From Clostridia bacterium (GTDB taxonomy: Bacteria > Bacillota > Clostridia > Lutisporales > Lutisporaceae): 64,000 bases of DNA. Below, in pieces: positions 1 to 64,000 of this stretch. The stretch's first letter is position 1, and each line of letters begins with the position of its first letter. The stretch spans positions 62,001-126,000 of the forward strand of contig DASPIR010000023.1 in assembly GCA_035628995.1 (NCBI GenBank). Reading direction: 5' to 3'. The notes beneath the pieces were generated by a model that made no database searches, was not told the origin of the DNA, and worked only from the letters and a program-made list of their open reading frames with translations. The translations under genes were made by a program, and so were the position numbers.

Positions 1-122
1 TATGACTTGCTTTCATCAGGCTGTGGCTGAGGGGGAGGTCAGTGTAGGACCCTTCGGCAGGCTGCCGAATCGAGAGGAATAGAATTGAACAAGATCATAA
101 ATATAATAAATAACAAGATAAA
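1..122. other. left-edge region without a recognised gene
   Basis: No recognisable gene. One plus-strand frame is open from the edge (base 2) to a TAG at 80-82 and could be the last 26 codons of a gene that lies outside, ending in GRLPNREE, but it is too short to identify. A small inverted repeat, TTCGGCAG/CTGCCGAA, lies at about 54-70. The following terminator would suit an upstream gene ending here. Confidence 0.3.
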
Positions 123-154
123 GGGCTAGTGTTTACTAGCTCTAATCTTTTTTT
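123..154 (+). terminator. rho-independent terminator
   Basis: A stem GGGCTAGT/ACTAGCTC with loop GTTT is followed after five bases by a run of eight T. It separates whatever lies to the left from the glycosyltransferase cluster. Confidence 0.7.
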
Positions 155-244
155 TGTTTTTTTGAAGTAACTTGTCACAGCAGAAAAGCATATTCTGAAA
201 TTAAGAATACATTTAACCGCTTAAAAAAGGAGGACGTATCTCGG

Positions 245-1198
245 ATGACACACTATTACTATACAGTTGCAAGTAAGGAATATACGTACAAAATATTGCT
301 CTTATATAATTCAATGATGAGGCATGATAAGGATTTCAAGTTTTTTATAGTCTGCTTGCAAAGTGACAGCATTAAAATGTTTGAAAGTCTTGGACTTCAA
401 AATGCAGTGCTGATAGATATTGAGGCTTTGGAGGCTTATGATGGGGAGCTTGCTGCAGTAAAGTATAAAAGGAGCATTAAGCAGTATGCATGGGCTGCAA
501 AGCCTATAGCTGCCTTATATATACTGGAGCATCACAACGAGGTGGACCAAATAATCTGGCTTGACGGAGATATGGCATTTCTTTCAAGTCCTGAATCCAT
601 TTACGAGGAGTGGGCGAACTACTCAGTACTGCTTACTGAAGAGAAATTTACCGGTAAATATGATTATATAAGCAGCATATATGGTTACTTCAATACTGGG
701 TTTATGGGTTTCAGAAAAGATGAAAATTCAATTGAATGCTTGAAATACTTCAGAAACAAGCTGCTTTATGAATGGAATTATGAAGAAAAGGAGCAGTACA
801 GATGGAACGACCAGCTTTATGTGAGTGATTGGGACAGTAGATTTACTAATACTGGAATAGTAAAAAGTCCAGGCATTAACCTTACCCCTTTTATTTTTAA
901 CAGGCTGATAGAGGAATGGAACTGTGTGCTTACTGGAGAAGAGGGACAGCTTTACATCGGTGAAAACAGAATAGTGCTTTTCCATTTCTATGGTTTTAAA
1001 TACTTTAATGAGAAAGAATTTGATTTGTGTGGTTATACAAATATATACTACAAACCGCAGATACAGTATATTTACCTTCCATATATAAAAGAGGCGGTTT
1101 ATATAAATGGGAAACTAAGTGCAATAGATAAGAGCTTCTGCTGCACGCAGCCAACTGAGGGCAACTATATAAAGAATTACTACCGGCTTCCGGATTAG
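245..1198 (+). CDS. single-domain glycosyltransferase (type A domain)
   Basis: A 317-residue predicted cytoplasmic sugar transferase with a GT-A-like fold. The metal and nucleotide binding DxD motif is visible as WLDGD at residues 105-109. A late VLFHFYGF segment has the His expected of GT8-like enzymes. Other family marks are YNTGF-like (here YFNTGF), WNDQ and GINLTPF. There is no signal peptide or membrane segment. It starts at ATG 245 behind an AGGAGG ribosome site. Its closest relative in the window is the N-terminal half of the gene at 13664-15466, and it stops just where that protein's linker begins, so it is a free-standing first domain. Donor and acceptor are unknown. It heads a plus-strand series of sugar genes. 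Confidence 0.75.
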   Translation: MTHYYYTVASKEYTYKILLLYNSMMRHDKDFKFFIVCLQSDSIKMFESLGLQNAVLIDIEALEAYDGELAAVKYKRSIKQYAWAAKPIAALYILEHHNEVDQIIWLDGDMAFLSSPESIYEEWANYSVLLTEEKFTGKYDYISSIYGYFNTGFMGFRKDENSIECLKYFRNKLLYEWNYEEKEQYRWNDQLYVSDWDSRFTNTGIVKSPGINLTPFIFNRLIEEWNCVLTGEEGQLYIGENRIVLFHFYGFKYFNEKEFDLCGYTNIYYKPQIQYIYLPYIKEAVYINGKLSAIDKSFCCTQPTEGNYIKNYYRLPD

Positions 1199-1257
1199 GC
1201 TTTCAAAGTATCAACAGAAAATGTCCATAAAAATGCACACTGAAGGGGGCAAGTAAA

Positions 1258-3165
1258 TTGAGCCATAATTACTGTTCACTAGCTAGCAGGGATTATACCT
1301 ATAAGGTATTAGCACTATACAGATCAATACAAAAATATGATGAAGATTTTCACTTTTTTCTTATTTGCTTAAATGAGGAAGCTAAGGAGCTCTTCAGCGG
1401 GATGAATTTAGATAAAGCAAGTATTATAGGCATAGATAGCATTGAAGCTAAAGACTGGGAGCTCCTTGAAGTGAAAAGCGGGAGAAATGAGAAAGAGTAT
1501 GCCTGGACAGTAAAACCGTCTGTAATGCTATATCTGCTTGAAAGCTATCCGGAATTGGAGCATATTGTGTGGCTGGATGGGGACACAGCCTTTTTGTCAA
1601 ATCCTCAGCCAATATATGATGAATGGGGAGATTATTCCATATTACTGACTGAAGAGAAGTACTCCGGTAAATATGACTACATGAGCTGGCATTTTGGAGT
1701 GTATAATACAGGATTTTTGGGTTTTAAGAGGGATGATAACGCCATTAAATGTCTGAATTGGCTGAGGGGAAAGGTTATTGAATGGTGTTATGACAGGCAC
1801 GAGGAAGGCTTGTGGAGTGACCAAATGCATTTCAACAATCTTCCGAGCTTATTCAGTAATGTCGGTGTAGTTAGAAATGTAGGCATAAATATGACACCAT
1901 TTATACTCAATAGATTGTTGGATGAAGAGGGAGGTGACATCAAAAAAAGCTCTGGCGGTATATTTGTTAATGCATCTAAAGTTGTGTTTTTTCACTATTA
2001 TGGGTTCAAATTCTTTAATAAATCGGAATTTGACCTGTGTTTTTATAAGAATTGGAGATTTCCCGAGAAAGTTATCAAAACCATTTATATGCCCTATATA
2101 GAGTTGTGCAGTGAAGCAATTTCCCTTATTGGGGAACATAATGACAACTTTTATTATCCGGAAAAACCTGATTTTAATTATACAGCATATTACTACTCAA
2201 TAGATGGTATTAAGAATAACAATTCTTATAATTTCTGCACTATTGTTACCAGAGAATATTTGCCCAAAGCTTTGGCACTTTACTTTTCTTTAAAGAGAAA
2301 TGCAAAAAGCTTCCATTTGTGGATTTGCTGCATGGATGACCTTGTATACGATATCTTGAATAAACTCAATCTTTCCAATGTTACATTAATAACACTTGAA
2401 AGCATCGAGGACAACAAGCTGCTTTCGGTCAAAAACTATAGGTACACTCATGAATATTGCTGGACTCTTAAAGCACCTTTAATTTTGCACATATTCAAAT
2501 ACTATAAAGATATTGATTCAATATTTTATATTGATGCGGATGCTTACCTATTTTCCAGTCCTGAGAAACTATTTGCCCGGCTGAAAAGCTACTCGGTTTT
2601 GCTGACAATGCATAATTTTAACAACGATTTTAAATGCCTGTATTCCAAGAAGGGTTGTTATAATGGGGGAATAATTGGGTTCCGGAGAGATTCAAATGCA
2701 ATAAAGTGCCTTAGCTGGTGGCGTGATAAATGCATAGACTGGTGCTATGACAAAATTGAAAACGGTAAATTTGGTGATCAGAAATATTTGATGGAATTTC
2801 GAAAAAGGTTTGATGGAGTATATCGTGAGAGGATGGCAGGAGCTAATGCTGCAATGTGGAATATAACTGAGCACAACATAAAGGAACATGAAGGAAAGGC
2901 ACAGATTAATGAAAAGGATATTATATTCTACCATTTCAGCGCCTTGATTATTTGCAATGAGTGGGAATATGGCATGTGGAGGTGGTATTATCCGGAGGTG
3001 GATGAAAAGGCTAAAAGGCTTATTTACCTTCCCTATGCCACAGATTTATACAATGCTATACAGATGATAAAACACGTATTTGAGGATGTTTACACCCTAT
3101 TCTATGATATATCGGCTGTGGAAAACCCTACAAATTTGATAAACGTGAAAGACTTTATTGACTAA
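1258..3165 (+). CDS. tandem two-domain glycosyltransferase
   Basis: A 635-residue protein made of two related GT-A-like domains. Domain 1 (about 1-310) has WLDGD at 105-109 and GINMTPF. Domain 2 (about 325-620) has YIDAD at 424-428, a GANAAMWN segment and FYHFSAL. Both DxD motifs are intact, so it may add two sugars in succession (inference). Domain 1 belongs with the protein at 245 and domain 2 with the protein at 6650, which shares GANxAxWN. The start is TTG at 1258 with an AAGGGGGC ribosome site. Its end lies 22 bases before the likely start of the next gene, a reductase-type SDR. No membrane segment is seen, so it is probably cytosolic or peripherally attached. Confidence 0.75.
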   Translation: MSHNYCSLASRDYTYKVLALYRSIQKYDEDFHFFLICLNEEAKELFSGMNLDKASIIGIDSIEAKDWELLEVKSGRNEKEYAWTVKPSVMLYLLESYPELEHIVWLDGDTAFLSNPQPIYDEWGDYSILLTEEKYSGKYDYMSWHFGVYNTGFLGFKRDDNAIKCLNWLRGKVIEWCYDRHEEGLWSDQMHFNNLPSLFSNVGVVRNVGINMTPFILNRLLDEEGGDIKKSSGGIFVNASKVVFFHYYGFKFFNKSEFDLCFYKNWRFPEKVIKTIYMPYIELCSEAISLIGEHNDNFYYPEKPDFNYTAYYYSIDGIKNNNSYNFCTIVTREYLPKALALYFSLKRNAKSFHLWICCMDDLVYDILNKLNLSNVTLITLESIEDNKLLSVKNYRYTHEYCWTLKAPLILHIFKYYKDIDSIFYIDADAYLFSSPEKLFARLKSYSVLLTMHNFNNDFKCLYSKKGCYNGGIIGFRRDSNAIKCLSWWRDKCIDWCYDKIENGKFGDQKYLMEFRKRFDGVYRERMAGANAAMWNITEHNIKEHEGKAQINEKDIIFYHFSALIICNEWEYGMWRWYYPEVDEKAKRLIYLPYATDLYNAIQMIKHVFEDVYTLFYDISAVENPTNLINVKDFID

Positions 3166-3187
3166 AATATCATTTTCGGAGGCAGAT

Positions 3188-4156
3188 ATGGAAAGATTGT
3201 CTTTTGGTAAAAAGAAAGTTGTTGTTACAGGAGCAAACGGTTTTATTGGATCACATATGACTATGAGAATGCTTGAGGAGAAGGCACATGTCCACATCAT
3301 GGTCCGGGAAGCATCAGACCTATGGAGGTTGGATAAAGTGAGCAAGGATATTGAAATATGCAAGCTGGATTTAAGAAACGGTGGGGAAGTAGAGAAATAC
3401 ATGAGAAAAATAAAGCCTGATTATATATTTCATATGGCGGCTTATGGAGTTGACTCAAGACAGAAGGATTATGTTATTGCAGCAGATACAAATATTATTG
3501 GAACAATAAATATGCTTAACGCAGCTATTGCTGTTGGCTGTGAGAAATTCATCAATACAGGCACCAGCATGCAATATGGCAATAAGTTAATGCCTATACG
3601 GGAAACAGAGTACTATTCCCCTTCAAACATATATGGAAGCACCAAGGGGTCAGCAACAATAATTGCACATCAGATTGCGACTGAAAATGATATTAATATA
3701 TCTACTATAATACCCTTCGGTGTTTTTGGAGAAAACGAGGGAAGTCATAAATTCTTTCCCCATGTTATTTTATCGGTTCTGGGGGGGAAGAGCATCGAAT
3801 TGTCACCTTGTGAACAATACAGAGATTACTGCTATATAGAGAATATTATTGATGGGTTTCTAATGGCTGTAGCAAATGAAAAGGCAAAAAATGAAATATT
3901 CAATATAGGAAGCGGAGATGTATATCAGCTTAAGCATTTTGTGAAATTGATAGTGGAAAGAGCGGGATGTAAAAGTGATATCAAATATGGCTCAGTAGAG
4001 TACAGGAAAAACGATTTGTGGAGCCCTCAGCCGGATATAAGCAAAATAACTGATGTGTTGGGGTGGAGTCCAAAGGTAAGTCTTTCTGAAGGTATAGACA
4101 GAACCATTGAGTGGTTTAGAGCAAATTACGACAAGTACAACGTAAAGGGGAGATAA
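3188..4156 (+). CDS. NAD-dependent epimerase/dehydratase (extended SDR) for a nucleotide sugar
   Basis: A 322-residue Rossmann-fold sugar-nucleotide enzyme. The nucleotide-binding signature GANGFIGS is at residues 15-22 and the catalytic YGSTK (Y149, K153) follows a GTSMQYG segment. Members act as epimerases, 4,6-dehydratases or 4-keto reductases on NDP-sugars. The nearby cytidylyltransferase suggests a CDP-sugar, possibly as a CDP-paratose or abequose synthase-like reductase (inference). I prefer ATG 3188, which has GGAGG at ideal spacing, over the upstream in-frame TTG at 3158, which would overlap the preceding gene. The next gene starts 4 bases after this one ends, so they are translationally linked. 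Confidence 0.8.
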   Translation: MERLSFGKKKVVVTGANGFIGSHMTMRMLEEKAHVHIMVREASDLWRLDKVSKDIEICKLDLRNGGEVEKYMRKIKPDYIFHMAAYGVDSRQKDYVIAADTNIIGTINMLNAAIAVGCEKFINTGTSMQYGNKLMPIRETEYYSPSNIYGSTKGSATIIAHQIATENDINISTIIPFGVFGENEGSHKFFPHVILSVLGGKSIELSPCEQYRDYCYIENIIDGFLMAVANEKAKNEIFNIGSGDVYQLKHFVKLIVERAGCKSDIKYGSVEYRKNDLWSPQPDISKITDVLGWSPKVSLSEGIDRTIEWFRANYDKYNVKGR

Positions 4157-4159
4157 AAG

Positions 4160-5224
4160 GTGAGTCTCAATAATATAATCCAGGAGGATGTAAGGGATAT
4201 TTTCCTTGAAATAGGTGGAAAGTTAAAAACCTTGGAAGGCAGCAACTTTCTAATTAGCGGCGGAGGTGGGTTTCTTGGCTCATATTTCATGGATTTGCTG
4301 AAATATTGCAATGACAACATTTTCTCAGAACCTGCTAATGTCATATGTATTGATAACTTTATTACAGGTGTGCCAGAAAGGGTAAAGCACCTTTTAGATA
4401 ATGATAATTTTAAAATAGTAGACTCAGACATTTCGAAACCTCTGGAACTCAATAATGATGTGGATTACATCATACATGCAGCGAGCATAGCTTCCCCTAC
4501 TTTTTACAGGAAGTATCCAATTAAGACCTTGGAGACCAACGTGCTTGGGCTTAAAAATCTCGTTGAGTTGGGCATGAAAAAGAACATAAAGAGCTTTCTA
4601 AACTTGTCCAGCAGTGAAATATATGGGGATCCTGATGCAGCTCATATACCTACAAGAGAGGACTATAACGGGAATGTATCCTGTACAGGGCCAAGGGCAT
4701 GCTATGATGAATCAAAGAGAATGGGCGAAACTATGTGTGCCAACTACTATAAAGAATGCGGGGTGCCCATAAAAATAGCAAGACCCTTCAATGTTTATGG
4801 TCCTGGGTTGAAACTGGATGACCGCAGAGTGATACCTGATTTTTTTAACGACGCCATTAATAGGCATAAGATAGAAATATTAAGCGACGGTTCTCCCACT
4901 AGAAGTTTTTGCTATGTAAGCGACGCAATAAAAGGCTTTATGCTTGCATTGCTATCAGAGTTCAATGGAGAAGCGTTTAATATAGGAGATGACCAAACGG
5001 AGATTAGTATGAGGGAAATAGCGGAATTAATTGCAGAGATTGTCGGGAATGTTGAAGTTAAGCTTAAGAAAAGTGATGATAAGGAGTACCTGACTGATAA
5101 TCCGAAAAGAAGGTGTCCTGATTTGACCAAGGCAAAGACTTTCTTGAACTATTATCCGAAGGTGGATCTCAAAACAGGCCTTAAGAGGATTTTTCGATGG
5201 TACATGCAGACTAATAATTTATAG
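4160..5224 (+). CDS. NAD-dependent sugar-nucleotide SDR, UDP-xylose synthase-like
   Basis: A 354-residue extended SDR with a glycine-rich GGGGFLGS at 34-41, an LNLSSSEIYG strand and the active-site motif ACYDESKRMGE (Y182, K186). That motif strongly resembles UDP-glucuronate decarboxylases (UDP-xylose synthase) and their relatives. RPFNVYGP and the late RSFCYVSDA segments are typical of the family. The substrate cannot be fixed from sequence: it could decarboxylate UDP-glucuronate or act as a 4,6-dehydratase in the CDP-sugar route. The start is GTG 4160. The nearby UDP-sugar dehydrogenase that could have supplied UDP-glucuronate is decayed. Soluble and cytoplasmic. Confidence 0.8.
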   Translation: MSLNNIIQEDVRDIFLEIGGKLKTLEGSNFLISGGGGFLGSYFMDLLKYCNDNIFSEPANVICIDNFITGVPERVKHLLDNDNFKIVDSDISKPLELNNDVDYIIHAASIASPTFYRKYPIKTLETNVLGLKNLVELGMKKNIKSFLNLSSSEIYGDPDAAHIPTREDYNGNVSCTGPRACYDESKRMGETMCANYYKECGVPIKIARPFNVYGPGLKLDDRRVIPDFFNDAINRHKIEILSDGSPTRSFCYVSDAIKGFMLALLSEFNGEAFNIGDDQTEISMREIAELIAEIVGNVEVKLKKSDDKEYLTDNPKRRCPDLTKAKTFLNYYPKVDLKTGLKRIFRWYMQTNNL

Positions 5225-5239
5225 TATAGGAAGGTTTAT

Positions 5240-5644
5240 ATGACAAACATACATGAAATCATTAAAATAAATCCCTACAAAGATATAAGGGGCGAGCTTA
5301 AGAAGGTTTTTGTAAAATCGATGCTAAGTACTGAAAAGTCAATTGAAGAAATATATGTGCTGCATACTAAAAAAGGCTCTGTAAGGGGTAATCACTACCA
5401 CAGGCAGAATGTAGAGTTTTTTACCGTAATAAAAGGGACTGCAATAATAGCACTTAAGGATATCGAGGAGGGAGAAGCTGAGATACTTAAAGTTTCAGCA
5501 GGTGATGATATTGTAATCAAAGTGCCGGAGAATGTTGCACATGGATTTAGAAATGACGAGGATGAAGACCTTGTGATACTTGCTGCCGCGTCCAAGCTAT
5601 ATGACCCAGAGGATACTGATACCTATACTTTCCAGCTGCTATAA
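5240..5644 (+). CDS. cupin, WxcM/FdtA-like sugar isomerase
   Basis: A 134-residue single-domain cupin. Motif 1 is complete (H52, H54, E59, then G66 in HYHRQNVEFFTVIKG) and motif 2 contributes H101 in VPENVAHGF. Such small cupins next to sugar-nucleotide SDRs are usually dTDP-3,4-ketohexulose isomerases (FdtA/WxcM type) or 3,5-epimerase-like proteins. Here it would rearrange a keto-sugar intermediate made by the neighbouring SDRs (inference). It begins 16 bases after the previous gene with an AGGAAGG ribosome site. It could instead be a sugar-binding protein without catalysis. Confidence 0.75.
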   Translation: MTNIHEIIKINPYKDIRGELKKVFVKSMLSTEKSIEEIYVLHTKKGSVRGNHYHRQNVEFFTVIKGTAIIALKDIEEGEAEILKVSAGDDIVIKVPENVAHGFRNDEDEDLVILAAASKLYDPEDTDTYTFQLL

Positions 5645-5753
5645 CAATATAACCTGTTTAACAGGTATTATTTGGACTTTAGAAGTAACAAGGAATGAAT
5701 CAAATGCATAAATTGGATTAGGACAAATTGTTGGATTGTAGGGGTGATATATA

Positions 5754-6521
5754 TTGAAGGTAGTTATACTATGCGGAGGATACGGAATGAGGATGAGGGA
5801 GGTAACGGAACAAATACCCAAGCCACTTGCAGTAGTGGGAGGCAGACCTATACTGTTGCAGATAATGAAATTATACAGCAAGTATGGTTTTGATGATTTC
5901 ATATTACCATTGGGCTACAGGGGAGATAAAATAAAGGAATACTTTATGAATTATGACTGGATGCAGAATGATTTTATTCTTGATTTCAATGGCAATGAGA
6001 ATAAAATATTCCTGATGAAAAAACCGGAAAAATGGAGAATAACCTTTGTAGATACCGGAGTTGATACAATGACAGGGGGGCGAATAAAAAGGATTCAGCC
6101 TTTTATAGGTGATGACACCTTCCTTTTGACCTATGGGGATGGTCTTTGTGATGTCAATATTGGAGAACTCCTCAAGTATCATCAGAATATGGGGGTAATA
6201 GCTACTTTGACAGGAATACAAAAGAAAAGCCAGTATGGAATATTAAAGATCAAAGACGGCCTTGCAACATCCTTCGGAGAAAAGTCGGAAATAGAAGGAC
6301 AGATAAATGGCGGATTCTTTGTATTTAATAAAGCAGTCTTTGATTATCTTAGCGGGGATAAGTGTGTTCTTGAAAGGGAGCCGCTTGCCAAGCTTGCCTC
6401 TGAAGGTCAGCTTGCGGTATATGAGCACAAAGGCTTCTGGCAGGCAGTGGATACCAGTAAAGATTTGCAGGATATGGACACGAACTGGGGAACCATCGAA
6501 AGTATCTTAGGGATATCATAA
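5754..6521 (+). CDS. rfbF: glucose-1-phosphate cytidylyltransferase
   Basis: A 255-residue nucleotidyltransferase that makes CDP-glucose from CTP and glucose-1-phosphate. The N-terminus carries the activated-nucleotide loop CGGYGMRMREVTEQIPKP. The segment YRGDKIKEYFMNYD and the later TYGDGLCDV (metal-binding Asp) are those of RfbF rather than of RmlA or GalU. GGFFVFN and FWQAVDTSKD near the end match the sugar-binding part. The start is TTG 5754 after AGGGGTGAT. The standard partner RfbG (CDP-glucose 4,6-dehydratase) is not obviously present unless one of the two upstream SDRs fills that role. It is separated from the cupin gene by 109 bases with a weak inverted repeat. Confidence 0.85.
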   Translation: MKVVILCGGYGMRMREVTEQIPKPLAVVGGRPILLQIMKLYSKYGFDDFILPLGYRGDKIKEYFMNYDWMQNDFILDFNGNENKIFLMKKPEKWRITFVDTGVDTMTGGRIKRIQPFIGDDTFLLTYGDGLCDVNIGELLKYHQNMGVIATLTGIQKKSQYGILKIKDGLATSFGEKSEIEGQINGGFFVFNKAVFDYLSGDKCVLEREPLAKLASEGQLAVYEHKGFWQAVDTSKDLQDMDTNWGTIESILGIS

Positions 6522-6526
6522 GGATA

Positions 6527-6636
6527 TTGAACGCATTTAAGGATTCCTATAGAGCAAAGGCGAACTCAATAAAAATAAGGAGACGTTTGCGCGAAATCTG
6601 AATAATAGATAGAATGTTTTTCGCGAAACGTATAGT
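6527..6636 (+). repeat. hairpin repeat element, copy A of three
   Basis: This 110-base stretch matches the reverse complement of 46831-46944 along its length: it begins TTGAACGCA, then a GCGAA-TCAAT block, AATAAGGA, and a CGCGAAA...TTTTTCGCG hairpin, and ends near TATAG. A shorter related copy is at 32410-32465. It ends 13 bases before the following glycosyltransferase start. Confidence 0.7.
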
Positions 6637-6649
6637 TGGTGAATATGCA

Positions 6650-7498
6650 ATGGAAGTATTATTTTGCACAATAGCATCAAAATACAGGCTGCACCAATGT
6701 GTCGCTTTGTATCATTCCTTGAAGCACTTCATGGCTGAAGCAGCTTTGGTTGTTCTTGCGGTTGACGAGGAATGCAAGAAGGTATTTGATGCATTGAAGC
6801 TGCCCGGGGTAACTGTTATTTCTGCTGAAGAACTGGAGGATGCTGAGTTAAAAGAACTAAAGAGACAAAGGAATGCAAGTGAATATTGCTGGACATTGAA
6901 GCCTGTACTGCTGCTTAATCTATATGAAAGCTACAAGGACATTAAGATATTTGCCTATCTTGATTCAGATCTCTTTTTCTTTGATAGTCCAATGAGGCTT
7001 TTTAAAGGAAGTAAGAATTGGTCTGTACTATTTACTACTCATAAGGTTAATAGGAAGGCTAATGGAGGTTTTGTAGCGTTCATGAGAGGCAGGCACGCCT
7101 ATAAAGCATTGAAATGGTGGAAGGAAGGGTGTCTGGAGTGGTGCTATTACAGAAACGATAACGGGAGGTTTGCGGATCAGGGCTATTTGGATTTTATGAG
7201 AGCAAGATTCAAAGGAGTCACATACCTTGATTTGCCAGGAGCAAATGTGGCTACATGGAATTACTTCAATTCCGACCTTGTACTGAGGGACGGAAATATA
7301 TATGTAGGCAAGAAAAGGTTGGTTTTTTACCATTTCAGTGGTTTAAGGCTAAAGAAAATATCCGGCTCAACTGCATTATACGGTGCTGAAGCTCCTTGTC
7401 TGGTATGTGGAATCTACATTAAGGCACTAAGAGCTGCGATATTCGAAATTGAAGAGGTTGATAGGGAAATCGCAGAATGTTTTTACTTGGGGCTATAA
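6650..7498 (+). CDS. single-domain glycosyltransferase (type B domain)
   Basis: A 282-residue GT-A-like transferase corresponding to the second domain of the tandem enzymes. It has EYCWTLKP, the DxD motif YLDSD at 103-107, ALKWWKEGCLEWC, DQGYLDF, GANVATWN and FYHFSGL. I choose ATG 6650, 8 bases after GGTGA, because the family alignment starts there. An in-frame ATG at 6614 lies inside the upstream hairpin repeat and has no ribosome site. It is most similar to residues 325-620 of the protein at 1258. Its 3' end runs up to the remains of a UDP-sugar dehydrogenase. Confidence 0.75.
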   Translation: MEVLFCTIASKYRLHQCVALYHSLKHFMAEAALVVLAVDEECKKVFDALKLPGVTVISAEELEDAELKELKRQRNASEYCWTLKPVLLLNLYESYKDIKIFAYLDSDLFFFDSPMRLFKGSKNWSVLFTTHKVNRKANGGFVAFMRGRHAYKALKWWKEGCLEWCYYRNDNGRFADQGYLDFMRARFKGVTYLDLPGANVATWNYFNSDLVLRDGNIYVGKKRLVFYHFSGLRLKKISGSTALYGAEAPCLVCGIYIKALRAAIFEIEEVDREIAECFYLGL

Positions 7499-7510
7499 GG
7501 AGAAATAAAG

Positions 7511-8301
7511 ATGAGAATTATTTTGAAGCACCAATAATAAGAGTAAGCTTAAGGACTGCTGAGCTAATCAAATATGCTTCAAATTCGCTTTTGGCTATGC
7601 TGATTTCGTATTCCAATGAAATTGCAGCAATATCAGAAGTGGTAGGGGATTTGGATGTGGAAGAGGTGCTTTATGGAGTATCTCTGGATAAAAGGCTTAG
7701 TCCGAAAATAGATGGGAAGCTCGTCAGTCCGGATATACTGAAATACCTAAAGGCGGGGCGCGGTTATGGTGGAAGTTGTTTTCCAAAGGATGTCAAAGCG
7801 CTGATAGCTTTTTCAAGACAGAAGGGATATATACCTGAATTGTTAAGGATAGTAACAGAGATTAATGAAAAACAGGTTGTTAAAATCGTGGATAGGATTG
7901 AAAGTGAGCTGGGGAAAATCGAAGGCAGAAGAATATTGGTGCTTGGGCTTGCCTTCAAGCAGAACAGTGATGATATAAGAGAGTCTCCGTCTATAGGACT
8001 TGTGAAGCTTCTTATTGAAAGAAAAGCGAATGTCAGTGTCACAGATCCTATGGCAATGGGAAATGCAAGAAAAGTACTTGGAGAAAAAGAAGGCTTGAGT
8101 TACTCGGAAGATTATAAGAATGAAGCTTCAAACTGTGACGCGGTGGTGCTTATGACACCATGGCAGGAGTAATTGGAGCTGCTGAGTGAAAACTTATATA
8201 AGCCCTTGAGGACAGCTATATTGTTTGATGGCTGCAGGGCTCTTAACAAGAATAAAATTCTTGAGGCAGGCATAAAATATATAGGCATTGGCTTATCTTA
8301 A
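7511..8301 (+). pseudogene. decayed UDP-glucose/GDP-mannose dehydrogenase
   Basis: Only the middle and C-terminal parts of a UDP-glucose 6-dehydrogenase-type enzyme remain. The helix TAELIKYASNSLLA, the catalytic-cysteine segment GRGYGGSCFPKD and the C-terminal Rossmann part GLAFKQNSDDIRESPS are readable from about 7536. The N-terminal NAD-binding domain (about 200 residues) is absent. A TAA at 8170-8172 interrupts the frame after VVLMTPWQE, although the family's C-terminus continues for 42 more codons (LFDGCRALNKNK to GIGLS) up to the TAA at 8299-8301. A good ribosome site and ATG at 7511 open only an 8-codon frame, which suggests an internal deletion (inference). A shortened product from an in-frame start at 7477 is possible but would lack NAD binding. 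Confidence 0.8.
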
Positions 8302-8428
8302 AAAATGACAGTATTAACATTTTAGATAACTTTGCATAGTATATATTATGGTTACGATTATAAAAGGGATTTATTAAGAATAATTGTTGCTTTTCAATAT
8401 AGTGATATATTGAGGGGCAATTTATATA

Positions 8429-8456
8429 AAAAGGTGCGGCTTGGTCCGCACCTTTT
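8429..8456 (+). terminator. rho-independent terminator before iscR
   Basis: A near-perfect stem, AAAGGTGCGG/CCGCACCTTTT, with loop CTTGGT. It closes the glycosylation block and isolates the isc operon promoter. Confidence 0.85.
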
Positions 8457-8498
8457 GAATTTGTGCATATAATTACGAACATGAATAATAATATAATT

Positions 8499-8523
8499 AA
8501 TTCCGACTAAAAAAGTAGAATTT
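8499..8523 (+). promoter_or_regulatory. putative IscR operator 1
   Basis: An imperfect inverted repeat that begins AATTCCGACT and ends AGTAGAATTT. It resembles the IscR-type consensus (YYGACT...AGT). It lies just upstream of the iscR -35 box. A second similar site is at 8564-8588. Confidence 0.5.
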
Positions 8524-8527
8524 AATA

Positions 8528-8556
8528 TTGACAATATTTTTATGCTATGGTAATCT
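8528..8556 (+). promoter_or_regulatory. iscR-iscS-iscU-mnmA promoter
   Basis: TTGACA (8528-8533), a 17-base spacer, then TAATCT (8551-8556), about 50 bases before the iscR start. This is a sigma-A type promoter flanked by two operator-like repeats. Confidence 0.75.
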
Positions 8557-8563
8557 AAAAATG

Positions 8564-8588
8564 AAATCCGAGTTAATAGGTAGGAATT
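8564..8588 (+). promoter_or_regulatory. putative IscR operator 2
   Basis: Begins AAATCCGAGT and ends GTAGGAATT. It matches operator 1 in 8 of its first 10 bases and in the GTAG(G)AATT arm. It covers the expected transcript start, so binding would block RNA polymerase (inference). Confidence 0.5.
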
Positions 8589-8605
8589 AATAAGGAGCTG
8601 ATAAA

Positions 8606-9058
8606 ATGATACTATCAACTAAAGGAAGATATGGACTTAAAATGATGTATGAGTTCGCCTTGAACTACGGCACAGGGCCGATGTCGTTAAAAGAGGTGGC
8701 TCAGAAGCAGCAGCTTTCTGAAACCTATTTGGAGCAGCTTATAGCCCATCTTAAAAAGGCAGGTCTTGTGACCAGCGTAAGGGGTGCTCAAGGCGGATAT
8801 GAGCTAATAAGAAAACCCGAAGAAATCACGGTAGGGGAGATAATCAGAGTTCTCGAAGGTCCCCTGGCTCCGTCGGAATGTGTAATTGATGACGAACCTG
8901 AATGCTCAAAGGCTGACTTTTGTGTAACAAGACTAATTTGGGAAAAAATAATGGATAGTATAAATAACGTGATTGATTCTATTACATTAAATGATATGGT
9001 AAATGACTATTATAAGCTTCAGCAAAAGAAAGAAGGAGAAAAGAAAAATGAACAGTAA
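8606..9058 (+). CDS. iscR: Rrf2-family Fe-S regulator IscR
   Basis: A 150-residue winged-helix DNA-binding repressor. The N-terminal Rrf2 domain is recognisable from [16 protein letters not shown] and the wing [10 protein letters not shown]. Three cysteines in [15 protein letters not shown] (about residues 92-106) are positioned to hold an Fe-S cluster. It is expected to sense cluster supply and repress its own operon. Two operator-like repeats flank the promoter. The ribosome site is AAGGAG. The 3' end overlaps the cysteine desulfurase gene by 11 bases. Confidence 0.9.
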
Positions 9059-10241
9059 CAAGGCTATTTACTTAGATCATGCAGCTACAACCTATACAAA
9101 AAAAGAAGTGTTGGAGGAAATGCTTCCATTCTTTACTGAGCATTTCGGCAATCCTTCCAGTATACATAAGTTTGGAAGAGATGTACGAAAGCATGTTGAT
9201 ATTGCCAGGGAAAAGATTGCAAAAGCTATCGGAGCACTTCCAGAGGAGATTTACTTTACGGCCGGAGGTTCTGAAGCGGACAACTGGGCTGTAAAAGGCG
9301 TAGCTTATGCTAACAGAAATAAGGGAAATCATATTATAACCAGCAGAATTGAGCATCATGCGCTATTACACACCTGTGAATACTTGGAGAAGGAAGGTTT
9401 TGAAGTAACATATCTGCCTGTTGACGAGTATGGAATGGTTAGCATTGAGGATGTAAAGAATGCAATAACTGATAAGACAATACTCATATCAATAATGTAT
9501 GCAAACAATGAAATAGGCACAATACAACCCATAGATTCCATCGGCAAGCTTGCAAGGGAAAAGGGAATTTACTTTCATACTGATGCAGTGCAGGCAGTAG
9601 GAAGTGTGAAGATAAATGTCAAAGAACAAAACATAGATATGCTTTCATTGTCAGCACATAAATTTTACGGTCCAAAGGGCATAGGCGCTCTTTATGTGAG
9701 AAAAGGAGTTAAGCTTCTTAGCATTATTCACGGCGGCGCTCAGGAAAGAGGCAGGAGAGCAGGTACAGAAAATGTACCTGGCATAATAGGTCTTGCAAAG
9801 GCAATTGAGCTTGCAACAAATAATCTTGACGATCACAGTGCCAGAATAACTGCACTTAGAGATAAACTTATTAAAGCTGTTATGGAGAAAATACCTTATA
9901 CTAGATTAAATGGACATCCTGAGAAAAGGCTGCCGGGTAACGCCAACTTCTGTTTTAGGTATATTGAAGGAGAAGCATTGCTTTTGAATCTAGATATGAA
10001 AGGGATAGCTGGTTCCAGCGGCTCAGCATGTACATCGGGGTCACTTGATCCGTCACATGTGCTTTTGGCAATTGGTCTGCCCCATGAAATAGCTCATGGA
10101 TCTCTTAGGTTATCCATTGGAGATGCAAATACTGAAGATGATATAGATTATGTTATGGAAGTGCTGCCTGAAATAGTAGACAGGCTGAGACAAATGTCAC
10201 CATTGTATGAGAAGGTTAAAGGGGGAAATACTAATGTATAG
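9048..10241 (+). CDS. iscS: cysteine desulfurase IscS/NifS
   Basis: A 397-residue PLP enzyme that takes sulfur from cysteine for Fe-S clusters and tRNA thiolation. Visible marks are the N-terminal [14 protein letters not shown] (cofactor contact), the PLP lysine in [10 protein letters not shown], and the sulfur-carrying cysteine in SGSACTSGS. The length is typical of IscS. I use ATG 9048, with AGAAGGAGA before it, instead of the longer in-frame start at 9003 inside iscR. It overlaps iscR upstream and iscU downstream by 8 bases, so the products are probably made in coordinated amounts. Confidence 0.95.
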
Positions 10242-10611
10242 CGAAAAGGTAATGGACCATTTTTCAAATCCGAGAAATGTTGGAGAGATATGTAATGCGG
10301 ATGGTGTAGGTGAAGTTGGTAACGCCAAGTGCGGAGATATAATGAAAGTATATCTTCAGATAGAAGACAACATCATAAAGGATGTAAAATTCAAGACTTT
10401 TGGCTGTGGCGCTGCAATAGCTACAAGCAGCATTGCCACTGAAATGATAAAGGGCAAAACATTAGAAGAGGCACTTCAGCTCACAAACAAAGCGGTTATT
10501 GAGGCTCTGGACGGACTTCCGCCGGCGAAGATACACTGCTCTGTACTTGCAGAAGAGGCTGTAAAGGCTGCAATAGAGGACTATATGAAAAAGCAGGGGA
10601 AAGAGCTTTAA
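10234..10611 (+). CDS. iscU: Fe-S cluster scaffold IscU/NifU N-terminal type
   Basis: A 125-residue scaffold on which IscS assembles Fe-S clusters. The three ligand cysteines are present in GNAKCGD, FGCGAA and KIHCSV. The Asp after the first cysteine and the lack of a SUF-type insertion fit the IscU/NifU group. It starts at ATG 10234 inside the end of iscS, with a GGGGG ribosome site. It is followed after 26 bases by mnmA. The LPPVK motif of HscA-dependent IscU is replaced by LPPAK, as in other Clostridia, and no hscA is in the window. Confidence 0.95.
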
Positions 10612-10637
10612 GCATCACCCTTAGGAGTTGAAAGCTA

Positions 10638-11717
10638 ATGAAGAAACGTGTGGTTATAGGTATGAGCGGCGGAGTTGACAGCTCTGTCGCTGCTTATCTT
10701 TTAAAGCAGGAAGGTTATGATGTAATAGGCGTTACAATGCAGGTTTGGCAGAATGATGACAAGGAAGCTTTTGAGCGGGAAGGTGGCTGCTGCTCTTTAT
10801 CTGCTGTAGAAGATGCCAGAAGGGTATGTGATAAGCTTGACATACCTTTTTATGTTATGAACTTCAAACAAGTATTTGAAAAGATGGTTATAGACTATTT
10901 TGTTGATGAATACCTCGTAGGGAGAACTCCAAATCCATGCATTGCATGTAATAAATTCATAAAATTCGATGCATTGATGGAAAGATCTATGGCTTTGGAG
11001 GCTGAATATGTTGCCACGGGGCATTACGCAAGAATAATGTATGATGAAAGCTTCAAGAGGCATATCATCAGAAAATCAGCCACTCCAGAAAAGGATCAAA
11101 CCTATGTGCTCTATAATCTGACTCAAAATCAGCTCAGCCATATACTTATGCCCCTTGGAGATTACAACAAGGATCAGGTCAGGGAGATAGCAAGAGGGTT
11201 GGACCTTAGAACGGCAAACAAACCAGAGAGTCAGGAAATCTGCTTTGTGGAAGATAACAATTATGGCAGGTTCATAAGTGAAAGAAGAGGGGACGAAATT
11301 AAGCCTGGGAATTTTGTTGATGCACAGGGTAGAAAGCTTGGCACCCATAAGGGTATAGCCCATTATACCGTTGGCCAGCGTAAGGGTTTGGGAATAGCTC
11401 TGGGCAAGCCAATGTTTGTAGTCGAGATAATTCCTGAGAAAAACCTTGTAGTGCTTGGAGATGAGACAGAGGTATTCAGCAGGGAGTTAACAGCATCCCA
11501 GATGAATTTCATTACATTTGAAAAGCTTGAGGAGCCTATTGATGTGAAGGCAAAAATACGATACAGTGCAAAAGAAGCTGCTGCAAAGGTAATCCCTTTG
11601 GATGATGACAGAGTCAAGGTTATATTTGAAGAACCTCAAAGGGCAATAACTCCAGGGCAGGCAGTGGTGTTCTATAAGGAGGACATCCTTGTAGGCGGAG
11701 GAACCATTGAAAGGTAG
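10638..11717 (+). CDS. mnmA: tRNA-specific 2-thiouridylase MnmA
   Basis: A 359-residue ATP-dependent enzyme that thiolates U34 of Lys, Glu and Gln tRNAs with sulfur delivered from IscS. The PP-loop is GMSGGVDSS at residues 8-16. The catalytic cysteines are in [12 protein letters not shown] and [10 protein letters not shown]. The C-terminal beta-barrel with GQAVVFY is present. It is the last gene of the isc operon, which pairs the sulfur donor with its tRNA acceptor enzyme as in many Clostridia. A strong terminator follows. Confidence 0.95.
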
Positions 11718-11727
11718 TTTAATTATT

Positions 11728-11768
11728 CGAAGGCATTATTGATTGTCAATACTGCCTTCGATTTTTTT
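11728..11768 (+). terminator. terminator after mnmA
   Basis: Stem CGAAGGCA/TGCCTTCG with a 17-base loop and eight T after ATT-poor spacing. It lies between convergent genes. Confidence 0.8.
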
Positions 11769-11802
11769 TATAACGAGTAGGAAAGTATAGATTTCGAGTT
11801 TC

Positions 11803-13620
11803 TTAAAAGGCTTCAGTAGAAGTCCTTTTTATTGTAAGTACTGCTCGATTAACAGACTCTTTATGCTTCTTCTTAAGCTTTGCATTAATTGGTTCATTTA
11901 TATATATATCCTCTAGACTTTCATCGTTTATGACACTATTATAATCCAATCTATAATCATAGAAATTTAAGAGTATCAATATTCGGTTGATGTACTTTAG
12001 CCTATCTCCATCATTGACAATTTTATAATGTATTGTAGCTTGAGGCTCTGTATTTACATATTTGTTTTCTAATACCCTCACACCACGTATGCATGAAGGC
12101 CAGGTATTGATATAACTTTCTTCAGGGGATTCATTGCCACTTGTTCTTTCAAGGTGCCATCCACTACTTCTATCCTTCCAGCTTATAAGGCACTCAAGGG
12201 AATTTTTGTCCCTTCTAAACCCTATCAAATCAGTTTTATAGACGCTTTTACTATTTTCATTAGGTTTAGGAAGCCGATATAGAAAAATTGACCCGTTCTC
12301 AAATTCTTTCATCAAGTATAACGGACTTTTGTAAAAGTATATATCAGTACCAACGTGCAGCAGGTAATTAACTGAGAAGTTATTTTTAAGAATATAATAA
12401 AGATAATGGGCTCTTAGAAGACACATGTATTCTTTGTCATCGCAAGTTTTTCTGAGCTCCAGCAGCTCTTTTGTCTCAAAGCTCTTGGAATTAATAATGG
12501 TTACATTGTCAAGCTCTGCATTGTTCAGGGTAGAGAATGAAAAGTCATCAATACAACATATCCATATATGGACTCTTCTAGTATTTTGAGTTATAGAATA
12601 ATAGAGAGTCATACATTTTATCAAATCTGACTTACTGGTTATCATACATATATCATAATATTGCGCTTCGTAAGTTCTATCCAGATTATAATAATTTATT
12701 ACCTGGTTTTTACCTATACCCTTAAGCTGAAATTGGAGGGTGTCAAAATCTTGTATTTCACGGATTGCCTCTTGGCATTCCATTATATAAGGCACATAAA
12801 GCAACTTAATTGTTTCCTCATCGAACACCATCCAATAGCAGGAAAGGTCATACTCATTGTGATCATAGAATCTGAAACCGTAGTAATGATAAAGTATGAT
12901 TTGAACATCATCAATATAAAGACCATCAGGTTTTTTCATTACTACTTTTCCCTGTTCGGTATTAAGCCTATAAATAGTAAAGGGAGTAAGATTGATGCCT
13001 GAATTATTAACAACGCCTACATCTTTGAATTTTTGAGGAAATTCATCCAAGTATTTCTGATCCGCCCATCTCCCATTATCAGCTTTATCAGAGCACCATT
13101 CCATGCATCTCTCCTGCCACCAACGGAGAGACTCCAATCCGTTTTCGTTTCTTTTAAAGCCTATGAGCCCTGCTTGAAATTTGCCATATCCACTGACCAA
13201 ATATTCATATGCGCCTGTATAGTATTGCTCTGAAAGCAGGATCGATAAGCCGCTCCACTCATCATACAAAGGTTCTGGACTGCACAAAAATTGCATATCG
13301 CTGTCCAGCCAGAGAACATGGTCGGCATAATCGAAGTTTTCAAATATATACAAAATTACAGATGGTTTTAATGTCCATGCATATTCACGCTTACTCCTAA
13401 CCTGCTTTACCTCTAAAAGCTCTTTATAAGCTTCTTCAATAATACGGACATCTATTGAAACCAGATTACTATACTGCAGATTATCCAAAAATTGCACCAT
13501 TTTATCATCCAGGCAGATTATAAAGAGCTTAAAATCCTTATCATACCTAATGAGGGAATTATAAAGCACCATACTCTGATAGCAGTACTCCATACTGCAC
13601 GTAGTACAATAATTATGCAC
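11803..13620 (-). CDS. tandem two-domain glycosyltransferase, second domain degenerate
   Basis: A 605-residue protein with two domains of the same family as those at 245 and 1258. Domain 1 has EYAWTLKP, WLDSD at 104-108, ADQKYLDEF and GINLTPF, and looks active. Domain 2 keeps IWICCIDD and GFRRDKN but has HVGTD where the DxD motif should be, and it lacks the GANxAxWN segment, so it may bind rather than transfer. The start is GTG 13620 with GGAAGGAG on the minus strand. It lies 43 bases downstream of its neighbour at 13664 and is probably co-transcribed with it. It converges on mnmA. Confidence 0.7.
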   Translation of the reverse strand: MHNYCTTCSMEYCYQSMVLYNSLIRYDKDFKLFIICLDDKMVQFLDNLQYSNLVSIDVRIIEEAYKELLEVKQVRSKREYAWTLKPSVILYIFENFDYADHVLWLDSDMQFLCSPEPLYDEWSGLSILLSEQYYTGAYEYLVSGYGKFQAGLIGFKRNENGLESLRWWQERCMEWCSDKADNGRWADQKYLDEFPQKFKDVGVVNNSGINLTPFTIYRLNTEQGKVVMKKPDGLYIDDVQIILYHYYGFRFYDHNEYDLSCYWMVFDEETIKLLYVPYIMECQEAIREIQDFDTLQFQLKGIGKNQVINYYNLDRTYEAQYYDICMITSKSDLIKCMTLYYSITQNTRRVHIWICCIDDFSFSTLNNAELDNVTIINSKSFETKELLELRKTCDDKEYMCLLRAHYLYYILKNNFSVNYLLHVGTDIYFYKSPLYLMKEFENGSIFLYRLPKPNENSKSVYKTDLIGFRRDKNSLECLISWKDRSSGWHLERTSGNESPEESYINTWPSCIRGVRVLENKYVNTEPQATIHYKIVNDGDRLKYINRILILLNFYDYRLDYNSVINDESLEDIYINEPINAKLKKKHKESVNRAVLTIKRTSTEAF

Positions 13621-13663
13621 TTGAAAAGCTCCTTCCCTAATGTAATAAATAGTTTAACACTGT

Positions 13664-15466
13664 CTAGCATTCAATGTCACTATACAGGAGTTTTATTTTG
13701 TTAAGAGCATCTGCTACAGCTGCTGCATAGGGTTCGCAAATTCGCTTGGAAATCACGGGGTTAACATCACTTCTAATTTTAGTATCCAACTGGCTTAATA
13801 TATTTTCAGAAGCTGCAACGTCCCCAAAATTAATAATTGATAGCTTTTTGCGCCCATTATATAACTTGTTTTTCCGAATTGATAACTTAGAGCCTTTTAG
13901 CTTGCTCAATGAATCATAAATATAAGCTCCATTAACTGACCTTATTTCATATAAGCGTTTATCATACCAATTAAATTTAATCTTTTTATCTGGTTGCTTA
14001 CTTTCATTAAGTGAGTACAAAAGCCATTTAAAAGTTTTTTCTGTTCTTCTGAAAAACATCAGTTTTGAGTTGTACCAGCTGTGAATATTTAAATTCTTTT
14101 CATTATTAGCTTCTTCAAATATTGTTATAGAGTTCTTATATTTTTGGAATACATTCTCAGGGCTTGAATAGAAGAAAAAGTCAGCTTCAGCATATAGCAA
14201 GCATTCTATGTTGTAGTTATTCTTCAAAATGTAATAAACGAGCATAGGCTTTAGTTGGGTAAAGCTATTTACATAGGGATGGTTTTCCGATTCTATGTCT
14301 GTCTTGCCATTTGAATACCCAAAATTTTTGATATCTATAATAACAGCACTATCAAGGTTCATTAAGGTAAGAATCTCATTAGATCTGTCATCGGTACAGC
14401 ATATCCAAAGGCGAAAACCCTTGCAGCAGCATGACAGAGAAGAATACAATGCTATGGATTTTGCAAGACTTTCTTCATTGGCAACGGTGCATATATTGAA
14501 GGTCGGCTCATTTATATTGGCTGCAATATTGAAATAATTCCTTATAAACCTGCCCGTTGTTCTGCCAGGTTGAATAAAACTATTGTCGATAGTACTAATC
14601 TGTTTTATGTCCTCGTTGCATTCCATCAAATACTGCATATAAACATGCTTTATAGTCTCATCGTTAAAATCCATGACGTAGTTGCATAAGTCATATTCAC
14701 CGCTGTTAATATATTTTAGAGCCATGAAGTGATATAATACAATTTTATTATCGTGAAGGAAAAACTCATCGCCCTTTCTACTTATAAGCCAACCCTTTTC
14801 AATGTTGTTACGGTAGTAAGTTATGAAAGGCGTCAGATTAACACCTATATTACTTACCACACCTACATTATTAAACCTTTGGGGCCAGTCTGTAACATAA
14901 AGCTGGTCATTCCAGCTTCCCTTGTAGTCGTCAAAATTACAAACGAGAAGTTTTTCTCTGTAATATCTGAGACATTCTATCGCATTGGCGTCTTTTTTAA
15001 ACCCCAGTAGACCAGTGTTATAATAACCATATAATTCACTGTAAATAAAATAATCGTCAGTGAATTTTTCTTCTGAAAGAAGGATTGAATAGTTGCCCCA
15101 ATCGTCATATATTGCTTGAGGGTCAGTTAGAAACTGTGTGTCTCCATCTAACCACAAAAGGTGATCCAAATCATTATATGAATCAAAAATATACATGGCA
15201 CCAATGGCTTTGACAAGCCATGTATATGACTTATCCTGATGCCAGCTTTTTACCTTTATAATTTCACAATCATAGGCTTCTATATCCTTTACACTTATCA
15301 AAATCATTTTGTCCAGTTGCATTCTTTCGAGCAATAGCTTTGTTTCCTCGTCTAAACATATAAGAAAGAATGTAAAATCCTTGTCATGTCTTTTCATAGA
15401 ATTATAAAGCACCAAGCCTTTGTGTATGTACTCCTTGCTGTAAACAGAGTAATAATAATGCATCAT
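13664..15466 (-). CDS. tandem two-domain glycosyltransferase, second domain degenerate
   Basis: A 600-residue protein. Domain 1 (1-310) has WLDGD at 105-109, YNTGLLGF, WNDQLYV and GVNLTPF, and closely resembles the stand-alone protein at 245. Domain 2 retains LWICCTDD and the predicted strands, but its DxD position reads YAEAD and the WW and GAN motifs are lost. Start: two adjacent ATG codons at 15466 and 15463 follow a GGGGGGC site on the minus strand. It is first in a two-gene minus-strand unit facing away from the gene at 15645. Its acceptor and donor are unknown. Confidence 0.7.
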   Translation of the reverse strand: MMHYYYSVYSKEYIHKGLVLYNSMKRHDKDFTFFLICLDEETKLLLERMQLDKMILISVKDIEAYDCEIIKVKSWHQDKSYTWLVKAIGAMYIFDSYNDLDHLLWLDGDTQFLTDPQAIYDDWGNYSILLSEEKFTDDYFIYSELYGYYNTGLLGFKKDANAIECLRYYREKLLVCNFDDYKGSWNDQLYVTDWPQRFNNVGVVSNIGVNLTPFITYYRNNIEKGWLISRKGDEFFLHDNKIVLYHFMALKYINSGEYDLCNYVMDFNDETIKHVYMQYLMECNEDIKQISTIDNSFIQPGRTTGRFIRNYFNIAANINEPTFNICTVANEESLAKSIALYSSLSCCCKGFRLWICCTDDRSNEILTLMNLDSAVIIDIKNFGYSNGKTDIESENHPYVNSFTQLKPMLVYYILKNNYNIECLLYAEADFFFYSSPENVFQKYKNSITIFEEANNEKNLNIHSWYNSKLMFFRRTEKTFKWLLYSLNESKQPDKKIKFNWYDKRLYEIRSVNGAYIYDSLSKLKGSKLSIRKNKLYNGRKKLSIINFGDVAASENILSQLDTKIRSDVNPVISKRICEPYAAAVADALNKIKLLYSDIEC

Positions 15467-15644
15467 TATTCAATGCCCCCCATAAGGTTATTCGGACCGT
15501 CTACTTCATATTATGTTTGGAGACCTAATGAAGTCACTGGAACATGAATTACTTAATGCTTTGTTGTATTAAATTTTGTAAAGTGAATAATATTGGCTGA
15601 TTTAGCTAAAATAATGACAGAACAAAAGCTACGGAGGTGTTAGA

Positions 15645-15869
15645 ATGGATAGAGAAAGCTTGGACAGCAACAATATGATGAATACCAGGGATTGTCTCCA
15701 AAGAGCCTGGAACAATACCATGGAGCTGGTCAGGGACTTTGAAATGTATTCAAAGAATATAGATGACGGGAAAGTGTCGGGAACCTTCAAGAAGATGGCT
15801 GAAGAGCAAGGTATGATGGCACATAATTTAAGAGAGCTTTTTAATCAGTATGACAACCAGAAAAAGTGA
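15645..15869 (+). CDS. small conserved helical protein, unknown function
   Basis: A 74-residue acidic protein rich in Met, Asn and Asp, predicted mostly helical, with no signal or membrane segment. The strong GGAGGTG ribosome site and its own terminator show it is a real monocistronic gene. I do not recognise the family. The helix spacing resembles small ferritin-like or rubrerythrin-like bundles found in spore formers, but no metal-ligand pattern is clear. Confidence 0.65.
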   Translation: MDRESLDSNNMMNTRDCLQRAWNNTMELVRDFEMYSKNIDDGKVSGTFKKMAEEQGMMAHNLRELFNQYDNQKK

Positions 15870-15893
15870 AAAAGACCGAATTACGGTCTTTTT
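15870..15893 (+). terminator. rho-independent terminator
   Basis: AAAGACCG/CGGTCTTT with a 5-base loop and T run, directly after the stop of the 74-residue gene. Confidence 0.85.
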
Positions 15894-15968
15894 CTTTATA
15901 GCGGATAAAAAAGTATAAATTCCCTCAGTTGTTAAATTAGTCAATAGAAGTCTTTCATAGAATGTGAG

Positions 15969-16454
15969 GTGATTAATATTTTTAGGGTTAATGACATAGT
16001 TGATTTGCCAGTGATTGAAAGCATGTCAGCACAAAGACTATATACAATTAGAGATGTGATTATTGATATGAGAGAGAGCCGGGTATATGCTCTTGTATGC
16101 AAGGAAAGAGTTTTTAGAAGGTCTTTGGAAGCGATACCCTACAGGAATATATCGGCAATAACGCAGAATAGTGTGGCAGTGACTGGCAGAACCGATCAGA
16201 TAAGTCTAAGAGTTTTAAGTATGAAATACAGACGTTTTCAGAGCTATAAAAACATATTGGGAAAGCTGGTACTTAACTCAAGAGGTGAAACTCTGGGAAT
16301 AATAAGAGATCTGATTATTGATACAAGCAGCGGAATCATAAAAGCATATGAGCTTTCAGAAGGGTACATAGATGATATTCTAAGAGGCAGGCACATTATA
16401 GAACTGGAATGCGGGCACACACTCTCAGACAAAAATGTTGTGCTCAAAGATTGA
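15969..16454 (+). CDS. PRC-barrel domain protein
   Basis: About 160 residues with two PRC-barrel-like halves, the second recognisable as GKLVLNSRGETLGIIRDLIID. PRC barrels are small beta-barrels used for protein or RNA contact, for example in RimM-like proteins, and this stand-alone type has no assigned role. The start is uncertain. GTG 15969 has no ribosome site, whereas AGGTGA at 15967-15972 would place initiation at an ATT codon (15978). The gene is alone between a terminator and a hairpin repeat. Confidence 0.65.
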   Translation: MINIFRVNDIVDLPVIESMSAQRLYTIRDVIIDMRESRVYALVCKERVFRRSLEAIPYRNISAITQNSVAVTGRTDQISLRVLSMKYRRFQSYKNILGKLVLNSRGETLGIIRDLIIDTSSGIIKAYELSEGYIDDILRGRHIIELECGHTLSDKNVVLKD

Positions 16455-16459
16455 AATGT

Positions 16460-16511
16460 ACTTCCTTGATGTTGTGCCCTGCTGCTGATAACGAATTCTA
16501 TCACAGGGCAT
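16460..16511 (-). repeat. TGCCCTG hairpin repeat, copy 1
   Basis: Read on the minus strand, this is TGCCCTG, a 22-base loop, CAGGGCA, then ACAACAT-AAGGAAGT. The same order and most bases recur on the plus strand at 36446-36496. Confidence 0.6.
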
Positions 16512-16598
16512 ATGCTTAACGAGAAATTTTAGGAATTTTAAAGCCATATGTATCATAATTAATAAAATAGTAATCAAAATTTGTATGGGATGAGCTAT

Positions 16599-17651
16599 AT
16601 GAACAATATTTGGGGTTCAAAGAAGGTCAATATAAAATTTATAAATATCATTATTCTGGCGGTGATGCTTTTTATAGTGCTGAAATATGGAATTACTATC
16701 AGCACCATATTAAAGCCCTTCATTATTGCGGCTGCCATTTCCTATCTGCTAAATCCTATAGTGAAAATCTTTGAGAAGAAAGGTATAGGAAGAATATTCG
16801 GTGTGCTTATTGTCTACTTGATTTTTATAGCAATAATCCTGTTGCTGTCTTTTGTATTAGTGCCAAAGCTCATAAAGGAAATCAGCATACTCGCTTTGAA
16901 CATACCGCAATATTCAAGTCAGATGCAGCAGCTTTTAAAAAGGTTCCAGGATGGGTACATGAACAGCGGACTTCCTGAAAGCTTTAAGGAAGTGCTGGAT
17001 GAAAACATTTTCATGCTTCAGAGCATGATTCTCACATTACTTCAGAATATTGCCAACGGCATTATTGAGATTTTTTCACAGCTTTTCAATATAGTAATAA
17101 TACCTGTAATTGCCTTCTACATGTTGAAAGACAGCGAATACTTCAAGAGTCAGTTTATCCTTCTGCTGCCAAAGGCAAAACGCATGAAATTTATTGTACT
17201 GCTAAGGGATATTGATAATGTTTTTGGTAAATATATAAGAGGACAAATAATTGTTGGCAGCTTTGTAGGTGTATGCACTACAATAGCACTCATTTTAATA
17301 AAGGTTAAATATGCCTTTATATTGGGAATATTCGCAGGAATATCAAATGTAATACCATACTTTGGGCCTTTTATAGGAATAGTGCCGACAATACTTTTTG
17401 CGCTGCTGGATTCGACAGGTAAGGCATTATATGCAGCCGCGGCATTTATTTTCATACAGCAGATAGAGAGTGGATTTCTGACACCAAGAATAATAGGAAA
17501 AAGTGTGGGAATACATCCGGTTTACGTAATTATGTCCCTTGTAGTAGGGGGAAAGCTTTTTGGCATAATAGGACTTATTTTAGCTGTCCCTGTTGTGGCA
17601 GCTATTAAGCTTACTTTAAGGCACGTGCTGAGAGACAGACAAGCAATGTGA
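16599..17651 (+). CDS. AI-2E family transporter (PerM/UPF0118)
   Basis: A 350-residue polytopic membrane protein with about seven or eight hydrophobic segments: two pairs in the first 100 residues, then PVIAFYMLKD, GIFAGISNVIPYFGPFIG and the C-terminal GLILAVPVVA, which are hallmarks of the AI-2 exporter-like family. Members export diverse small molecules or exchange ions, and the substrate here is unknown. In Firmicutes the gene often precedes alaS, as it does here. Of three in-frame starts (TTG 16581, ATG 16590, ATG 16599) the last has the best-placed GGGATGAG site. Confidence 0.8.
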   Translation: MNNIWGSKKVNIKFINIIILAVMLFIVLKYGITISTILKPFIIAAAISYLLNPIVKIFEKKGIGRIFGVLIVYLIFIAIILLLSFVLVPKLIKEISILALNIPQYSSQMQQLLKRFQDGYMNSGLPESFKEVLDENIFMLQSMILTLLQNIANGIIEIFSQLFNIVIIPVIAFYMLKDSEYFKSQFILLLPKAKRMKFIVLLRDIDNVFGKYIRGQIIVGSFVGVCTTIALILIKVKYAFILGIFAGISNVIPYFGPFIGIVPTILFALLDSTGKALYAAAAFIFIQQIESGFLTPRIIGKSVGIHPVYVIMSLVVGGKLFGIIGLILAVPVVAAIKLTLRHVLRDRQAM

Positions 17652-17655
17652 ATTA

Positions 17656-17684
17656 TTGACAAAGCTGCGAAGCTAATATATAAT
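17656..17684 (+). promoter_or_regulatory. alaS leader promoter
   Basis: Perfect consensus: TTGACA at 17656, a 17-base spacer and TATAAT at 17679. It begins 5 bases after the preceding stop codon and drives the T-box leader. Confidence 0.9.
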
Positions 17685-17689
17685 TTTAT

Positions 17690-17957
17690 ATAAATTCATA
17701 ATGCGTAGATGCAGAGGAGTAAACAGACGGATTTCCAATATGCTGTGCTAAATTGCAGCATTTGCAGAGAAGGGATGGGTGGTGAGAATCCCCGGGATAG
17801 GCTGTTGAAGCTGCTGCTGAGCTTCTATAAGACGCTGCAGGCGTTATACTGCATGGCAATAGCCAATAAAGTGGCCTTTTTAGGCAACTAGGGTGGTACC
17901 GCGAAGATCTCTTCGTCCCTAACCGGGATGGGGAGTTTATTTTTTTATCAAAAATTA
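17690..17957 (+). ncRNA. alanine T-box riboswitch
   Basis: The untranslated leader of alaS. It carries the T-box sequence AGGGTGGTACCGCG at 17890-17903 and the stem I apical GGTGAGAATCCC. A candidate specifier follows GAA: GCT (Ala) at 17810, in a run of three GCT codons. A terminator stem at about 17910-17945 (CTCTTCGTCCC with GGGATGGGGAG) ends in a T run. Uncharged alanine tRNA should favour the antiterminator and allow alaS transcription. Confidence 0.92.
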
Positions 17958-17984
17958 CAATATTGAACGCATAGGAGGATTATT

Positions 17985-20624
17985 ATGGAAAAACTTGGAT
18001 TAAATGAAGTCAGAGAAAGATTCCTTAGCTTTTTTGAGAGCAAAGGACACTTGAGGATGAAAAGCGCATCTCTTGTCCCACAAAGTGATAAGAGTTTACT
18101 TATCATAAACTCAGGAATGGCGCCGTTGAAGCCGTTTTTTACAGGGCAGGCAGTTCCGCCAAGCTTAAGGGTTACAACCTGTCAGAAGTGCATTAGAACC
18201 CCAGATATTGAGAGAGTAGGAAAGACCGCAAGACACGGAACTTTTTTTGAAATGCTGGGTAACTTCTCCTTTGGAGAATATTTCAAGGAAGAGGCCATAG
18301 CCTGGGGCTGGGAGTTATGCACCGAGGTATTCAAGCTTCCGGTAGATAAACTTTGGGTGACTGTATATCTGGATGATGATGAAGCCTTTGACATATGGCA
18401 TAAAAAGATAGGATTACCAAAGGATAGGATTGTGAGAATGGGCAAGGAAGATAACTTCTGGGAAATAGGCCTTGGTCCCTGTGGACCTTGTTCTGAGATA
18501 TATTTTGATAGAGGACCAGGTAAAGGCTGCGGTAAGGATGACTGCAAGCTGGGTTGTGACTGTGATAGATATATAGAATTCTGGAATCTTGTATTCACAC
18601 AGTTTGACAGAGATGAAGAAGGCAACTACAATAAGCTGGCAAAGCCCAATATAGATACAGGCATGGGGCTGGAGCGAATGGCTACAGTATTGCAGGAGGT
18701 TGACAATATATTCGAGGTTGATACTATAAAATATATATTGGACAGTATCTGCAGTCTCACCGGTGTAGAATATGGAAAGGATTCCAAGCGGGATGTATCT
18801 ATAAGAGTAATCACAGATCATATCAGAGGGGTGACCTTCATGATATCCGACGGAATACTTCCAAGCAATGAAGGAAGAGGATATGTGCTTCGCAGACTGC
18901 TTAGAAGAGCTGCAAGACATGGAAGACTCCTTGGACTCACCGATCCATTCCTGAGCAACCTGGCTTTGAAGGTCATAGAAGTTAGCGGAGATGCTTATAC
19001 AGAGCTAAGAGAAAAGAAGGATTATATACTGAACATAATAAGTGTAGAAGAAGACAGGTTTTATGAGACATTAGATCAGGGACTTCTCATTCTGCAGGGC
19101 TATATCGACGAATTGAAGCTGACTAATAACAATACATTGTCCGGGGAGAATGCCTTCAGACTCTATGACACATATGGTTTCCCCTTCGATTTGACCAGAG
19201 ATGTACTGGAGGAACAAGGTTTAACGGTTGATGAAGAGACCTTCCAGAAGGAAATGAAAAGCCAGAGAGAAAGAGCAAGAGCTGCAAGAGCGGACAGCAG
19301 TGCAGAAAGCTGGAAGGAAGACATATATGCAAAAATCGACTGGAGCATAAAAACCAAATTTGTAGGCTATGAAAATAATACTGCAAAAGCTGCAGTCAAA
19401 GCCATAGTAAGGGGTAATGAGCTTACTGACTTGGCAAAGGAAGGGGATGAAATCAGTTTAATACTTGATATTACTCCTTTTTATGCAGAAAGCGGCGGTC
19501 AGTCTGCTGATACTGGCAGAATTATTGGTGAAGGCTTTGAGTTGGAAGTAAAGGACTGCAAGAAGGTTACAGGAGAAAGGTTTGCTCATATTTGCAGGGT
19601 GGTTAGCGGACAGGTTAAAGTAGGTGACTCTTGCATTGCAGAAATTAATGTCAAGAGAAGAATGGCAATAGCAAGAAACCACTCAACAACACATTTACTG
19701 CAAAAAGCATTGAGAAAATACCTTGGGACACATGTAGAGCAGGCAGGCTCCCTTGTTACTCCTGAGCGTTTAAGGTTCGATTTCTCACATTACAAGGGTA
19801 TGACCAAGGAAGAACTGGATTTAGTTGAAAAGGAAGTAAATGGAGCTATTCTCGACAGCTTGAGCATCAATATAAGGGAAAGCTCAATAGATGAAGCAAG
19901 AAAGCTAGGAGCTATGGCATTGTTCGGTGAGAAATATGGTGATGTGGTAAGGGTAGTAACTATGGGAGACTACAGTGTTGAGCTTTGCGGAGGCACTCAC
20001 CTCAAGACTACCAGCCAGGCAGGCTTCTTTAAAATCATAAGTGAGGGCGGCATAGCTGCAGGAGTAAGAAGAATAGAGGCAGTTACCGGAGAAAAAGCTT
20101 ATGAATATGTAAAAGAAGAAGAAAGGCTGATGAATGAATTATGTGACAGACTAAAGGCTCATCCTAGCGAGAGCTTGAAGAAAGTCGATACAGTACTGAA
20201 GCAGCTTAAAGAAGCTGAAAAGGAGATATCCACTCTCAAGTCTGAAATGGCAGTAGGAATGTTGGATGAACTTGCTGCTTCTGCAGTTTTGGAGAAGGGC
20301 GTAAGATATCTTGTAACAAAGGTTGATAATATGAATGTTGACAGCCTGAGAGAAATGGGAGATAAGCTAAGAGATAAGCTCGGAACCTCCTTTGTGCTGC
20401 TGTCCTCTTTTGACGGAGAAAAGACTGTACTGCTGGCAATGGCTTCAAAGGATGCGATTGCAAAGGGAGTTCATTCCGGAAATGTCATTAAGGAAGTTGC
20501 AAAGCTGGCTGGAGGAAGCGGCGGCGGAAGACCTGATATGGCTCAGGGCGGGATAAAGGATGCGGACAAAGTAAAAACTGCAATGGATGCAGTGCCTGAG
20601 ATATTGAAAAGCATGATAAAATAG
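17985..20624 (+). CDS. alaS: alanyl-tRNA synthetase
   Basis: An 879-residue class II synthetase of standard length. The N-terminal catalytic core shows FFESKGH, TCQKCIRTPDIE, RHGTFFEMLGNFSFG and GLERMATV. The editing domain has the zinc-binding RNHSTTHLLQ and the later CGGTHL. The C-Ala domain ends with GGSGGGRPDMAQGG. It is controlled by the upstream T-box. In many Firmicutes ireB follows directly, but here ireB lies 12 kb downstream past inserted genes, and a terminator ends this transcript. Confidence 0.97.
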   Translation: MEKLGLNEVRERFLSFFESKGHLRMKSASLVPQSDKSLLIINSGMAPLKPFFTGQAVPPSLRVTTCQKCIRTPDIERVGKTARHGTFFEMLGNFSFGEYFKEEAIAWGWELCTEVFKLPVDKLWVTVYLDDDEAFDIWHKKIGLPKDRIVRMGKEDNFWEIGLGPCGPCSEIYFDRGPGKGCGKDDCKLGCDCDRYIEFWNLVFTQFDRDEEGNYNKLAKPNIDTGMGLERMATVLQEVDNIFEVDTIKYILDSICSLTGVEYGKDSKRDVSIRVITDHIRGVTFMISDGILPSNEGRGYVLRRLLRRAARHGRLLGLTDPFLSNLALKVIEVSGDAYTELREKKDYILNIISVEEDRFYETLDQGLLILQGYIDELKLTNNNTLSGENAFRLYDTYGFPFDLTRDVLEEQGLTVDEETFQKEMKSQRERARAARADSSAESWKEDIYAKIDWSIKTKFVGYENNTAKAAVKAIVRGNELTDLAKEGDEISLILDITPFYAESGGQSADTGRIIGEGFELEVKDCKKVTGERFAHICRVVSGQVKVGDSCIAEINVKRRMAIARNHSTTHLLQKALRKYLGTHVEQAGSLVTPERLRFDFSHYKGMTKEELDLVEKEVNGAILDSLSINIRESSIDEARKLGAMALFGEKYGDVVRVVTMGDYSVELCGGTHLKTTSQAGFFKIISEGGIAAGVRRIEAVTGEKAYEYVKEEERLMNELCDRLKAHPSESLKKVDTVLKQLKEAEKEISTLKSEMAVGMLDELAASAVLEKGVRYLVTKVDNMNVDSLREMGDKLRDKLGTSFVLLSSFDGEKTVLLAMASKDAIAKGVHSGNVIKEVAKLAGGSGGGRPDMAQGGIKDADKVKTAMDAVPEILKSMIK

Positions 20625-20633
20625 CAGACCCCA

Positions 20634-20664
20634 AAAGCCGGAAGCAATGGCTTCCCGCTTTTTT
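20634..20664 (+). terminator. terminator after alaS
   Basis: AAAGCCGGAAGC/GCTTCCCGCTTTTTT with loop AATG, 10 bases after the stop codon. Confidence 0.85.
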
Positions 20665-20691
20665 AATTGGGTTTTATAGCTAATCCAAAAT

Positions 20692-20907
20692 AAGAACAAC
20701 CATATCATAGCCACATATGAGTATACAGAAATTGATGGCACTAATCCGCTACACCTAAGAAAAATCTAACGCCTCCCAAAGGCCGTCCTTGGCCCTGGAA
20801 GGCTTACTCGGCGTCCTGCCTCGTATACGATTTTTCTAAGGCTCCGCTCCTAAGTGCCATTGACAATTTCTGTATAAGCATACTTAGGCTATTGATATGG
20901 CTGTTCT
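20692..20907. repeat. long imperfect palindrome P1
   Basis: 216 bases that fold back on themselves. The outer arms AGAACAACCATATCATAGCC and GGCTATTGATATGGCTGTTCT pair, then TATACAGAAATTG with CAATTTCTGTATA, then GGCACT with AGTGCC, then CTAAGAAAAATC with GATTTTTCTAAGG. The GC-richer centre includes CGGCGTCCT. No convincing gene lies inside. Confidence 0.75.
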
Positions 20908-20957
20908 GGCAAGTAGCTACTTAGGGGTGTATTCTATGTAACGATTTAGTAATCATT

Positions 20958-21154
20958 GGCTTTGTATATCAGCGAACACTTATAAGTCTTTGGGTAACAG
21001 AATAGAGCTTGATACGTAGGAAAATCCGTAAGGTTTACGTGATGTAAACCTAGCACATACCGGTAGGACGCCGGGTTTATGTGCGTTAGGATTTTACAAG
21101 TATCAAGCTCTAATTCTGTCCAAAGCTTATATTGTGTGAGTCGATATACAAAGC
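20958..21154. repeat. long imperfect palindrome P2
   Basis: 197 bases with the same architecture as P1. GGCTTTGTATATC pairs with GATATACAAAGC, CTTTGGGTAACAGAAT with ATTCTGTCCAAAG, GAGCTTGATAC with GTATCAAGCTC, and GAAAATCC with GGATTTTAC. The centre contains AGGACGCCG, the reverse complement of a centre motif in P1. Together P1 and P2 fill most of the 670-base gap between alaS and the next gene. Confidence 0.75.
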
Positions 21155-21335
21155 TAATGCGGTAACTTTCGATACATTACTGATTATCCAATTCAAGGTG
21201 GAAAGCGAAAGCTTCTCACCTTTTTTGTCTATATTCATAATAAAATCCAGCTATTTGGGAAAAATATCGCATAGTGCAGTTTACAATGGATGGAAAATAA
21301 GACAGATAAGCAAAAATATGCTGTGAGGTGACGGA

Positions 21336-23798
21336 ATGAAAGCTGTAATAATGGCTGGTGGGGAAGGAACAAGACTGAGACCCGTTACATGCGGAATACC
21401 AAAACCAATGGTACCTGTGCTGAATAAGCCTGTAATGGAATACACATTAGAACTTTTGAAAAAACATAGCATTACGGATGTTGCAGCTACGCTGGCATAC
21501 TTTCCTGCTGTAATCACCGATTATTTCGGAAATGGCGGAGATTTTGGCATGAAGCTTAAATATTATATTGAGCATACCCCATTGGGAACGGGGGGAAGTG
21601 TGAAGAATGCAGAGGATTTTCTGGATGATACTTTTATTATTATTAGTGGTGATGCTCTTACAGACATAGATCTGGATAAAGCAGTGAAATTTCATAGAGA
21701 AAAGGGTTCTAAAGCTACATTAGTGCTTAAGAGGGTATCCATACCACTGGAATATGGAGTCGTAATCACCGATGAAAATGGCCGAATTACAAGCTTCATG
21801 GAGAAGCCAAGCTGGGGAGAAGTGTTCAGCGATACCATAAACACTGGTATATATATCCTTGAACCAGAAGTCCTTGATTATTATAAAAAAGGCGATAACT
21901 TCGACTTCAGCAAGGATTTATTCCCAAAGCTCTTAATGGACAATATCCCTATGTATGGGTATGTTTCAAAGGACTACTGGAATGATATCGGTGACCTGAA
22001 GGTTTATAAAGAAGTCAACTTTGATATATTGACGGGAAAAGTCAGGGCAGATATAAAATGCAATAAGGTAAGCGAAGGGGTTTGGATAGGAAAAGATACT
22101 ATTATTCCAGATGACTGCACATTGAAAGCCCCTGTATTTATAGGAAACAACTGTACGATTAAAAGCAGGGCAGTAATAGAAGCTGCGATAATAGGTGATA
22201 ATACTGAAATCGGAGAAGCAACCTCAATAAAGAAAAGTATAATTTGGAAGAACTCAATGTTTGGGCGGAACGTTCAGTGCAGGGGCGCTGTTATCTGTAC
22301 TGGAGCAAGAATAAAAAGCGGAGTGCATCTTTTTGAAAACACTGTAATCGGAAGTAATACCATTCTGGAGACTGGAGCAATAATAAAACCTGACATAAAA
22401 ATATGGCCGGAAAAGGTAGTAGAGGCAGATGCAGTGGTAACTCAGAATCTTGTATGGGGGACAAAAGCATCAAAAACCTTATTCGGTTACAGGGATATAA
22501 ACGGCGATATAAATATAAGTCTGACTCCGGAATTTGCATCACGCTTGGGCTCAGCCTTCGGCTCTTTGATGAAGGAGAACTCCAGAATTATTGTAAGCAG
22601 TGATGGAACCAACGCAGCTGAAATCGTAAGGGAATCGCTTATATCAGGGGTGTTGTCTACAGGTATCGGGGTCATAAGCATTGAAGACGCAGTAATGCCA
22701 ATAATGAGATTTGCTGTGAGATTCTATAAGGCAGAGGGCGGAGTGCACATCTGGATGGATAATAGTTCAGAGAACAAAGTGCACATAGAATTCTCAAACG
22801 AGGAAGGTATAAGCATAGATAGGGCTTCCGAGAGAAAAATTGAGAACAGCTTTATAAGAGAAGATTTCAAAAGGTGCAATGCAGATAGAATCAAGGACAT
22901 TGTAAGAGTGAGCAACTTTGATGATTATTATATACAAAACGGGGCCAATATGCTTAAGTACTACGCCAGAATAAAGAACTCAAATATGAAGCTGGTGGTA
23001 GGTTCCATATCAGAGCAGGTAGCAGGTCTGGCCGCTTCGTACCTCAGGAATCTGGGATGTTCTGTGGAGGTAGATGTAATTGATAATAACCGCAAGCCTT
23101 CAGTATACAGCAGCCACATAGCAGAGCTTACTGTAAAGTATGGAGCATGTATGGGAGTAATACTGAGCGAAGACGGTGAAAGTGCAGTACTTATAGATCA
23201 CAAGGGGAGAATATTAGACAAGGATAAGCAGATGGCTTTGACTTCACTTATTATACTAAAAACAGGAATGGACAAAAGACTCGTAGTCCCTCATACAGCT
23301 TCAAGAGTCATAGAGAAAATGGCAGAATGCTATAGTATAGAGGTTGTAAGAACAAAGAACACCCCTGCTGATATTATGAAAGCGATGTTTGAGCACAAAG
23401 TAGGAATGGAGGAGTCCTTGTTCCAATATATACTCAACTTCGATGGAATATGGGGAATCGGCAGCCTTCTTGATTTTATGGCAGCTAATTCTGTGATACT
23501 ATATGACCTTGTAAATGAGCTTCCCCATTTCCATATGGAGAAAAATGAGGTAAAGTGCGACTGGCAGCATAAAGGAAGAGTAATCAGGGAAATCATAGAG
23601 CAAAACAAAAATAGAGAGATTGAACTTTTTGAGGGGGTACGGATAAACAGCGAAGACGGCTGGGTTCTCATACTTCCCGACAGTGAGAGACCCGTATGCA
23701 ATATTTATGCAGAGGGAGTGTCTGAGGAATATGCGAAAGAGCTTGCTGCTGAATTCACAGACAGAATAAAAAGTATTATTTCTGTGTCGGAAAACTGA
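21336..23798 (+). CDS. mannose-1-phosphate guanylyltransferase fused to a phosphomannomutase-like domain
   Basis: An 820-residue fusion. Residues 1-235 are a nucleotidyltransferase ([45 protein letters not shown]). Residues 250-375 are left-handed beta-helix hexapeptide repeats. The rest is phosphohexomutase-like. The expected product is GDP-mannose or another NDP-sugar. The mutase part lacks a recognisable TASHNP phosphoserine loop (the region reads [14 protein letters not shown]) and the DGDxDR metal site reads [12 protein letters not shown], so it is probably not catalytic. ATG 21336 follows GAGGTGA. The glucan-synthase homologue starts 19 bases after its end, so they form an operon. Confidence 0.85.
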
Positions 23799-23817
23799 GG
23801 AATACGCAATCTAAGGA

Positions 23818-26800
23818 ATGGTGAGGATTATATTGGGTGTTGAAGTTTATTACATATATATAGCAGCATTTGTTCTTGCTGCTGCTTTAGTATATCTGCT
23901 CAGCAAGATCTTATATATTATAGACAGGGATGAGCCGGAAGTATATGATGCTATTCTGAATGCTGAAGAATTGGAAAGTCACGCTCTGGAAATAGCACGG
24001 AAGCATGTTGTCGGGAAAAACTCCAAGATGTATTACAGTCTGGAAGCAAGAATGAATAAGAATTTCAAGCTGATAACTTCTGTATACAAGGATTTGAATG
24101 AATATTCCAATGTCAGGAGCAGTGTTACTCCTGCTGCTGAATGGCTGCTGGACAATTTTTATATTGTTGAAGAGCAGGTAAAGGAAATAAGACAAAACCT
24201 TTCAAGGAAATATTATTATCAGCTGCCAAGGCTGAAGTCAGGAACCTTGAAAGGTTACCCCAGGGTTTATGCAATTGCTTTGGAACTGGTTTCACATACA
24301 GATGGAAGATTTGATGATAAGCAGCTGCTGGGTTTTGTAAAAGCTTATCAAACCCAATCACTTCTTTCCAGTGGTGAGCTGTGGGCTATACCAATGATGG
24401 TAAGAATGGCGCTGATCGAGCACGTAAGGCATGTATGTGAAAGTATTGAGGCATCACAGCAGCACTGGCATAAGGCGGAGAAGCTTGCAGAGCAGCTCCT
24501 CGCATACAAGGATAGGAAACCGGAAGAACTTCTTGGTGTTGCGAAGGAAAGTATGAAGCATCTTGAGGCCATTAACCCTTCCTTTGGAGAACATTTGCTA
24601 AACAGGCTCAAGAAGCAAGGCTTAGAAATTGCTCCTATAATACAGTACATAGATGAACGGCTATGTGAACAGCATACCACCTCAGAAAGCATTACTCATC
24701 TGGAGCACAGGGAACAAGCATCAAGACAGGTTTCAATGGGGAATTCCATTACCAGCCTGAGATTTATTTCTACCTTGGATTGGAAAGTTATTTTTGAGGA
24801 GTTGAGCCAGGTTGAGCAAATTATGCGGCAGGATCCTGTCAGCATTTACTCGAAAATGGACTTTCCTTCCAGGGACAGCTACCGCCATGAGGTGGAAAAG
24901 CTTTCTAAAAAGCTGAAGGTATCAGAGATACAGGTAGCAAAGAAATTGATAGAATGCGCTGTCGAGGGTGAGAAGCATATTGGCTATTACCTTTTTAGGA
25001 GCGAGAAAGAGCAGCTGCTATCGAAAATCGGGCATGGAGGAAGGTCTGATTTATCTCCTGCTGCCCTATACTTTTTTTCTATACTCGTAACTACAGTTTT
25101 GACAGTGCTTTCTTTCCTCCATTATGCATATACAGCAGGGGCAGTGGGATATGGAATATTGGTTTTAATAGCCTTGGCAATACTCATTCCAGCAAGTGAC
25201 ATTGCGGTTTCTACTGTTAATTGGGTACTGGTTCATATCAAGCCTCCGACATTCTTACCAAAGCTGGAGCTGCAGGAGGGTATTCCAGTAGAGGCGGCAG
25301 CGGTTGTTATAGTTCCAACCCTTATAACTAAGGAAAGCACTGCGGTGAAACTACTTCTTAACCTTGAGGAATATTATCTTGCCAACAGAGAGGAGAATCT
25401 GTATTTTGCCTTATTAGGTGATTATAAGGACCATTCAGAGGAGAGAGCTCCCGGAGATGAAAAAATAATAACTGCTGCTAGTGAAAAAGTAAAGGAATTG
25501 AATAAAAAATACGGAAACGGGAAGGATAAATTCTTCTTTTTTCATAGAAAAAGGGTGTTAAGCAAAGCCCAGAACAGATGGATGGGTTGGGAACGCAAGA
25601 GGGGTGCACTCTATGAATTTAACGAATTACTATTAGGAAATAAGTCTCTATCCTTTGAACATATTGAGGGAGATATCAACGCACTAAAAGATGTAAAGTA
25701 TGTAATTACAATTGATGCTGATACAAAGTTAAGTATTGAGACAGCAAAAAAACTCTTAGGCACAATTACACACCCTCTTAACAGAGCTGTAGTGGATGAA
25801 AGCAGAGGAGTAGTTACTGAAGGCTATGGGTTGCTGCAGCCTCGTATCAGTGTTGACGTAGTAAGTGCCAATGCTTCCAGGTTCGCAAGTATATTTGCAG
25901 GGCAGGGTGGTATAGACATTTATACCAATGCTGTGTCTGATGTATATCAGGATTACTTCAGTGAGGGCATTTATACAGGCAAAGGTATATATGATCTTGC
26001 AGTATTTCAAGGAATTCTAAGAAATGCTATTCCGGAAAATGCAGTGCTTAGCCATGACCTTATAGAAGGTGCCCATGTAAGAACAGGTCTCGTAACGGAT
26101 ATTGAGCTAATAGACGGATATCCTTCCAGGTACAATGCTCACTCCATGCGTCATCACAGGTGGGTCAGGGGAGACTGGCAGCTCCTTCAATGGCTCTTTG
26201 GCAAAGTTAGTAATGCTAGAGGAGAGATAGTAAAAAACCCTCTATCAGCAATAAATAGATGGAAGATACTGGACAACATGAGGAGGAGCCTTGTTGCGCC
26301 CAGCGAGATGCTGCTTTTCCTGCTCTCCTTAAGTGTGATGCCTGGAAATGCACTAATATGGTTCTTTTTTACTTTAATAGCTGCGATATTCCCCATATTC
26401 GTGAACTTTGCAGAAGTTGTGCTCATAAAGTACAATCGGAAGATTAGCGATAAGGCTGGCTATGGAGCTATTGACAGATTGCGGACGCCATTTATGCAGT
26501 CCATGCTAATATTGATATTTCTTCCTCATCAAGCCCAGCTAATGCTGGATGCTATAGTAAAGACACTGGTGAGAGTGCTTATAACAAAGAAAAAAATGCT
26601 CGAATGGGTTACAGCTGCTGATATGGAGCTTGCACTTAAGAATGATGTGATAAGCTATTGGCGGCGTATGTGGATTTGTCCCGCTGCAGCTGCTGCATCG
26701 GTTATATTATGTGTATTTAAGGCTCCAGAGGCTTTTATTTTAGTATTTGTCATAGCACCTTTATGGGCTGCAGCTCCCTCAATAGCATATTGGGTGAGCA

Positions 26801-29800
26801 AATCAAGCGATATAGAAAAGACTGGCATAAGCAAAAAGGATGTATTGGAACTAAGAATTCTTGCCCGCCAGACCTGGAGCTTTTTCGAGGATTTTGTAAG
26901 TGCAATGGATAACTATCTTCCCCCAGACAACTATCAAGAGAATCCTCCGAATGGTATAGCCCATAGAACATCACCTACCAACATAGGGCTTCTATTGGTT
27001 TCGATTATGGCTGCAAGGGATTTGGGCTATATAAGTACAACAGAAATGTTTGAAAGGTTAAATAATACAATTACTACAATAGAAAAGCTTAAAAAATGGA
27101 GAGGGCACCTGTATAACTGGTATGACACCATTACATTGGAGGTATTAAGACCCAGCTATATCTCTACAGTAGACAGCGGTAATTTTATAGCCTACCTGAT
27201 GACCTTGAGGCAAGGACTGCTTGAGTACAAGAATAGACCCTCAGTTGATAGAAGCATGGTATTTGGGCTGCAGGATACATCTCTGCTGGTCAGGTATGAG
27301 GATGAACAGCTGAATCTGGCCCCTGAGCTTTTTAGTGCAGCTTTAAAGGATAATGAGCTGGAGCAGGCCGGTTTTCGAGAGTTGCTTGCAGAAATAATTA
27401 AGAAAAACGATTTAAAAAGGCTTAAGTGGGGAATTAAGCTTCATAAGTGTGCAAGCAGTTTTCTTAATGAATTAAACAAGGAAAATAGATTTGAGAGTAC
27501 AGAAGAAATAAGCGGTCAGCTGGATAGCTTAATTGCAAGAGTTGACGTGCTGATTGAAGATATATCCTTTGTTCCGTTATATGACAGTAAGCGGAAGCTT
27601 TTTTCAATTGGCTACAATGAGGAGGAGGAACAGCTTACCAAATCATATTATGATTTGCTGGCGTCAGAGGCAAGGCAGGCAAGCCTTATCGCAATCGCAA
27701 GAGGCGAAGTCAAGAAAGAGCATTGGTTTATGCTAAATAGGACACTTACTGCAGTCAACGGCTACAAGGGGCTGATTTCCTGGACGGGTACCATGTTCGA
27801 ATATCTCATGCCGCTATTAATAATGAAGAATTACCCCAATACACTGCTGCACGAGACCTACGACTTTGTTGTGAGATGCCAGAGAGATTATGGACGCAAG
27901 AGGAAAGTACCCTGGGGTGTATCAGAGTCAGGATATAATGCTTTTGACTTACGGCTGAACTATCAGTATAAGGCCTTCGGCATACCGAGTCTAGGGCTAA
28001 AGAGGGGACTGATAAATGATACTGTTATAGCACCCTATGCTACAGTTTTAGCATTGTTGGTAAATCCGGAAGAAGCGGTTAAAAATATATTGCAGCTCAA
28101 AGAGGAAGGTTTGGATAGTCCTTATGGGTTCTATGAGGCTATAGATTATACTCCTGAAAGATTGGGTAAGGGTAAGAAAAGCAGCATTGTGAGAAGCTTT
28201 ATGGCTCATCATCAGGGTATGAGTTTTTTGGCGCTGAACAACATAATCAACAACTATGTAATGCAGGATAGGTTCCACGGAGTGCCTGTGATAAAAGCGG
28301 TAGATATACTTATGCAGGAAAAGATACCTTCAAAGGTGATATTCGCAAAGGATTACAAGGAGAAAATAGAACCTTTCGATGAAGCCATAAAGGATGATAT
28401 TGAGTATACAAAGGTACTGGGCTTAAACAATAATATACTGCCGGAAGTGCACATGCTCTCTAATGGCGATTATTCTGTAATGGTAACGGACAGTGGTTCA
28501 GGCTTCAGTAAATACAAGGATATGGCAGTTACGAGGTGGAGAGAAGACAGCATACTGAATAATTCAGGAATGTTCTTCTATATACAGGATATTGATAATA
28601 ATTCAGTATGGTCTAGCTCATTGAATCCCTGCAATACACTTCCAAATAGGTATAAGGTGGTGTTTTCCCAGGATAAGATATCATTCGCCAGAACTGATGG
28701 AGATATTGATACAAACACTGAGATAATTGTTTCAACTGAGGATAATATAGAAGTCAGGAGGTTGACGCTTACCAACCACAGCCAGCAGGCCAAAATATTG
28801 GAGATAACAAGCTATCTTGAAACTGTGATTACACCACAGGCTGCTGATGAAGCTCATCCGGCATTTAGCAACCTTTTTATCAGGACTGAGTATATGCACA
28901 GATACAATACACTGCTGGCAGTAAGAAGGCCAAGGGAGAAGGAAAAGGCTTCCATATGGGCATTCCATGAGCTTACAGTGAATGAGGAAGCGTTGGGAGG
29001 AATACAATATGAGACTGACAGAGCCAGGTTCATCGGCAGGGGAAATAGCTTGGAAAAGCCTGCAGCCGTTGAAGGGAATCATCCCCTTTCCAATACTGTA
29101 GGGCCAGTTCTGGATCCAATAATGAGCCTGAGATGCAGAGTAAGGCTTCAGCCGGGGCAGACAGTGAAGCTTAATTATATTACCGGTGTCTCTGACAGTA
29201 AGGACAGGATTACTCTGTTAGCTGAAAAATACCATGACTGGTCTTCCATAGATAGAGCCTTCGAGCTTGCATGGACCAGGAGCCAGGTTGAAATGAGATA
29301 CTTGAATCTCAAGAAAGAAGAAATTGAGCTATATAGGCAGATGATGTCACAGATACTTTACCTGAGTCCACATAGAAGAAGACTTGAAAATGCAATAAAA
29401 GAGAACAGGAAGGGTCAGCCAGGGCTTTGGGCCTATGGTATTTCAGGAGATTTTCCTATAGTGCTGATATCTATAGGCAAGGTAGAGGAAATTGATATTG
29501 TAAAAGAACTGATAAAGGCACACGAGTATTGGAGGCTGAAAGGGCTGCTTGTAGATATTGTCGTTATCAATGAGGAAGAAAGCAGCTATTCGCGACCTCT
29601 CTATAATCTCCTGCAGGATATATTATCCGTCAGCCATGCCAGAGATATAAGGGAAAGGCCTGGAGGAATATTCATAAAGCAGGGAGGTTCAATACCTGAA
29701 GAGGATAAGCAGCTTCTTGCTGCAAGTGCAAGGATAGTTCTAAAGGGAAGGAATGGAGCACTTTCAGTACAGACAAGGGTTAGAAACGGCAAGAACGCTT

Positions 29801-32265
29801 TTGAATACAAGCTTTGGAAGGGAAAGGTTAAGAAATATAACAAGCAGGATACAAGACAATTTGAGCTGCAATCTTTTAACGGTTACGGAGGTTTTGACAA
29901 AGAGGGCAAGGAATATGTAATTAGACTTGCTGAAGGAATGAATACACCAGTGCCATGGAGTAATGTAATAGCTAATAAGAGATTCGGTTTCTTAATAACA
30001 GAATCAGGTTCTTCCACTACTTGGGCTGAGAACAGCAGAGAGAACAGGCTGAGTACTTGGTCAAATGATCCGGTAACCGACCCATCCGGAGAGATGATTT
30101 ATATGAGGGATGAGAATACCGGTGAGATTTGGTCAGTTACCCCTCGACCTATAAGAACTGAAAGTCCATATATAATCAGACATGGCTTTGGTTATTCAGT
30201 GTTCGAACACAACTGGAACGGTATAGAACATGAGCTTGTTGAGTTTATTCCGGTAAATGAAAGTGTAAAGCTGTGTATACTCAAACTTAAGAATACTTCA
30301 GGCTCAAAGAGGAAGCTTTCTGCAACCTATTATGCCAGAACTGTCTTGGGGGTTAATGAGCAAAGTACTGCGCGGCATATATATACAGAATTACACAGTA
30401 ATGGTGCAATTCTGATAAGAAATAATTACAATACTGACTTCCCAGGCAGAATAGCATTCCTTGATGCCAATTCGGAAGAAAAATACTATACCGGAGACCG
30501 CAGGGAGTTTCTGGGAAATATGGGCAGCTTGAGGCATCCTGAAGCCCTGAGGCAAGAAAGACTTTCCAATACAGTGGGTGCTGGTTTTGATCCTTGTGCT
30601 TGCTTACAGGCTGTAATTGAGCTTAAGCCCAAGGAGCAGAAGGAATTGGTATTCATGTTCGGACAGAATGAAAGTATCGATGCTGTAAACACCTGTACTG
30701 AAAAATATAGAAATGTAAAAGAAGCACATAAGGCACTTGCCGAAGTAAAAGCTTACTGGGACGCCATTTTAAGGAAGGTAGAGGTTTCTACCCCTGATCG
30801 GAATATGAATATGATTTTGAACGGCTGGCTGCTTTATCAGACACTGAACTGCAGAATGTGGGCAAGAACTGCATTCTATCAGTCCGGGGGTGCTTATGGC
30901 TTCAGAGATCAGCTTCAAGATTCGATGGCTGTGATAAATACGCTTCCAGAGCTTACGAGAAACCAGATTCTGTTCCATGCTTCACACCAGTTTTTAGAGG
31001 GAGATGTGCAGCATTGGTGGCATCCAGGCTCAAATAAAGGTATAAGGACAAGATTCTCAGATGACCTGTTATGGCTGCCATATGTGACGATAGAATACAT
31101 TAAAAGGACAGGCGACTTCAATATACTGGATGAAATGGCAGAGTTTATCGAGGATGAACTATTGCAGGAGGGAGAGGATGAAAGATACAATATTCCTTAT
31201 GTATCGGATATCAGCACTTCTATATATGACCACTGCATAAGGGCTATTGAGAAGGCTTTGAAGTTCGGACATCATGGTATACCGCTAATGGGTTCCGGAG
31301 ACTGGAATGACGGCATGAGCACAGTGGGCAACAAGGGCAAGGGAGAAAGTGTCTGGATGGGATGGTTCCTATATGATATACTCATGAACTTTTCAGAGCT
31401 TTGCAGAACAAAAAAGGATGGAAACAAAGCAGACAGATATAAAAACATAGCAAAAGAAATAGCAAAAGCACAGGAAGAAAATGCCTGGGATGGAAATTGG
31501 TATCGAAGGGCATACTTTGATAATGGTTTACCCCTGGGCTCGGCAGAGAACACGGAATGCAAGATAGATTCCATTGCACAGTCTTGGGCAGTAATTTCAG
31601 GTGCGGCAAATCCTGAAAGAACAAAGGAAGCTATGGGGGCAGTGGAACAGTACCTTATCCGGAAGGATGACGGCTTGATTATGCTGCTTACGCCACCCTT
31701 TGATGAAGGTGATCTGCATCCGGGATATATAAAGGGTTATTTGCCAGGGGTGCGAGAAAATGGAGGACAATATACTCATGCAGCAGTATGGGTGATTATG
31801 GCCTATGCAATTATGGGCAATGGTGACAAGGCTTGGGAGCTGTTTAATATGCTGAACCCGATAAACCATGCAAATACAATGCTGGAAGCCTCAAGGTACA
31901 AGGTAGAGCCTTATGTAATGGCAGCAGATGTTTACGCAGTACCCCCTCACACAGGACGTGGAGGATGGACCTGGTATACAGGTGCATCTGGCTGGATGTA
32001 CAACGTAGGCGTGCAGCAAATATTGGGATTTAAGAAAAAAGGAGACAAAATTGCGTTTGAGCCTTGCATACCAAGAGATTGGTATGAGTACAATATTAAA
32101 TATAAGCATAGCAAAGACACAGTATACCAAATCACTGTAAAGAATCCTAACAGGGTAAGTAAGGGAGATGTCTTAATTGTTCTGGACGGAAGAAAGCTGG
32201 AAGGAAATGAAATTCTCCTGACTGAGGATGGGGTAGAGCATACTGTGGAAGTAAGCTTGAAATAA
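23818..32265 (+). CDS. cyclic beta-1,2-glucan synthase-like protein (GT84 plus GH94)
   Basis: 2815 residues, close to NdvB/ChvB. A membrane anchor is at about 8-28 and a pair of membrane segments at about 418-465. The GT84 core has IDADTK (about 631), SHDLIEGA (about 745) and RWVRGDWQ (about 780), followed by more membrane segments near 845-885 and 955-1000. A glucoamylase-like segment (NPPNGIAHRTSPTNIG) then starts near 1040. The C-terminal glycoside phosphorylase half keeps YGFRDQLQD, WWHPGSNKGIRTRFSDDL and GSGDWNDGM (about 2492-2500), with the GH94 general-acid Asp. It should polymerise glucose from UDP-glucose at the membrane and trim or cyclise the chain. Product and export in a Gram-positive cell are unproven. 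The start may be ATG 23818 or TTG 23833, the latter with GGTGAGGA. Confidence 0.88.
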   Translation: MVRIILGVEVYYIYIAAFVLAAALVYLLSKILYIIDRDEPEVYDAILNAEELESHALEIARKHVVGKNSKMYYSLEARMNKNFKLITSVYKDLNEYSNVRSSVTPAAEWLLDNFYIVEEQVKEIRQNLSRKYYYQLPRLKSGTLKGYPRVYAIALELVSHTDGRFDDKQLLGFVKAYQTQSLLSSGELWAIPMMVRMALIEHVRHVCESIEASQQHWHKAEKLAEQLLAYKDRKPEELLGVAKESMKHLEAINPSFGEHLLNRLKKQGLEIAPIIQYIDERLCEQHTTSESITHLEHREQASRQVSMGNSITSLRFISTLDWKVIFEELSQVEQIMRQDPVSIYSKMDFPSRDSYRHEVEKLSKKLKVSEIQVAKKLIECAVEGEKHIGYYLFRSEKEQLLSKIGHGGRSDLSPAALYFFSILVTTVLTVLSFLHYAYTAGAVGYGILVLIALAILIPASDIAVSTVNWVLVHIKPPTFLPKLELQEGIPVEAAAVVIVPTLITKESTAVKLLLNLEEYYLANREENLYFALLGDYKDHSEERAPGDEKIITAASEKVKELNKKYGNGKDKFFFFHRKRVLSKAQNRWMGWERKRGALYEFNELLLGNKSLSFEHIEGDINALKDVKYVITIDADTKLSIETAKKLLGTITHPLNRAVVDESRGVVTEGYGLLQPRISVDVVSANASRFASIFAGQGGIDIYTNAVSDVYQDYFSEGIYTGKGIYDLAVFQGILRNAIPENAVLSHDLIEGAHVRTGLVTDIELIDGYPSRYNAHSMRHHRWVRGDWQLLQWLFGKVSNARGEIVKNPLSAINRWKILDNMRRSLVAPSEMLLFLLSLSVMPGNALIWFFFTLIAAIFPIFVNFAEVVLIKYNRKISDKAGYGAIDRLRTPFMQSMLILIFLPHQAQLMLDAIVKTLVRVLITKKKMLEWVTAADMELALKNDVISYWRRMWICPAAAAASVILCVFKAPEAFILVFVIAPLWAAAPSIAYWVSKSSDIEKTGISKKDVLELRILARQTWSFFEDFVSAMDNYLPPDNYQENPPNGIAHRTSPTNIGLLLVSIMAARDLGYISTTEMFERLNNTITTIEKLKKWRGHLYNWYDTITLEVLRPSYISTVDSGNFIAYLMTLRQGLLEYKNRPSVDRSMVFGLQDTSLLVRYEDEQLNLAPELFSAALKDNELEQAGFRELLAEIIKKNDLKRLKWGIKLHKCASSFLNELNKENRFESTEEISGQLDSLIARVDVLIEDISFVPLYDSKRKLFSIGYNEEEEQLTKSYYDLLASEARQASLIAIARGEVKKEHWFMLNRTLTAVNGYKGLISWTGTMFEYLMPLLIMKNYPNTLLHETYDFVVRCQRDYGRKRKVPWGVSESGYNAFDLRLNYQYKAFGIPSLGLKRGLINDTVIAPYATVLALLVNPEEAVKNILQLKEEGLDSPYGFYEAIDYTPERLGKGKKSSIVRSFMAHHQGMSFLALNNIINNYVMQDRFHGVPVIKAVDILMQEKIPSKVIFAKDYKEKIEPFDEAIKDDIEYTKVLGLNNNILPEVHMLSNGDYSVMVTDSGSGFSKYKDMAVTRWREDSILNNSGMFFYIQDIDNNSVWSSSLNPCNTLPNRYKVVFSQDKISFARTDGDIDTNTEIIVSTEDNIEVRRLTLTNHSQQAKILEITSYLETVITPQAADEAHPAFSNLFIRTEYMHRYNTLLAVRRPREKEKASIWAFHELTVNEEALGGIQYETDRARFIGRGNSLEKPAAVEGNHPLSNTVGPVLDPIMSLRCRVRLQPGQTVKLNYITGVSDSKDRITLLAEKYHDWSSIDRAFELAWTRSQVEMRYLNLKKEEIELYRQMMSQILYLSPHRRRLENAIKENRKGQPGLWAYGISGDFPIVLISIGKVEEIDIVKELIKAHEYWRLKGLLVDIVVINEEESSYSRPLYNLLQDILSVSHARDIRERPGGIFIKQGGSIPEEDKQLLAASARIVLKGRNGALSVQTRVRNGKNAFEYKLWKGKVKKYNKQDTRQFELQSFNGYGGFDKEGKEYVIRLAEGMNTPVPWSNVIANKRFGFLITESGSSTTWAENSRENRLSTWSNDPVTDPSGEMIYMRDENTGEIWSVTPRPIRTESPYIIRHGFGYSVFEHNWNGIEHELVEFIPVNESVKLCILKLKNTSGSKRKLSATYYARTVLGVNEQSTARHIYTELHSNGAILIRNNYNTDFPGRIAFLDANSEEKYYTGDRREFLGNMGSLRHPEALRQERLSNTVGAGFDPCACLQAVIELKPKEQKELVFMFGQNESIDAVNTCTEKYRNVKEAHKALAEVKAYWDAILRKVEVSTPDRNMNMILNGWLLYQTLNCRMWARTAFYQSGGAYGFRDQLQDSMAVINTLPELTRNQILFHASHQFLEGDVQHWWHPGSNKGIRTRFSDDLLWLPYVTIEYIKRTGDFNILDEMAEFIEDELLQEGEDERYNIPYVSDISTSIYDHCIRAIEKALKFGHHGIPLMGSGDWNDGMSTVGNKGKGESVWMGWFLYDILMNFSELCRTKKDGNKADRYKNIAKEIAKAQEENAWDGNWYRRAYFDNGLPLGSAENTECKIDSIAQSWAVISGAANPERTKEAMGAVEQYLIRKDDGLIMLLTPPFDEGDLHPGYIKGYLPGVRENGGQYTHAAVWVIMAYAIMGNGDKAWELFNMLNPINHANTMLEASRYKVEPYVMAADVYAVPPHTGRGGWTWYTGASGWMYNVGVQQILGFKKKGDKIAFEPCIPRDWYEYNIKYKHSKDTVYQITVKNPNRVSKGDVLIVLDGRKLEGNEILLTEDGVEHTVEVSLK

Positions 32266-32270
32266 AATAC

Positions 32271-32295
32271 GGAGGGTGTAATGCATACACCCTCC
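32271..32295 (+). terminator. perfect hairpin after the glucan synthase gene
   Basis: GGAGGGTGTA/TACACCCTCC with loop ATGCA, 6 bases after the stop. It has no T run, so it may protect the 3' end rather than terminate. Confidence 0.55.
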
Positions 32296-32409
32296 ATATG
32301 ACATTATCATTACACATGCAAACATTTCCTTGAAATGAAGCATCAACTATATTATATTATTATATATATACAAAATACGAAATTATATTTCGCACTTTTG
32401 TCTCCTTAG

Positions 32410-32465
32410 TGTACTTCGCGGAAACTTGAATAAGTCCTTGTAAAGTTTTTTCCGCGATTAATATA
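32410..32465 (+). repeat. hairpin repeat element, copy B (shorter)
   Basis: Shares CGCG(G)AAACTTGAA...GT-TTTTT(C)CGCGA with copies A and C. Its stem carries an extra G in one arm and a matching extra C in the other, TCGCGGAAA/TTTCCGCGA. It lies 23 bases upstream of ireB. Confidence 0.55.
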
Positions 32466-32488
32466 TACATGAAGCTGGGGGTGTAAGA

Positions 32489-32746
32489 ATGAGTGTAAAA
32501 TTTGAAGACACTATGAAATTCCAAGTTGATATGGATAAGAAGTATGAAGCATCAGAGATACTTTTATCAGTATACAGCGCATTAAAGGAAAAGGGCTACA
32601 ACCCTATAAACCAGATAGTGGGATACATACTTTCCGGTGACCCGACATACATAACAAGCCATAACAATGCAAGAAGCCTTATTAAAAAGCTTGAAAGAGA
32701 TGAGCTGCTGGAGGAACTTGTAAGAGCATATGTTGATGGGAAATAG
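32489..32746 (+). CDS. ireB: IreB family regulatory phosphoprotein (UPF0297)
   Basis: An 85-residue cytosolic protein, the usual length. The conserved DTMKF near the start contains the Thr that the PASTA kinase phosphorylates in Enterococcus. [27 protein letters not shown] is the family signature in parts. In enterococci IreB negatively affects cephalosporin resistance. It normally sits between alaS and ruvX, and here it is separated from both. The GGGGGTG ribosome site is well placed before ATG 32489. Confidence 0.92.
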
Positions 32747-32772
32747 CCTAATACTCTTCAGGAGAGATTAAA

Positions 32773-34938
32773 TTGAGCAAAGGAATATTTGCTTTTTTTT
32801 CTACAGTTGCATTTGCAGCAGCTATAATTTACACATCTTTTCTTGGCGTAGATGCTGACGGAGCAAGAACAACAGGATATACGGCTGACCGAAAAGTAGT
32901 AGTAGTTGTTGCGGATTACCTGGATATTCAGGATATCGGCAGTATGGATTTTCTGAGCAAAAAGGCTTCTGAAAGCTACATCGCTCTAATGAACAACAGA
33001 CAACCGGGAAGAGCAGGTGCAAGCAAATCAAAGCTTATCATTGGTTCCGGCAAAAGGTTGGAACTTAACGCCAACATGATAATTGGAGGCAGTGAGGAAA
33101 ACCTCAGGAAGCTTTACGGCATAGAAAGTAGAAGAACACCAGAGCCAGAAAGCCTTGTTTATACTGATATATATAAGCTTAGAAACAGGAACGATAAAAG
33201 TGAATATCAAAATTATATCGGCTATTTAGGTGATGCAGTAAATAAGAATAATGGAAGCACCTGCTTTCTTGGAAATGCCGATGCAGCTGAGCAGAACAGG
33301 AGTTCCATGCTCATTGCAATGGATAATAACGGAGAAATCGATATAGGTGGAACTGAAGGAATTTTAATAGAAGATGAATTGTTTCCACAGGGTAAGAGAA
33401 CTGATTATAATAAGCTGGCAGATTTGTACAAGCAATATCTGGCAGCTTCTTCATTTGTGGTGATAGAAACAGGAGACATGGAGAGGCTGGAGACAGAGAG
33501 AGACTCTTTGGCTGTCGAATCGTACGAGGCTTACAAGAGTGAAGTATTAAAGAGTATAGACATTTTTATGGAGAATGTTTTTAATTACGGAGGTTTCAAT
33601 ACTCTTGTATTTATGTCAACTTATCCTTCGAAATCTGATATAGAAGCGGGAAATCGCCTCACACCGGTATTAGTTTATGATGCATCTGGAGGAGGCTTAT
33701 TGTATTCCAGCAGCACAAGGAGAGAAGGAATTGTTCTTAATACAGATCTGGCAGATTATATGCTCTGCAAGCTAGGATATTCAAATTCAAGTGCTGTTAT
33801 AGAATCGGGAAGTGAAAGAACCGAAGCTTTTCTCGAAGATATGAACAGAAACATTGTAAAAACCTCAGTATTAAGGGCTCCTGTCCTTACTTCTTATGCT
33901 GTGATGGTAATAGCAGCTATTGTAATACTATTTGTTACTGCAGTCTTTTTTAGAAAGAAATATAAACCTGCTTTTTCTTGGTTAATCGGTCTGTTAGCCT
34001 ATACAATGCTTACATTCCCATTGGCACTTCTATATTTACCCACAGCTTTGCTGGGAGGAAGTCCTGCAGGATATATAGCTTTTGCAGCTGCGGCTTCTTT
34101 ATTTTTATCATTAATTCTACATACTGCAATTAAGGATAAATTGAAAGTAATATTTTTTATATGCATACTGCTGTTTATAGGTTTATCCGTTGACATACTT
34201 ACGGATAGCCAATTTATAAAACAGTCGGTGCTTGGCTATGATCCTATCATAGGAGCGAGATTCTACGGAATAGGAAATGAATATGCGGGTATATTTATTG
34301 GCTGCTCATTAATGGCTTTTGGCTGCCTTCGAGAAATATGGGTTGATAAGCTAAATTCTGGAATTGCAATACTTGTATTTACAGGCTGCACATTACTTTT
34401 GGGTTTGACCTCACTCGGAGCAAACTTTGGGGGGGCTATAGCAGGGGCTTTCGGTTATTTGCTTGCCTATTTCCTGGGTTATGGTATAAAATTTAATAAA
34501 AGGAATACTTCAATAGGTATTCTTGTTTTAGGATCAGCTGCTGCATTATTGGTAGCCGTAGATTCATTGGGCATAAGCAGTCAATCACATATTGGAGGTC
34601 TTGTAAAAGAAACAGAAGCTAACGGTCTTGTGATTATAACTTCTACGATACAAAGAAAAGTATCCATGAATCTCAGGCTTATAAGATATACAATATGGAC
34701 AAAAGTGTTGCTTTGCATAATATCAGCAATTTCCATTATGTTATTCAGGCCTGTTAAGCTGCTTGGAAGCGTGTTCAACCGGTACAGGTATCTGAAGTAT
34801 TCATGGATAAGCATTGCTGGTTCTGCGCTAGTGGGATTTGCTGTAAATGATTCTGGAATTGTACTAGCTGCAACAGCAATGATATATGCAGCATTCACTA
34901 TGCTGATTTTGTGCATAGGCGAAAGGAATGAAAACTGA
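32773..34938 (+). CDS. large membrane protein with a phosphatase-like extracellular part, unknown function
   Basis: 721 residues, starting at TTG 32773. An N-terminal signal-anchor (about 4-24) is followed by a 350-residue soluble part with strands VVVVVADY and NTLVFMSTYPSK. Their order recalls alkaline-phosphatase-fold proteins but lacks clear metal ligands. The C-terminal half (about 375-720) has about ten hydrophobic segments, including LGYDPIIGARFYGIGNEYAG. I do not recognise a characterised family. It is 26 bases after ireB and 2 bases before the aldo/keto reductase gene, so the three are probably co-transcribed. A role at the cell envelope is likely. Confidence 0.7.
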   Translation: MSKGIFAFFSTVAFAAAIIYTSFLGVDADGARTTGYTADRKVVVVVADYLDIQDIGSMDFLSKKASESYIALMNNRQPGRAGASKSKLIIGSGKRLELNANMIIGGSEENLRKLYGIESRRTPEPESLVYTDIYKLRNRNDKSEYQNYIGYLGDAVNKNNGSTCFLGNADAAEQNRSSMLIAMDNNGEIDIGGTEGILIEDELFPQGKRTDYNKLADLYKQYLAASSFVVIETGDMERLETERDSLAVESYEAYKSEVLKSIDIFMENVFNYGGFNTLVFMSTYPSKSDIEAGNRLTPVLVYDASGGGLLYSSSTRREGIVLNTDLADYMLCKLGYSNSSAVIESGSERTEAFLEDMNRNIVKTSVLRAPVLTSYAVMVIAAIVILFVTAVFFRKKYKPAFSWLIGLLAYTMLTFPLALLYLPTALLGGSPAGYIAFAAAASLFLSLILHTAIKDKLKVIFFICILLFIGLSVDILTDSQFIKQSVLGYDPIIGARFYGIGNEYAGIFIGCSLMAFGCLREIWVDKLNSGIAILVFTGCTLLLGLTSLGANFGGAIAGAFGYLLAYFLGYGIKFNKRNTSIGILVLGSAAALLVAVDSLGISSQSHIGGLVKETEANGLVIITSTIQRKVSMNLRLIRYTIWTKVLLCIISAISIMLFRPVKLLGSVFNRYRYLKYSWISIAGSALVGFAVNDSGIVLAATAMIYAAFTMLILCIGERNEN

Positions 34939-34940
34939 AG

Positions 34941-35888
34941 ATGGATTATAGGATTTTGGGGAATTCAAAACTAAAGGTTTCGAGACTCTGCTTCGGCAGT
35001 CTGACAATAGGGCCTCTTCAGGCCAACTTGGGACTTCAGGAGGGGACTGCTGTCATAAAGACTGCCTTTGATATGGGAGTAAACTTTATAGACACAGCCG
35101 AGCTGTATGGAACATATGATTATATAAGAAAAGCGGTAAAGGGTAGAAGAGGGGATATAATAATATCAACCAAGTGTTATGCATATACTCGGGAAGGCGC
35201 TGAGAAAAGCCTTAAGAAAGCACTGGAGGAGCTGGATACTGATTACATTGATATATTTTCACTCCACGAGCAGGAAAGTGAGCTTACTCTGAAAGGACAT
35301 CAGGAAGCAATTGAGTACTTTGTTAAAGCAAAGGAAAAGGGCTATATAAGAAGCTTCGGAATCTCTACCCATGCCATTGCAGCTGTAAAAGCTTCACTAA
35401 AATACAAAGAGATTGAAGTACTGCATCCCATAGTGAACAAGCGGGGTTTAGGAATAATAGACGGTAATATAAACGGAATGCTGGATGCCGTCGCTGAGGC
35501 TTGCAAGGCAGGGAAAGGCATTTTTTCCATGAAGCCGCTGGGTGGAGGAAATATGATAAAAGAAAGCGGTGAGTGCTTTGACTTTGTGCTTTCCAATGAT
35601 AATTTGCACTCAATAGCAGTGGGAATGCAGAGTGATGAGGAAGTAATGAACAATGTGATGGTTTTTGAGGGAAAAAGAGTACCGGAGGACATAAGAGCAA
35701 AGCTAATTGAGAAAAAAAGAAAGCTTTTGATTGATTCTTGGTGCCGTGGCTGCGGAAGCTGCAGCAAAAAGTGCGCACAGAAGGCTCTGACAATTGAAAA
35801 GGGCAAAGCAGTCGTGGACCCTTCCAAATGTGTACTTTGCGGTTACTGCAGTGCTTATTGTCCTGATTTTTGCATAAAAATAATATAA
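34941..35888 (+). CDS. aldo/keto reductase with C-terminal ferredoxin domain
   Basis: A 315-residue oxidoreductase. The TIM-barrel AKR part (1-265) shows FIDTAELYG with the catalytic Asp and Tyr, STKCY with the Lys, and an SLHEQE segment at the place of the catalytic His. The C-terminal 50 residues carry two CxxCxxCxxxC clusters ([11 protein letters not shown] and [11 protein letters not shown]), enough for two 4Fe-4S centres. Such fusions are common in anaerobes and probably couple carbonyl reduction to ferredoxin-type electron flow. The substrate is unknown. Confidence 0.85.
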
Positions 35889-35895
35889 AGCTGGT

Positions 35896-36002
35896 TCGAG
35901 GTACGAGATACGAGGTGCGGGGTTCATGTCATCCTGAACAAAGTGAAGAATCTAGACCCTTAAGGAATACTAAGGCCTTGCACGAGGCACGAGAACGAGG
36001 CA
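35896..36002. repeat. widespread TCATCCTGA palindrome half, copy S1, with tandem ACGAGG repeats
   Basis: The core 35926-35972 (TGTCATCCTGAACAAAGTGA, then AGAATCTAGACCC) matches the right arm of 52527-52633. It is flanked by degenerate direct repeats of the type TACGAGGT at 35896-35919 and CACGAGGC at 35980-36002. It lies between the reductase gene and ruvX. Confidence 0.6.
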
Positions 36003-36028
36003 AAAAATATATACAAAGGAGCAAAAAC

Positions 36029-36445
36029 ATGAGAATAATGGGCTTGGATCTGGGAGATGCCACAATCGGGGTAGCTGCGAGCGACGAATTGGGTATGATG
36101 GCACATGGAATTACTACAATAAGAAGAAAGAGCATTAATTATGATATTGATAGTTTAAAAAACATTATTTGTGAGAAAAATATAAAAAGAATCGTAATCG
36201 GATTACCCAAGAATATGAATAACACCATTGGACCAAGAGGCGAGAAGACAATAGAATTTGTGCAGATTTTGAAAGAGAATTTTCCCGGGATGGAAATTGA
36301 TATGTGGGACGAAAGGCTTACAACCTGCGCTGCTGAAAGGACACTTATTGAGGCTGACGTGAGGAGGAAGGACAGAAAGAAAGTAATTGACAAACTGGCT
36401 GCGGTGTTGATATTGCAGGGGTATCTGGATAATATGAAAAATTAA
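36029..36445 (+). CDS. ruvX: RuvX/YqgF Holliday-junction-resolvase-like protein
   Basis: A 138-residue RNase H-fold nuclease, implicated in 16S rRNA 5' maturation and junction cleavage. [12 protein letters not shown] at 5-16 holds the first catalytic Asp. IGLPKNMNN and WDERLTT contribute further family residues. I start at ATG 36029, 8 bases after AAAGGA. A longer in-frame start at 35870 would run through the repeat and inside the preceding gene. It belongs to the alaS-ireB-ruvX-yrzB series of Firmicutes. Confidence 0.93.
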
Positions 36446-36496
36446 GTGCCCTGTATAGGATTCATTTATGGCAGCAGGGCACAACATTAAGGAAGT
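36446..36496 (+). repeat. TGCCCTG hairpin repeat, copy 2
   Basis: GTGCCCTG, a 21-base loop, CAGGGCAC, then ACAACATTAAGGAAGTG, directly after the ruvX stop. It matches 16460-16511 in reverse orientation. Confidence 0.6.
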
Positions 36497-36548
36497 GCGT
36501 TATTAACATTTTTATTGAATTTAGTCTGTGATGTTAATAAGCACTAGT
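36493..36548 (+). repeat. inverted repeat AAGTGCGTTATTAACAT / ATGTTAATAAGCACT
   Basis: A stem of about 15 pairs with a 21-base loop, next to the TGCCCTG repeat. The right arm ATGTTAATAAGCACTAG recurs exactly at about 46737-46753 after typA. Confidence 0.55.
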
Positions 36549-36585
36549 AGAGTCGGAGAATAAAAAGTATATGGCTTCTATCTTA

Positions 36586-36614
36586 TTGACACTATATTGT
36601 CAGTAGGATAAAAT
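36586..36614 (+). promoter_or_regulatory. promoter of the DUF1292 gene
   Basis: TTGACA at 36586, a 17-base spacer, TAAAAT at 36609, about 34 bases before the start codon. Confidence 0.75.
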
Positions 36615-36647
36615 AGCCTTAACTAGAAAGATTTGAGGTGATTTTAA

Positions 36648-36929
36648 ATGAGTGATGAAATGGACATAATCCTGCTTTATGATGAAGACGGCAATGAAAC
36701 AGAGTTTGAGGTTGTCGCTACTCTGGAAGTGGATGAGAATGAATATGCAATACTGCTGCCGAGAGATGACACAAGGGATCCGGAAGCTGAAGAAGTGGAT
36801 GAGGCATATGTCTTAAGGATTGAACAGGATGAAAACGGAGAAGACATACTAATTGGCATAGATGAAGAAGAAGAGCTCAACATGGTAATTGAAGCTTATG
36901 AAGAATTAGTAAAAGAAGAATCAAATTAG
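36648..36929 (+). CDS. yrzB: DUF1292 family protein (YrzB-like)
   Basis: A 93-residue very acidic cytosolic protein. The family pattern is visible: DEDGNETEFEVVATLEVDENEYAIL near the start and VLRIEQDENGEDILIGIDEEEELNMV near the end. It is conserved beside ruvX across Firmicutes and has no established activity. It has its own promoter and shares a two-way terminator with the convergent aminotransferase gene. Confidence 0.88.
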   Translation: MSDEMDIILLYDEDGNETEFEVVATLEVDENEYAILLPRDDTRDPEAEEVDEAYVLRIEQDENGEDILIGIDEEEELNMVIEAYEELVKEESN

Positions 36930-36937
36930 AATTATTA

Positions 36938-36964
36938 AAAGAAGCCGGTATAACCGGCTTCTTT
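36938..36964. terminator. two-way terminator
   Basis: AAAGAAGCCGGT/ACCGGCTTCTTT, nearly perfect, with A and T tracts on both sides, between convergent genes. Confidence 0.85.
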
Positions 36965-36968
36965 CATT

Positions 36969-38171
36969 TTATAGTCCTTTTACAGTTCTATATTTCTTAA
37001 TTCCCTCTGCTAGCAGATACATTGCTTTTGTCAGATCTTTTTCATTAAGGACATAAGCAATTCTTATCTCATTCTTGCCTAAGCCTGGTGTAGCATAGAA
37101 GCCTGCTCCAGGAGCAACCATTGTAGTTTCTTTGTTCAAGCTGAAGTCTGTGAGCATCCACTTGGCGAATTCATCAGCATCATCTACAGGGAGCTTAGCC
37201 ATAACATAAAACGCACCTGTAGGCTTTTCGCACACGACACCAGGGATTTCCCTTAATGCCTTATAAACGATATCTCTTCTCTTCTGATACTCTTGATTCA
37301 CCTCATCGAAATATTCTTTGGGTGTGTTAGCAAGATGTACTGCACCGACCATTTCTAGAGTAGGAACACAGAGTCTCGCTTGAGCAAACTTCATGATAGC
37401 TTTCATAAGTTCCTTGTTTTTTGAACATAAGCAGCCGATTCTTGCTCCACATGCGCTGTATCTCTTGGATATACTATCGATAACTATTACTCTGTCCTCA
37501 ATGCCCTTTATATGCATGAGACTTGTATATTTCAATCCATCATATACAAACTCTCTATAAACTTCATCTCCGATAAGGAAAAGGTCATGCTTTTTTGCAA
37601 GATCTCCGAGCATTTCAAGTTCTTCTCTAGTATAAATTGCTCCAGTAGGGTTTCCTGGGTTGGAAATAGCAATAGCCTTGGTTTTTGATGTGATAAGCTT
37701 CTCAATTACTTCTTTGCTTGGAAGATGGAAGCCTTCTTCTGCTTTGGTAGTAATAGGCTTTACATGCATTCCTGCTTGGACGGCAAAGCCATTATAATTA
37801 GCATAGAATGGTTCTGGAACGAGCACCTCATCATCATAGTCGCCGATAGCAGAGTAAGCAAGTATCAACGCTTCGCTTCCGCCATTCGTAATTATCACTT
37901 CGTCCTCTTCAAAGTCGATATCCCACTTCTTGTAGTAATCCCTGAAGGAATTTATAAGTTCAATATTACCCTGGGACAACGCATACTCCAATACAGGAGC
38001 ACTGAAGTTTCTGATAGCATCAAAAAATAAATCAGGAGTCTTGATATCCGGCTGTCCTATGTTTAGGTGATAAACCTTGGTTCCGTTTTTCTTTGCAGTT
38101 TGTGCAAATGGAACCAGTTTTCTTATGGGTGACGCAGGCATTTGCTCTGCTCTTTTAGATAAACGAATCAA
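36969..38171 (-). CDS. class I/II PLP-dependent aminotransferase
   Basis: A 400-residue fold-type I aminotransferase, probably aspartate-aminotransferase-like. NIGQPDIKTPDLF near the N-terminus, the cofactor segment SNPGNPTGAIYT, the GDEVYREFVYD strand, and the PLP lysine in DSISKRYSACGARIG are visible. Substrates could be aspartate, aromatic or branched amino acids. The start is TTG 38171, 7 bases after GGGGAGGTA on the minus strand. The longer frame to 38219 has no ribosome site. It stands alone and faces away from feoA. Confidence 0.88.
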   Translation of the reverse strand: MIRLSKRAEQMPASPIRKLVPFAQTAKKNGTKVYHLNIGQPDIKTPDLFFDAIRNFSAPVLEYALSQGNIELINSFRDYYKKWDIDFEEDEVIITNGGSEALILAYSAIGDYDDEVLVPEPFYANYNGFAVQAGMHVKPITTKAEEGFHLPSKEVIEKLITSKTKAIAISNPGNPTGAIYTREELEMLGDLAKKHDLFLIGDEVYREFVYDGLKYTSLMHIKGIEDRVIVIDSISKRYSACGARIGCLCSKNKELMKAIMKFAQARLCVPTLEMVGAVHLANTPKEYFDEVNQEYQKRRDIVYKALREIPGVVCEKPTGAFYVMAKLPVDDADEFAKWMLTDFSLNKETTMVAPGAGFYATPGLGKNEIRIAYVLNEKDLTKAMYLLAEGIKKYRTVKGL

Positions 38172-38349
38172 CTGAAATACCTCCCCAAAATTAATATGTA
38201 TACAAGTACATAATAGCACATTGGAAAAATAAATGACACTTTTTTATCAATTTTTCAAACTTTTACCTAATTGTGATATACAATTAGGCGTCATTATATA
38301 CATAGTATAAGATTTCTCAAAATAATTATTTTATCCATACTAAATGGTA

Positions 38350-38378
38350 TTGACAATCATTCTCAACTATATTATTAT
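38350..38378 (+). promoter_or_regulatory. feo promoter overlapped by a Fur box
   Basis: TTGACA at 38350, a 17-base spacer, TATTAT at 38373. The Fur 7-1-7 sequence TGACAATCATTCTCA (38351-38365) lies on top of the -35 box and differs from TGATAATnATTATCA at two positions. Confidence 0.75.
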
Positions 38379-38451
38379 TAATTTGAGCAATAAATATGAC
38401 ACGGCCTCTAATTGGCACAGCCAGAAAAGAGGCATACTTAAAATAAATGAA

Positions 38452-38466
38452 TGAGAATGATTATCA
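38452..38466 (+). promoter_or_regulatory. second Fur box before feoA
   Basis: TGAGAATGATTATCA, a 13 of 14 match to the 7-1-7 Fur consensus, 22 bases before the feoA start. Two boxes suggest tight iron repression of feo. Confidence 0.75.
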
Positions 38467-38488
38467 ATAAGCTGAGGAGGTGTAGAGT

Positions 38489-38707
38489 ATGACATTAGAT
38501 AAAGTAAAAAGAGGGAATAAGGTAAGAATAAAAAAAATTGATAATAAAGACCTGAAAACCCAGGCTATAAGGATTGGAATATATGAAGGGGCAGTATTTC
38601 TTTGCAGCGAGAAGCTTCCTGGAGGACCTATCATACTGCAGAACAGGATGCAGGAGGTTGCAATAGGAAGAGGGTTAGCGGAGGACATAGAAGTAGAAGG
38701 AGTATAA
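38489..38707 (+). CDS. feoA: ferrous iron transport protein FeoA
   Basis: A 72-residue SH3-like cytosolic partner of the iron pore FeoB. It shows the small-barrel pattern VKRGNKVRIKKI, RIGIYEGA and GGPIILQNRMQEVAIGRGLAEDI. GAGGAGGTG precedes the ATG. Two Fur boxes lie upstream. A 125-base palindromic repeat begins one base after its stop and separates it from feoB. Confidence 0.92.
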   Translation: MTLDKVKRGNKVRIKKIDNKDLKTQAIRIGIYEGAVFLCSEKLPGGPIILQNRMQEVAIGRGLAEDIEVEGV

Positions 38708-38708
38708 C

Positions 38709-38833
38709 GAAAAAGGTGATAAGCGTCGCAATACTTCGTTGTGCTGCGGTCGAAAAGTCCTCACGTACATTATACGTACGCTCCGGGCATTTCGCCTTGC
38801 ACGTCTCGTCTTGCTAGCTTCTGACCATTTTCT
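38709..38833. repeat. 125-base imperfect palindrome, copy R1
   Basis: Matches 58780-58902 along its length, including GTTGTGCTGCGGTCGAAAAG, TCCTCACGTACA and GCTCCGGGCATTTC. The ends are inverted (GAAAAAGGTGATAAGC against GCTTCTGACCATTTTC) and the centre is a small palindrome around GTACATTATACGTAC. It begins one base after the feoA stop codon. Confidence 0.8.
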
Positions 38834-38873
38834 GTTGATTTACATATTGAGGTGCAGAAAGGAAAAATATAAT

Positions 38874-40718
38874 ATGAGCAATTGCCATAATAACAATAAT
38901 ATTAATTATATGGATATAAAGGGTAGGAAGCTGGTTCTGGTTGGAAATCCCAACGTCGGCAAGTCAGTATTCTTCAACCATCTGACAGGTCTGTATGTGG
39001 ATGTATCAAACTTTCCCGGAACTACGGTTGATATAAGCACGGGGAAATATAAGGATTATGTAGTGATGGATACACCCGGAGTATATGGTGTTTCTTCCTT
39101 CAATGAGGAAGAAACTGTTGCCAGGGATGTAATACTTGGAGCGGACTTAATACTAAACGTGGTTGACAGTGTTCATATCGAGAGGGATTTATTTCTGACC
39201 AAACAGCTTATTGACATGGGGAAGCCGGTCTTAGTCGCCCTGAACATGACGGACGAGCTTGAAAAGAGCGGTATAGAAATTGATGTGAACAAGCTGGAAG
39301 AGCTGCTTGGTGTTCCTGTAATCCCTACTGCGGCAGCTAAAAAGAGTGGAATGGAAGCTATAATGAAGATGCTTCCAAAAGCAAGGCAGGGTAATAGAAA
39401 TCCAATACTTGCTGATAGGATAAAGCAGATAGCTGAGAACACCTGCAGTGAGGCTGAAGCCTTGATAATACTGGAGGATGACGAAATAATTGCAAAAAGA
39501 TATGGTGTAAAGACCTCAGGCATGCGTGATGAATTGTATATGGAAAGACGCAGGGAGGTTGAAGAGATTGTTAACAAGGTTATTAAGGAGACCAACAAGG
39601 GAGCGTCCTTTGGTGTGCTGATGGGCAGGTGGATGTTGAGACCTGTTACAGGAATTCCAATGCTTGCAGTAACACTCTATCTGATGTATAAAATCATAGG
39701 GGTATTCGTAGCGGGAACAGTAGTAGGCTTTACTGAGGAAACAATAATGGAGGGCTTATACAGGCCGTTTATTATGTCACTGATGTCACCTATATTAAGT
39801 GGAAGCAGTTTTATTGGAAATTTAATAATTGGAGAATTCGGGATACTTACAATGGTGCCCATATATATATTGGGTCTTTTATTACCGCTTATCATAGGCT
39901 TTTATTTGCTTATGGCCTTTTTGGAGGACAGCGGCTACCTTCCTAGAATTGCGGCATTGGTGGATAGAATGCTGATTTCTCTTGGCCTCAATGGGAAGGC
40001 GATAATACCTATAATATTAGGCTTTGGCTGTGTCACAATGGCAACAATGACTACCAGGATATTAGGTACAAAGAGAGAGAAAATAATCGCGACAATACTT
40101 CTAGGACTTGCAATACCATGCTCCGCACAGCTGGGTGTAATAATGGGACTGATATCTCAGTTGGATGTAATTTATGTATTTATATATACTGCAGCGATAC
40201 TCGCAATTTTCATACTAACAGGAACAATACTCAATAAGGTTATGCCGGGGGAAAGCTCCCAACTGCTCATCGACCTTCCTGCAATAAGGATGCCGATGCT
40301 TGGCAACGTATTAAAGAAAACTCTCCAAAAGACAATGATGTTCTTGAAGGAGGCAGTACCATTATTCATTTTCGGTGCAGTATTAATAAGCGTTTTACAA
40401 TATACAAACACATTGGTATTTTTGCAGCGTGCGATGTCACCGATAACAGTAAGCCTGCTTAGGCTGCCGCAAGAAACTGCTACAGCTTTCATCATGGGGA
40501 TTATAAGAAGAGATTTCGGAGCCGCAGGACTCAGTTCAATAGTAATGACACAGCAGCAGGTGCTTGTATCATTAGTAGTGATGACGCTATTTGTACCTTG
40601 CATAGCTGCAATTATGGTTATTTTTAAAGAAAGAGGAACAAGGGATGCTCTGGCTATTTGGCTTGGCAGCTTTGCAGTAGCATTCGCTACAGGAGGAATA
40701 ATAGCATGGCTGATATAA
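38874..40718 (+). CDS. feoB: ferrous iron transporter FeoB
   Basis: A 614-residue inner-membrane Fe(II) importer with an N-terminal G domain: GNPNVGKS (P-loop), FPGTTVD, DTPG and LNMTD. The membrane part has two Gate regions with FGCVTMATMTTR and IPCSAQLG. It is somewhat shorter than the 770-residue enterobacterial form, as in other Clostridia. I start at ATG 38874 behind GAAAGGA, since the longer frame from 38739 reads through the palindromic repeat. It overlaps the zinc-ribbon gene at its 3' end. Confidence 0.92.
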   Translation: MSNCHNNNNINYMDIKGRKLVLVGNPNVGKSVFFNHLTGLYVDVSNFPGTTVDISTGKYKDYVVMDTPGVYGVSSFNEEETVARDVILGADLILNVVDSVHIERDLFLTKQLIDMGKPVLVALNMTDELEKSGIEIDVNKLEELLGVPVIPTAAAKKSGMEAIMKMLPKARQGNRNPILADRIKQIAENTCSEAEALIILEDDEIIAKRYGVKTSGMRDELYMERRREVEEIVNKVIKETNKGASFGVLMGRWMLRPVTGIPMLAVTLYLMYKIIGVFVAGTVVGFTEETIMEGLYRPFIMSLMSPILSGSSFIGNLIIGEFGILTMVPIYILGLLLPLIIGFYLLMAFLEDSGYLPRIAALVDRMLISLGLNGKAIIPIILGFGCVTMATMTTRILGTKREKIIATILLGLAIPCSAQLGVIMGLISQLDVIYVFIYTAAILAIFILTGTILNKVMPGESSQLLIDLPAIRMPMLGNVLKKTLQKTMMFLKEAVPLFIFGAVLISVLQYTNTLVFLQRAMSPITVSLLRLPQETATAFIMGIIRRDFGAAGLSSIVMTQQQVLVSLVVMTLFVPCIAAIMVIFKERGTRDALAIWLGSFAVAFATGGIIAWLI

Positions 40719-40867
40719 AAAAGATTATAAAATGCAGAAATTGCGGATATGTTTTAAAAGAAAACGGCAAATGTCCGAGGTGTGGTACTATTGTACAATG
40801 CAGTATGTCGTGTTCGGGTAACTGTCTAAAATGCTCCGCAGAAGCTATGAAAAATGATAAAAAATAA
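40706..40867 (+). CDS. small zinc-ribbon protein of the feo operon
   Basis: A 53-residue protein with eight cysteines (C10, C13, C23, C26, C32, C36, C40, C43). The first four form a zinc ribbon (CRNCGY, CPRCGT) and the rest a cysteine-rich tail that could bind a second metal. It starts at ATG 40706 inside feoB with AGGAGGA before it, so it is translationally coupled to feoB. Small cysteine-rich proteins often accompany feoB (FeoC-like or P12-type), but this sequence does not match either clearly. A role in metal handling is inference. Confidence 0.65.
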   Translation: MADIKKIIKCRNCGYVLKENGKCPRCGTIVQCSMSCSGNCLKCSAEAMKNDKK

Positions 40868-40898
40868 AAATTAATATCGACCGCGCAAAAGATATTAG

Positions 40899-40928
40899 TT
40901 GACAAAAATATGCAAATGATAATAATAT
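40899..40928 (+). promoter_or_regulatory. fur promoter
   Basis: TTGACA at 40899, an 18-base spacer, TAATAT at 40923. The AT-rich TGATAATAATATGAGAAT across the -10 box looks partly like a Fur box, so autoregulation is possible. Confidence 0.6.
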
Positions 40929-40952
40929 GAGAATAAGTAAGTGTGAAGGAAG

Positions 40953-41399
40953 ATGGATGCTTTGATTCGAGAGTACGAGTATTTGGGGGAAAAGCTAAAG
41001 GAAAAGGGCTACAAATTAACTCCTCAGAGAAGATCTATACTCGATATTATATTGGAGACTGAGGGGAAGCATTTAAGTGCTGAAGAGATATATGAGCTAG
41101 TGAAGGATAAATGTCCTGAAATTGGCTTGGCTACAGTTTACAGGACTATGCAGATGTTCGATGAGGTGGGTCTGGTATACAAGCACAATTTTGATGATGG
41201 CAGAAGCAGATATGAGCTTAACCATCACAATGAGGACCACCAGCATCACCATCTTATCTGTGTCGGCTGCAACAAGGTAATCGAGGTTGAGGAAGATCTG
41301 CTGGAGCAGTTAGAGACGGGCATTGAGAAGAAATATAATTTTAAAATTAATAATCATAACGTAAAGTTTTTCGGCTACTGTGAAAAGTGTAGGAAGTAG
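40953..41399 (+). CDS. fur: Fur family iron-responsive repressor
   Basis: A 148-residue regulator. The winged helix covers 15-85, with LTPQRRSILDII and GLATVYRTMQMF. The histidine-rich HHNEDHQHHHLICVGCNK and the terminal CEKCRK give the metal sites, including a structural CxxC pair. Its position just after the feo operon and the two Fur boxes before feoA make Fur the best assignment. PerR or Zur cannot be excluded by sequence alone. Confidence 0.85.
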   Translation: MDALIREYEYLGEKLKEKGYKLTPQRRSILDIILETEGKHLSAEEIYELVKDKCPEIGLATVYRTMQMFDEVGLVYKHNFDDGRSRYELNHHNEDHQHHHLICVGCNKVIEVEEDLLEQLETGIEKKYNFKINNHNVKFFGYCEKCRK

Positions 41400-41403
41400 T
41401 TTA

Positions 41404-41435
41404 CGGTATTGCATATTATATGCAATACCTTTTTC
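41404..41435 (+). terminator. terminator after fur
   Basis: GGTATTGCAT/ATGCAATACC with loop ATTAT and a T run, 4 bases after the stop. Confidence 0.85.
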
Positions 41436-41705
41436 AATGCAGCAAAAAACACAAGTTATATAAAAGGCTATGATTTAAGTGTTTTTAACAACTAAGGTAG
41501 CCTTTTATGAAACTCGTTTAACGGAGCGTAATAAATTAAGGTGGAATAAACGCTCCTACTCGTTATAAAATCACCCATTATTGACGAGAATAAAATAAAG
41601 GATGCTAAAGGCAGACGTGCTTTCTGCTTTTCATTAAATTAAAAATAAAGTATAATTATTTTATTGATCGGGATCGGAAAAAAACTGAAAGGACTGATAT
41701 AGAAA
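41436..41705. other. intergenic region before the RNase J gene
   Basis: No gene. An 11-pair inverted repeat ATAAAAGGCTA/TAGCCTTTTAT spans 41460-41508, and GGAGCGT/ACGCTCC spans 41523-41556 beside duplicated ACTCGTT. A TATAAT at 41651 with a poor -35 (TTTTCA at 41628) may be the promoter of the RNase J gene. Confidence 0.45.
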
Positions 41706-43373
41706 GTGTCAAAAGGTAAGGCGAAATTAAAACTAATACCACTGGGAGGGCTTCATGAGATCGGGAAAAACATGACGGCCATCGAATACAAAGATACCAT
41801 AGTAGTTATAGACTGCGGTCTGGCGTTCCCTGATGAGGAGATGCTGGGTATTGACCTGGTTATACCTGATGTAACATATCTTATAAAGAATAAAGAAAAG
41901 GTCAAGGCTATACTGTTGACTCACGGCCATGAGGACCATATAGGGGCACTGCCATATATTCTCCCGCAGATAAATGTCCCCGTATATGGAACAAAACTGA
42001 CCTTGGGCCTAGTTGAGAATAAACTGCGAGAATTCGGCATTCTGCCTATAGTAGAATTAAAGATTATTAAACCAAAAGATATTGTGAAAATTGGAGAACT
42101 AGAGGCTGAATTTATAAAAACCAGTCACAGCATTGCAGATTCAGTAGCTATAGCTATTCATTCCCCTATTGGAGTAGTAGTTCACTCTGGTGATTTCAAG
42201 GTGGATTTCCAGCCAATAGACGGTGAAATAATGGATTTGCATAGATTTGCAGAGCTTGGCAAGCAAGGAGTACTTGTACTGTTAGCTGACAGCACCAATG
42301 TTGAGCGTCCCGGCTATACAATGTCTGAGAGCACAGTAGGAGCCACTTTCATAGAGTTGTTCAGAAATGCTACTGGAAGGGTGATACTAGCAACATTTGC
42401 ATCCAATATACATAGAATACAGCAGGCGATAAACGCTGCAGTCATGTTCAACAGGAAAGTAGCTATTGTAGGCAGGAGCATGGTGAATGTAATAGGGGTA
42501 GCATGTGACTTGGGTTATATCAGCGTTCCGGACGGAGTGATGATAGATGTTGAACATATTGACAGATACCCTAATGATAGAATAATGATTTTGACTACAG
42601 GCAGCCAGGGTGAGCCTTTATCAGCTCTTGCCAGGATGTCTACCGCTGAACACAGAAAGGTAACTATAATTCCGGGAGATAGGGTGGTAATATCAGCAAC
42701 ACCTATACCAGGTAATGAGAAGCTTGTGTCAAGAGTAATCAATCAGCTCTTTAAAAAAGGCGCTGATGTTATATATGAATCTCTTGCAGATATCCACGTT
42801 TCTGGCCATGCATACCAGGAAGAGCTGAAGCTTCTTCAAGCTCTGGTGAAACCGAAATTTTTTGTCCCTGTGCATGGGGAGTATAGACATCTTAAGCAGC
42901 ATGCGCAATTAGCAGAAAAAATGGGCGTGGAAAAGGAAAATATATTTGTTGCGGATATCGGAACAGTGCTTGAATTCACAAGAGATACAGGGCGTGTAGC
43001 AGGAACTGTTTTCGCAGGAAAGGTACTTGTTGATGGCCTTGGCGTAGGCGATGTAGGTAACATCGTATTGAGGGATAGAAAACATCTTTCACAGGATGGA
43101 CTAATAGTTGTAGTTGTTACAATAAGCAAGGAGAATGGGCAGGTAGTAGCAGGCCCGGATATAATTTCGAGAGGCTTTGTATACGTCAGAGAGTCAGAAG
43201 ATCTTATGGAGGATGCGAAGAACGTCATAAAAGAAGCTTTGGCAAAATGCGAGGAAAAGCAGATAACAGAATGGGGTACCATAAAATCGCAAGTTAAGGA
43301 CAGCCTCAGGGAATTCATATATGAAAAGACCAAGAGGAATCCTATGATTCTTCCTATTATAATGGAAATATAG
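41706..43373 (+). CDS. rnj: ribonuclease J
   Basis: A 555-residue metallo-beta-lactamase/beta-CASP nuclease for mRNA decay and rRNA processing. The zinc motif THGHEDHIGALPY, the HSIADSVA and HSGDFK segments, and the beta-CASP GSQGEPLSALARM and HVSGHA motifs are all present. The C-terminal domain ends at the expected length. It starts at GTG 41706 with AAAGGACTGA upstream. ylbF follows after 21 bases. One copy is seen here, and a J1/J2 distinction is not possible. Confidence 0.93.
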   Translation: MSKGKAKLKLIPLGGLHEIGKNMTAIEYKDTIVVIDCGLAFPDEEMLGIDLVIPDVTYLIKNKEKVKAILLTHGHEDHIGALPYILPQINVPVYGTKLTLGLVENKLREFGILPIVELKIIKPKDIVKIGELEAEFIKTSHSIADSVAIAIHSPIGVVVHSGDFKVDFQPIDGEIMDLHRFAELGKQGVLVLLADSTNVERPGYTMSESTVGATFIELFRNATGRVILATFASNIHRIQQAINAAVMFNRKVAIVGRSMVNVIGVACDLGYISVPDGVMIDVEHIDRYPNDRIMILTTGSQGEPLSALARMSTAEHRKVTIIPGDRVVISATPIPGNEKLVSRVINQLFKKGADVIYESLADIHVSGHAYQEELKLLQALVKPKFFVPVHGEYRHLKQHAQLAEKMGVEKENIFVADIGTVLEFTRDTGRVAGTVFAGKVLVDGLGVGDVGNIVLRDRKHLSQDGLIVVVVTISKENGQVVAGPDIISRGFVYVRESEDLMEDAKNVIKEALAKCEEKQITEWGTIKSQVKDSLREFIYEKTKRNPMILPIIMEI

Positions 43374-43394
43374 CAAGTTAAGGGAGGTCTTAAT

Positions 43395-43751
43395 ATGTAT
43401 GTTTATGATAAAGCAAATGAACTGGCGAAAGCCTTGGCTGAGTCAGAGGAATACAAAAGCTATAAAGCTTCAAAGGAAAAAGTAGATAAAATCAGCAGCG
43501 CAAAAGAAATGCTTCAGGACTTCAAGAAAAGACAGTTTGAGCTTCAGGCAATGCAGCTTTCAGGACAGAAGCCGGATGAATCTAAGCTCAGCCAGATACA
43601 GAGCCTGTACCAGGTTATAATACTTAATCCTGATATAGCTGAGTACCTGCATGCAGAGTATAAGTTCAACCAGATGTTTTCTGATATATATAATATAATA
43701 GGCAAAGCGGTAGAACTGGATATGGATTTCTTACAACCCGGTAAAGAGTAA
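43395..43751 (+). CDS. ylbF: YlbF/YmcA family protein
   Basis: A 118-residue all-helical protein with the family core AxELAKALAESEEYKSYK, AKEMLQDFKKRQ and AEYKFNQMFSDIYNIIGKAV. In Bacillus subtilis YlbF, YmcA and YaaT form a complex that affects RNase Y, mRNA turnover, competence and sporulation. Here the gene sits in the RNase J operon, consistent with a link to RNA decay. GGGAGGT precedes the ATG. Confidence 0.85.
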   Translation: MYVYDKANELAKALAESEEYKSYKASKEKVDKISSAKEMLQDFKKRQFELQAMQLSGQKPDESKLSQIQSLYQVIILNPDIAEYLHAEYKFNQMFSDIYNIIGKAVELDMDFLQPGKE

Positions 43752-43779
43752 GCCTTGTTAATCAAGGTCTTACTTTTTC
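43748..43779 (+). terminator. terminator after ylbF
   Basis: AGTAAG-CCTTG/CAAGG-CTTACT stem with a T run. The 5' arm overlaps the stop codon. Confidence 0.75.
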
Positions 43780-43810
43780 TATCTTTTACTCAAGGGGGAG
43801 CTACTGTAAA

Positions 43811-44731
43811 ATGGAGAAAATATTCATTATAGTGAATCCTGTTTCGTCAAATAAAGTTACAGCTAAGGAATGGCCTCAGTTTGAGAAGGTGCTGCTGGGT
43901 TCGGGCTACGAATTTGAAGCAGCACTGACAGAACGCCCCGGGCATGCTACAGAGCTTACAAGGCAGGCATTGAATGCAGGCTATAAGACAATAATGTCTG
44001 TAGGCGGGGATGGCACAATGAATGAGGTAGTCAATGGATTTTTTGAGGGTGGTAAGCTCATGTATGAAGATTCAAGGCTTGTTGTATTTTCCAGAGGGAC
44101 AGGCTGTGATTTTATAAAAACTCTTGGCATAAAAAAAGGCATCGAAGAGTTATTGCTTACTTTAGAGAGAAATGAAGCAAGGAAAATAGATGTGGGTCGT
44201 GTAGACTTTATTGATACAGTAGGGAAAACGGTAACTAGGTATTTTATGAATGTGGCGGATATAGGCTTAGGCGCAGAAACAGCTAATAGGGTCAACAAGC
44301 ATTCCAAGCTGCTGAAAGGCTTTTTATCCTTCATGCTGGGAGCAGTAAGCACAATAATACTTTATAAGAACAAGAATTTTGAAGTGGTCATAGATGATAA
44401 AACTGTTTTAAAAGCTAGAATGAACAGCGTCATTATAGCCAATGGCAAGTATTTCGGCGGAGGAATGAAAGTAGCTCCTGAAGCACTTGTAGATGACGGA
44501 GTTTTTGATATAATAACGCTTGGAGACTTGAGCAAGCTTGAATTGATAAAGAGCTTCCCGCTTATATATGAGGGAAAGCATCTAAGCCATCCAAAGGTTA
44601 AGATGTATCGAGGCAGCAAGGTTAAAGTAAGAAGCAACGGCGAAGGCCTCATTGAAGTAGATGGAGAGATACCGGGAAGTGATGATGCAGAATTTGAACT
44701 TTTGCCAAAAGTATTAAATATCTTAGTTTAA
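43811..44731 (+). CDS. diacylglycerol/lipid kinase family protein (YegS/DgkB type)
   Basis: A 306-residue soluble lipid kinase. The N-terminal VNPVSSNK and the nucleotide-binding VGGDGTMNEVVNG at about 60-72 define the DAGK catalytic fold. The C-terminal half has GGGMKVAPEALVDDGVFDI. It probably recycles diacylglycerol to phosphatidate during lipoteichoic or membrane lipid turnover (family knowledge). It stands between two terminator- or promoter-bounded units. Confidence 0.87.
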   Translation: MEKIFIIVNPVSSNKVTAKEWPQFEKVLLGSGYEFEAALTERPGHATELTRQALNAGYKTIMSVGGDGTMNEVVNGFFEGGKLMYEDSRLVVFSRGTGCDFIKTLGIKKGIEELLLTLERNEARKIDVGRVDFIDTVGKTVTRYFMNVADIGLGAETANRVNKHSKLLKGFLSFMLGAVSTIILYKNKNFEVVIDDKTVLKARMNSVIIANGKYFGGGMKVAPEALVDDGVFDIITLGDLSKLELIKSFPLIYEGKHLSHPKVKMYRGSKVKVRSNGEGLIEVDGEIPGSDDAEFELLPKVLNILV

Positions 44732-44762
44732 ATATATAATGTTTAGTATGATAATAAAAACA

Positions 44763-44791
44763 TTGTAGAAAAATAGATATAAGCGTATAAT
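44763..44791 (+). promoter_or_regulatory. typA promoter
   Basis: TTGTAG at 44763, a 17-base spacer, perfect TATAAT at 44786, about 60 bases before the start. Confidence 0.7.
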
Positions 44792-44851
44792 TGTTGAGGT
44801 GTGAAATATACAGGCGAATCACACCTTAAATTGTGTATTGGAGAAGATAAA

Positions 44852-46678
44852 ATGGAAAAAACAACAAGAGAAGATATTAGAAATGTAGCGATAATTGCAC
44901 ATGTTGATCATGGAAAGACAACTTTGGTGGACGGGCTGCTGAGACAGAGCGGTACCTTCAGGACCAATGAAAGTGTTATGGAAAGAGTTATGGATTCCAA
45001 TGACTTGGAGAGAGAGCGAGGTATTACAATACTCGCAAAAAATACAGCAGTGCTATACAATGACATTAAAATAAATATAGTGGATACCCCAGGGCATGCT
45101 GACTTCGGTGGCGAGGTAGAGCGTGTACTGAAGATGGTTGACAGTGTACTTCTTATTGTAGATGCAGCAGAAGGCCCGATGCCTCAAACGCGTTTTGTTT
45201 TGAAAAAGGCACTGGAGCTTCAATTGAAGCCAATAGTTGTAATTAATAAGATTGATAGACCAGACTCAAGGATTGATGAAGTAGAGGACGAAATAATTGA
45301 TTTATTCATTGAGCTTGGTGCAGATGACCATCAGTTGGAATTCCCTGTTGTATACGTATCAGCAAAGCAGGGCATAGCAAAACTTAAACTGGATGATGAA
45401 TCAGTGGATTTAAAACCCCTATTTGATACAATAATATCCTATGTTGAGCCTCCAAAGGGATATGTGGATGGACCGCTGCAAATGCTTGTCACAACAATAG
45501 AGTATGACGATTATGTAGGCAGAATTGGTTTGGGCAAAGTAGTCAGAGGCAAAATAACAAATGGCCAGAATGCTGCTCTCTGCAAGAGGGACGGATCGAT
45601 ACAGAACGTTAAGCTGAGCAGGTTATATACCTATATGGGGCTTAAAAGGGCAGAGGTCCAAGAGGCATCTTTGGGTGATATCATAGCCGTTGCAGGAATT
45701 GATGAAATAAATATCGGAGAAACCATATGTGATACTCAGAATCCTGAGCCAATAGCTTTTGTTAATATTGAAGAGCCTACAATATCAATGACCTTCACTG
45801 TAAATAACAGCCCCTTTGCGGGACGTGAGGGCAACTATGTCACATCAAGGCACTTAAGGTCAAGACTGTTTAAAGAACTTGAGACAAATGTAGCAATGAG
45901 ACTTACAGAGACAGATTCTCCTGATACTTTCGAAGTGGCGGGAAGAGGTGAATTGCATCTTTCCATACTAATTGAAACAATGCGAAGGCAGGGATATGAG
46001 TTCCAAGTGTCAAAGCCTTCTGTAATAATGAAAGAAATAAACGGTGTGCTGCATGAGCCTATGGAGCATTTGATAATTGATGTTCCTGAAGATTTCATGG
46101 GCGTGGTAATGGATAGATTAGGCCCCAGAAAAGCAGAAATGCTGAATATGAGCAATAACAGCGACGGATATCTGAGACTTGAGTTCAAGATACCGGCAAG
46201 AGGCCTTATAGGCTATAGATCTCAGTTCATGACCGATACTAAGGGTAACGGAATCATGCATCATGTTTTTCATAGTTATGAAGAGTTCAAAGGGGAAGTA
46301 CCTGAAAGGCAGAGAGGTTCTCTTGTTGCCTTTGAGAGCGGAGAGACATCAGGCTACGGACTTTATAACGCCCAAGAAAGAGGCGAATTGTTCATAGGCC
46401 CTGGAGTGCAGGTTTACGAAGGAATGATAGTTGGAGAAAATGCAAAATCAGATGATATCGAAGTCAACGTTTGTAAGAAAAAACATGTTACAAACATGAG
46501 GGCTTCAGGTACTGATGAAGCATTAAGATTAACACCCTTCCTGGACATGAGTCTTGAAGAGTGCTTGGAATTCATTGCCGCAGATGAGCTGGTAGAGATA
46601 ACCCCTGATTCAATAAGACTCCGAAAGAGAATATTGGATAGCAGTCTAAGGGCAAAAGCCGGCAAGTATAATAAATAA
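44852..46678 (+). CDS. typA: translational GTPase TypA/BipA
   Basis: A 608-residue ribosome-associated GTPase of the EF-G/LepA group. G motifs are AHVDHGKTTL, the RGITI switch, DTPGHADFGGEVE and NKIDRPD. The BipA C-terminal part begins after RGLIGYRSQFMTD and includes GEVPERQRGSL. It assists 50S assembly and stress growth. I use ATG 44852 with GGAGAAG. The longer frame from 44801 lacks a site and would give an unusual N-terminus. Confidence 0.95.
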   Translation: MEKTTREDIRNVAIIAHVDHGKTTLVDGLLRQSGTFRTNESVMERVMDSNDLERERGITILAKNTAVLYNDIKINIVDTPGHADFGGEVERVLKMVDSVLLIVDAAEGPMPQTRFVLKKALELQLKPIVVINKIDRPDSRIDEVEDEIIDLFIELGADDHQLEFPVVYVSAKQGIAKLKLDDESVDLKPLFDTIISYVEPPKGYVDGPLQMLVTTIEYDDYVGRIGLGKVVRGKITNGQNAALCKRDGSIQNVKLSRLYTYMGLKRAEVQEASLGDIIAVAGIDEINIGETICDTQNPEPIAFVNIEEPTISMTFTVNNSPFAGREGNYVTSRHLRSRLFKELETNVAMRLTETDSPDTFEVAGRGELHLSILIETMRRQGYEFQVSKPSVIMKEINGVLHEPMEHLIIDVPEDFMGVVMDRLGPRKAEMLNMSNNSDGYLRLEFKIPARGLIGYRSQFMTDTKGNGIMHHVFHSYEEFKGEVPERQRGSLVAFESGETSGYGLYNAQERGELFIGPGVQVYEGMIVGENAKSDDIEVNVCKKKHVTNMRASGTDEALRLTPFLDMSLEECLEFIAADELVEITPDSIRLRKRILDSSLRAKAGKYNK

Positions 46679-46693
46679 ATACTTTTCAACTAT

Positions 46694-46735
46694 ATGCACC
46701 TTCTGCCGTTATTGCGGCGGGGGTGCGTTTTTGTT
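46694..46735 (+). terminator. terminator after typA
   Basis: GCACC-GCCG/GCGGC-GGGTGC stem with a GTTTTTG tail. It is followed by ATGTTAATAAGCACTAG, shared with 36532-36548. Confidence 0.7.
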
Positions 46736-46830
46736 ATGTTAATAAGCACTAGCTGACATTATTAGCCTTGTCAAAATATGTTGCACATTATATAATAAAT
46801 TATATTAATTGCGGAAAAGCTTTTCGCATT

Positions 46831-46944
46831 CTATATATTTCGCGAAAAACATTGTACATTACTATTTCAAGTTTCGCGTAAATGTTTCCTTAATATTCAT
46901 TGAATTCGCACTATACTACAACGTAATAACATAAGTGCGTTCAA
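46831..46944 (-). repeat. hairpin repeat element, copy C
   Basis: On the minus strand it runs from TTGAACGCA to CGCGAAATATATAG and matches copy A at 6527-6636 over its full length. The hairpin arms are CGCGAAA and TTTTTCGCG. It ends 33 bases before mltG. Confidence 0.7.
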
Positions 46945-46977
46945 TATATACTGAATATATGAAAGAAGTGTTGCAAT

Positions 46978-48003
46978 ATGAAAATCAAACTAAAATTCAA
47001 CATATTTAGATTCATAATTTTTTGCTTATTGCTCTCATTCGCTGCCGGTTTTTTCTATTACAACACTGGTTTGGAGGCTGTCAGCAAATCAGACAGCACC
47101 GATACAAGGGAGATAGTTATACCTAAGGGCAGCAGCGTGAAGTCAATATCAAAACTGCTTGAGACTGAAAATGTTATAAAAAACAGTCTGGTTTTTGAAA
47201 TGTACTGCAAGATAAACAAAAAGGCAGACAAGATAAAAGCGGGCAAGTACAGTGTCAGTAATTCCATGGATGTGCCTGAAATTGTTGAAGTCATAGTATC
47301 GGGCAAAGCCCTTGTAGATACTGTGAAATTAACAATTCCTGAAGGTTACAAGCTGAATCAGATAGTAGAGAGATTAAACAGCCTTGGAGTAGTAAGTCCC
47401 GAGAATATTAAGGCAGCATTGGAAGCAAAAAAATATGAATATGAATTTATCGGACAGATTCCTGAGAGAGAAAAACAGTTGGAGGGCTATCTATTCCCCG
47501 ATACTTACGAGATATATAAAGACACTACCGCAGAGGCTATTGTAGACAAGCTTCTAGGGCGTTTCGATGAAATTTTTACTGAGGAATACAGGAATAGGGC
47601 TAAAGAGCTCAATATGACAATAGATCAGGTAATCACCCTGGCATCTATTATTGAGAGGGAAGCCAAACTGGATTCTGAAAGGAAGACTATATCCGCAGTA
47701 TTCCAGAACAGACTGAAAAAGAACATGATGCTTCAAAGCTGCGCCACAGTACAGTACCTTTTCAAAGAGCAGAAGGAAGTATTAACTTATAAGGATTTGG
47801 AAATTGAATCACCATATAATACCTACAAGTATGCCGGTCTGCCTCCGGGACCCATTGCATCACCGGGTCTAAAGTCTATCGAAGCTGCGCTTTATCCTGA
47901 AAATGTGGACTACTTGTATTTCGTGGCAAAGGACGACGGCTCCCATATTTTTACTAAGACATATAATGAGCACCTTAATGCTCAGAATAAAATGAAAAAA
48001 TAA
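46978..48003 (+). CDS. mltG: endolytic transglycosylase MltG
   Basis: A 341-residue single-pass membrane enzyme that cuts nascent peptidoglycan strands. The N-terminal membrane helix is at about 10-28 and the LysM-like part at about 45-105. The YceG catalytic core includes LEGYLFPDTYEI and ASIIEREAKLDSER, with the catalytic Glu in IIERE. AGLPPGPIASPG and YLYFVAKDDGSHIF close the fold. It normally follows yrzB in Bacillus, and here it comes after an inserted block. Confidence 0.93.
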   Translation: MKIKLKFNIFRFIIFCLLLSFAAGFFYYNTGLEAVSKSDSTDTREIVIPKGSSVKSISKLLETENVIKNSLVFEMYCKINKKADKIKAGKYSVSNSMDVPEIVEVIVSGKALVDTVKLTIPEGYKLNQIVERLNSLGVVSPENIKAALEAKKYEYEFIGQIPEREKQLEGYLFPDTYEIYKDTTAEAIVDKLLGRFDEIFTEEYRNRAKELNMTIDQVITLASIIEREAKLDSERKTISAVFQNRLKKNMMLQSCATVQYLFKEQKEVLTYKDLEIESPYNTYKYAGLPPGPIASPGLKSIEAALYPENVDYLYFVAKDDGSHIFTKTYNEHLNAQNKMKK

Positions 48004-48031
48004 TTCGAAAAATATAAACTATTAAAGTCAC

Positions 48032-48062
48032 AAAAATACATGGCACAATCCATGTATTTTTT
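48032..48062 (+). terminator. terminator between mltG and trmR
   Basis: AAAATACATGG/CCATGTATTTTTT with loop CACAAT. Confidence 0.8.
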
Positions 48063-48083
48063 ATGAACATATGAGGTGATATT

Positions 48084-48749
48084 GTGACAAACATAAACCA
48101 TGAGTATATTGACAGCTTCCTGCTGGGTATGATACCTGAAAGCAACGGAATACTAAAGGAAATGGAAGAGTACGCAAAGGAGAACCATGTACCTATCATT
48201 ACCCGGGACATTGCGGGTCTGCTTTCAGTGCTGATTAAGTCTGGAAAGGTCAAGTCCATACTGGAGATTGGCACAGCCATAGGCTATTCCGCAATCTATA
48301 TGGGTTTCTGTGCAGGAGAGGGTTTTTCAATTACAACAATTGAAAGAAATGAAGAGTCCTCTGTAAAGGCGGCAGACTTTATCAAGAGGGCAGGTATGGA
48401 AGATAACATTAAGATTATAACAGGAGATGCCGAAGAATTGTTAAAAGATGTTCAGGGCAGCTTTGATATGATATTTGTGGATGCAGCTAAAGGCCAATAT
48501 ATGGATTTCATGAAGAACAGCATAGGCAAGCTTAAGACTGGTGGACTATTCGTATGTGACAATGTTCTTTTCAGGGGTATGGTAGCCGAAAGAAGCCTGC
48601 TTATCAGAAGAAAAATCACTATTGTAAAAAGACTCAAGAAATTTCTAGGCTTCATTTCCTCATGTGAAAGCCTGCAGACTACGATTATTCCCATTGGTGA
48701 TGGTATGTCCATAAGCTGTAAGCTTAAGGAGGTAGAATTTAATGAATAG
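48084..48749 (+). CDS. trmR: tRNA 5-hydroxyuridine methyltransferase TrmR-like
   Basis: A 221-residue class I SAM methyltransferase of the O-methyltransferase-3 family. The SAM loop is ILEIGTAIGYSAIYMG at about 58-73, followed by TTIERNEES and MIFVDAAKGQYMDFM with the metal-site Asp. Its operon with the U32 protein TrhP and udk matches B. subtilis yrrM-yrrN-yrrO-udk, where TrmR makes 5-methoxyuridine at tRNA position 34. Its end overlaps the next gene by 8 bases. Confidence 0.88.
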   Translation: MTNINHEYIDSFLLGMIPESNGILKEMEEYAKENHVPIITRDIAGLLSVLIKSGKVKSILEIGTAIGYSAIYMGFCAGEGFSITTIERNEESSVKAADFIKRAGMEDNIKIITGDAEELLKDVQGSFDMIFVDAAKGQYMDFMKNSIGKLKTGGLFVCDNVLFRGMVAERSLLIRRKITIVKRLKKFLGFISSCESLQTTIIPIGDGMSISCKLKEVEFNE

Positions 48750-49977
48750 ACCTGAAATACTAGCCCCAGCGGGCAATCTGGAAAAACTTAAGATGGCGTT
48801 AATATATGGAGCTGATGCGGTATATATAGGCGGTGAAAAGTATGGCCTTAGGGCAGCTGCGGGGAACTTCACCGTGGAAGGTATAAAAGAAGGCGTGGAT
48901 TATGCACATGCTAATGGCAAGAAGCTTTATGTTACTGTAAATATTATACCGCATAATGAAGATCTGGAAGGGCTTCCGGAATACCTGAAGGAGCTGGGGG
49001 ATACTGGAGCAGATGCTCTTATCGTATCAGATCCGAGCGTAATAATGATTGCCAGGGAGGTTATACCTGATATGGAGCTGCATCTCAGCACCCAGGCAAG
49101 CAACACCAATTATAAGAGCAGCTCATTCTGGCACAGCCTTGGGATAAAGAGAATAGTATTGGCTAGAGAGTTGAGCTTTGATGAGATAAGGGAAACAATA
49201 AGCAAATCTCCAAAGAGTCTGGAATACGAGGTTTTTGTGCATGGGGCAATGTGCATGTCATACTCAGGCAGGTGCCTGCTCAGCAACTACATGGTTGGCA
49301 GAGATGCCAACAGAGGCGAATGTGCACAGCCCTGCAGGTATAAATATTACTTGATGGAAGAAAAGCGCCCTGGACAATATATGCCTGTAGATGAGGATGA
49401 CAGAGGGACATACATATTCAACTCCAGAGACCTATGTATGATAGAGCATATTCCGGAGCTTGTGGAGTCAGGGATAAGAAGTCTTAAAATCGAAGGCAGG
49501 ATGAAAAGTTCATATTACGTTGCATCAGTGGTAAGAGCATATAGATTGGCATTAGACAGTTACATGGATAACCCGCAAAGGTATGAGTTCAAAAAGGAAT
49601 GGCTGGATGAGCTTTCCAAAGCCAGCCACAGAGAATTTGGCACTGGTTTTTATTTTGGCAAGCCTGATGCGAAAGGGCAGATTTATGAGTCAAGCGCTTA
49701 TGTCAGGGATTATGCTTTTGTTGGAATGGTGTTGGACTATGACAGCGAAACAGGTATTGCTACTGTAGAACAAAGGAACAAAATGCTTGTTGGGGATGAA
49801 ATAGAAGTAATAGGACCGCACAGACAGCTGTTTAGTCAAAAACTAGAGAAAATGTGGAATGCTGAGGGGGAAGAGATAACGGCTGCCCCGCATCCACAGC
49901 AAATAGTAACTATAAAGATGGAAAGACCTGTTGAAAAGCATGATATATTAAGGAGGGAGCGCAAAGATGGGGAGTGA
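48742..49977 (+). CDS. trhP: U32 family tRNA hydroxylation protein TrhP
   Basis: A 411-residue peptidase-U32-like protein. The family signature [19 protein letters not shown] and [11 protein letters not shown] hold four cysteines suited to a 4Fe-4S cluster. Homologues hydroxylate U34 of tRNA using prephenate, the substrate step before TrmR methylation. B. subtilis encodes this as two genes (yrrN and yrrO), whereas here the long form is single. It overlaps trmR and udk, indicating a tight operon for tRNA wobble modification. Confidence 0.88.
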
Positions 49978-50614
49978 GGCAAGATATAACAAAAAACCTT
50001 TAGTGGTTGGCATAGCGGGGGGAACCGGCTCGGGTAAAAGTACTGTGACTAGGGCAATTCTAGAGAGCATCCCAGAAAGAAATGTAGCAATTATTGAACA
50101 GGATTGTTATTACAAGGATCAGAGCCATCTGCCGGCGGAGGAACGAGTGAATGTTAACTATGACCACCCGCTGGCCTTTGACAACGACCTGCTTATTGAG
50201 CACGTAGAGAAGCTTATTAAGGGACAAGCTATAGAAAAACCACAGTATGATTTTACGGTACATAACCGAAAAAAGCAGTCTTTACGGGTTGAACCCAGAG
50301 AGATAATACTGCTTGAAGGAATATTGATACTTGATTCTCCATTGCTTAGAAAACTTATGGACATAAAGATTTTTGTAGATACTGATGCTGATGTTAGGAT
50401 TATTAGAAGAATAGTAAGAGACATGAGGGACAGAGGCAGATCCCTGGAGTCGGTGATCAGCCAGTATCTCAACATAGTAAAGCCTGCTCACAATGAATTC
50501 TGCGAACCTACTAAGAGATATGCAGATATAATAATACCAGAAGGCGGCTACAACAAAGTAGCCGTGGATATAATGGTAACAAAGGTGAAATCAATCATAG
50601 GGCTTCATCAATAA
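49967..50614 (+). CDS. udk: uridine kinase
   Basis: A 215-residue P-loop kinase that phosphorylates uridine and cytidine in pyrimidine salvage. [12 protein letters not shown] at about 15-26 binds ATP, with [18 protein letters not shown] and [12 protein letters not shown] as family marks. GGAGGGAG precedes ATG 49967, inside the end of trhP. It is the last gene of the tRNA-modification operon, as in Bacillus. Confidence 0.93.
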
Positions 50615-50629
50615 GAGCTTAAATGTGAA

Positions 50630-50674
50630 TAACCTCCCACAATCTGACAATACTAAGATTGAGGGAGGTTTTAT
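50630..50674 (+). promoter_or_regulatory. hairpin covering the PBP ribosome site
   Basis: AACCTCCC-AATC pairs with GATT-GGGAGGTT, so the GGGAGG ribosome site of the next gene lies in the 3' arm. The TTTTAT tail also makes it a weak terminator for udk. Either reading implies control of PBP expression. Confidence 0.55.
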
Positions 50675-50675
50675 A

Positions 50676-52454
50676 TTGTCCAGAATTTTGAATATGTTCA
50701 AGAAAACCGGTGAAGCAGAGCACAAAAATGAGGAGGAAAATAAAAGCACGGAGATTCATACTCTTCCGGGAACAAGACTTTACAGAAAGAACAATTATAT
50801 GATTATTCATAAAAAAAGACTTCAGATAATAGGAATTTCCTTAATACTGATATATGCTCTTCTTCTTTCAAGACTTCTCTTTATTCAGGTTTACATGGGG
50901 AAGGAGTATACCAGGAAGGCAGTTCAGCAGAGAATGGTATACATACCCATTTCCACCAATAGAGGAATAATATATGACCGGAATCTTATTCCCATTACAG
51001 ACAGAGAGGTCAAGAAAGTAGTTGTTGCATATCCGGCCTTTGTATATGACAAAAAGGCAGCTATAGAGACCATCTCTAAAGCATGTGGCATTTCCAGGGA
51101 AATTGTTGAGAAGAAGATGGACAGCTCACAGGATACAGTGGAATTCATATGTGAGATTAAGCAGAATGAGCATTTATCCTTGATTGACAGTGGCAGGCTG
51201 AAAGGAGTCATTTCAGTAGAAAAAAGACTTAGGTATACCGAAGACAGTATCGCAAAGCATGTGGTGGGTTATATAGGAAAAACAGACAAGCTGGGGAATA
51301 TGGGTATTGAAAAAAGTATGAACAGCTATCTGGAGGGTCGAGGAAGCGACAGCATTGCGGCAGTTGTAGACAGCAGCAAAAATATTATTCGTGGTCTGGG
51401 CTTCAGAAAGGTTGAAGCACCAAAGGATGGAGTCAACTACAGCATGAAGCTTACTCTTGATTACCATATTCAGAGTATAATTGAGAAAGCTTTGGAGGAC
51501 AATGATATTCAAGGCTCTATTGTTGTCTTGGATGTAAAGAATGGGGATATCTTGGGCATGGTGAGCAAGCCTGATTTTGATCAGAGCAATGTTGAAAAAT
51601 ATATGAAAAGCAGCGGCAATGAGCTTATAAACCAATCGGTATGGCAGTTTGACCTCGGTTCGATATTCAAAACTGTTGTGGCTGCTGCAGCAATTGAAGA
51701 AAAAATGGTAAACAGTGATGAGAAATACAAATGTGAGGGTTATATAGACGTGGGAAGCAAGAGGATAAAATGTTCCACCTATAAGTCACATGAAAACAGG
51801 GAGATAGATATGAAGGAGGCCTTTGCCCTATCCTGTAACACCGCATATATAAAGATAGGAACTAGGATAGGAGCTGAAAATATACTTGAGATGGCAGAAA
51901 AACTAGGCTTTGGTCAAAAACTGTGTTTTACAATCCCCGAAGAAAAAGCAGGCTACCTGCCAACGGCGCAGGAGGATGGTATAGGCAATATCTCTATAGG
52001 ACAGGGGAAAATACAAGTCACACCGCTTCAGGTAACTTCGATGATGGCTACAATTGCAAACAATGGCATAAGGAATGACCCCCAGCTGGTAGAGGCGTTA
52101 ATAACTGATAAAGGGCTTACCGTCAAGAAGCTTGAAAGGTCAAGACCCCAAATCGTTCTAAATCCAACAACCTCCAAGCTATTGAAAGATATGCTTCATG
52201 AGGTCACATTGACAGGTACGGGAAAGCAGGCAAATATGGAGGAGTACGGCGGGAGCAGCGGTAAGACCAGTTCTGCACAGACAGGCATAGATGATGGTGA
52301 AGTTGTACAAGGATGGTTTACGGGTTTTGTACCTTATGCGAAACCCAAGTATGCAATAACTGTATTTATATATAATGGACAGTCAGGAGGCGGTGCGGCT
52401 GCTCCGATTTTCAAGGAGGTAGCCACGGAAATATTAGAGGTCGTTAAGAGATAA
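50676..52454 (+). CDS. class B penicillin-binding protein (transpeptidase)
   Basis: A 592-residue membrane-anchored transpeptidase. The membrane helix is at about 50-70 and the dimerisation/pedestal part contains TNRGIIYDRN. The catalytic SxxK is SIFK at 329 and SxN is SCN at 386. The third motif reads KTS at 530 in place of KTG. There are no PASTA domains. Its position after udk matches B. subtilis pbpI (yrrR). I start at TTG 50676 after GGGAGG. A GTG at 50625 would require reading through the hairpin and lacks a site. It may serve sporulation or side-wall synthesis. Confidence 0.85.
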   Translation: MSRILNMFKKTGEAEHKNEEENKSTEIHTLPGTRLYRKNNYMIIHKKRLQIIGISLILIYALLLSRLLFIQVYMGKEYTRKAVQQRMVYIPISTNRGIIYDRNLIPITDREVKKVVVAYPAFVYDKKAAIETISKACGISREIVEKKMDSSQDTVEFICEIKQNEHLSLIDSGRLKGVISVEKRLRYTEDSIAKHVVGYIGKTDKLGNMGIEKSMNSYLEGRGSDSIAAVVDSSKNIIRGLGFRKVEAPKDGVNYSMKLTLDYHIQSIIEKALEDNDIQGSIVVLDVKNGDILGMVSKPDFDQSNVEKYMKSSGNELINQSVWQFDLGSIFKTVVAAAAIEEKMVNSDEKYKCEGYIDVGSKRIKCSTYKSHENREIDMKEAFALSCNTAYIKIGTRIGAENILEMAEKLGFGQKLCFTIPEEKAGYLPTAQEDGIGNISIGQGKIQVTPLQVTSMMATIANNGIRNDPQLVEALITDKGLTVKKLERSRPQIVLNPTTSKLLKDMLHEVTLTGTGKQANMEEYGGSSGKTSSAQTGIDDGEVVQGWFTGFVPYAKPKYAITVFIYNGQSGGGAAAPIFKEVATEILEVVKR

Positions 52455-52836
52455 CGTGTAACACTGAAGACACTGAAATCCACTGAACACACGGCGGGAA
52501 AGAAATAGACTTCAAAGCTCCACTTGTGTCATTCTGAGTGAAACGAAGAATCTTTGCTTGAGTGTTTAATTTGAAGAAATACTAGTAAGTGTTTATTTAG
52601 GGTCTTGGATCCTTCACTTTGTTCAGGATGACATGTATAACTACCGTGTAATTACGTACCCCTCTTTACATAAAAATATTTATGTTCCGTAGTAAAACAT
52701 GCACACTTTCAAAAGGATAATCATATTATTTTAGTAGGCGAAGTTTCCCCTGTATAAACCCGTGTTAATTCCAGGCAGAATTTTCTGATATGAGTTTGTA
52801 CTTGGCGAACTTTTTAAAATTTGGAGGTGTGCTTCT
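52455..52836. other. intergenic region with a widespread palindromic repeat, copy S2
   Basis: No gene. The inverted arms at 52527-52553 (TGTCATTCTGAGTGAAACGA, then AGAATCT) and 52607-52633 (ending TTCAGGATGACA) form an imperfect palindrome of a type seen in many bacterial genomes. The right arm equals S1 at 35926. I could not settle the sigK promoter. Confidence 0.6.
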
Positions 52837-53544
52837 TTGCTGCTCTTTATTGCCTCTCTAGTTATAACCACAATAAAGGACATATGCCTGCTATTCGGCT
52901 ATATTCAGAACGTCAATTCATTTCCGCAGCCACTCTCAGCAGATGAAGAGCAATTCTATCTGGAGGAATACAGAAAAGGTAACGAGGATGCAAAAAATAT
53001 ACTGGTAGAGCGAAATCTCAGACTTGTGGCGCATATAGTCAAAAAATATGTAAACACAGGAAGAGAAATAGACGACTTAATATCCATAGGTACAATAGGA
53101 TTAATAAAAGCAATAATAACCTTTGACGAGGGCAAAGGTACAAGGCTTGCCACCTATGCAGCAAGATGCATAGAAAATGAAATTCTGATGACAATAAGGG
53201 CTTCAAAGAAAACAAAAACAGAGGTGTCACTTCATGACCCCATTGGGATCGATAAGGAAGGGAATGAAATAAGTCTTATAGATATATTGGGAAGTGATTC
53301 GGACATTATACTGGATGAGGTGGAACTGAAAATACAAATAAAGAAGCTTTATCAAAGAATGGAAACAGCTTTGAAAAAAAGAGAAAAGTTAGTTATTGAA
53401 CTTCGGTATGGACTGCAAAACGGTATAAGCAAGACTCAGAGAGAGATAGCCGAAATGCTTGGAATTTCAAGATCCTATGTATCAAGAATTGAAAATAGGG
53501 CGATAAAGAAATTGTATAAAGAGCTTTACAGCGAGAATATGTAA
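52837..53544 (+). CDS. sigK: RNA polymerase sporulation sigma factor sigma-K
   Basis: A 235-residue sigma-70-type factor for late mother-cell gene expression. The hydrophobic first 20 residues resemble the pro-sequence cleaved by SpoIVFB. The sigma-K hallmarks [42 protein letters not shown] and [21 protein letters not shown] are present. Region 4 ends with [19 protein letters not shown]. The gene is intact, with no skin-type interruption. TTG 52837 follows TTGGAGGTG. Confidence 0.95.
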
Positions 53545-53615
53545 CTATATTTACATGAATACAAAAGAAAAAGCTGATATAATAATAATATATTAGTAAA
53601 AAATTGAGGGCAAAT

Positions 53616-54125
53616 ATGAAAAACAAATTAAAACCGGATTTGTATTTGAACACAGTATATGAATTGGATACAAGGGTATTAAAGGGAAAAGGGATAAAGG
53701 CAATCATAGTAGATATTGATAATACTCTTGTTTCATGGGATACAAAGGTGCCTGATGAAAAGGTTGTAGAGCTTGTATGCAAGCTGGTAGCAGAAGATTT
53801 TAAGATATGCATATTATCGAACAACACAAAAAAACGAGTGGAAGAGTTCAATAAATCCTTAAAACTGCCTGCGATACATAAAGCGGTAAAACCTAGTAAA
53901 ATGGCTTTTAGAAGAGCATTGAAGCTTATGGATTCTGATGTGGAGACGACAGCGGTAATAGGCGACCAGCTTTTCACCGATGTGCTGGGAGGCAACCGCT
54001 TAGGGCTATTTACAGTCCTTGTGTCACCAATCAGCGATAAGGAGTTCATATGGACCAGAATCGTCAGAATGCTTGAGAAATCTGTACTTAAAAGAAATAA
54101 CGTAATAAAGAATAAAAATTGCTAA
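53616..54125 (+). CDS. YqeG family HAD IIIA-type phosphatase
   Basis: A 169-residue HAD hydrolase. The nucleophile motif DIDNTLV (DxDxT-like) is at about 33-39, ILSNNTK is motif II, and GDQLFTDVLGGN carries the acidic motif IV. YqeG-type enzymes are conserved in Firmicutes; their substrate is uncertain, with phosphatidylglycerophosphate suggested for relatives. ATG 53616 follows TTGAGGGC. It lies between sigK and the pilin gene, closed by a strong terminator. Confidence 0.85.
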   Translation: MKNKLKPDLYLNTVYELDTRVLKGKGIKAIIVDIDNTLVSWDTKVPDEKVVELVCKLVAEDFKICILSNNTKKRVEEFNKSLKLPAIHKAVKPSKMAFRRALKLMDSDVETTAVIGDQLFTDVLGGNRLGLFTVLVSPISDKEFIWTRIVRMLEKSVLKRNNVIKNKNC

Positions 54126-54153
54126 ATTCCTGCCGTAACGGCAGGAATTTTTA
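54124..54153 (+). terminator. terminator before the pilin gene
   Basis: AATTCCTGCCG/CGGCAGGAATTTTT with loop TAA, almost touching the HAD gene stop. Confidence 0.9.
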
Positions 54154-54209
54154 TATAATATGTAGAATTAATATTATTCACAGAAATATAGGTAAGGGGG
54201 ATTATAAAA

Positions 54210-54710
54210 ATGGTTGAGAGAATAAAAAATAAAAAAGGTTTTACTATCATCGAGATAATGGTAGTTATCGCCTTGATCGGAATACTGGCAGCAGTGCTGG
54301 TACCACAATTCGGTGGAGTCAAAGACAAAGCAAGGGACGCTGGTGTCCTTACAAATGCAAAGATGGTAGAAGTCTATGTAGCATCAATAATTGATGATTT
54401 TACAAAAACAACTGCAATAGATGGAACAGATCCAGGCACTGGTGATATGATTGCTAAAATAAATACATACTTTGGTGATGCAGGTAGTCCATTAAAGAAT
54501 CCATATTCAGGTATTACAGATGGAGATAATGTTGTTGTAGTTGAAACAGCAGGAGACGATTATAGAGATGGTACTGCTGCTGTAGCTGATGGTGGGATTA
54601 TATATGTAGTAATAGATAATGATGCTGATAATCCTTTGACAGCATATATAAACGGCTTTGACGTAAAAGGAAACGAGATTACAAATTCACAAAGAAAAAT
54701 AGTAAGATAA
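54210..54710 (+). CDS. pilA: type IV major pilin (PilA-like prepilin)
   Basis: A 166-residue prepilin. The short basic leader ends KKG, so cleavage is before F11, and the mature protein starts FTIIEIMVVIALIGILAAVLVP with Glu at +5. The C-terminal globular part is rich in Asp and Gly and has no cysteines, as is usual in Gram-positive pilins. It precedes pilB but has its own terminator, so it can be made in excess of the assembly proteins. GGGGG precedes the start. Confidence 0.88.
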   Translation: MVERIKNKKGFTIIEIMVVIALIGILAAVLVPQFGGVKDKARDAGVLTNAKMVEVYVASIIDDFTKTTAIDGTDPGTGDMIAKINTYFGDAGSPLKNPYSGITDGDNVVVVETAGDDYRDGTAAVADGGIIYVVIDNDADNPLTAYINGFDVKGNEITNSQRKIVR

Positions 54711-54724
54711 TTTCATAGCAAAGC

Positions 54725-54755
54725 AAAAGGCTTCAATAAAATGAAGCCTTTTTTC
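54725..54755 (+). terminator. terminator after pilA
   Basis: AAAAGGCTTC/GAAGCCTTTTTT with an 8-base loop. It separates major pilin transcription from the assembly genes. Confidence 0.85.
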
Positions 54756-54789
54756 AAATTATAATGTTCGTTTCTTTGGGGGGATATAT

Positions 54790-56484
54790 ATGGACAGGAA
54801 CAGAAAAAAAAGACTTGGGGATATGTTGATTGATGCGCAGAAGATTAATTCTGAGCAGCTTTCTGTTGCCCTTGATGTGCAGAAAAGTTCAGGCAAAAGA
54901 CTTGGGGAAGTATTGGTAACAGAAGGGTTCATTGCTCAGGAAGATATTATAAAATTGTTGGAGACCCAGCTTGGTATCCCCAGAATAGATATGAAGAAGT
55001 TCGTGGTAGATCAAAAATCTGTAAAGCTTGTACCTGAAAATATTGCAAGGAAGCACGAGCTTATAGCGGTCCAGAATGATGGTGTGTTCATAACTGTTGC
55101 AATGAGTGATCCCCTGAACTATTTTGCTATTGATGATGTCAAGATGGCATCAGGAATGGATGTAAAAACCGTAATAGCGACTCGTGACGATATATTGGCC
55201 TCAATAGAGCGATATTACGGCGGAAGAGCTGCCGAACGAGCTGTAGAGGACTTCAAAAAGGAATATAGGGTTCTTGAAAAGGAAGCTGAGATAATAAGCG
55301 AGAGTGATATAAGCAGCGCACCTACTGTAAGGCTTGTCAACTCAATTATTGAGCAGGCTGCAAGAATTGGTGCCAGCGACATACACATTGAGGCTTTCGA
55401 AAAGGAAGTCAGAGTAAGGTTCAGGGTCGACGGTGTACTGCAGGAAATGATGAGAATGAGTAAGCAGACTTTGCCTGCAATCGTCACAAGAATTAAGATA
55501 CTTTCCGAGATGAACATAGCAGAGAAAAGGCTGCCGCAGGATGGCAGGATTGAGACTCAGGTAGACAGCAAGGATATTGACCTGAGAGTATCAACTCTCC
55601 CGACTATTTATGGGGAGAAAGTGGTAATAAGGTTATTGAACAAATCAGCATTCCTTTATTCAAAGGAGGAGTTGGGGCTTAGCGGTGAAGATATAAACAA
55701 ATTCAACAGAATAGTATCTAACCCTTATGGGATAATACTAGTTACAGGTCCTACGGGAAGCGGTAAATCTACTACTTTGTACAGCATATTGACTGAGCTT
55801 AACGATACGAAGAAGAATATAATAACGGTTGAAGATCCGGTTGAATATACAATAACGGGAATAAACCAGGTACAGGTAAATGTAAAAGCAGGCCTTACCT
55901 TTGCTAATGGTTTGAGATCCATCTTAAGGCAGGATCCGAATATCATAATGGTCGGTGAGATAAGAGATGCAGAGACAGCAGAAATGGCTGTAAGATCTTC
56001 ACTTACAGGGCATCTTGTACTGTCCACCCTTCACACCAATGATGCTCCGGGTGCAGTTACAAGGCTTGTAGATATGGGTGTTGAGCCTTTTCTTGTATCT
56101 TCCTCATTGGTTGGTGTAATAGCTCAAAGACTTGTAAGAAAGATTTGCACCAGCTGCAAGGAGGAATATACAGCTGACGAATGGGAAAAGAGACTCCTAA
56201 TGTACAATTATAATATGGATGAAAGTCTTGCGCTTCATAGAGGCAAAGGCTGTCAATACTGTGGAGGCAGCGGTTATAAAGGGAGAATAGCTATTTTCGA
56301 AATAATGCCTGTCACAAAGAAGCATAGAGCACTTATAGATAAAAGAGCCACAACAGATGAGCTTAGAGAGTTTTCAGTGAGAGAAGAGGGTATGACTACC
56401 CTCAGGCAAAACGCTATGAAGCTTGTATTGGACGGAGTTACCAGTGTGGAGGAATTGCTGAGAGTGACATACGAGCAGACATAA
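54790..56484 (+). CDS. pilB: type IV pilus extension ATPase PilB with MshEN domain
   Basis: A 564-residue assembly ATPase. The N-terminus has two 24-residue MshEN motifs at 8-31 and 37-60, separated by five residues. The second fits RLGxxLxxxG...Q very well, and this domain binds cyclic di-GMP in relatives. The GspE core carries Walker A GPTGSGKST at about 319, EDPVEYTI and an HTNDAPGA histidine box. A CTSC...CQYC zinc site at about 453-490 is typical of PilB. It starts the operon with pilT and pilC. Confidence 0.95.
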   Translation: MDRNRKKRLGDMLIDAQKINSEQLSVALDVQKSSGKRLGEVLVTEGFIAQEDIIKLLETQLGIPRIDMKKFVVDQKSVKLVPENIARKHELIAVQNDGVFITVAMSDPLNYFAIDDVKMASGMDVKTVIATRDDILASIERYYGGRAAERAVEDFKKEYRVLEKEAEIISESDISSAPTVRLVNSIIEQAARIGASDIHIEAFEKEVRVRFRVDGVLQEMMRMSKQTLPAIVTRIKILSEMNIAEKRLPQDGRIETQVDSKDIDLRVSTLPTIYGEKVVIRLLNKSAFLYSKEELGLSGEDINKFNRIVSNPYGIILVTGPTGSGKSTTLYSILTELNDTKKNIITVEDPVEYTITGINQVQVNVKAGLTFANGLRSILRQDPNIIMVGEIRDAETAEMAVRSSLTGHLVLSTLHTNDAPGAVTRLVDMGVEPFLVSSSLVGVIAQRLVRKICTSCKEEYTADEWEKRLLMYNYNMDESLALHRGKGCQYCGGSGYKGRIAIFEIMPVTKKHRALIDKRATTDELREFSVREEGMTTLRQNAMKLVLDGVTSVEELLRVTYEQT

Positions 56485-56499
56485 AGGGGTGCATTATAT

Positions 56500-57549
56500 A
56501 TGGGATTAAAAGAGCTTCTAAGTGCCGCAATAGAAAAAAAGGCCTCAGATCTCCATGTTACTGTGGGGGTTCCTCCAATGTTAAGAATAAATGGTTCATT
56601 ATGCCCTTATGGAGACTTGAAACTGTTCCCTCAGGATGTAGTTACTCTGGTTGAAGAGGTTCTGGAGGAAAAACAGCTGAAGCTGCTGGATATTAACGGC
56701 GACTTGGATACATCTTATTCTGTGGACGGGCTGGGAAGATTCAGATTTAATATTTTCAAGCAGAGAGGCACCTTCGCCTTTGTCGCACGAGCAATACCCT
56801 TTACAGTACCTGATATTAAAGAGTTAGGGCTTCCACCGATAGTAGGGGAGCTTGCAAATATTACAAAAGGGCTGGTACTTGTCACCGGGCCAACGGGCAG
56901 CGGCAAGTCAACAACTCTGGCGGCAATGCTTGATAAGATTAACAATGAGAGAGATGTACACATCATTACTTTAGAAGATCCTATAGAATTTCTTCACAGG
57001 CACAATAAGTGCATTATAAATCAAAGGGAAATAGGCTGCGACACCAAGAGCTTCGCAGCTGCATTGAGATCCTCCCTGAGGCAGGACCCTGATATAATAC
57101 TGGTAGGTGAAATGCGGGATCTGGATACAATAGCTACTGCGCTCACAGCGGCAGAGACAGGCCATTTGGTCTTGTCCACCCTGCACACCATAGGTGCGGC
57201 CAAGACAATTGACAGGATAATAGATGTGTTTCCTCCACACCAGCAGTCGCAAATCAGAGTTCAGCTTTCGACGGTGCTGCAGGCGGTTGTATCACAGCAG
57301 CTTATACCCAGGACAGACGGAAAGGGGCGGGTTGCTGCGGCTGAAGTAATGATAGCAAACCCTGCTATCAGAAATCTTATTCGCGAGGGTAAGAGCCACC
57401 AGATAGCTTCTTCCATTCAGACTGGAAGCAAATATGGGATGCAGTCCATGGACGCAGCAATAAACAATCTTTATAGAAGGGGTATAATTACAGAAGCAGA
57501 TGCATTAATATATGCTCTGGATTCTGAATTGGTGCTAAAGTTGGGATAG
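56500..57549 (+). CDS. pilT: pilus retraction ATPase PilT
   Basis: A 349-residue hexameric ATPase that disassembles pili and powers twitching. The N-terminal PAS-like part holds SDLHVTVG, Walker A GPTGSGKSTT is at about 129-138, and EDPIEFLH, a GEMRDLDT Asp box and HLVLSTLHT follow. The C-terminal AIRNLIREGKSHQI motif distinguishes PilT from PilB. It begins 16 bases after pilB. Confidence 0.95.
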   Translation: MGLKELLSAAIEKKASDLHVTVGVPPMLRINGSLCPYGDLKLFPQDVVTLVEEVLEEKQLKLLDINGDLDTSYSVDGLGRFRFNIFKQRGTFAFVARAIPFTVPDIKELGLPPIVGELANITKGLVLVTGPTGSGKSTTLAAMLDKINNERDVHIITLEDPIEFLHRHNKCIINQREIGCDTKSFAAALRSSLRQDPDIILVGEMRDLDTIATALTAAETGHLVLSTLHTIGAAKTIDRIIDVFPPHQQSQIRVQLSTVLQAVVSQQLIPRTDGKGRVAAAEVMIANPAIRNLIREGKSHQIASSIQTGSKYGMQSMDAAINNLYRRGIITEADALIYALDSELVLKLG

Positions 57550-57566
57550 GTTAGGAAGTGATGGTA

Positions 57567-58778
57567 ATGGCCTACTTTATATACAGGTCGGTTGACCAAA
57601 AAGGAAAAGTTATAAAAGGCAGTCTTGAGGCTATTGATAAAGCTGCTGCTTTATATATCATAAAGCAAAAAGGCTTTATCCCATTGGAGATAAATGTCGA
57701 TAATGACTTTACTCATTGGTTGAGAAAATTGAATTACAGCAAAGTGCCTGTAAAGGATATCGCAATACTGTGCAGACAGTTTGCGACTATCCTGACAGCT
57801 GGAGTAACAGTGCTTTCTGCGATGGACATGCTTAGGAAGCAGACCTCCAATAAGCAGCTCCGCAATGCAATTGATGCTGCTTTTGAGGATCTTCAGAAGG
57901 GAAGAACTCTGTCTCAGAGTCTAAGAGCCAGAGAAGGCGTTTTCCCTGAGCTTCTTGTAAGCATGATAGAAGCAGGTGAGCTTAGCGGTACATTGGACAG
58001 TACGATGGGCAGGATGGCTGTCCATTACGAGAAGGAAAGCTGGATAACCCAAAAGGTAAAGGCAGCTATGACATATCCTATGGTTCTTCTATCAGTATCT
58101 GTGCTTATGGTTATTTTTATGGTATATTTCATACTGCCTAATTTCATTACACTAATAGATACTTCAAATGGTGATATTCCTGCACTGACAAAGGCGGTTA
58201 TGAATGCAACAGAGTTTGCCCGTACCAAATGGTATATAATTTTAGGAGTATTGATTGCAGTTGTTGCAGCTTTCAAGTACATCACAGCAAGAGGGAATGG
58301 ACGTAGAGCATATCATAGAATGCTGCTCCGTGTTCCTGTCTTAGGCAAGGTAATAAGAAGGATAGTAGCCTCAAAATTCACAAGGACTCTGGGAATTTTA
58401 CTGGCAAGCGGGATTTCACTGCTGTCCTCTCTGGAGTCGGTAAGAAATGTCGTGGGTAATGCAATTGCAGAAGAAGCAATATGCAATGCATTAACTGCAG
58501 TGAAGAACGGTGAGGGATTGGCAGCTCCTCTTGAAGCAACACCGATATTTGATACAATGGTAGTAAAGATGATACAAATCGGTGAGGAAACAGGATCTCT
58601 GGATGAAATGCTGATAAAAACGGCAGATTTCTTCGATTCAGAAGTGGAGGCAGGGCTCACTCAGCTTATGCTGCTAATAGAGCCGATAATGCTTGTACTT
58701 ATGGGAGTTATAGTAGGAACTATAGTAATTGCCATGTTACTGCCAATGTATAGTATGCTGAATAATATAGGAGTTTAG
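57567..58778 (+). CDS. pilC: pilus inner-membrane platform protein PilC
   Basis: About 403 residues with two T2SF domains, each cytoplasmic helices followed by membrane segments: LSVSVLMVIFMVYFILPNFI near 175-195, IILGVLIAVVAAF near 225, and a final LMLLIEPIMLVLMGVIVG helix. It forms the platform on which PilB and PilT act. Of GTG 57558, ATG 57561 and ATG 57567, the last has the best spacing from TAGGAAG. A 123-base palindromic repeat follows its stop at once. Confidence 0.92.
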   Translation: MAYFIYRSVDQKGKVIKGSLEAIDKAAALYIIKQKGFIPLEINVDNDFTHWLRKLNYSKVPVKDIAILCRQFATILTAGVTVLSAMDMLRKQTSNKQLRNAIDAAFEDLQKGRTLSQSLRAREGVFPELLVSMIEAGELSGTLDSTMGRMAVHYEKESWITQKVKAAMTYPMVLLSVSVLMVIFMVYFILPNFITLIDTSNGDIPALTKAVMNATEFARTKWYIILGVLIAVVAAFKYITARGNGRRAYHRMLLRVPVLGKVIRRIVASKFTRTLGILLASGISLLSSLESVRNVVGNAIAEEAICNALTAVKNGEGLAAPLEATPIFDTMVVKMIQIGEETGSLDEMLIKTADFFDSEVEAGLTQLMLLIEPIMLVLMGVIVGTIVIAMLLPMYSMLNNIGV

Positions 58779-58779
58779 C

Positions 58780-58902
58780 AAAAACGGCGATAAGCGGTGC
58801 AATACTGCGTTGTGCTGCGGTCGAAAAGTCCTCACGTACAATATGTACGCTCCGGGCATTTCACCTTGCACGCCTTGTCTTGCTTGCTTCTAGCCATTTT
58901 CG
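58780..58902. repeat. 125-base imperfect palindrome, copy R2
   Basis: Near-identical relative of 38709-38833, with GTTGTGCTGCGGTCGAAAAG and GCTCCGGGCATTTC conserved. The termini AAAACGGCGATAAGC and GCTTCTAGCCATTTT are inverted. It starts one base after the pilC stop codon. Confidence 0.8.
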
Positions 58903-58935
58903 ATATTAGTAGTAAGTGAGAGGTATTAGAGCTAT

Positions 58936-59340
58936 ATGAGTATTGATGCAATAATTGTATATTCTTATATATTCTTTGTTGGGTGCTGCGCGGGAAGCTT
59001 TTATAATGTATGCATATACCGTCTTCCAAGGGGGGAGTCCCTTGTGAGGCCAAGGTCACATTGTACAAGCTGCGGTCATGCTCTTGGATTTTTGGATTTG
59101 ATCCCTGTACTGAGCTATTTGACATTAAAGGGAAGGTGCAGGTACTGTAAATCTGTTGTATCGCCGCGATACATGCTGGTTGAGATTATTTGCGGTATAA
59201 TGTTTGTAGGAGTTTTTCACTTTTACTTTATATCTCTGAAATCGCTGTTATTAGTTACAATATTGAGTATCGGACTGATTGCGGGCTTTATAGCCTTCGA
59301 TATGCAAGGCAGGTCCGGTAGGAGGAATAATAATGTTTGA
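58936..59340 (+). CDS. prepilin peptidase N-terminal (methyltransferase) domain protein
   Basis: A 134-residue membrane protein equal to the first half of PilD. AGSFYNVCIYRLP and the zinc-binding pairs CTSC (43, 46) and CRYC (68, 71) belong to the N-terminal domain linked to pilin N-methylation. One or two helices follow, and the protein ends just after FDMQ, where D122 would be the first catalytic Asp of a complete PilD. The second Asp and the rest of the peptidase are missing and occur in the separate gene at 61666. It overlaps pilM by 8 bases. Confidence 0.8.
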   Translation: MSIDAIIVYSYIFFVGCCAGSFYNVCIYRLPRGESLVRPRSHCTSCGHALGFLDLIPVLSYLTLKGRCRYCKSVVSPRYMLVEIICGIMFVGVFHFYFISLKSLLLVTILSIGLIAGFIAFDMQGRSGRRNNNV

Positions 59341-60367
59341 TAGATTGTACATTGAACTTGAGAATGATGCAATGAGATATATCTATGGTTCCATGTCAAG
59401 GAAAAAAGTGAATATAAGGAAATGGGGCATAAAGAACTTGACCGAAGGATGCTTTGCCAATGGCAGGGTAATGGATGAGGTTGAATTTATCAAGAGTCTT
59501 TCAGCGCTTAGGAAAGATTTGAAGATATTCCGTTGTACTGTTCATTTGACAGTGAATGATGGAAGCTTTATTACACGGCCTATTGAGCTTCCTATTTTGA
59601 AAGAAAAGGATATAGAGAAGCATCTTTCATTGGAAGCAGAGCAATATCTTCCAATTAATAAGAAAAACTTCCAGGTTGATTTCCGAGTTATAGAAAGAAG
59701 GAAAGAATCTGATGAAGCAGGAAGCAGCGTCATGGTCTCTGCCGGTCCCAAGGAGAACATAGAGAATATATTAAAATGCTTTGATAGATGCAGGCTAGAT
59801 GCGAAGGTTATTGACGTGTACCCTAATAATATATGCAGGCTTTTAAAGAATTTGGATGAAGAAGATTTTGCAGTTATAGATATGGGAAGACGGAGCATTA
59901 ATATAACTATTATAGAAAGTAAAAAATTCTATATGCACACAAATATACCAGTAAATATGGAATCGCTTTTTGAAGATTATATAAAGGACAACTCTATTGA
60001 AATGAATGATTTCCGACGTGAATATTTTTATGCAGGCTTTGATGCTTTGCAAATCAATAAAGATGATATTCTAATTAATGACAGCATGAGGGATACTCTT
60101 TCGGGCGTTGTAGGGCAAGTCTCACGATACTTGGATTATTTCAATTCCAGGCATTTCGGTAAAACAGTTGACAATGTATATGTAATCGGAGAAAATGGAA
60201 TGCTGAAAGGCTTGCGAAAAAGCATGAGCGACAGCTTCAATACAAACGTCACTATAGGCATGAAACCCTTTCCCCTACTTGATTCAATCAGAGGAAACTC
60301 ATTCCTGGAAGCGCAGATGGGCTACCACAGCTTACTTGGAATGATACTGCGGGGTAATAGTATATGA
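59333..60367 (+). CDS. pilM: PilM-like pilus assembly protein
   Basis: A 344-residue actin-like cytosolic protein. SLEAEQYLPINKKNFQVDFRV and FAVIDMGRRSINITII (the phosphate-binding fold) are typical of PilM. It links PilN to the cytoplasmic motor. ATG 59333 follows TAGGAGGA within the end of the preceding gene, and its stop overlaps the pilN start as ATGA. Confidence 0.85.
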   Translation: MFDRLYIELENDAMRYIYGSMSRKKVNIRKWGIKNLTEGCFANGRVMDEVEFIKSLSALRKDLKIFRCTVHLTVNDGSFITRPIELPILKEKDIEKHLSLEAEQYLPINKKNFQVDFRVIERRKESDEAGSSVMVSAGPKENIENILKCFDRCRLDAKVIDVYPNNICRLLKNLDEEDFAVIDMGRRSINITIIESKKFYMHTNIPVNMESLFEDYIKDNSIEMNDFRREYFYAGFDALQINKDDILINDSMRDTLSGVVGQVSRYLDYFNSRHFGKTVDNVYVIGENGMLKGLRKSMSDSFNTNVTIGMKPFPLLDSIRGNSFLEAQMGYHSLLGMILRGNSI

Positions 60368-60909
60368 GAGATATAAATCTTATTCCGAAGGGATATTTAC
60401 GAAAGAAAAGCAGGCCGGGCATTATTGTATTATGTGCTGTTTCTGCGGCATTGATATTATCACTGATGGTATATCTTTATATTGTACCATTAAATAATAT
60501 CAGAGCATTGGAGCAGGAAATCAAGAAATATGATGAGGTAGTAATTGATTATAATGTTTTGCAGAGTAAGATAGACAAAATGCAAGAGAATGAAGAAATT
60601 ATAAAAAAGAAGATAGAGGTACTGGATCAAATAAGCTCAAGCGAGGTAAAGCCATCAAGAGTGTTTGAACTGGTGAACAGTTCTTTGCCAAGTGACGTTT
60701 GGCTTACTAATGTGAATTATACATTTGTGAACGTTAGTGTGACTGCAGTGGCAGCGAGTGCTATTGGAGCTACCGAGTTTTACGTAGAGCTGAACAAAAT
60801 GGGTGAATTTAAAGATGTGGAGCTTAGCCCGATAACAGTAGATGAAAATGGCTACAATTTCACGATCCAATTTTCATTAAATACAGGAAGTGATAAGAAT
60901 GAAAATTAA
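60364..60909 (+). CDS. pilN: PilN-like pilus assembly protein
   Basis: A 181-residue single-pass protein. The N-terminal MRDINLIPKGYLRKK is the short PilM-binding motif of PilN, then a helix at about 19-40, a coiled coil at about 45-85 and a ferredoxin-like C-terminal part. It pairs with PilO outside the membrane. Start and stop overlap both neighbours, so the set is translationally coupled. Confidence 0.85.
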   Translation: MRDINLIPKGYLRKKSRPGIIVLCAVSAALILSLMVYLYIVPLNNIRALEQEIKKYDEVVIDYNVLQSKIDKMQENEEIIKKKIEVLDQISSSEVKPSRVFELVNSSLPSDVWLTNVNYTFVNVSVTAVAASAIGATEFYVELNKMGEFKDVELSPITVDENGYNFTIQFSLNTGSDKNEN

Positions 60910-61663
60910 GTTAAGTGTGAGGGAAGTGCTGCTTGTATCGCTACTTGCTGTTGCAGTGCTGATATATATATATATGAGTTATCTCCTATTCCCCAGCTAC
61001 ACACGTCTCGCAAAGCTCAATACAGAACTGATTCTGAAGAAGCAGATAGCGATAGATAGTGATAATGCCAAGAAGAGACTCGAAAATTTGGACAGCTTGT
61101 TGGCAAAGAGCAAAATACGGCTGGAAAATATGGAGAAGAAGATACCATACAATGTAAGATTGCCGGAATTAGTTGTGAATATCGACAGCAAGATAGCCAG
61201 CCTTGATATGGACATACAGACAATATCCATTGGAAAACCTGATACTGCTAATAAGGAGTATGACATAATACCTATCAATGTTTCGATGGAAGGCAAGTAT
61301 GACAATATAATAAAATTTATTAATTATATTGAGGATAATGACAGAAAGTTCATTATAGACAACTTTATATTAGCACCGATAACAAGAGCTGAGGCTATGC
61401 CCTTTGATATCTCCATGAGGACTTTTGTACTGAAGGATTCGAAGGAGGATGTAATTCCAGAGCCTGATGACTATTACTTCTTCAAGCACAATAACGGGAA
61501 AAGCTATCCATTCCTAAATAACGTTCAAAAGGTCAGTGTACCGGAAAAGGGCATTGAAAACGATATTGAAGAGATGGAAAAGAAATATGATAAATTGGAC
61601 GATATTATAGATGGGTTAAAAGGAATAATCCCTAATAATAATGAAATCGGAGAGGGAAATTAG
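60899..61663 (+). CDS. pilO: PilO-like pilus assembly protein
   Basis: A 254-residue protein with one N-terminal membrane helix (about 7-27), a coiled coil (about 30-75) and a C-terminal globular part with VSMEGKYDNIIKFINYIED, the PilO core pattern. The tail (residues 180-254) is long and charged. ATG 60899, preceded by GGAAGTG, is favoured over the GTG at 60890. Confidence 0.83.
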   Translation: MKIKLSVREVLLVSLLAVAVLIYIYMSYLLFPSYTRLAKLNTELILKKQIAIDSDNAKKRLENLDSLLAKSKIRLENMEKKIPYNVRLPELVVNIDSKIASLDMDIQTISIGKPDTANKEYDIIPINVSMEGKYDNIIKFINYIEDNDRKFIIDNFILAPITRAEAMPFDISMRTFVLKDSKEDVIPEPDDYYFFKHNNGKSYPFLNNVQKVSVPEKGIENDIEEMEKKYDKLDDIIDGLKGIIPNNNEIGEGN

Positions 61664-61665
61664 TT

Positions 61666-62316
61666 ATGTATTTTTTAGCTATAGCAGCAAGCTTAGTATG
61701 GACAACACTCGCTTTTTGGTCTGTCAGACTTTTGGAGAAAAAAATAGGCAGCAGCGGTGCGGAAAAAAGAATAAAATTCAACTTTGCCACACCGGTATTC
61801 ATACTATTTATTGCTGCTAATATGTATTTGGCATACAAAAAAGCAATGCTTGGAAATGCTTTGCTTTTGGACATCTTGCTGTTGACTTCAGTTGTTTCTT
61901 CGTTTCAGGATTTGAAATACCGAGAGATAGAAGATGAAGTTCACATTATAGCTTTAGGTGCAGGGATAGTAGGCCTTATAATTAAAGGCTTTAATCCAAT
62001 GGATTCCTTTCTTGGATTGCTGGTAGGCGGAGGAACTTTGCTTGCAATTGCGGTTTTGACAAGAGGGGGCATGGGGGGAGCAGATATAAAGCTAAATGCG
62101 GTATATGGGGCAATATTAGGATTTAAGCTTTCGGTACTTTCCTTGTTTATAGCTTTTATAGCCGGGGCTTTAATTAGCGTACTGCTGATAGTATTCAGAA
62201 TAAAAGGCAGGAAGGATATCATCCCATTTTCTCCATTTTTATCAATAGGGGCTTTGACTTCTTTCGCTTTTGGCGGGATAATAATAAATATGTACCTTAG
62301 CTTACTTAATGGTTAA
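61666..62316 (+). CDS. A24 prepilin peptidase domain protein
   Basis: A 216-residue polytopic aspartyl peptidase holding only the C-terminal half of PilD. The two catalytic aspartates are D82 in SSFQDLKYREI and D140 in GGMGGADIK. It has about six hydrophobic segments and no CxxC pairs. It is presumed to remove prepilin leader peptides. The methyltransferase half is encoded 2.3 kb upstream at 58936. CpaA/TadV-type peptidases have the same single-domain layout. It begins 3 bases after pilO. Confidence 0.88.
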   Translation: MYFLAIAASLVWTTLAFWSVRLLEKKIGSSGAEKRIKFNFATPVFILFIAANMYLAYKKAMLGNALLLDILLLTSVVSSFQDLKYREIEDEVHIIALGAGIVGLIIKGFNPMDSFLGLLVGGGTLLAIAVLTRGGMGGADIKLNAVYGAILGFKLSVLSLFIAFIAGALISVLLIVFRIKGRKDIIPFSPFLSIGALTSFAFGGIIINMYLSLLNG

Positions 62317-62338
62317 TATCACTTAAGGGGGACTGAAA

Positions 62339-62614
62339 ATGTACAGACTGAAAAATTACATGGAAGAACTGGTTGCTAAAAAAACAGAAGACATATTAAG
62401 GCTCATGAGCATATGCAAGTGCGAGAAATGCAAGTTGGATATCATGGCACTGGCATTAAATGATCTTCCATCAAAGTATGTGGTTACTGATATGGGAGAG
62501 CTTTTCACAAAGCTCAGGGAACTGGAACAGCAGTCCGAAGTTGATGTTGAGACATCGATAATAAAAGCTGCAATATTTGTCGGCAAGAACCCCAAGCATA
62601 ATGTCGCAGAATAA
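62339..62614 (+). CDS. comFB: ComFB family protein
   Basis: A 91-residue helical protein of the late-competence ComFB family. The family pattern of N-terminal helix, a cysteine cluster CKCEKC (C26, C28, C31) and MALALNDLPSKYV is clear. Cyanobacterial homologues bind cyclic di-GMP and affect pilus-linked behaviour. A pilus operon is a fitting site for such a sensor. AGGGGGAC precedes the start. Confidence 0.83.
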   Translation: MYRLKNYMEELVAKKTEDILRLMSICKCEKCKLDIMALALNDLPSKYVVTDMGELFTKLRELEQQSEVDVETSIIKAAIFVGKNPKHNVAE

Positions 62615-62633
62615 AAAATTGGATGTGGTTTGA

Positions 62634-63077
62634 ATGTTTGATAGATACATCCGAAATAAAAAAGGTCTCAGTCTGGTAGAGGTATTAGTGGCAGCTGCAC
62701 TTTTAATCCTTGTTTTCACAGGTTTCGTCAATGCTTTCTATTATAGTGCGAATCTCAAGGTTAACAGTCAGAACAGGCTTCAAGCACTTCTTAAAGCTCA
62801 GGCATGCCTTGAGGAGATAAGAGGCTCCCGTGGAGAGGAAAGCTATGAATGGTCTGATATTAGTGAGCTTGAAGCCTGGCTTGAGGACGAAAAGGAATAT
62901 ACAGAAAACAGCGCTGGAGCATATAAAAAAGATAATATTGTTATATCCCTCACAAGTCCTGATACGGGGATTCCGGATAAGCTGATACCCATTTACGTTG
63001 AAGTGAGCTACGAGGATCAGATGGACAAAGGAAAACAACGGTCAGTGAAGCTTATGACAAGGCTTAGAGAATTTTAG
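62634..63077 (+). CDS. minor pilin with type IV prepilin leader (PilV-like)
   Basis: A 147-residue prepilin. The leader ends RNKKG, and the mature protein starts LSLVEVLVAAALLILVFTGF with Glu at +5. The short acidic C-terminal part has no clear domain. It probably forms part of the pilus tip complex with the next two genes, as in PilV/PilX/PilW sets. It lies 20 bases after comFB. Confidence 0.8.
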   Translation: MFDRYIRNKKGLSLVEVLVAAALLILVFTGFVNAFYYSANLKVNSQNRLQALLKAQACLEEIRGSRGEESYEWSDISELEAWLEDEKEYTENSAGAYKKDNIVISLTSPDTGIPDKLIPIYVEVSYEDQMDKGKQRSVKLMTRLREF

Positions 63078-63099
63078 CAGCATTTATAGAGGTAGTGGT

Positions 63100-63486
63100 A
63101 TGACTTTAAAGCTTATGAATAATAAAAAAGGCTCTGCCTTTTTATACGTGACTATGGTTGTTTTCATTGTATTATTGATGGGTGGGATGATTGTCAGCCT
63201 GCTTACATCTGAAATTCGTGTAAACAAGATTACAGAAAAACGGATAGAGGCAAAGTATTTGGCAGAGGCTGGAGTTGAGCATGCGATGCTTGGATCAGGG
63301 ACTGCCGGTTCAGCAATAATCAAAGATAAAGACGGTAACACTCTTTATGAATATACCTACTCAGTATCTGGGGAATCAATAAATATTACCTCCTATGGAT
63401 ATCTGGATAATAAAATAAAGATGAAAATTGACTGCAGTGTAAAGAATGACTCGATAACTGTGTGGAATGAAACTCCATTGCAATGA
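63100..63486 (+). CDS. PilX-like pilus assembly protein lacking Glu5
   Basis: A 128-residue protein with the leader NNKKG followed by SAFLYVTMVVFIVLLMGGMI. The helix is pilin-like, but Glu at +5 is absent, as is common in PilX or GspK-like tip subunits. IEAKYLAEAGVEHAMLGSG matches the PilX signature. It is a likely minor tip component. Confidence 0.75.
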   Translation: MTLKLMNNKKGSAFLYVTMVVFIVLLMGGMIVSLLTSEIRVNKITEKRIEAKYLAEAGVEHAMLGSGTAGSAIIKDKDGNTLYEYTYSVSGESINITSYGYLDNKIKMKIDCSVKNDSITVWNETPLQ

Positions 63487-63504
63487 TAAGGCTTGGTGAT
63501 ATGC

Positions 63505-64000
63505 GTGAGAGAGAGCAGTATTTACAACAAAAAGGGCTTCACTTTACTGGAGCTCTTAATCGCTGTTTCGATTTTCGGAATCATTTTGGTAATGACCTTC
63601 AGCATTATCAACTATGTGCCAAAGCTTGCAAAAACTGAATCAAGCCAATACAGCGAAAGAACAGATGTAAGAAGGGCATTGACAGAAATCACAGGCACTA
63701 TACAAAATGCAAGCACTATCACCTTTCCGTCTATAGAGTTCACTATGCCAAGCGGAGAAGAGATTTCTTATGAATATAATGGTAAAAATGTCAATAAGAT
63801 AGTCAATGGCACACCATACAAGCTTATGGAATCAGTGGATGAATTCGAAATTACAGCTGAAGAGGATCACTTGTTCAATATACATATAAAGACCTCAAAA
63901 GAGGGAAAAGATTATGATTTCAAAGTGGAGAGGCGAAGAGACGGAAGCACTAAGTCTGATGCTGAAATAAGCACGATTTCACCTGCAACTGCAGTATTTG
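63505..64000 (+). CDS. minor pilin/pseudopilin (PilW-like), partial at right edge
   Basis: The frame is open to the window end, giving 165 codons so far. GTG 63505 follows GGTGAT. The leader MRESSIYNKKG precedes FTLLELLIAVSIFGIILVMT with Glu at +5. The visible soluble part is rich in Ser, Glu and Lys. With the previous two genes it completes a PilV/PilX/PilW-like trio. The true C-terminus is outside the window. Confidence 0.75.
   Translation, partial: MRESSIYNKKGFTLLELLIAVSIFGIILVMTFSIINYVPKLAKTESSQYSERTDVRRALTEITGTIQNASTITFPSIEFTMPSGEEISYEYNGKNVNKIVNGTPYKLMESVDEFEITAEEDHLFNIHIKTSKEGKDYDFKVERRRDGSTKSDAEISTISPATAVF

Follow-up and report, generated by a model that had tools for sequence, protein, structure and literature searches.

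Locus and fold of the palindromes

The window, a stretch of 64,000 nucleotides from a clostridial bacterium of the family Lutisporaceae, includes alaS and its T-box leader, a gene for an 820-aa protein and, between the two genes, a composite repeat built around two palindromes, P1 and P2 (Table 1). No open reading frame of at least 60 aa lies wholly inside 20685-21185.

Table 1. Coordinates of the composite element, its parts and its gene neighbourhood in the window
Feature	Position	Strand	Remarks
T-box leader upstream of alaS	17697-17923	(+)	91.6 bits against a cut-off of 93, E 1.1e-18
alaS	17985-20624		left neighbour of element
Terminator-like hairpin with T-run	20640-20665	(+)	directly after alaS, left of element
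Composite MITE-like element	20685-21185	.	P1 + spacer + P2 + degenerate right end; right limit approximate
Left terminal repeat CCAAAATAAGAACAACCATATCA	20685-20707	(+)	present again, inverted, at the far end of the complete copy (C30); that end is degenerate in window
Palindrome P1, RF01731-like	20692-20907	(-)	fold, Rfam match; strand with GGA in both top loops
P1 top loop AAGGAC (ANGGAN)	20785-20790	(-)	fold
P1 top loop AGGAC	20813-20817	(-)	fold
Spacer P1/P2	20908-20953	.	
Palindrome P2	20954-21160	(+)	fold; strand with GGA loop, opposite to P1
P2 other top loop GTGAT, without GGA	21039-21043	(+)	fold
P2 top loop AGGAC	21065-21069	(+)	fold
Second terminator-like hairpin with T-run	21195-21226	(+)	right of element; by eye, absent from terminator scan
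820-aa gene	21336-23798		right neighbour; sugar-phosphate nucleotidyltransferase and phosphoglucosamine-mutase models, below cut-offs
ireB	32489-32746		two genes downstream of alaS, after the 820-aa and 2815-aa genes (21336-32265)

Both palindromes share an architecture in which a bulged long stem carries two short hairpins on top. The fold energies are -94.3 (+) and -111.9 (-) kcal/mol for P1 (z -9.4 and -9.8) and -104.1 (+) and -92.4 (-) kcal/mol for P2 (z -11.3 and -12.2), each strand being compared with 200 dinucleotide shuffles; in none of the four runs did any of the 200 shuffles fold as well. The two long imperfect palindromes described in a sequence-only reading of the window are thus present, and the shared core that it placed in reverse orientation is real: ACTCGGCGTCCTGCC at 20806-20820 matches GGTAGGACGCCGGGT at 21062-21076 in inverted orientation (15 nt, 87%), and AAAAATCTAACGC at 20760-20772 matches GCGTTAGGATTTT at 21083-21095 (13 nt, 85%). 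The limits given there (20692-21154) were slightly short, homology with other copies extending from about 20685 to 21160 and in some cases to about 21184. It is likely, as proposed, that P1 and P2 are two members of one family, given the common architecture and the short inverted cores, although a P1 profile does not match the P2 of the window at E 1e-3. The same profile does match the second unit of a composite in another genus (L101 in genome G021, E 8.5e-5), in an orientation opposite to P1. This composite has the order P1-P2 and its own inverted ends, and carries CACGGACG at the place of the GTGAT loop of P2. At a further locus (L060, G001) a P1-like unit (E 1.3e-5) faces away from its P2. 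The putative CsrA-type loops are predicted on opposite strands in the two halves of the element. The motifs GTTAG and CTAAC occur in the arms and led to integron attC sites being considered; this candidate was set aside, since in the folds, as read by eye, the two motifs are not positioned opposite one another.

The palindromes had also been taken to mark the point at which an alaS-ireB adjacency was broken. This is not supported, since two genes intervene between alaS and ireB. Moreover, in three relatives the region of about 1.5 kb downstream of alaS has a long open frame that belongs to another gene and runs on the opposite strand, and P1 and P2 have no match there; these relatives thus lack the adjacency although the element is missing.

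A dispersed repeat with several kinds of ends

With positions 20690-21195 as query, the host genome (3.65 Mb, 35 contigs) returned 30 loci at 29 separate places, two loci being one place. Twelve of the 29 are located at the end of a contig, where the assembly may in some cases have broken a single copy in two, so that 29 is a number of places rather than of proven copies. P1 and P2 are firmly a dispersed repeat, and the possibility that they are unique sequences falls away as far as copies are concerned. Six other near-complete composites show 87-89% identity over about 20685-21160 (some to 21184); other places hold a P1-type or a P2-type unit only, and two further ones (C21:116280 and C29:140313) an end sequence or mini-version only. 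The most complete copy (C30:9188-9703) starts with CCAAAATAAGAACAGCCATGTC and closes with an inverted copy of it, that is, it has terminal inverted repeats; the window copy keeps the left end, and its right end is degenerate. End-sequence matches with up to three mismatches number 17 in the host genome, and among these, some of them read closely, no gene enclosed by element ends was seen. Several marks of a miniature element (MITE) are therefore found here: shortness (about 0.5 kb), many dispersed copies (29 places), no transposase gene and, in the complete copy, terminal inverted repeats.

Matches related to the composite were found in 10 of 61 genomes, the host included: in all five other genomes of the genus, in four other genomes of the family, and in none of 39 genomes of other families at DNA-level sensitivity. 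P1-type and P2-type units occur at separate places in the relatives, and the P2 core is present in the metagenome-assembled genomes JAGOLK01, JAAYQK01, JAKJBU01, JAQVFD01 and JAKPKE01. The ends are variable. By eye, P2 units of the genus have other inverted ends, of the TTGCACAATAGAAGAATAATGCGACATA type. The G057 element has CTGYRATTCGTAATAT ends. Inverted arms were observed in G371 and G130 copies, and two RF01731 units of G130 (L194 and L195) have ends of the type GAGTCACGGGGACGGTTC, unlike those of other genera. These differences between the host, the P2 units of the genus, G021, G057 and G130 suggest that one core is carried by several kinds of ends.

GGA loops, the RF01731 family and csrA

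The minus strand of P1 in the window matches the Rfam family RF01731 (TwoAYGGAY) with 34.7 bits (E 0.0012 in a 741-base search). Since this lies below the gathering score of 43 bits, the window copy is called RF01731-like and not a member. P2 of the window gave no match to the family, and an Rfam run on the whole window at E 0.1 returned only a T-box, the RF01731 match being absent. In the host genome the best copy scores 40.5 bits and none reaches the cut-off, which is passed by a congeneric copy (L082, 44.2 bits) and by one from the same family (L064, 44.1 bits); other congeners score up to 48.3 bits. Compared with AYGGAY, the P1 loops of the window keep GGA, and their second letter is not Y or is missing; some other host copies have loops ACGGAT or ATGGAC.

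Of 37 P1 units, 33 have GGA in each of their two top loops and four in a single one. Among 37 P2 units, 30 have it in one loop, six in none and one in two. For 45 RF01731 units, the figures are two loops in 35, three in one, one in seven and none in two; these 45 are taken from 49 RF01731 loci of other genomes, L159, L164, L165 and L257 being left out and L158 and L161, from the genus of the window, being counted. The complementary strand has GGA loops in no P1 unit, no P2 unit and two of the 45, a scarcity that mostly follows from GGA having been the criterion for choosing the strand. CsrA sites have the form ANGGA. In the units, as in CsrA sites, GGA is mostly kept, whereas the nucleotide preceding it and the stems are variable. 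Such sites are described as hairpins with GGA (PMC4333381, PMC4383904). At least two GGA hairpin loops per molecule, as expected of a CsrA-type RNA, are present in P1 (two); P2 has one.

Compensatory changes were counted in alignments of 37 P1 units and 37 P2 units (A1 and A2), whose sequences are related, so that the pair counts do not represent independent events. Where both strands predict a pair, Watson-Crick double changes affect 40 of 68 pairs in P1 and 40 of 73 in P2, and on the GGA strand of the same pairs G-T outnumbers A-C by 64 to 23 (P1) and 48 to 13 (P2). The wobble bias is weaker when column pairs are counted, with G-T only against A-C only at 11 to 6 (P1) and 17 to 7 (P2). Of the 45 RF01731 units, 40 have their lower RNA energy on the GGA strand, which is richer in G-U pairs in 28, poorer in 12 and equal in five (p 0.017). 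The G-U bias and the lower RNA energy point to a function as one single strand, most simply as RNA. The earlier suggestion of large structured RNAs is thus plausible, on the grounds of the compensatory changes, the G-U bias to one strand and the nearness of P1 to an Rfam family.

RF01731 shares the Rfam clan label CL00106 with E. coli CsrB. The family was included in a 2010 table of candidate motifs (PMC2864571) and has been predicted to bind CsrA and proposed as a clostridial counterpart of CsrB-type RNAs (PMC4333381). CsrA binding is therefore an already published idea; mobility of RF01731 units was not found in print. No paper linking TwoAYGGAY or CsrA-type hairpins with MITEs was found in open-licence PMC texts, and passages of the Rfam 12 paper (PMC4383904) mention MITEs only for eukaryotic microRNAs.

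The host genome has a csrA gene (C33:213554-213706, 77.1 bits). RF01731 matches occur in 36 of 391 genomes of the class, often several per genome; seven candidates per genome were scored class-wide and ten in the family set, so that copy numbers are lower bounds. Class-wide, csrA is present in 31 of the 36 RF01731 genomes against 94 of the 355 others (p 2e-12), and, at completeness of at least 90% and contamination of at most 5%, in 25 of 27 against 84 of 290. In a single family, represented by roughly one genome for each genus, csrA accompanies RF01731 in 38 of 39 genomes against 88 of 211 (p 6e-12); the class and family samples overlap, G371, G215, G320 and G105 being among the common genomes. 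The RF01731 genomes that form exceptions are G002, G003, G016, G018, G329 and G557. In the genus of the window three of six genomes have csrA. No csrA match was obtained in G002, G003 and G004 (95, 80 and 82% complete); G002 and G003 are nevertheless RF01731-positive, and G004 stands outside the class-wide RF01731 set although its copy L082 scores 44.2 bits. The link between csrA and RF01731 could run through motility, genome size or genome type. The co-occurrence strengthens the published CsrA-binding proposal, which is a good hypothesis.

Mobility, gene context and explanations

Traces of movement come from a distant relative, G057, assembled as a single contig, in which 25 matches to one end sequence were found. 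Four of these (L227, L231, L242 and L248), with no usable right end in the search range, were left out. In the 21 copies with both ends, which include forms without the RF01731 core, the flanking 9-mers match at 7 of 9 positions or better in 20 and at 8 of 9 or better in 16, against 12 and 3 of 420 control cross-pairings of different copies; in both cases the best of shifts of one base was taken. All six copies of this set that were scored as RF01731 have 9-bp flanks matching at 7 or more positions (L182, an RF01731 copy of the same genome, is outside the 25). The RF01731-bearing element is thus mobile in G057. Copy lengths range from 121 to 598, and four short forms (121-136 bp; L235, L236, L239 and L245) have duplications and lack the two-hairpin top, so that movement either does not require the hairpins or took place before their loss. 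No transposase was recognised by eye among the open reading frames of three longer G057 candidates.

By eye, the centre of the G057 copy L234 (C1:1144734) seems to have been flipped while its ends stayed as they were, which would fit recombination between the arms of the palindrome. L251 (C1:1133300), also of G057, is cut down to about 55 bp that retain both ends and, by eye, apparently a 9-bp duplication, ATGTGATAA. L246 (C1:2799892), a 598-bp G057 copy with nested hairpins and apparently a further RF01731-like core inside, has no target duplication.

Target duplications of this kind were not found in the host genome, where 1 of 14 copies reached 8 of 9 positions or better (control 6 of 182), or in G021 (0 of 8, control 0 of 56), with ends shifted by up to 6 in both tests. 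Similar-looking terminators stand, by eye, on both sides of L100, L102 and L107; this likeness is absent from the duplication test, which covered at most 6 bases around the assumed ends. Relatives without the element at the alaS place and at that of L002 have different neighbours too, and no clean empty site was obtained. Of the terminal duplications and empty sites in relatives that the sequence-only reading had proposed to look for, duplications were found in G057. Its proposal of a hairpin-type mobile family is supported by the 29 host places, the matches in all five congeners, the terminal inverted repeats of the complete copy and the G057 duplications. For the host genome itself, we infer mobility from the dispersed copies and the terminal repeats. 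Phages gave no match to the composite and plasmids none to the G057 element, and both origins were rejected.

On balance we regard as rather probable a reading in which these are non-autonomous, MITE-like mobile palindromes that bear CsrA-type hairpins, are moved in trans and give rise to RNAs binding CsrA. A transposase supplied in trans would move the element, transcribed copies may yield CsrA-dimer-binding RNAs with a decoy or local regulatory role, and the association with CsrA would keep the hairpin tips while the outer ends diverge between genera. A more far-reaching version, which is conceivable but which we hold only tentatively, is that a class of transposable elements captured a CsrA-sponge hairpin as its core, so that copies tie the element and CsrA activity together; the same core would then occur on different ends across genera and be nearly confined to csrA-bearing clostridia, as in the sampled genomes. 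Such an element might titrate CsrA, or employ it in protecting or silencing its own RNA.

Gene context bears on these readings and on their rivals. In a set of 59 loci, mostly from other genera (L257 and L261 skipped as short, L153 and L226 being the same G057 copy, L158 and L161 coming from the genus of the window), the GGA strand runs with both flanking genes in 14 cases and against both in 19 (p 0.49), and a cis-acting 3'-UTR element, lacking the sense bias to be expected, was rejected. A promoter scan of the region gave no excess (1 found, 2.5 expected). The lack of orientation and of promoter excess counts against the favoured reading, in which transcription is thus hypothetical. It agrees with a purely DNA-level selfish palindrome, whose hairpins serve transposition through cruciform or single-strand recognition and whose GGA tips are unrelated to CsrA; the inverted ends and target duplications fit this as well. 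We nevertheless consider it rather unlikely, since the duplicated short forms of G057 make the GGA hairpins seem dispensable, unless these were lost afterwards, and since it accounts neither for the G-U bias to the GGA strand nor for the strong co-occurrence with csrA, which is also seen inside one family. Fixed regulatory RNA genes or 3'-UTR elements, that is, CsrB-like sponges made multi-copy by ordinary duplication, would agree with the behaviour of two orthologous copies that diverge less than their flanking DNA (P2 81.2% against 73.7/76.2%, P1 96.3% against 86.8/79.4%), a pattern that fits constraint or conversion between copies. They would also agree with the frequent position between convergent genes in the genus of the window and G021, where 19 gene gaps are convergent, 21 tandem and 2 divergent (42 classified, 3 of 45 loci unclassified, with the orthologous pairs L020/L062 and L126/L130 counted twice), against 2, 21 and 2 of the 25 window gaps of at least 40 bases. 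The precise ends and 9-bp duplications in G057, the different inverted ends in different genera and the absence of a sense-strand bias make this explanation improbable.

Very improbable are long rho-independent terminators or boundary elements at gene 3' ends, despite the location directly downstream of alaS and, for other copies, near stop codons. A terminator scan of the region found four matches where 0.6 were expected; two belong to the alaS terminator, and two weak ones lie inside P1 and P2. However, two ordinary terminator-like hairpins already flank the window copy, neither palindrome as a whole is followed by a T-run, and the convergent preference was not repeated in the set of mostly other genera (9 convergent, 6 divergent and 33 tandem in 48 classified loci, 9 of 57 being unclassified).

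Among known systems, RF01731 is close in form, with a long stem and two top hairpins bearing AYGGAY/ANGGA loops, and with congener copies that pass its cut-off; the window differs in the P1 score of 34.7 of 43, in the lack of a P2 match, and in that the unit lies within an element with terminal repeats, as one of an inverted pair. CsrB, CsrC, RsmY and RsmZ (RF00018; CL00106) resemble it in their GGA hairpin loops and, for P1, in having more than one site per molecule, but here the copies are dispersed and mobile, with one or two sites rather than one transcribed many-site gene, and are known from sequence alone. Bacterial MITEs such as Correia/NEMIS, RUP and ERIC are short and multi-copy and have inverted ends. 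The present element shares these traits, and the G057 relative has 9-bp target duplications; it differs in its conserved two-hairpin GGA core, in its several end sequences across genera and in the lack of a duplication in the host genome. BIME/REPIN elements are inverted palindrome pairs between genes, 20-40 nt long and tagged by a tetranucleotide, which are moved by a RAYT transposase. The inverted intergenic pairing is alike, and each palindrome here is about 200 nt instead of 20-40. If RF01731 copies are mobile, copy number and insertion, and not only transcription, could set the capacity of the CsrA sponge, and selfish DNA would become linked with a global regulator. Caution is also advisable with multi-copy palindromic Rfam families, which may be transposons.

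Two further observations concern individual copies. Two loci of the genus, L078 (G001) and L110 (G003), from different species, are 99.9% identical over 1221 bases, and other shared loci differ more; one contig shared between the bins, or a recent transfer, could account for this. In two host copies, at L036 (1540-1780, C33) and L039 (1540-1775, C21), the left arm carries a different palindromic insert (GTAGAAGAATGTGACA...GTGGTACCCGTTCCCCC), and similar stretches stand, by eye, beside the G021 copies L104-L106 and L108; the insert is possibly a second MITE-like family.

Follow-up and report, generated by a model that had tools for sequence, protein, structure and literature searches.

Separate genes for a putative pilin N-methyltransferase and a predicted prepilin peptidase in a clostridial type IV pilus cluster

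In the usual arrangement, one pilus-processing enzyme cuts the pilin and then methylates the new end. In the type IV pilus cluster described here, from a Clostridia bacterium (assembly GCA_035628995.1, contig DASPIR010000023.1), the domains associated with these two steps lie in separate genes, which raises the question of how such a pair arose and what each protein does. We analysed a stretch of 64,000 nucleotides of this contig (the window). An earlier note, made from the letters alone, had placed a zinc and methyltransferase half of a prepilin peptidase upstream of pilM and a peptidase half with two aspartates (D82 and D140) downstream of pilO, and had suggested the fission of a single gene. 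We refer to the 134-aa A24_N protein as N-half and to the 216-aa A24 protein as C-half. The cluster lies on the + strand in the order prepilin, pilB, pilT, pilC, N-half, pilM, pilN, pilO, C-half, comFB and prepilin-like genes, and Pfam searches bear out the identity of both halves and of the three genes between them (Table 1). All other pil ORFs in it are intact.

Table 1. Genes of the type IV pilus cluster, with positions in the window
Product	Position	Strand	Evidence and remarks
Type IV prepilin (probable major pilin), KKG/FTIIE processing site	54210..54710	+	PF07963 N_methyl, E 2.5e-8
PilB extension ATPase	54790..56484	+	ORF; 53% identity to the PilB-like protein in the pilus operon of G005
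PilT retraction ATPase	56500..57549	+	ORF; 59% identity to G005 PilT-like protein
PilC platform protein	57558..58778	+	Two PF00482 matches at G000:C23:119768-120745
N-half: stand-alone A24_N, zinc, putative pilin N-methyltransferase, 134 aa	58936..59340	+	PF06750, 116.8 bits, E 4.5e-34
PilM	59333..60367	+	PF11104, E 1e-21; start overlaps end of N-half gene by 8 bases
PilN	60364..60909	+	PF05137, E 7.9e-8
PilO	60890..61663	+	PF04350, E 1.7e-11; ends 2 bases before start of peptidase gene
C-half: stand-alone zinc-less A24 prepilin peptidase (predicted), 216 aa	61666..62316	+	PF01478, 61.5 bits, E 1.2e-16
ComFB	62339..62614	+	PF10719, E 1e-24; adjoins the peptidase also in sister species without the pilus operon
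Minor prepilin, KKG/LSLVE processing site	62634..63077	+	PF07963 at its cut-off, 21.2 bits
Minor prepilin, 600 aa, carbohydrate-binding domain CBM_X2; only the start lies in the window	63493..64000	+	PF07963, E 1.4e-8; whole protein in L237

Each of the two proteins has a single Pfam domain, PF06750 alone in N-half and PF01478 alone in C-half, which shows no A24_N domain and scores 61.5 bits for the peptidase family against a curated cut-off of 26.5. Profile searches with the same two families were the basis of our genome-wide checks of the window's own genome (G000; assembly of 3.65 Mb, 99.25% complete). Each family gave one match in the whole genome, these being N-half and C-half themselves, and since there is a single match per family we found no full PilD, which the earlier note had suggested looking for. 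No NCBIfam model matched either half, nor did phmmer find a match for either in the PDB. A frameshift or assembly error was considered and rejected: the space ahead of pilM is too short for a peptidase half, and the contig is 741 kb long. The split pair is real and is a variant of a known enzyme that is unreported in the open-access literature searched, in which we found no report of split, stand-alone or duplicated prepilin peptidases.

The pilus operon of a relative in the same genus (G005) and that of a Clostridia MAG (L003) carry an intact PilD between pilC and pilM, so N-half occupies the PilD position. Its layout is TM1, zinc loop, TM2 and TM3, with no second catalytic domain. Both CxxC pairs of the zinc loop (C43/C46 and C68/C71) are present, all 16 invariant A24_N columns of a 41-row alignment are retained, and the PF06750 score, 117 bits, is no lower than that of many intact PilDs. 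An AlphaFold2 model (pLDDT 91) predicts three long (membrane) helices around the zinc-loop region; a fold search against the PDB returned no credible match. The tail of the protein, residues 97–124, matches the TM3 columns of PilD with a score of 20.7, compared with -13.0 on average (sd 8.3) for 2000 shuffles, none of which scored as high. Beyond this tail the reading frame crosses the ribosome-binding site of pilM and reaches its stop 8 bases inside that gene. The earlier note had this protein ending at the first catalytic aspartate (Asp1) of a full PilD, which proved to be two residues off. Asp1 lies at +37 from the conserved VE-motif Glu in all full PilDs with parsable spacing (28/28), and the residue at +37 from E83 in N-half is Ala120, in an alignment column that holds Asp in 46 of 46 full PilDs; the Asp of the FDMQ motif is D122, at +39. 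These alignments indicate that N-half lost Asp1 by substitution and the second catalytic Asp together with the missing C-terminal half. N-half was found in one genome only, and the N-domain tree, which has too few columns, did not place it with a particular PilD.

C-half lacks the zinc loop and carries D82 and D140. Its second-Asp motif reads GGAD, the exception to the GxGD seen in every other A24 protein where the motif scan located the site, and its catalysis is consequently not assured. Work on Sulfolobus PibD led to a proposal to rename the group GxHyD, according to a review (PMC4343526), which suggests that the third motif position may tolerate change. AlphaFold2 predicts eight helices for C-half, with a pLDDT of 86 overall and of only 55–73 over the first 60 residues; PilD also has eight helices (PMC10191384). 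The closest PDB structure in a Foldseek search was FlaK (3s0x), with a probability of 0.91, TM scores of 0.41–0.46 and an E-value of 0.3. C-half retains a PilD-like RKDxxPFxPF stretch at its C-terminus, and its TM1–TM2 sequence is too diverged to establish descent from PilD. In a peptidase tree it sits on a long branch with no firmly placed sister. In a tree used to look for grouping with TadV-type sequences, its very long branch joined a single lone A24 protein, from genome G008 (L112), and none of the other lone A24 proteins.

We compared this locus with five other genomes (G001–G005). Two of them, G001 and G003, are sister species in the same genus, and both hold an orthologue of C-half (65% identity) that lies with comFB between an HAD gene and downstream endonuclease IV-like and EF-P genes, within one contig in each genome. 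Neither of the pil gene blocks found on the two sides of C-half and comFB in the window is present at this locus. Between G001 and G003 the dN/dS of C-half is 0.29, which indicates purifying selection. No A24_N match was obtained in G001 or G003, which are 71% and 80% complete, so that gene absences elsewhere in these two genomes are uncertain.

A Tad locus is present in the window's genome as well (G000:C10, L238:10801-17795); it comprises genes for Flp, TadE, a TadG-like protein, RcpC/CpaB, a TadZ-like protein, an ATPase and two platform proteins. No A24 gene lies within it. C-half, being the sole A24 protein found in this genome, is the one known candidate for cutting Flp as well as the type IV prepilins. 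An orthologous Tad locus is present in G003 (68–88% identity), and a partial one reaches a contig edge in G001. The other three genomes (G002, G004 and G005) are without C-half and gave no platform match of this Tad type. The presence of C-half thus tracks that of a Tad locus without a peptidase, three genomes against three, as a correlation and not proof. The link is only correlative because G001 and G003 are incomplete and each hold additional lone A24 genes, next to another Tad-like locus. The expected intermediate, an intact PilD together with C-half in one genome, was not seen among the genomes examined.

We hypothesize, with a probability of roughly 0.6, that the two genes divide the work between them as a result of complementary loss, the resident peptidase being shared by the Tad and type IV pili. 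C-half would be a general prepilin peptidase for the Flp/Tad prepilins and for the pil operon's type IV prepilins alike; sharing or exchange of prepilin peptidases between pilus systems is documented (PMC6668835). In its presence, the peptidase half of the operon's own PilD would have been redundant. A deletion may then have fused PilD, past TM3, to the ribosome-binding site of pilM; that the N-half frame ends just inside pilM fits a deletion joining pilD to the front of that gene. The remaining catalytic Asp would have changed to Ala, and the gene would have been kept only for the methylation of type IV pilins, with N-half acting in trans on pilins cut by C-half. Such a separation of tasks is in keeping with findings on PilD itself, where zinc is required for methylation and not for cleavage (PMC3584216).

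The pair thus probably reflects complementary decay of two related enzymes and not one gene breaking in two. Of the two-gene reading in the earlier note, the part that stands is that a methyltransferase domain and a peptidase are encoded separately and that no intact PilD accompanies them; the part that fails is fission as their origin. A true fission, in which one pilD was cut into two genes that pilM–pilO later came to separate, would explain why a single operon holds both domains, each in a single copy, and why there is no intact PilD, yet we consider it very improbable. A cut gives non-overlapping pieces, but TM1–TM3 are found in both proteins, which together amount to 350 aa compared with about 250 aa for a full PilD. 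Moreover, C-half is present at the corresponding locus of G001 and G003 without N-half or the pilus operon, and Ala in the catalytic column means that N-half does not simply end before the active site. It is likewise improbable that the two proteins form a heteromeric PilD-like complex in which each is needed for both cleavage and methylation. Both are membrane proteins encoded in one cluster, as such a complex would have it, but C-half is under selection in genomes without an A24_N match, its predicted eight-helix fold is complete alone and would need no helices from N-half, and the zinc domain of PilD is dispensable for cleavage (PMC3584216).

Two further explanations accept that the genes are distinct and deny one of them its role in the pilus operon. 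N-half could be a decaying remnant or a non-enzymatic protein, the pilins of this species being cut and left unmethylated; pilus assembly without methylation is known from Pseudomonas aeruginosa (PMC3584216; PMC13170266), and the restriction of N-half to a single genome would be consistent with decay. This we regard as unlikely, given the 16/16 invariant A24_N residues and the 117-bit score, the intact state of the gene, which overlaps pilM at its end, and the wide occurrence of methyltransferase-only proteins in a second clostridial family described below. Conversely, C-half might serve the Tad pilus only, with a pil operon that is non-functional or depends on an unrecognised peptidase. The unusual GGAD motif and the association with the peptidase-less Tad locus speak for this idea; the location of C-half inside the pil cluster, 2 bases after pilO, the intact state of the other pil ORFs and the documented exchange of peptidases between systems (PMC6668835) speak against it and leave it little probability.

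Set beside PilD/GspO/ComC, the pair has in common both domains, the zinc CxxC pairs and, for N-half, the position between pilC and pilM. It differs in that two genes stand in place of one protein, N-half being without both catalytic aspartates and C-half being without the zinc loop and having GGAD in place of GxGD. The eight helices of PilD/GspO/ComC compare with eight predicted in C-half and three membrane helices in N-half. TadV/CpaA of Tad (T4c) pili resembles C-half as an A24 protein without a methyltransferase domain, and C-half probably serves the Tad pilus; unlike TadV/CpaA, C-half is encoded in a type IV pilus cluster, outside the Tad locus. Lone A24 proteins in genomes of the same genus are in several cases 142–150 aa long, shorter than C-half with its 216 aa and eight predicted helices. 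The archaeal enzymes FlaK and PibD are also peptidase-only A24 proteins, and FlaK and C-half have QDxxxREIED around Asp1 in common; FlaK, with which C-half gave no direct phmmer match, has six transmembrane helices (PMC4471445) against the eight predicted here.

The interest of the pair comes mainly from the natural separation of two activities that are usually studied in one protein. As of a 2014 review, the zinc domain alone had not been formally demonstrated to be a methyltransferase (PMC4471445). Natural one-activity genes would allow each step to be removed or added separately, with no need for point mutants, and could show whether the zinc domain is the methyltransferase. Separate control of cleavage and methylation, as raised by the earlier note, is possible; both genes are encoded on one strand, within a single tightly spaced cluster. 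The pattern also suggests how an enzyme shared by Tad and type IV pili can alter gene content, and annotation of pilus systems built around a two-domain PilD could misinterpret genomes of this kind.

Across the class, 203 of 393 genomes have an A24_N match, and only three short A24_N frames occur among the matches listed: that of the window (136 aa) and those of G408 and G321. G408 was rejected as a second split PilD, its PilD being interrupted by a transposase gene and hence a broken gene. G321 led us to f83, our code for a second clostridial family with separate A24_N and zinc-less A24 genes. Most A24_N proteins of this family are without a GxGD site, some of them about 150–185 aa long and others about 240–290 aa with a degenerate C-terminal part, and a canonical PilD was seen in G429 only. 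The loss is complementary, as in the window, and the separate peptidases are of similar size to C-half and without zinc cysteines. Most of the f83 A24_N genes lie outside any pil operon, and many adjoin a trigger-factor-like gene. None of the 19 f83 A24_N proteins counted has catalytic Asp1, and the idea that methyltransferase-only proteins retain this residue was rejected, as neither these proteins (0/19) nor N-half do so. An Asp two residues past the Asp1 column is kept in 14 of the 19.

In the peptidase tree, the zinc-less f83 proteins form a clade separate from C-half (100/99), a joint clade having a p-AU of 0.046, which is marginal. This supports a separate origin of the zinc-less peptidase of f83 and of C-half. 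The independence extends to the peptidase side only, because the N-domain tree, again with few columns, is compatible with a single origin of all methyltransferase-only proteins (p-AU 0.60). We give about even odds to the wider proposal that, in two clostridial families or more, stand-alone A24_N proteins form a recurring class of prepilin N-methyltransferases that work in trans on pilins already cut by another protein, so that one peptidase would serve several pilus systems and only some of the pilins would be methylated. G004 shows a third loss of the zinc loop, in a lone peptidase that groups with the PilD of G005 (98/93).

Proteins that carry only the methyltransferase domain (A24_N) are also found in a second clostridial family, f83, where they are kept across one genus (for example at loci L154, L149, L151, L153 and L161). 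In 14 of 19 of these proteins, the column of D122 of the window's N-terminal half holds an Asp, two residues on from the lost catalytic Asp. A trigger-factor-like gene adjoins the A24_N-only gene in the f83 loci read. One f83 genome, G321, encodes an A24_N-only protein yet gave no A24 peptidase matches.

PilD genes altered in other ways were seen elsewhere. In genome G408, a transposase gene interrupts PilD past TM3, and the C-terminal part of PilD is present on the far side of it. Genome G004, from the window's own genus, encodes a lone 213-aa PilD-like peptidase (L069/L075) from which the zinc loop is cleanly absent; it is located apart from any pil operon and groups with the PilD of G005, another member of the genus.

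The palindromic stretch between pilC and the N-terminal half occurs only once within the window. Downstream, comFB adjoins the zinc-less peptidase gene, as it does at L073 and L074, the adjacency holding even at loci without a pilus operon. A functional link between ComFB and the zinc-less peptidase is possible.

At the window's end, a prepilin-like protein lacks the Glu at +5 that is usual in prepilins and did not match N_methyl. Judging from its domains, the adjoining 600-aa prepilin may be a carbohydrate-binding pilin.

Coordinates of the features discussed
Feature	Position	Content
pilC to N-terminal half gap	window 58779-58935	palindromic stretch CGTACAATATGTACG
comFB	window 62339-62614	
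Prepilin-like protein	window 63100-63486	KKGSAFLYV
600-aa prepilin	L237:1494-3296 (start, window 63493)	N_methyl, CBM_X2 (E 2.5e-22), Ig-like, weak ComGF
G408 PilD	L131:2100-4090	transposase gene
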